From positions 1 through 6,656 of the forward strand of contig CAKTFI010000057.1 in assembly GCA_934555865.1 (NCBI GenBank): a stretch of 6,656 nucleotides of DNA. Reading direction: 5' to 3'. Made by a program: the position numbers and the translations under genes. This stretch comes from an uncultured Christensenellaceae bacterium (GTDB lineage Bacteria; Bacillota; Clostridia; Christensenellales; Christensenellaceae). Below, one piece after another: positions 1 to 6,656 of the stretch. The notes beneath the pieces are model-generated. The model was not told the DNA's origin, ran no database searches, and was given only the letters and a program-made list of their open reading frames with translations. How positions within the stretch are numbered: position 1 is the first letter of the stretch; each line of letters begins with the position of its first letter.

Positions 1-1185
1 ACCGCGTCAGGAAACGCGACGGAGGGCAACCTGCTGGACAGCATCTCGTTCGGCGCGAATGTGCCCTGGCGGATCGAGTATTACCTAAACGGGCAGCTTC
101 AGCAAGGGCTGACCGAGTCGGGCAGCGCGCGGCTGGGCAGCCATATTTCCGCCTCGCATACCGCGGATTCCCTCTTGCAGGGCGCGGTTTTCACCGGGTC
201 GACGATCGGCTCGACGCTGGTCGACGGGGAAGGCGGCGTGAAGGAATATAACGGGACGCAGATCTACATCCATCGCCGCAAGGAGGATGGCGAGCTGGTC
301 AATGTCCTGCGGCTATATTATGTGAGCTCTTCGGTCATCACCGTGGAAAAGACGGTGCTTGTGCGCGAGTGGGACACGCTCATCGCCGAGGAAAAATCCG
401 AAGTGCTCGCCAGCCTCGCGGACGGGTCGTATGACGCGGCGTTTTCGCTCTATCGGGCGGGGACGGAGGCGGCGACGGCGCAGATCTCCGTCGGGGCGGA
501 GGAACTGCGCGGCGCACTGGACGCTGGGCGCGGGCGCGCGGTGTTTTCTGCCGTGTTTCGCGACGCGGACGGCAGCGCCTACTATCCGGCGCTGGACTAT
601 TGGACCGCACAAGTGGCCTTGCAGGCGGAGGAAGAAGCCTGCGACAGCCTGGCGGGCTATGCGATGCAGACCGAACGCACTTCGGAGGAGACGATCACCG
701 TCTCACGGCAGGACAGCAGCGCTAAACAGGCGGCATTTTCCAATATCTATACGCCACAGACCGTGCGCGTCCGCATCACCAAGCAGGTGGTCGGCCGCAG
801 GACGGAGGAGGCGTTCTCCTTCCGGGCGGCGTATTGGGCGGAGGGAGAAAAGGTGGAGGTCCCCGCCTTTGCCCTCAGAGACGGCGAGAGCTTTTCGCTG
901 CGCGTACCCGCGGGGGCAGAGGTGCTGGTGGAGGAGACGCGGGCGGATGGGTATACCATTCTGATCCGCGAGGGCGGCGTGACCAAGACCAATGGCGACA
1001 GCTATCGCTTTACGGCGAGGGGCAACACCGAGATCACCGTGCAGAACATCGCGGGAGCGATCCTGCCGGCGACGGGAGGATGGGCCGAAAGGCTTGGAAT
1101 GCTCGGCCTTTTCTGCTGCGGCACCGCGGCGGTGGGCGGCCTGTTCGTCCTTAAAAAACGGCGGTGTAGCCGCTTTATGAAGTAG
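1..1185 (+). CDS. LPATGG-anchored surface protein, probable pilus tip/ancillary adhesin (C-terminal part)
   Basis: The frame is open from base 1, so the start lies upstream; 394 residues are visible. It ends in a complete cell-wall sorting signal: LPATGG (residues 355-360), a hydrophobic stretch of about 20 residues, then a basic tail (KKRR). This signal is cleaved by a sortase between T and G and joined to another pilin or to peptidoglycan. Upstream are beta-rich modules of adhesin type. Residues about 20-110 have the pattern of repeats ending in a 'YYVSS' strand. Residues about 113-252 resemble a Cna-B-like domain (VEKTV with K117, SNIY with N248 as possible isopeptide partners). Residues about 255-350 form a last domain (ITKQV with K261, VEE at about 310-312, VQN with N349). 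The isopeptide assignments are inference. Lying first before shaft pilin and sortase, it is best read as the tip or ancillary subunit. The binding head and signal peptide are outside the window, so no ligand can be named. Confidence 0.88.
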   Translation, partial: TASGNATEGNLLDSISFGANVPWRIEYYLNGQLQQGLTESGSARLGSHISASHTADSLLQGAVFTGSTIGSTLVDGEGGVKEYNGTQIYIHRRKEDGELVNVLRLYYVSSSVITVEKTVLVREWDTLIAEEKSEVLASLADGSYDAAFSLYRAGTEAATAQISVGAEELRGALDAGRGRAVFSAVFRDADGSAYYPALDYWTAQVALQAEEEACDSLAGYAMQTERTSEETITVSRQDSSAKQAAFSNIYTPQTVRVRITKQVVGRRTEEAFSFRAAYWAEGEKVEVPAFALRDGESFSLRVPAGAEVLVEETRADGYTILIREGGVTKTNGDSYRFTARGNTEITVQNIAGAILPATGGWAERLGMLGLFCCGTAAVGGLFVLKKRRCSRFMK

Positions 1186-1186
1186 G

Positions 1187-1209
1187 CAACTTATATTTAT
1201 ATAAAGTTG
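1187..1209 (+). other. A+U-rich hairpin between adhesin and shaft pilin genes
   Basis: CAACTT (1187-1192) pairs with AAGTTG (1204-1209), and ATAT (1193-1196) can pair with ATAT (1199-1202), leaving one bulged A and a two-base loop. It begins just after the adhesin stop codon and ends about ten bases before the shaft pilin ribosome binding site. There is no U-tract, so it does not look like a terminator. It could be an mRNA processing or stability element that lets the shaft pilin message differ in amount from the adhesin message. The pairing is seen; the role is a guess. Confidence 0.4.
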
Positions 1210-1219
1210 ACATAGAAGA

Positions 1220-1226
1220 AAGGTGG
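1220..1226 (+). promoter_or_regulatory. Ribosome binding site deciding the shaft pilin start
   Basis: AAGGTGG lies five bases before the ATG at 1232. An in-frame GTG at 1223 falls inside this site, so the ATG at 1232 is the start. That start gives a clean signal peptide (MKHTKR, then a hydrophobic run). Confidence 0.75.
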
Positions 1227-1231
1227 AAACA

Positions 1232-2833
1232 ATGAAACACACAAAGAGAATCGTGGCGTGCCTGCTGGCGCTGTTGGTGCTGGCGATGAGCGCGCCGGTA
1301 ATGGCTGCGGAAAATACCGGCAGCATTACCGTGGAAAACGCAACGCCCGGCAAGACCTATACGCTGTATAAGCTCTTTGACGCGACCTATGGCGAGGGAA
1401 CGGCGGCGTATTACCTGAAGGCGGACAGCGAGTGGTATGCGCTGGTCGCGGCGGCGACCGACCTGTTCAAGCTGGAAACGCTGGCGGGACAGCCGGATAC
1501 CTACCTGGTCACCAAGCAGGGCGACGACAACAAGATCATCGAATGGTTCCATTCGACCGAGGTGCGCGAAGCGGTGGCGGGCTTTACGGCGGTGGCGGAA
1601 AAGACGGCCGCAGCAGCCGACGGCAAGGTTTCGACGCTCAAATTTGAGGATCTCCCCTATGGCTATTACTTTGTGACGAGCACGCTCGGCGCGGTCGTCT
1701 CTGTCACGAATGCCAACGCGGATGTCGAGATCATCGACAAGAACCAGCAGCCCGGATGGGGCGGCGAAGGCGGCAAGTTCATCAAGAACGAAGCGGGCAA
1801 ATGGGTCGCGAGTAACACGCAGGCGATCGGCGGTACTAACGAATACAAGGTGACGGTCAAGGAAGCCCTCAACTATGCCGGTGCGCAGAAGGTGCAGCAG
1901 TACATCCTCCGCGACCAGCACGGCAGTGCGATCCGCCCCGACTTTTCCACGGTCAAGGTGAAGATCAACGGCGTCGAAGTGAAGGGCGGCTGGATCACCA
2001 GCGACTCGGAGCACGCGAATGAAAGTGACCGCACGGTCGATCCGGACGAAGCGGGCACGGTGAATTTCGACAACTGCAACTGGTACATCCTGGATTCGAC
2101 GGACAATGACGGCCTGTTCCTCATCTACATCAAGTGGCAGGATGAAGACAGCAACTTCCGCTATGAAGCGCCGGCGGACATCGAAGTGACCTATCAGGCA
2201 ACGCTGCTTTCGAACGCTAGCATCGGCGAAGAGGCGGTAAACAACTACAACACGGCGGTCGCGGAATGGAAGACCGCGGACGGCACCTTCAGCGACACGG
2301 CAAAGACGGTCACGACCTATACCTATGCTCTGGCGTTGTATAAGACGGATTCCAAGACGAACGCTCCGCTGGCCGGCGCGATCTTCAAGCTGATCGACAA
2401 GAAGACGGGCGCGACCGTTTCACTGTACCGCACCAAGAGCGATTCCTCGGTCTATTACCTCCAGTCGGAGGAAACGGCGGCGATGGCGGACCGCGAGGAA
2501 GACCCGGTCACGGAATTCACGACGCCTGCCGACGGCGTGGTCCTCATCAAGGGACTGCAGGGCGGCGAGTATCAGCTGGTCGAGACGCAGGCCCCCGGCG
2601 GGTATAACCTGCTGCGGCAACCGGTGGATGTCACGCTGAGCAAGGAAAATTCCACGAACTATCAAAAGCGCGTGAACTGCGTACAGGAAGATATCAAGAA
2701 CTCCTCGGGCACCGAGCTCCCGGCGACGGGCGGCAAGGGCACGACGCTGTTCATTTCCCTGGGGGCGCTGGCCGTGCTGGGCGCGGGGCTGTTCCTGGTG
2801 GTCAATAAGCGGATGAGCAAGGAAGCTCTGTAA
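1232..2833 (+). CDS. Major (shaft) pilin, SpaH/EbpB-like, isopeptide-forming, LPATGG-anchored
   Basis: This 533-residue precursor is the repeated unit of a covalent Gram-positive pilus. It has a signal peptide (residues 1 to about 26, MKHTKR start, cleavage near VMA-A). An N-terminal domain of about 30-170 contains the 'LPYGYYFV' strand typical of SpaH/EbpB-type pilins. A second, D2-type domain spans about 180-360 (YKVTVK, YILRD, NTAV). A C-terminal Cna-B-like domain spans about 365-495, with K371 (LALYK), an E-box (ETQAPGGY, E451) and N490 (IKN) as the expected isopeptide triad. LPATGG (496-501) is followed by a membrane segment and a short basic tail. The lysine that receives the next subunit is probably K170 in 'EIIDKN', at the end of the first domain where other pilins have VYPK; that choice is inference. 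It sits between the probable adhesin and the class C sortase, the usual order in pilus islands. A GC palindrome just downstream may cap its transcript. Confidence 0.95.
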   Translation: MKHTKRIVACLLALLVLAMSAPVMAAENTGSITVENATPGKTYTLYKLFDATYGEGTAAYYLKADSEWYALVAAATDLFKLETLAGQPDTYLVTKQGDDNKIIEWFHSTEVREAVAGFTAVAEKTAAAADGKVSTLKFEDLPYGYYFVTSTLGAVVSVTNANADVEIIDKNQQPGWGGEGGKFIKNEAGKWVASNTQAIGGTNEYKVTVKEALNYAGAQKVQQYILRDQHGSAIRPDFSTVKVKINGVEVKGGWITSDSEHANESDRTVDPDEAGTVNFDNCNWYILDSTDNDGLFLIYIKWQDEDSNFRYEAPADIEVTYQATLLSNASIGEEAVNNYNTAVAEWKTADGTFSDTAKTVTTYTYALALYKTDSKTNAPLAGAIFKLIDKKTGATVSLYRTKSDSSVYYLQSEETAAMADREEDPVTEFTTPADGVVLIKGLQGGEYQLVETQAPGGYNLLRQPVDVTLSKENSTNYQKRVNCVQEDIKNSSGTELPATGGKGTTLFISLGALAVLGAGLFLVVNKRMSKEAL

Positions 2834-2843
2834 GGAAGTTGAC

Positions 2844-2870
2844 GGGGAGGGCGCGCGCCCTCCCTTGCTT
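2844..2870 (+). terminator. GC-rich palindrome with weak U-tract: probable attenuator between shaft pilin and sortase
   Basis: GGGAGGGCGCGCGCCCTCCC (2845-2864) is a perfect 20-base palindrome that folds to an eight-base-pair GC stem with a GCGC loop; a G-U pair (2844/2865) can extend it. It is followed by TTGCTTTC, an imperfect U-rich tract. It begins 11 bases after the shaft pilin stop codon, and the next gene in the same direction starts 28 bases beyond the stem. Partial termination here would leave much pilin mRNA and less sortase mRNA, which suits the stoichiometry of a pilus. It could instead be a 3' stability hairpin left after processing. Confidence 0.65.
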
Positions 2871-2880
2871 TCATGACGGT

Positions 2881-2886
2881 GGAGAG
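2881..2886 (+). promoter_or_regulatory. Ribosome binding site for the class C sortase
   Basis: GGTGGAGAG (2878-2886), with core GGAGAG, lies six bases before the ATG at 2893. This supports that start over the in-frame TTG at 2839, which would add 18 residues (including a stretch encoded by the palindrome) in front of an otherwise normal N-terminal membrane anchor. Confidence 0.6.
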
Positions 2887-2892
2887 AAACGC

Positions 2893-3750
2893 ATGAGGAA
2901 ACGAAAACGCATCACAACCTGGCTGCTGGGCATCTTCTTCGTGGGTTTGTCTGCGCTGTTATACCCGGCGGTCAGCTCCTATTGGAATTCCAAAACGCAG
3001 TCCAAGGCGGTGATGAACTACACAGAGCGCTTGCAGACCATGGATGCGGCGGAGACGGACGCCATGTTTGCCGCGGCGGAGCAGTATAACCGGACGCTGG
3101 CGGCGCTTGACTTTCCGCTCGCGGAATATACGCGGGTGGAGGGCTATGAGGGGGCGGTGAATGTCGATGGGCAGGGCATGATCGGCTACCTTTCGGTCGA
3201 TCGCCTGCACATCAAGCTGCCGATCTATCACGGCACTTCGGAGGGCGTGCTGGGCGCGGCCTGCGGGCATCTGGAGGGCAGCAGCCTGCCGGTCGGCGGC
3301 GCGGGGAGGCACGCGGTGCTGTCGGCGCATCGCGGACTGCCCTCGGCGCGGCTGTTCACCGACCTGGATAAGCTGAAGGTGGGCGACCGCTTCCGCATCG
3401 TCGTGCTGGACCGGACGCTCACCTATGAGGTCGATCAGATCCGCATCGTCCTGCCGACGGATACCAACGACATCCAGATCGAAGAGGGCGAGGACTACTG
3501 CACGCTGCTCACCTGCACGCCGTATGGCATCAATACGCACCGCCTGCTGGTGCGCGGTAGGCGGGTGGAAGGGGCGGACACGCCGCGCGTCGAGGTGCAG
3601 AGCGAAGCGTATCTCATCGACCGGTTGATCGTGATGCCGGCGGTGGCGCTGCCGATCCTGCTGGCGCTCATCCTGTATGTCTGCCTGACGCCGCCCAAGC
3701 GAAAACCCAAGTTGCCGGAAATGGAGGAAGAAACGGATGAAACGGAATAA
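2893..3750 (+). CDS. srtC: Class C (pilin-polymerising) sortase
   Basis: This 285-residue membrane enzyme cuts the LPXTG signal of pilin subunits and joins the threonine to a lysine of the next subunit, building the pilus on the outer face of the membrane. The class C layout is clear. There is an N-terminal membrane segment (residues 7-27) and a 'YNRTL' helix region (65-69). The core then follows: 'GMIGYL', 'LPIYHGTSEGVL' and 'GHLEGSSLPVGG', with the catalytic His in 'SAHRG' (H146), Cys in 'TLLTCTPYG' (C208) and Arg in 'NTHRLLVRG' (R217). A second membrane segment (about 244-265) and a charged tail follow, also typical of class C. The lid region before the core lacks the usual Asp-Pro-aromatic motif; 'LDFP' at 72-75 is the nearest match. 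The gene overlaps the next by 14 bases. Its likely substrates are the two LPATGG proteins just upstream. Confidence 0.95.
   Translation: MRKRKRITTWLLGIFFVGLSALLYPAVSSYWNSKTQSKAVMNYTERLQTMDAAETDAMFAAAEQYNRTLAALDFPLAEYTRVEGYEGAVNVDGQGMIGYLSVDRLHIKLPIYHGTSEGVLGAACGHLEGSSLPVGGAGRHAVLSAHRGLPSARLFTDLDKLKVGDRFRIVVLDRTLTYEVDQIRIVLPTDTNDIQIEEGEDYCTLLTCTPYGINTHRLLVRGRRVEGADTPRVEVQSEAYLIDRLIVMPAVALPILLALILYVCLTPPKRKPKLPEMEEETDETE
3723..3730 (+). promoter_or_regulatory. Ribosome binding site inside the sortase gene for the next pilin
   Basis: GGAGGAAG lies six bases before the ATG at 3737 and inside the last codons of the sortase gene. It supports this start and suggests coupled translation of the sortase and the small pilin. 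Confidence 0.65.
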
Positions 3751-4678
3751 GAAAGCGATCCTGTGCTGTGTATTGTTAGTGCTGGCCGCCTGTGTGCTGC
3801 CCATGCAGGCGCTTGCCGCTTCGACGGCGGACGCCAAGGAGACGGTGGACATTGCCCGGGCGTGCAGCTTGACGCTGACCTACCGGGCGGATGCGGGAGC
3901 CTTTGCCGGGCAGGAGGTCTCCCTGTACATGGTGGCGGCGCTCGACGAGGAGGCGCAATACCGTCTGGCAGAGCCCTTTTCATCCTACCCAATTTCGATC
4001 GAGACCCTGCCCGAGACGACGGATTGGCAGGCGCTCGCCGCGACGGTCGAGGCTTACGCCCTGGCAGATTCGGTCGCGCCGGTGCAGACGGCCCGGACGG
4101 ATGCGGACGGCAAGGTCTGCTTTTTCGGCCTGACGCCGGGGATATACCTGGCCTCCCGGGTGGAGGCCAAGCGGGAGGAGACGACCTATCGCTTCGCGGC
4201 CTTTCTGATCGCCGTCCCCGGGGTGAGCGCGGCGGGCAGCTGGGAATATGACCTTGCGGCCGCGCCAAAGTTTGAAAAGCAGGAGCCAGATTGGGAGACC
4301 GTGACTTATACCGTCGTCAAGACCTGGAAGGACGCCGGGCATGCGCAAAAGCGGCCGAAGAGCGTGACGATGGAGATCTACAAGGAAGGCGTCTTGCAGG
4401 AGACGCAGGTCCTGAACGCGCAGAACCAATGGAAGTATTCCTGGCAGACGCAGGAGGACGGCAAGCAGTGGACGGTGGTCGAGCGCGGCGTCGGCAGCGG
4501 GTATCAGGTGCGGATCTACCGGAATGGCTATGGATTTTCCGTTGTAAATACCTACCCGGGAGGGGGAAAGCCGCCCAAGACGGGCGAGGACGCGGCCTGC
4601 GTCCTCTGGGTCGGTGCGTTGCTGGCGATGACTGCGGCGGCGGGCGCCCTGCTGCGGCGCGGGATGCGGCATGCGTAA
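3737..4678 (+). CDS. Minor pilin with Cna-B domain and PPKTG sorting signal, probable basal (anchor) pilin
   Basis: This 313-residue secreted precursor has a signal peptide (1 to about 28, MKRNKK start, cleavage near ALA-A). An N-terminal beta-rich domain of about 38-165 includes 'DADGKVCFFGLTPGIYLAS', like the ascending strand of SpaA-type domains. A pilin-like motif 'WEYDLAAAPK' follows (169-178, K178). A Cna-B domain of about 188-273 comes next (VVKTWKD with K195, RPKSV, VVER with E249, VVNTY with N271), which should hold an internal Lys-Asn isopeptide bond. The end is a short linker, PPKTG (279-283), a membrane segment and basic residues. The sorting motif differs from the LPATG of the other two pilins, which suits a subunit handled by a housekeeping sortase. 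Size, position after the class C sortase and this motif suggest the basal pilin that ends polymerisation and anchors the fibre. A second ancillary subunit is the alternative. It overlaps both neighbours. Confidence 0.85.
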   Translation: MKRNKKAILCCVLLVLAACVLPMQALAASTADAKETVDIARACSLTLTYRADAGAFAGQEVSLYMVAALDEEAQYRLAEPFSSYPISIETLPETTDWQALAATVEAYALADSVAPVQTARTDADGKVCFFGLTPGIYLASRVEAKREETTYRFAAFLIAVPGVSAAGSWEYDLAAAPKFEKQEPDWETVTYTVVKTWKDAGHAQKRPKSVTMEIYKEGVLQETQVLNAQNQWKYSWQTQEDGKQWTVVERGVGSGYQVRIYRNGYGFSVVNTYPGGGKPPKTGEDAACVLWVGALLAMTAAAGALLRRGMRHA

Positions 4679-5255
4679 CTTCGGCCGGAGAGAGAGGCTT
4701 TTGCTGATCCTCTGCGGCGTTGTGTTCCTGGGTGCGGCGGGGATGCTCCTGCGCGGGGTGCTGCAGCGCGTGCAGGAAGAGCGGGTGCTCTCCAAAACGG
4801 CGGTAGAGGTCGCCCGGCAAATCCCAGACGGCAAAGAGGGGGCGGCCCTGCTCGTAGAGGAGCTGCCTCGGCTGGCATGGACGAACGGAGATATTGTGGG
4901 GCTGCTGGAGATTCCGGACGCGGGCGTCTGCCTGCCGGTATATGCCGAGGAGGCGGCGCGGACGCTGCCTACGCTGTCCCCAGCAGAGGGCGGCGGCGCG
5001 CGGATCACGGTGGCGGCAACCGCACGGCAGCTCGCCTGCCTGATCGAGGCCGAGGCGGGGCAGGCGGTCGTCTTTACAGACCTGCTGGGGAATCGATACA
5101 CCTATGCGGTGCAGAGCATCCGGCACCCGGCGGCGGCGCAGCTGTCGGGGCTTTCGGCGGCGGAGGGGGAATTGCTGCTCGCCGCGCGGAAGGGAGGCCG
5201 TGTGGTCATGGCCGTTTGCCGCAGGACAACGGAGGACTGTGACGGCCGTACATAG
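4671..5255 (+). CDS. Sortase-like membrane protein lacking catalytic His and Cys (possible pseudo-enzyme)
   Basis: This 194-residue protein has one N-terminal membrane segment (about 9-27), a helical linker and a beta-rich outer domain. Parts follow the order of a sortase barrel: 'GLLEIPDAGVCLPVYAE' (77-93, like the I-x-I-P...LPV strand), 'RITVAAT' (111-117, where sortases have the GH of the catalytic His), 'AVVFTDLLGNRYTYAVQSI' (132-150, like the D-x-x-G-x-x-Y-x-Y-x-V strands), 'ELLLAARKGGRVVMAVCRR' (167-185, where sortases have TLxTC and then the catalytic Arg). The His position is Ala/Thr and the Cys position is Ala; R177 may match the catalytic Arg. The only His (H152) and C183 are at other places in the fold. 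The frame is uninterrupted, so it looks maintained and not decaying. It overlaps the pilin gene by eight bases and has no clear ribosome binding site, so translation is probably coupled. Homology is judged by eye; an unrelated small membrane protein is possible. Confidence 0.6.
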   Translation: MRNFGRRERLLLILCGVVFLGAAGMLLRGVLQRVQEERVLSKTAVEVARQIPDGKEGAALLVEELPRLAWTNGDIVGLLEIPDAGVCLPVYAEEAARTLPTLSPAEGGGARITVAATARQLACLIEAEAGQAVVFTDLLGNRYTYAVQSIRHPAAAQLSGLSAAEGELLLAARKGGRVVMAVCRRTTEDCDGRT

Positions 5256-5370
5256 AGATGAAACGCCGAGACGATGGTTACAAAAAAGGAGCCTTACCAA
5301 GAGCTTGCTCAGTGGGGCGGCCCTTGGTAGCAATGTGGAGAAAGGAATGCAGCTTGTCCGGTTCTAAACA
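5256..5370. other. Non-coding stretch after the pilus operon, with a small branched hairpin
   Basis: TACCAAG (5295-5301) is complementary to CTTGGTA (5323-5329), with a possible U-G pair outside (5294/5330). Between them, GAGC TT GCTC can form a minor stem. No run of T follows, so this is not a convincing intrinsic terminator, although it is the only strong pairing near the 3' end of the pilus operon. An 18-codon frame at 5274-5330 has no ribosome binding site and is not called. The rest of the stretch shows nothing I recognise. Confidence 0.35.
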
Positions 5371-5436
5371 ATGTGTAAAAGGTATGTGACATTGTGATTC
5401 TAAATATTACAATTGTGTAATATGAATGTTACACAA
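5371..5436. promoter_or_regulatory. Cluster of GTGTAA/TTACAC boxes, possible regulator binding region
   Basis: TTGTGTAA (5413-5420) and its exact inverse TTACACAA (5429-5436) are separated by eight bases. The overlapping sequence ATATTACAATTGTGTAATAT (5404-5423) is itself an inverted repeat with eight-base arms and a four-base centre. Another ATGTGTAA is at 5371-5378, and TGTGA occurs twice (5385-5389, 5393-5397). The cluster lies about 65-130 bases before the -35 box of the binding-protein promoter, a place suited to an activator. No regulator family can be named from the sequence. Confidence 0.4.
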
Positions 5437-5500
5437 ACTAAATATATGCGTAATTTTTGTGGAAATCAGTGGGATAATGGCAGAAATCATAAAAAATGAG

Positions 5501-5529
5501 TTGCATTTCTAAAAATAAAGTTGTATTAT
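5501..5529 (+). promoter_or_regulatory. Sigma-A-type promoter of the solute-binding lipoprotein gene
   Basis: A -35 box TTGCAT (5501-5506) and a -10 box TATTAT (5524-5529) are separated by exactly 17 bases, in an A+T-rich setting. Transcription should begin near 5536, giving a leader of about 50 bases before the ATG at 5585. The promoter makes the lipoprotein gene independent of the pilus operon. Confidence 0.7.
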
Positions 5530-5544
5530 AGGAATGTCCTCAGA

Positions 5545-5560
5545 TGGCAAGTAATTGCCA
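5545..5560 (+). promoter_or_regulatory. Short perfect inverted repeat in the leader (operator or 5' mRNA hairpin)
   Basis: TGGCAA and TTGCCA flank GTAA. As RNA this is a six-base-pair stem closed by a GUAA loop, which fits the GNRA tetraloop rule. As DNA it is a palindrome about ten bases after the predicted transcription start, where a repressor could block initiation or elongation. It ends ten bases before the ribosome binding site, so it would not hide it. Confidence 0.45.
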
Positions 5561-5569
5561 AAACAACAC

Positions 5570-5575
5570 AAGGAG
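5570..5575 (+). promoter_or_regulatory. Ribosome binding site of the solute-binding lipoprotein gene
   Basis: AAGGAG lies nine bases before the ATG at 5585 in a purine-rich stretch. It fixes the start and suggests strong translation. Confidence 0.8.
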
Positions 5576-5584
5576 AAAAGAAGA

Positions 5585-6656
5585 ATGAAAAAAGTTTTAG
5601 CACTCGTTCTTGCGCTGGCTATGGTCATGATGATGTTCGTAGCTTGCAAGAAGCAGGAAGAAAAAAAGTCTTCCGGCGTGACAGAACCCTCCAAGAGCAA
5701 TGTCGCTGAACCGGCAAAGTCCTACGCGATGGGTTATGAGAAGTACAATTTGGCTTGCCTGTATTCCGAAGTAACGGGCGACTTCTGGTCGATCGTTTTC
5801 AACGGTTGCACGGCGGCTTTGGAAGAGCTTAAGGCGGGTTCCGGCGTTGATGGTTATTGCATCGCTCCGGCAACGGCTTCCGACTATACGCAGCAGATGG
5901 ACCTGATCGACACGGCTGTTAACAAGGGCGCTGACGGTATCGTTCTCTGCCCGTCCAACGCGGACTCCATCGGCACCTATGTTACCGATAAGTTCAAGGA
6001 TGACAAGACGCCGATCATCGTTATCGACCGCTCCCTGAACACCACTTCTCCGGCAGTTGTCGCGACCTATGCGTCCGACGCATATGCAATGGCAGAAGCG
6101 CAGGCTCAGATGATGCACGAAATGTACGGTGACGAAGAAGTTACCTACATCTCCATGGGTCTCTCCCCGGAAAACAAGAACTGGGCGGATCGTTCCTATG
6201 GATGCATCGAGTATGCGAAGAAGAACTACCCGAACTTCACGAGCTACACTGGCGATCACCCCTACTGGGTAGGTCAGGTCACGCAGGACATCGCAATTCA
6301 GTATGTTCAGGACACGGTGAACTCGAACAGAAATAAGACGCTGTGCTTCCTCGGCACCTGCAACTCTTACAACAACTACATCATCGCAGCTCTGAGCGAG
6401 CTTGGCGAAGCTGGCACCAAGGTTGGCGTAATTGGTTGGGACTTCTCCGAGACGGAAAAGTCGAACATTGAATCCGGCGTTATGTTCGGTTCCATGGGCC
6501 AGAACCCGTATCTGATGGGCTATGATTCCACTTACATGATGTGCGATTATTTGTCTGGCAAGAAGATTGAAAAGAACGCGACCGTTCCTTTCCAGGCTGT
6601 CACCAAGAACAACATCAATACCGAAGAAGTTCAGAACTATCTGAAGACGATGAACC
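5585..6656 (+). CDS. Sugar-type ABC transporter substrate-binding lipoprotein, RbsB-like (3' end outside window)
   Basis: 357 residues are visible and the frame is open at the right edge; family length suggests little is missing. It starts with a lipoprotein signal peptide (MKKVLALVLALAMVMMM) and the lipobox FVAC with C21, then a charged, Ser-rich linker to about 45. Mature protein would be lipid-anchored on the outer face of the membrane and pass a bound solute to an ABC permease. The type 1 periplasmic-binding fold is recognisable: 'GDFWSIVFNGC' (65-75), 'DLIDTAVNKGADGIVLCPSNADSI' with the DGIVLCPSNAD core (117-127), 'TPIIVIDRSLN' (142-152), 'ASDAYAMAEAQAQMM' (163-177), 'VGVIGWDFSE' (280-289) and 'GQNPYLMGYDS' (305-315). 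These match the order in ribose and galactose binding proteins. The ligand cannot be read from the sequence, and a sugar is assumed from the family. Permease and ATPase genes should follow downstream. Codon use is more mixed (GTT, TCC, GGT) than in the pilus genes, as in highly expressed genes. Confidence 0.9.
   Translation, partial: MKKVLALVLALAMVMMMFVACKKQEEKKSSGVTEPSKSNVAEPAKSYAMGYEKYNLACLYSEVTGDFWSIVFNGCTAALEELKAGSGVDGYCIAPATASDYTQQMDLIDTAVNKGADGIVLCPSNADSIGTYVTDKFKDDKTPIIVIDRSLNTTSPAVVATYASDAYAMAEAQAQMMHEMYGDEEVTYISMGLSPENKNWADRSYGCIEYAKKNYPNFTSYTGDHPYWVGQVTQDIAIQYVQDTVNSNRNKTLCFLGTCNSYNNYIIAALSELGEAGTKVGVIGWDFSETEKSNIESGVMFGSMGQNPYLMGYDSTYMMCDYLSGKKIEKNATVPFQAVTKNNINTEEVQNYLKTMN

Follow-up and report, generated by a model that had tools for sequence, protein, structure and literature searches.

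A clade of predicted pseudosortases encoded beside presumed basal pilins in class C sortase pilus operons

Introduction

A central question of sortase-built pili concerns recognition of the basal subunit and the switch from polymerisation to wall anchoring. A pilus operon from an uncultured Christensenellaceae bacterium (contig CAKTFI010000057.1, assembly GCA_934555865.1) raises this question through the gene behind its presumed basal pilin, whose product is predicted to fold as a sortase and carries none of the catalytic residues. What might such a protein do in pilus assembly? In a family that keeps the sortase fold, drops catalysis and accompanies a particular type of basal pilin, binding would be uncoupled from cutting, and a helper role would add a second retired enzyme to pilus assembly after SipA, the nearest functional precedent known to us. 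As described in PMC4049620, SipA is a signal peptidase homologue without catalytic residues on which S. pyogenes depends for the polymerisation of its pili, and the authors of that study proposed binding of a key component on the cell surface as its role. Among the open-licence papers in PMC, a collection outside which most subscription papers lie, titles, abstract openings and term counts pointed to no paper on a sortase homologue naturally devoid of catalytic residues; the expression 'degenerate sortase', as used in PMC8615915, refers to the cleavage motif. Below, the window denotes the whole stretch of 6,656 nucleotides that was analysed.

Results

The pseudosortase gene and its operon

The pilus genes of the window all lie on the + strand. 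First comes an upstream pilin or adhesin that is present as its C-terminal part only (1..1185), with an LPATGG signal and a frame entering from the window edge. It is followed by the major pilin (1223..2833), likewise with an LPATGG signal and matching Gram_pos_anchor and NF033902 (99.6 bits, cut-off 95), and by a class C sortase in which the catalytic residues are kept (2893..3750; NF033745, 256 bits, cut-off 160). The next gene (3737..4678) encodes a pilin with a Cna_B domain (Pfam Cna_B, 44 bits) and a PPKTGE sorting motif (4571..4588); from its position and from general background on pilus operons we take it to be the basal pilin, and it is the presumed partner of the pseudosortase. The pseudosortase gene itself (4671..5255) stands directly after this pilin gene, downstream of the class C sortase, and its start shares 8 nt with the pilin stop region. 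It begins with ATG and encodes 194 amino acids with zero internal stops, bearing out the initial annotation of a clean frame that overlaps the basal pilin gene. The same annotation had the gene closing the pilus operon, which is plausible, although a simple scan of the + strand from 5255 to 5584 gave no terminator-like site.

The predicted product combines an N-terminal membrane helix with an outer domain of predicted sortase fold that lacks the catalytic His, Cys and Arg. Hydrophobicity places a single transmembrane stretch at approximately residues 10-28 (4698..4754, limits set by eye), and in the structure model this stretch is held by a long N-terminal helix of residues 6-50. At the end of the pilus genes the G+C content drops from about 0.65 to about 0.5; positions 5585-6656, beginning after an AT-rich gap, hold a sugar-type periplasmic binding protein (Peripla_BP_4, 127.9 bits). 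No Rfam family was found for the window.

Sortase homology and predicted fold

The assignment to the sortases had originally been judged by eye. Public sortase models match the window protein only faintly: Pfam Sortase (PF04203) gives 14.7 bits (E 0.026) against a gathering cut-off of 26.6, and the NCBIfam class B, C and D models give E-values of 0.1-0.2, with 11.3 bits for the class C model NF033745 (cut-off 160) and 11.6 bits for the class B model TIGR03064 (cut-off 153.75). The homology becomes clear with profiles of genes in the same position. PF04203 matches 23 of the 25 members of alignment A3, which comprises the window protein, its relative P0001 and the proteins of 23 further loci, at E 0.1 or better, and a same-position profile built without the window protein scores it at 60.7 bits (E 2e-17). 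With separate profiles of relatives that have lost the catalytic residues (dead) and relatives that keep them (live), both again built without it, the window protein reaches 66.1 bits on the dead profile versus 29.3 on the live one. With none of the three profiles did 500 shuffled sequences exceed a top score of 4.8 bits, and we reject a chance frame on this comparison.

A structure model of the window protein (pLDDT 78.9, pTM 0.71; an earlier three-sequence model was poor, pLDDT 57) shows a predicted sortase beta-barrel, and sortases made up all 50 among the matches listed in each of two fold searches, so the fold check upholds the assignment. The PDB sequence nearest to a joint dead and live profile is the Ebp class C sortase 24rr_A (E 1.3e-13); for the single window protein no PDB match was convincing (best E 1.2). 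Class C sortases share the predicted fold of the pseudosortase but possess the catalytic triad. Searches with the single protein found no relatives in genome and viral collections, and two, P0001 and P0002, among the matches listed from 5.8 billion proteins. None of the collections that we searched identifies the clade as pseudosortases. Taken at the level of profiles and predicted structure, the window protein is confirmed as a sortase homologue without catalytic residues.

Residues at the catalytic positions

In a 66-row family alignment, the columns of the catalytic His, Cys and Arg are occupied in the window protein by T117 (5019..5021), R173 (5187..5189) and V178 (5202..5204), so that the absence of the catalytic His and of the TLxTC Cys, as first noticed, holds and extends to the Arg; the loop around T117 is placed differently in A3, which makes the His column uncertain. 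The replacements are shared well beyond the window. Across the 24 dead rows (the window and 23 loci), 23 carry a basic residue, Lys or Arg, at the Cys column and the remaining one Gln; at the Arg column the window has Val and the other 23 have Tyr or Phe; the His column is variable and never His. All 25 rows of A3 agree at T136, D137 and G140.

These columns bear on whether the protein may still be an enzyme that has recruited new residues: the Lys/Arg and Tyr now standing at the old site, or H152 together with C183 in the window. We regard this reading as very improbable. It would explain the conservation of the replacing residues in A3 (Lys/Arg in 24 of 25 rows and Gln in one at the Cys column, Tyr/Phe in 23 of 25 at the Arg column). 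There is, however, no nucleophile in common, because the old Cys column varies between Lys, Arg and Gln, and no conserved His column exists in the 25 rows: H152, the window protein's sole His, lies in the best of them, which is His in 7. C183 does lie in the fullest Cys column (21 of 25 rows, the next best reaching 13), but this is a last-strand Cys that most live rows also carry beside their TLxTC Cys, and it is not the TLxTC Cys. H152 and C183 as a working pair, named at the outset as what might overturn the reading as dead, are accordingly discarded on A3 column conservation. The same goes for R177, initially put forward as a possible remnant of the triad: it adjoins the Arg column and is Arg in just 2 of 25 rows, the other being the near-identical P0001. 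With Val rather than Tyr or Phe at the old Arg column, a feature shared only with P0001 against the other 23 rows, the window protein is, as far as its alignment tells, an outlying member of the clade.

A clade without the catalytic triad

The extent of the loss was followed in 80 pilus loci fetched via a class C sortase alignment with 28 homologues, being the best 80 of at least 584 confirmed stretches. A family profile built from nine same-position genes picked out 66 family rows, which come from the window and from 64 of the 80 loci; 65 of them score above 60 bits, the incomplete L041 45.6, and class C sortases stay below 50. His-Cys-Arg is complete in 40 rows and wholly replaced in 24, those of the window and 23 loci; the remaining two are cut short. 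No intermediate with part of the triad lost occurs among the 66. Loss restricted to this window is thereby rejected, and to the question raised at the start, whether His and Cys are missing only here, the same-position genes answer that they are missing throughout a whole clade. In a tree of 62 rows, which omits L041 and L043 (ending before all catalytic residues are readable) as well as L054 and L070 (near copies of L065), one branch parts the 24 dead from the 38 live rows with support 100/99. The tree is unrooted and shows one change without giving its direction; from the wider sortase family we infer that catalysis was lost rather than gained.

A protein search with the A3 profile returned 41 proteins including P0001 and P0002, and of the other 39, 38 are dead and one (P0161) is live; this shows breadth and not a ratio, because the query favours dead relatives and some matches repeat known loci (P0126 is probably L019). 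One dead clade member with all three catalytic residues replaced, P0160, is publicly named 'sortase A'. Genome surveys matched A3 in 4/13, 4/21, 44/200, 58/250, 58/250, 22/61 and 31/61 genomes, where the 13- and 21-genome samples, family- and order-level surveys around genome G016, overlap and the two 250-genome samples are the same but for their centre. Loci were taken from the best 20-30 matches per survey. A first kinship survey (L081-L115) gave 34 classified rows, 28 live, five dead (including the already known L024 and L001) and one mixed, and a second (L116-L182) gave 62, 57 live and five dead, of which L147 is the sole new one. The live gene is thus far commoner than the dead one among classified survey rows, and divergent dead copies like that of the window could have escaped the surveys. 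The mixed row, L090, is a third-gene sortase in which Tyr takes the place of the His but Cys and Arg are intact; it stands apart from the dead clade and represents either a single-residue loss or a sequence error.

Codon comparisons suggest that the dead gene is under constraint. Of 19 dead pairs above 45% identity, four were saturated and 15 gave omega values of 0.09-0.30; for the pairs with dS below 1 the values are 0.23 (L005/L067) and 0.29 (L028/L189). Four live pairs above 90% identity gave 0.06-0.19, and other live pairs ranged up to 0.70. With omega well below 1 in dead pairs, the dead protein seems to be maintained in the clade, and the pseudosortase is, by the measure of these alignments, trees and rates, real and clade-wide.

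The window's own copy requires separate consideration. By profile and tree it falls with the dead members, but with an end branch of 4.07, by far the longest in a tree whose median is 0.63, and its place inside the dead clade is unsure because of this branch. It also lacks the clade-conserved Gly105, Phe171 and Tyr178. In this lineage the gene might therefore be an eroding relic that no longer matters, with the clade protein at work elsewhere, a reading we hold to be unlikely but worth weighing. The relative P0002, a cluster of 100 member sequences, could be taken in the same sense: it is 113 aa long, 64% identical over 60% of the query and without the membrane part, and around 5006-5045 part of it corresponds to the window's third reading frame, so that gene decay in a sister lineage is possible. 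Against erosion of the window gene itself, its frame is intact and its start overlap kept, P0001 is full length and 96% identical, with 7 differences in 194, the dead-clade profile still recognises the protein (66 bits), and it is predicted to fold as a sortase. We retain some doubt that the window's divergent copy still works.

Pairing with the basal pilin sorting signal

Dead genes adjoin the pilin gene before them, their starts overlapping it by 1-17 nt in 23 of 24 rows and following it after a 2 nt gap in one. They also go with a type of pilin. The residue after T-G (T-N in L013) of the basal pilin sorting signal is Asp or Glu in all 24 dead rows and in none of the 34 live rows whose signals were parsed (34 of 40, six not; L041 and L043 are omitted from the pairing counts). 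The window conforms to the resulting xPxT(G/N)[D/E] pattern with PPKTGE, and its pilin scores 321.6 bits with a profile of dead-locus basal pilins versus 216.5 with a live-locus profile (L022 and L046 left out of these profiles). The first residue of the dead motif, entered by hand for counting, is Pro in 11 rows, Ala and Thr in 4 each, Val in 2, and Asp, His and Gln in one each. Live rows have Gln, Met, Val or Arg after T-G, with a Pro of the WP kind downstream in 31 of 34. In one of them, L053, the parser picked an upstream T-G, the actual signal being LPQTGQ.

The association of signal with dead or live state has a Fisher p of 8e-17, a value that ignores kinship. On the class C sortase tree, for which all signal letters were entered by hand, including the unparsed but visible ones of L034 and L071, there are three state changes, two of them on well supported branches and both of these agreeing with the signal; a sign test on independent state changes gives p 0.5, the changes being too few for a test. 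Newly found loci were drawn from survey signal lists, a noisy regular-expression output used for named new dead loci and exceptions only. The further dead loci L086-L088 and L147 have Asp or Glu in four out of four, and the lists also contain a live locus with APQTGG (L149). An exception is the live operon of G012, with IPQTGE (L185). In two genomes, G015 and G004, a live operon with LPQTGQ coexists with a dead one whose signal is PPQTGD or QPQTGD; the live copy of G005 starts at a contig edge and its pilin is missing. L079 has a KTGD-type signal on its downstream gene though no family member is present, which implies that this type of signal does not depend on the dead protein. Overall, the signal comparisons offer good, if phylogenetically thin, evidence that the dead protein is paired with the basal pilin.

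Apparent exchange of the pilin and third gene beneath class C sortases

Locus alignments indicate where the two types of operon diverge. The dead locus L026 is 77% identical in DNA to the live locus L025 over the major pilin and class C sortase genes, and 84% identical to L041, which has a live-type signal and a cut third gene, over the major pilin end and class C gene; both alignments end at L026 position 10845, next to the end of the class C frame at 10852. Between loci of the same kind the likeness runs on: L026 and L039, both dead, align at 70% as far as 12422, through the basal pilin and dead gene, and L025 and L041 at 78% through the basal pilin to 10659, within the third gene. In the class C tree the sortases of these loci group together (100/100) despite the two kinds of third gene. 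Together, the alignment borders and this grouping suggest that basal pilin and third gene were exchanged jointly, as one unit.

The roles first suggested for the dead protein were holding pilins at the membrane, modulating the class C sortase and chaperoning the basal pilin. This result also addresses whether its target is the class C sortase, for which it would be a modulator or membrane scaffold, and not the basal pilin. Dead protein and class C sortase are encoded in the same operon and, by the general logic of pseudoenzymes, an active sortase could have an inactive homologue as its partner. Yet both the dead and the live pair of genes are found under class C sortases that are close relatives of each other, and the border of exchange is the end of the class C gene; we consider action on the class C sortase quite unlikely. 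Since the pair appears to have been swapped beneath closely related class C sortases, the evidence points to the basal pilin as the partner of the dead protein.

Among the 16 loci without a third gene, four of which end less than 2 kb past the class C gene, a TGQ-type basal pilin was seen in L047 alone. Four loci (L044, L048, L055 and L079) have a different gene set downstream of the class C sortase in place of basal pilin and third gene; in L048 and L055 this comprises a second sortase-like gene and then several proteins of unassigned role. In L014 the place is taken by an 836-aa LPSTGG protein (10987-13497).

Other sortases and wall anchoring

If the third gene is dead, anchoring must come from outside it; live third genes could be dedicated anchoring sortases. 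The division of labour has a parallel in Lactococcus lactis, where, according to PMC3516528, a class C sortase polymerises and the housekeeping sortase anchors via the basal pilin. A further sortase is encoded outside the operon in 22 of 23 dead genomes. Class B matches occur in 21 of these 23 (14 over the cut-off) and in 35 of 38 live-locus genomes (18 over the cut-off; 38 of 39 live loci covered, L065 left out), and we therefore reject class B presence as a mark of dead genomes.

In two of 23 dead loci the gene immediately behind the dead one is of class B type: L028 (12514-13278; TIGR03064, 190 bits, over the cut-off of 153.75) and L032 (12389-13177; 119.1 bits, under it). Of the 23, L026 and L004 have less than 800 nt remaining after the dead gene. 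No TLxTC gene directly follows the third gene in any of 40 live rows, three of which have less than 800 nt left, and in the examined stretch of L189, a near relative of L028, no class B-type gene comes after the dead gene. The numbers are too small for a claim about dead versus live loci. The genome of locus L023, G015, which has both dead and live versions of the pilin and third gene, contains 18 sortase-domain matches, several as neighbouring pairs.

Class B sortases recognise the kind of motif found on the window's basal pilin: according to PMC5118464, C. difficile SrtB recognises (S/P)PXTG, and PPKTG is a peptide studied as its substrate. That rule fits only 11 of the 24 dead motifs, since 11 begin with Pro and none with Ser. 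Class B sortases are active enzymes, and the window protein lies below the cut-off of their model.

Discussion

Placed beside the basal pilin, set off as a whole-triad difference on one branch and carrying its own replacing residues, the dead clade together with the SipA precedent (PMC4049620), leads us to favour a non-catalytic role in binding the basal pilin. We think it somewhat more likely than not that the window protein is a membrane-bound partner of the upstream presumed basal pilin, belonging to a conserved clade without the triad. The dead protein would bind its cognate basal pilin at the membrane, with the contact probably at or near the xPxTG[D/E] signal and without cutting, and the class C sortase would thereby be able to join the fibre to the bound basal pilin. 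Wall anchoring would then fall to another sortase, in the simplest case a class B enzyme encoded elsewhere or, as in the two loci above, right behind the dead gene.

A more specific version, to which we assign a low probability, would have the protein act as a clamp, in which Lys or Arg at the old Cys position clasps the acidic residue after TG, the base is kept at the membrane while the fibre grows and is handed over to a class B wall sortase once growth has ended, and pilin and clamp form an exchangeable 'base cassette'. The contact between Lys/Arg and the acidic residue is a guess prompted by their co-occurrence, and L004, with Gln at the Cys column and a TGD signal, does not fit it. The recognition step could be tested by comparing the two kinds of cassette, which are interchangeable beneath class C sortases of close kinship.

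As in SipA (PMC4049620), the pseudosortase is a homologue of a processing enzyme that has lost its catalytic residues and is encoded in a pilus operon. The likeness is one of function only. SipA has a signal peptidase fold and occurs with class B polymerising sortases, whereas the pseudosortase has a predicted sortase fold, in that the matches listed by the fold searches are sortases, and occurs with a class C sortase. The need for SipA was shown by experiment; that for the pseudosortase is proposed from sequence. Closest by tree are the live third-gene sortases, which likewise follow the basal pilin and have a similar length and a single membrane helix, but keep His-Cys-Arg and accompany basal pilins that mostly end in L-x-Q-T-G-Q..WP. 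This active counterpart itself looks to lie outside the named sortase classes. When four live third-gene members (L072, L064, L021 and L062) were scanned, none reached the cut-off of a named class, and two, L072 and L064, reached that of the general model TIGR01076.
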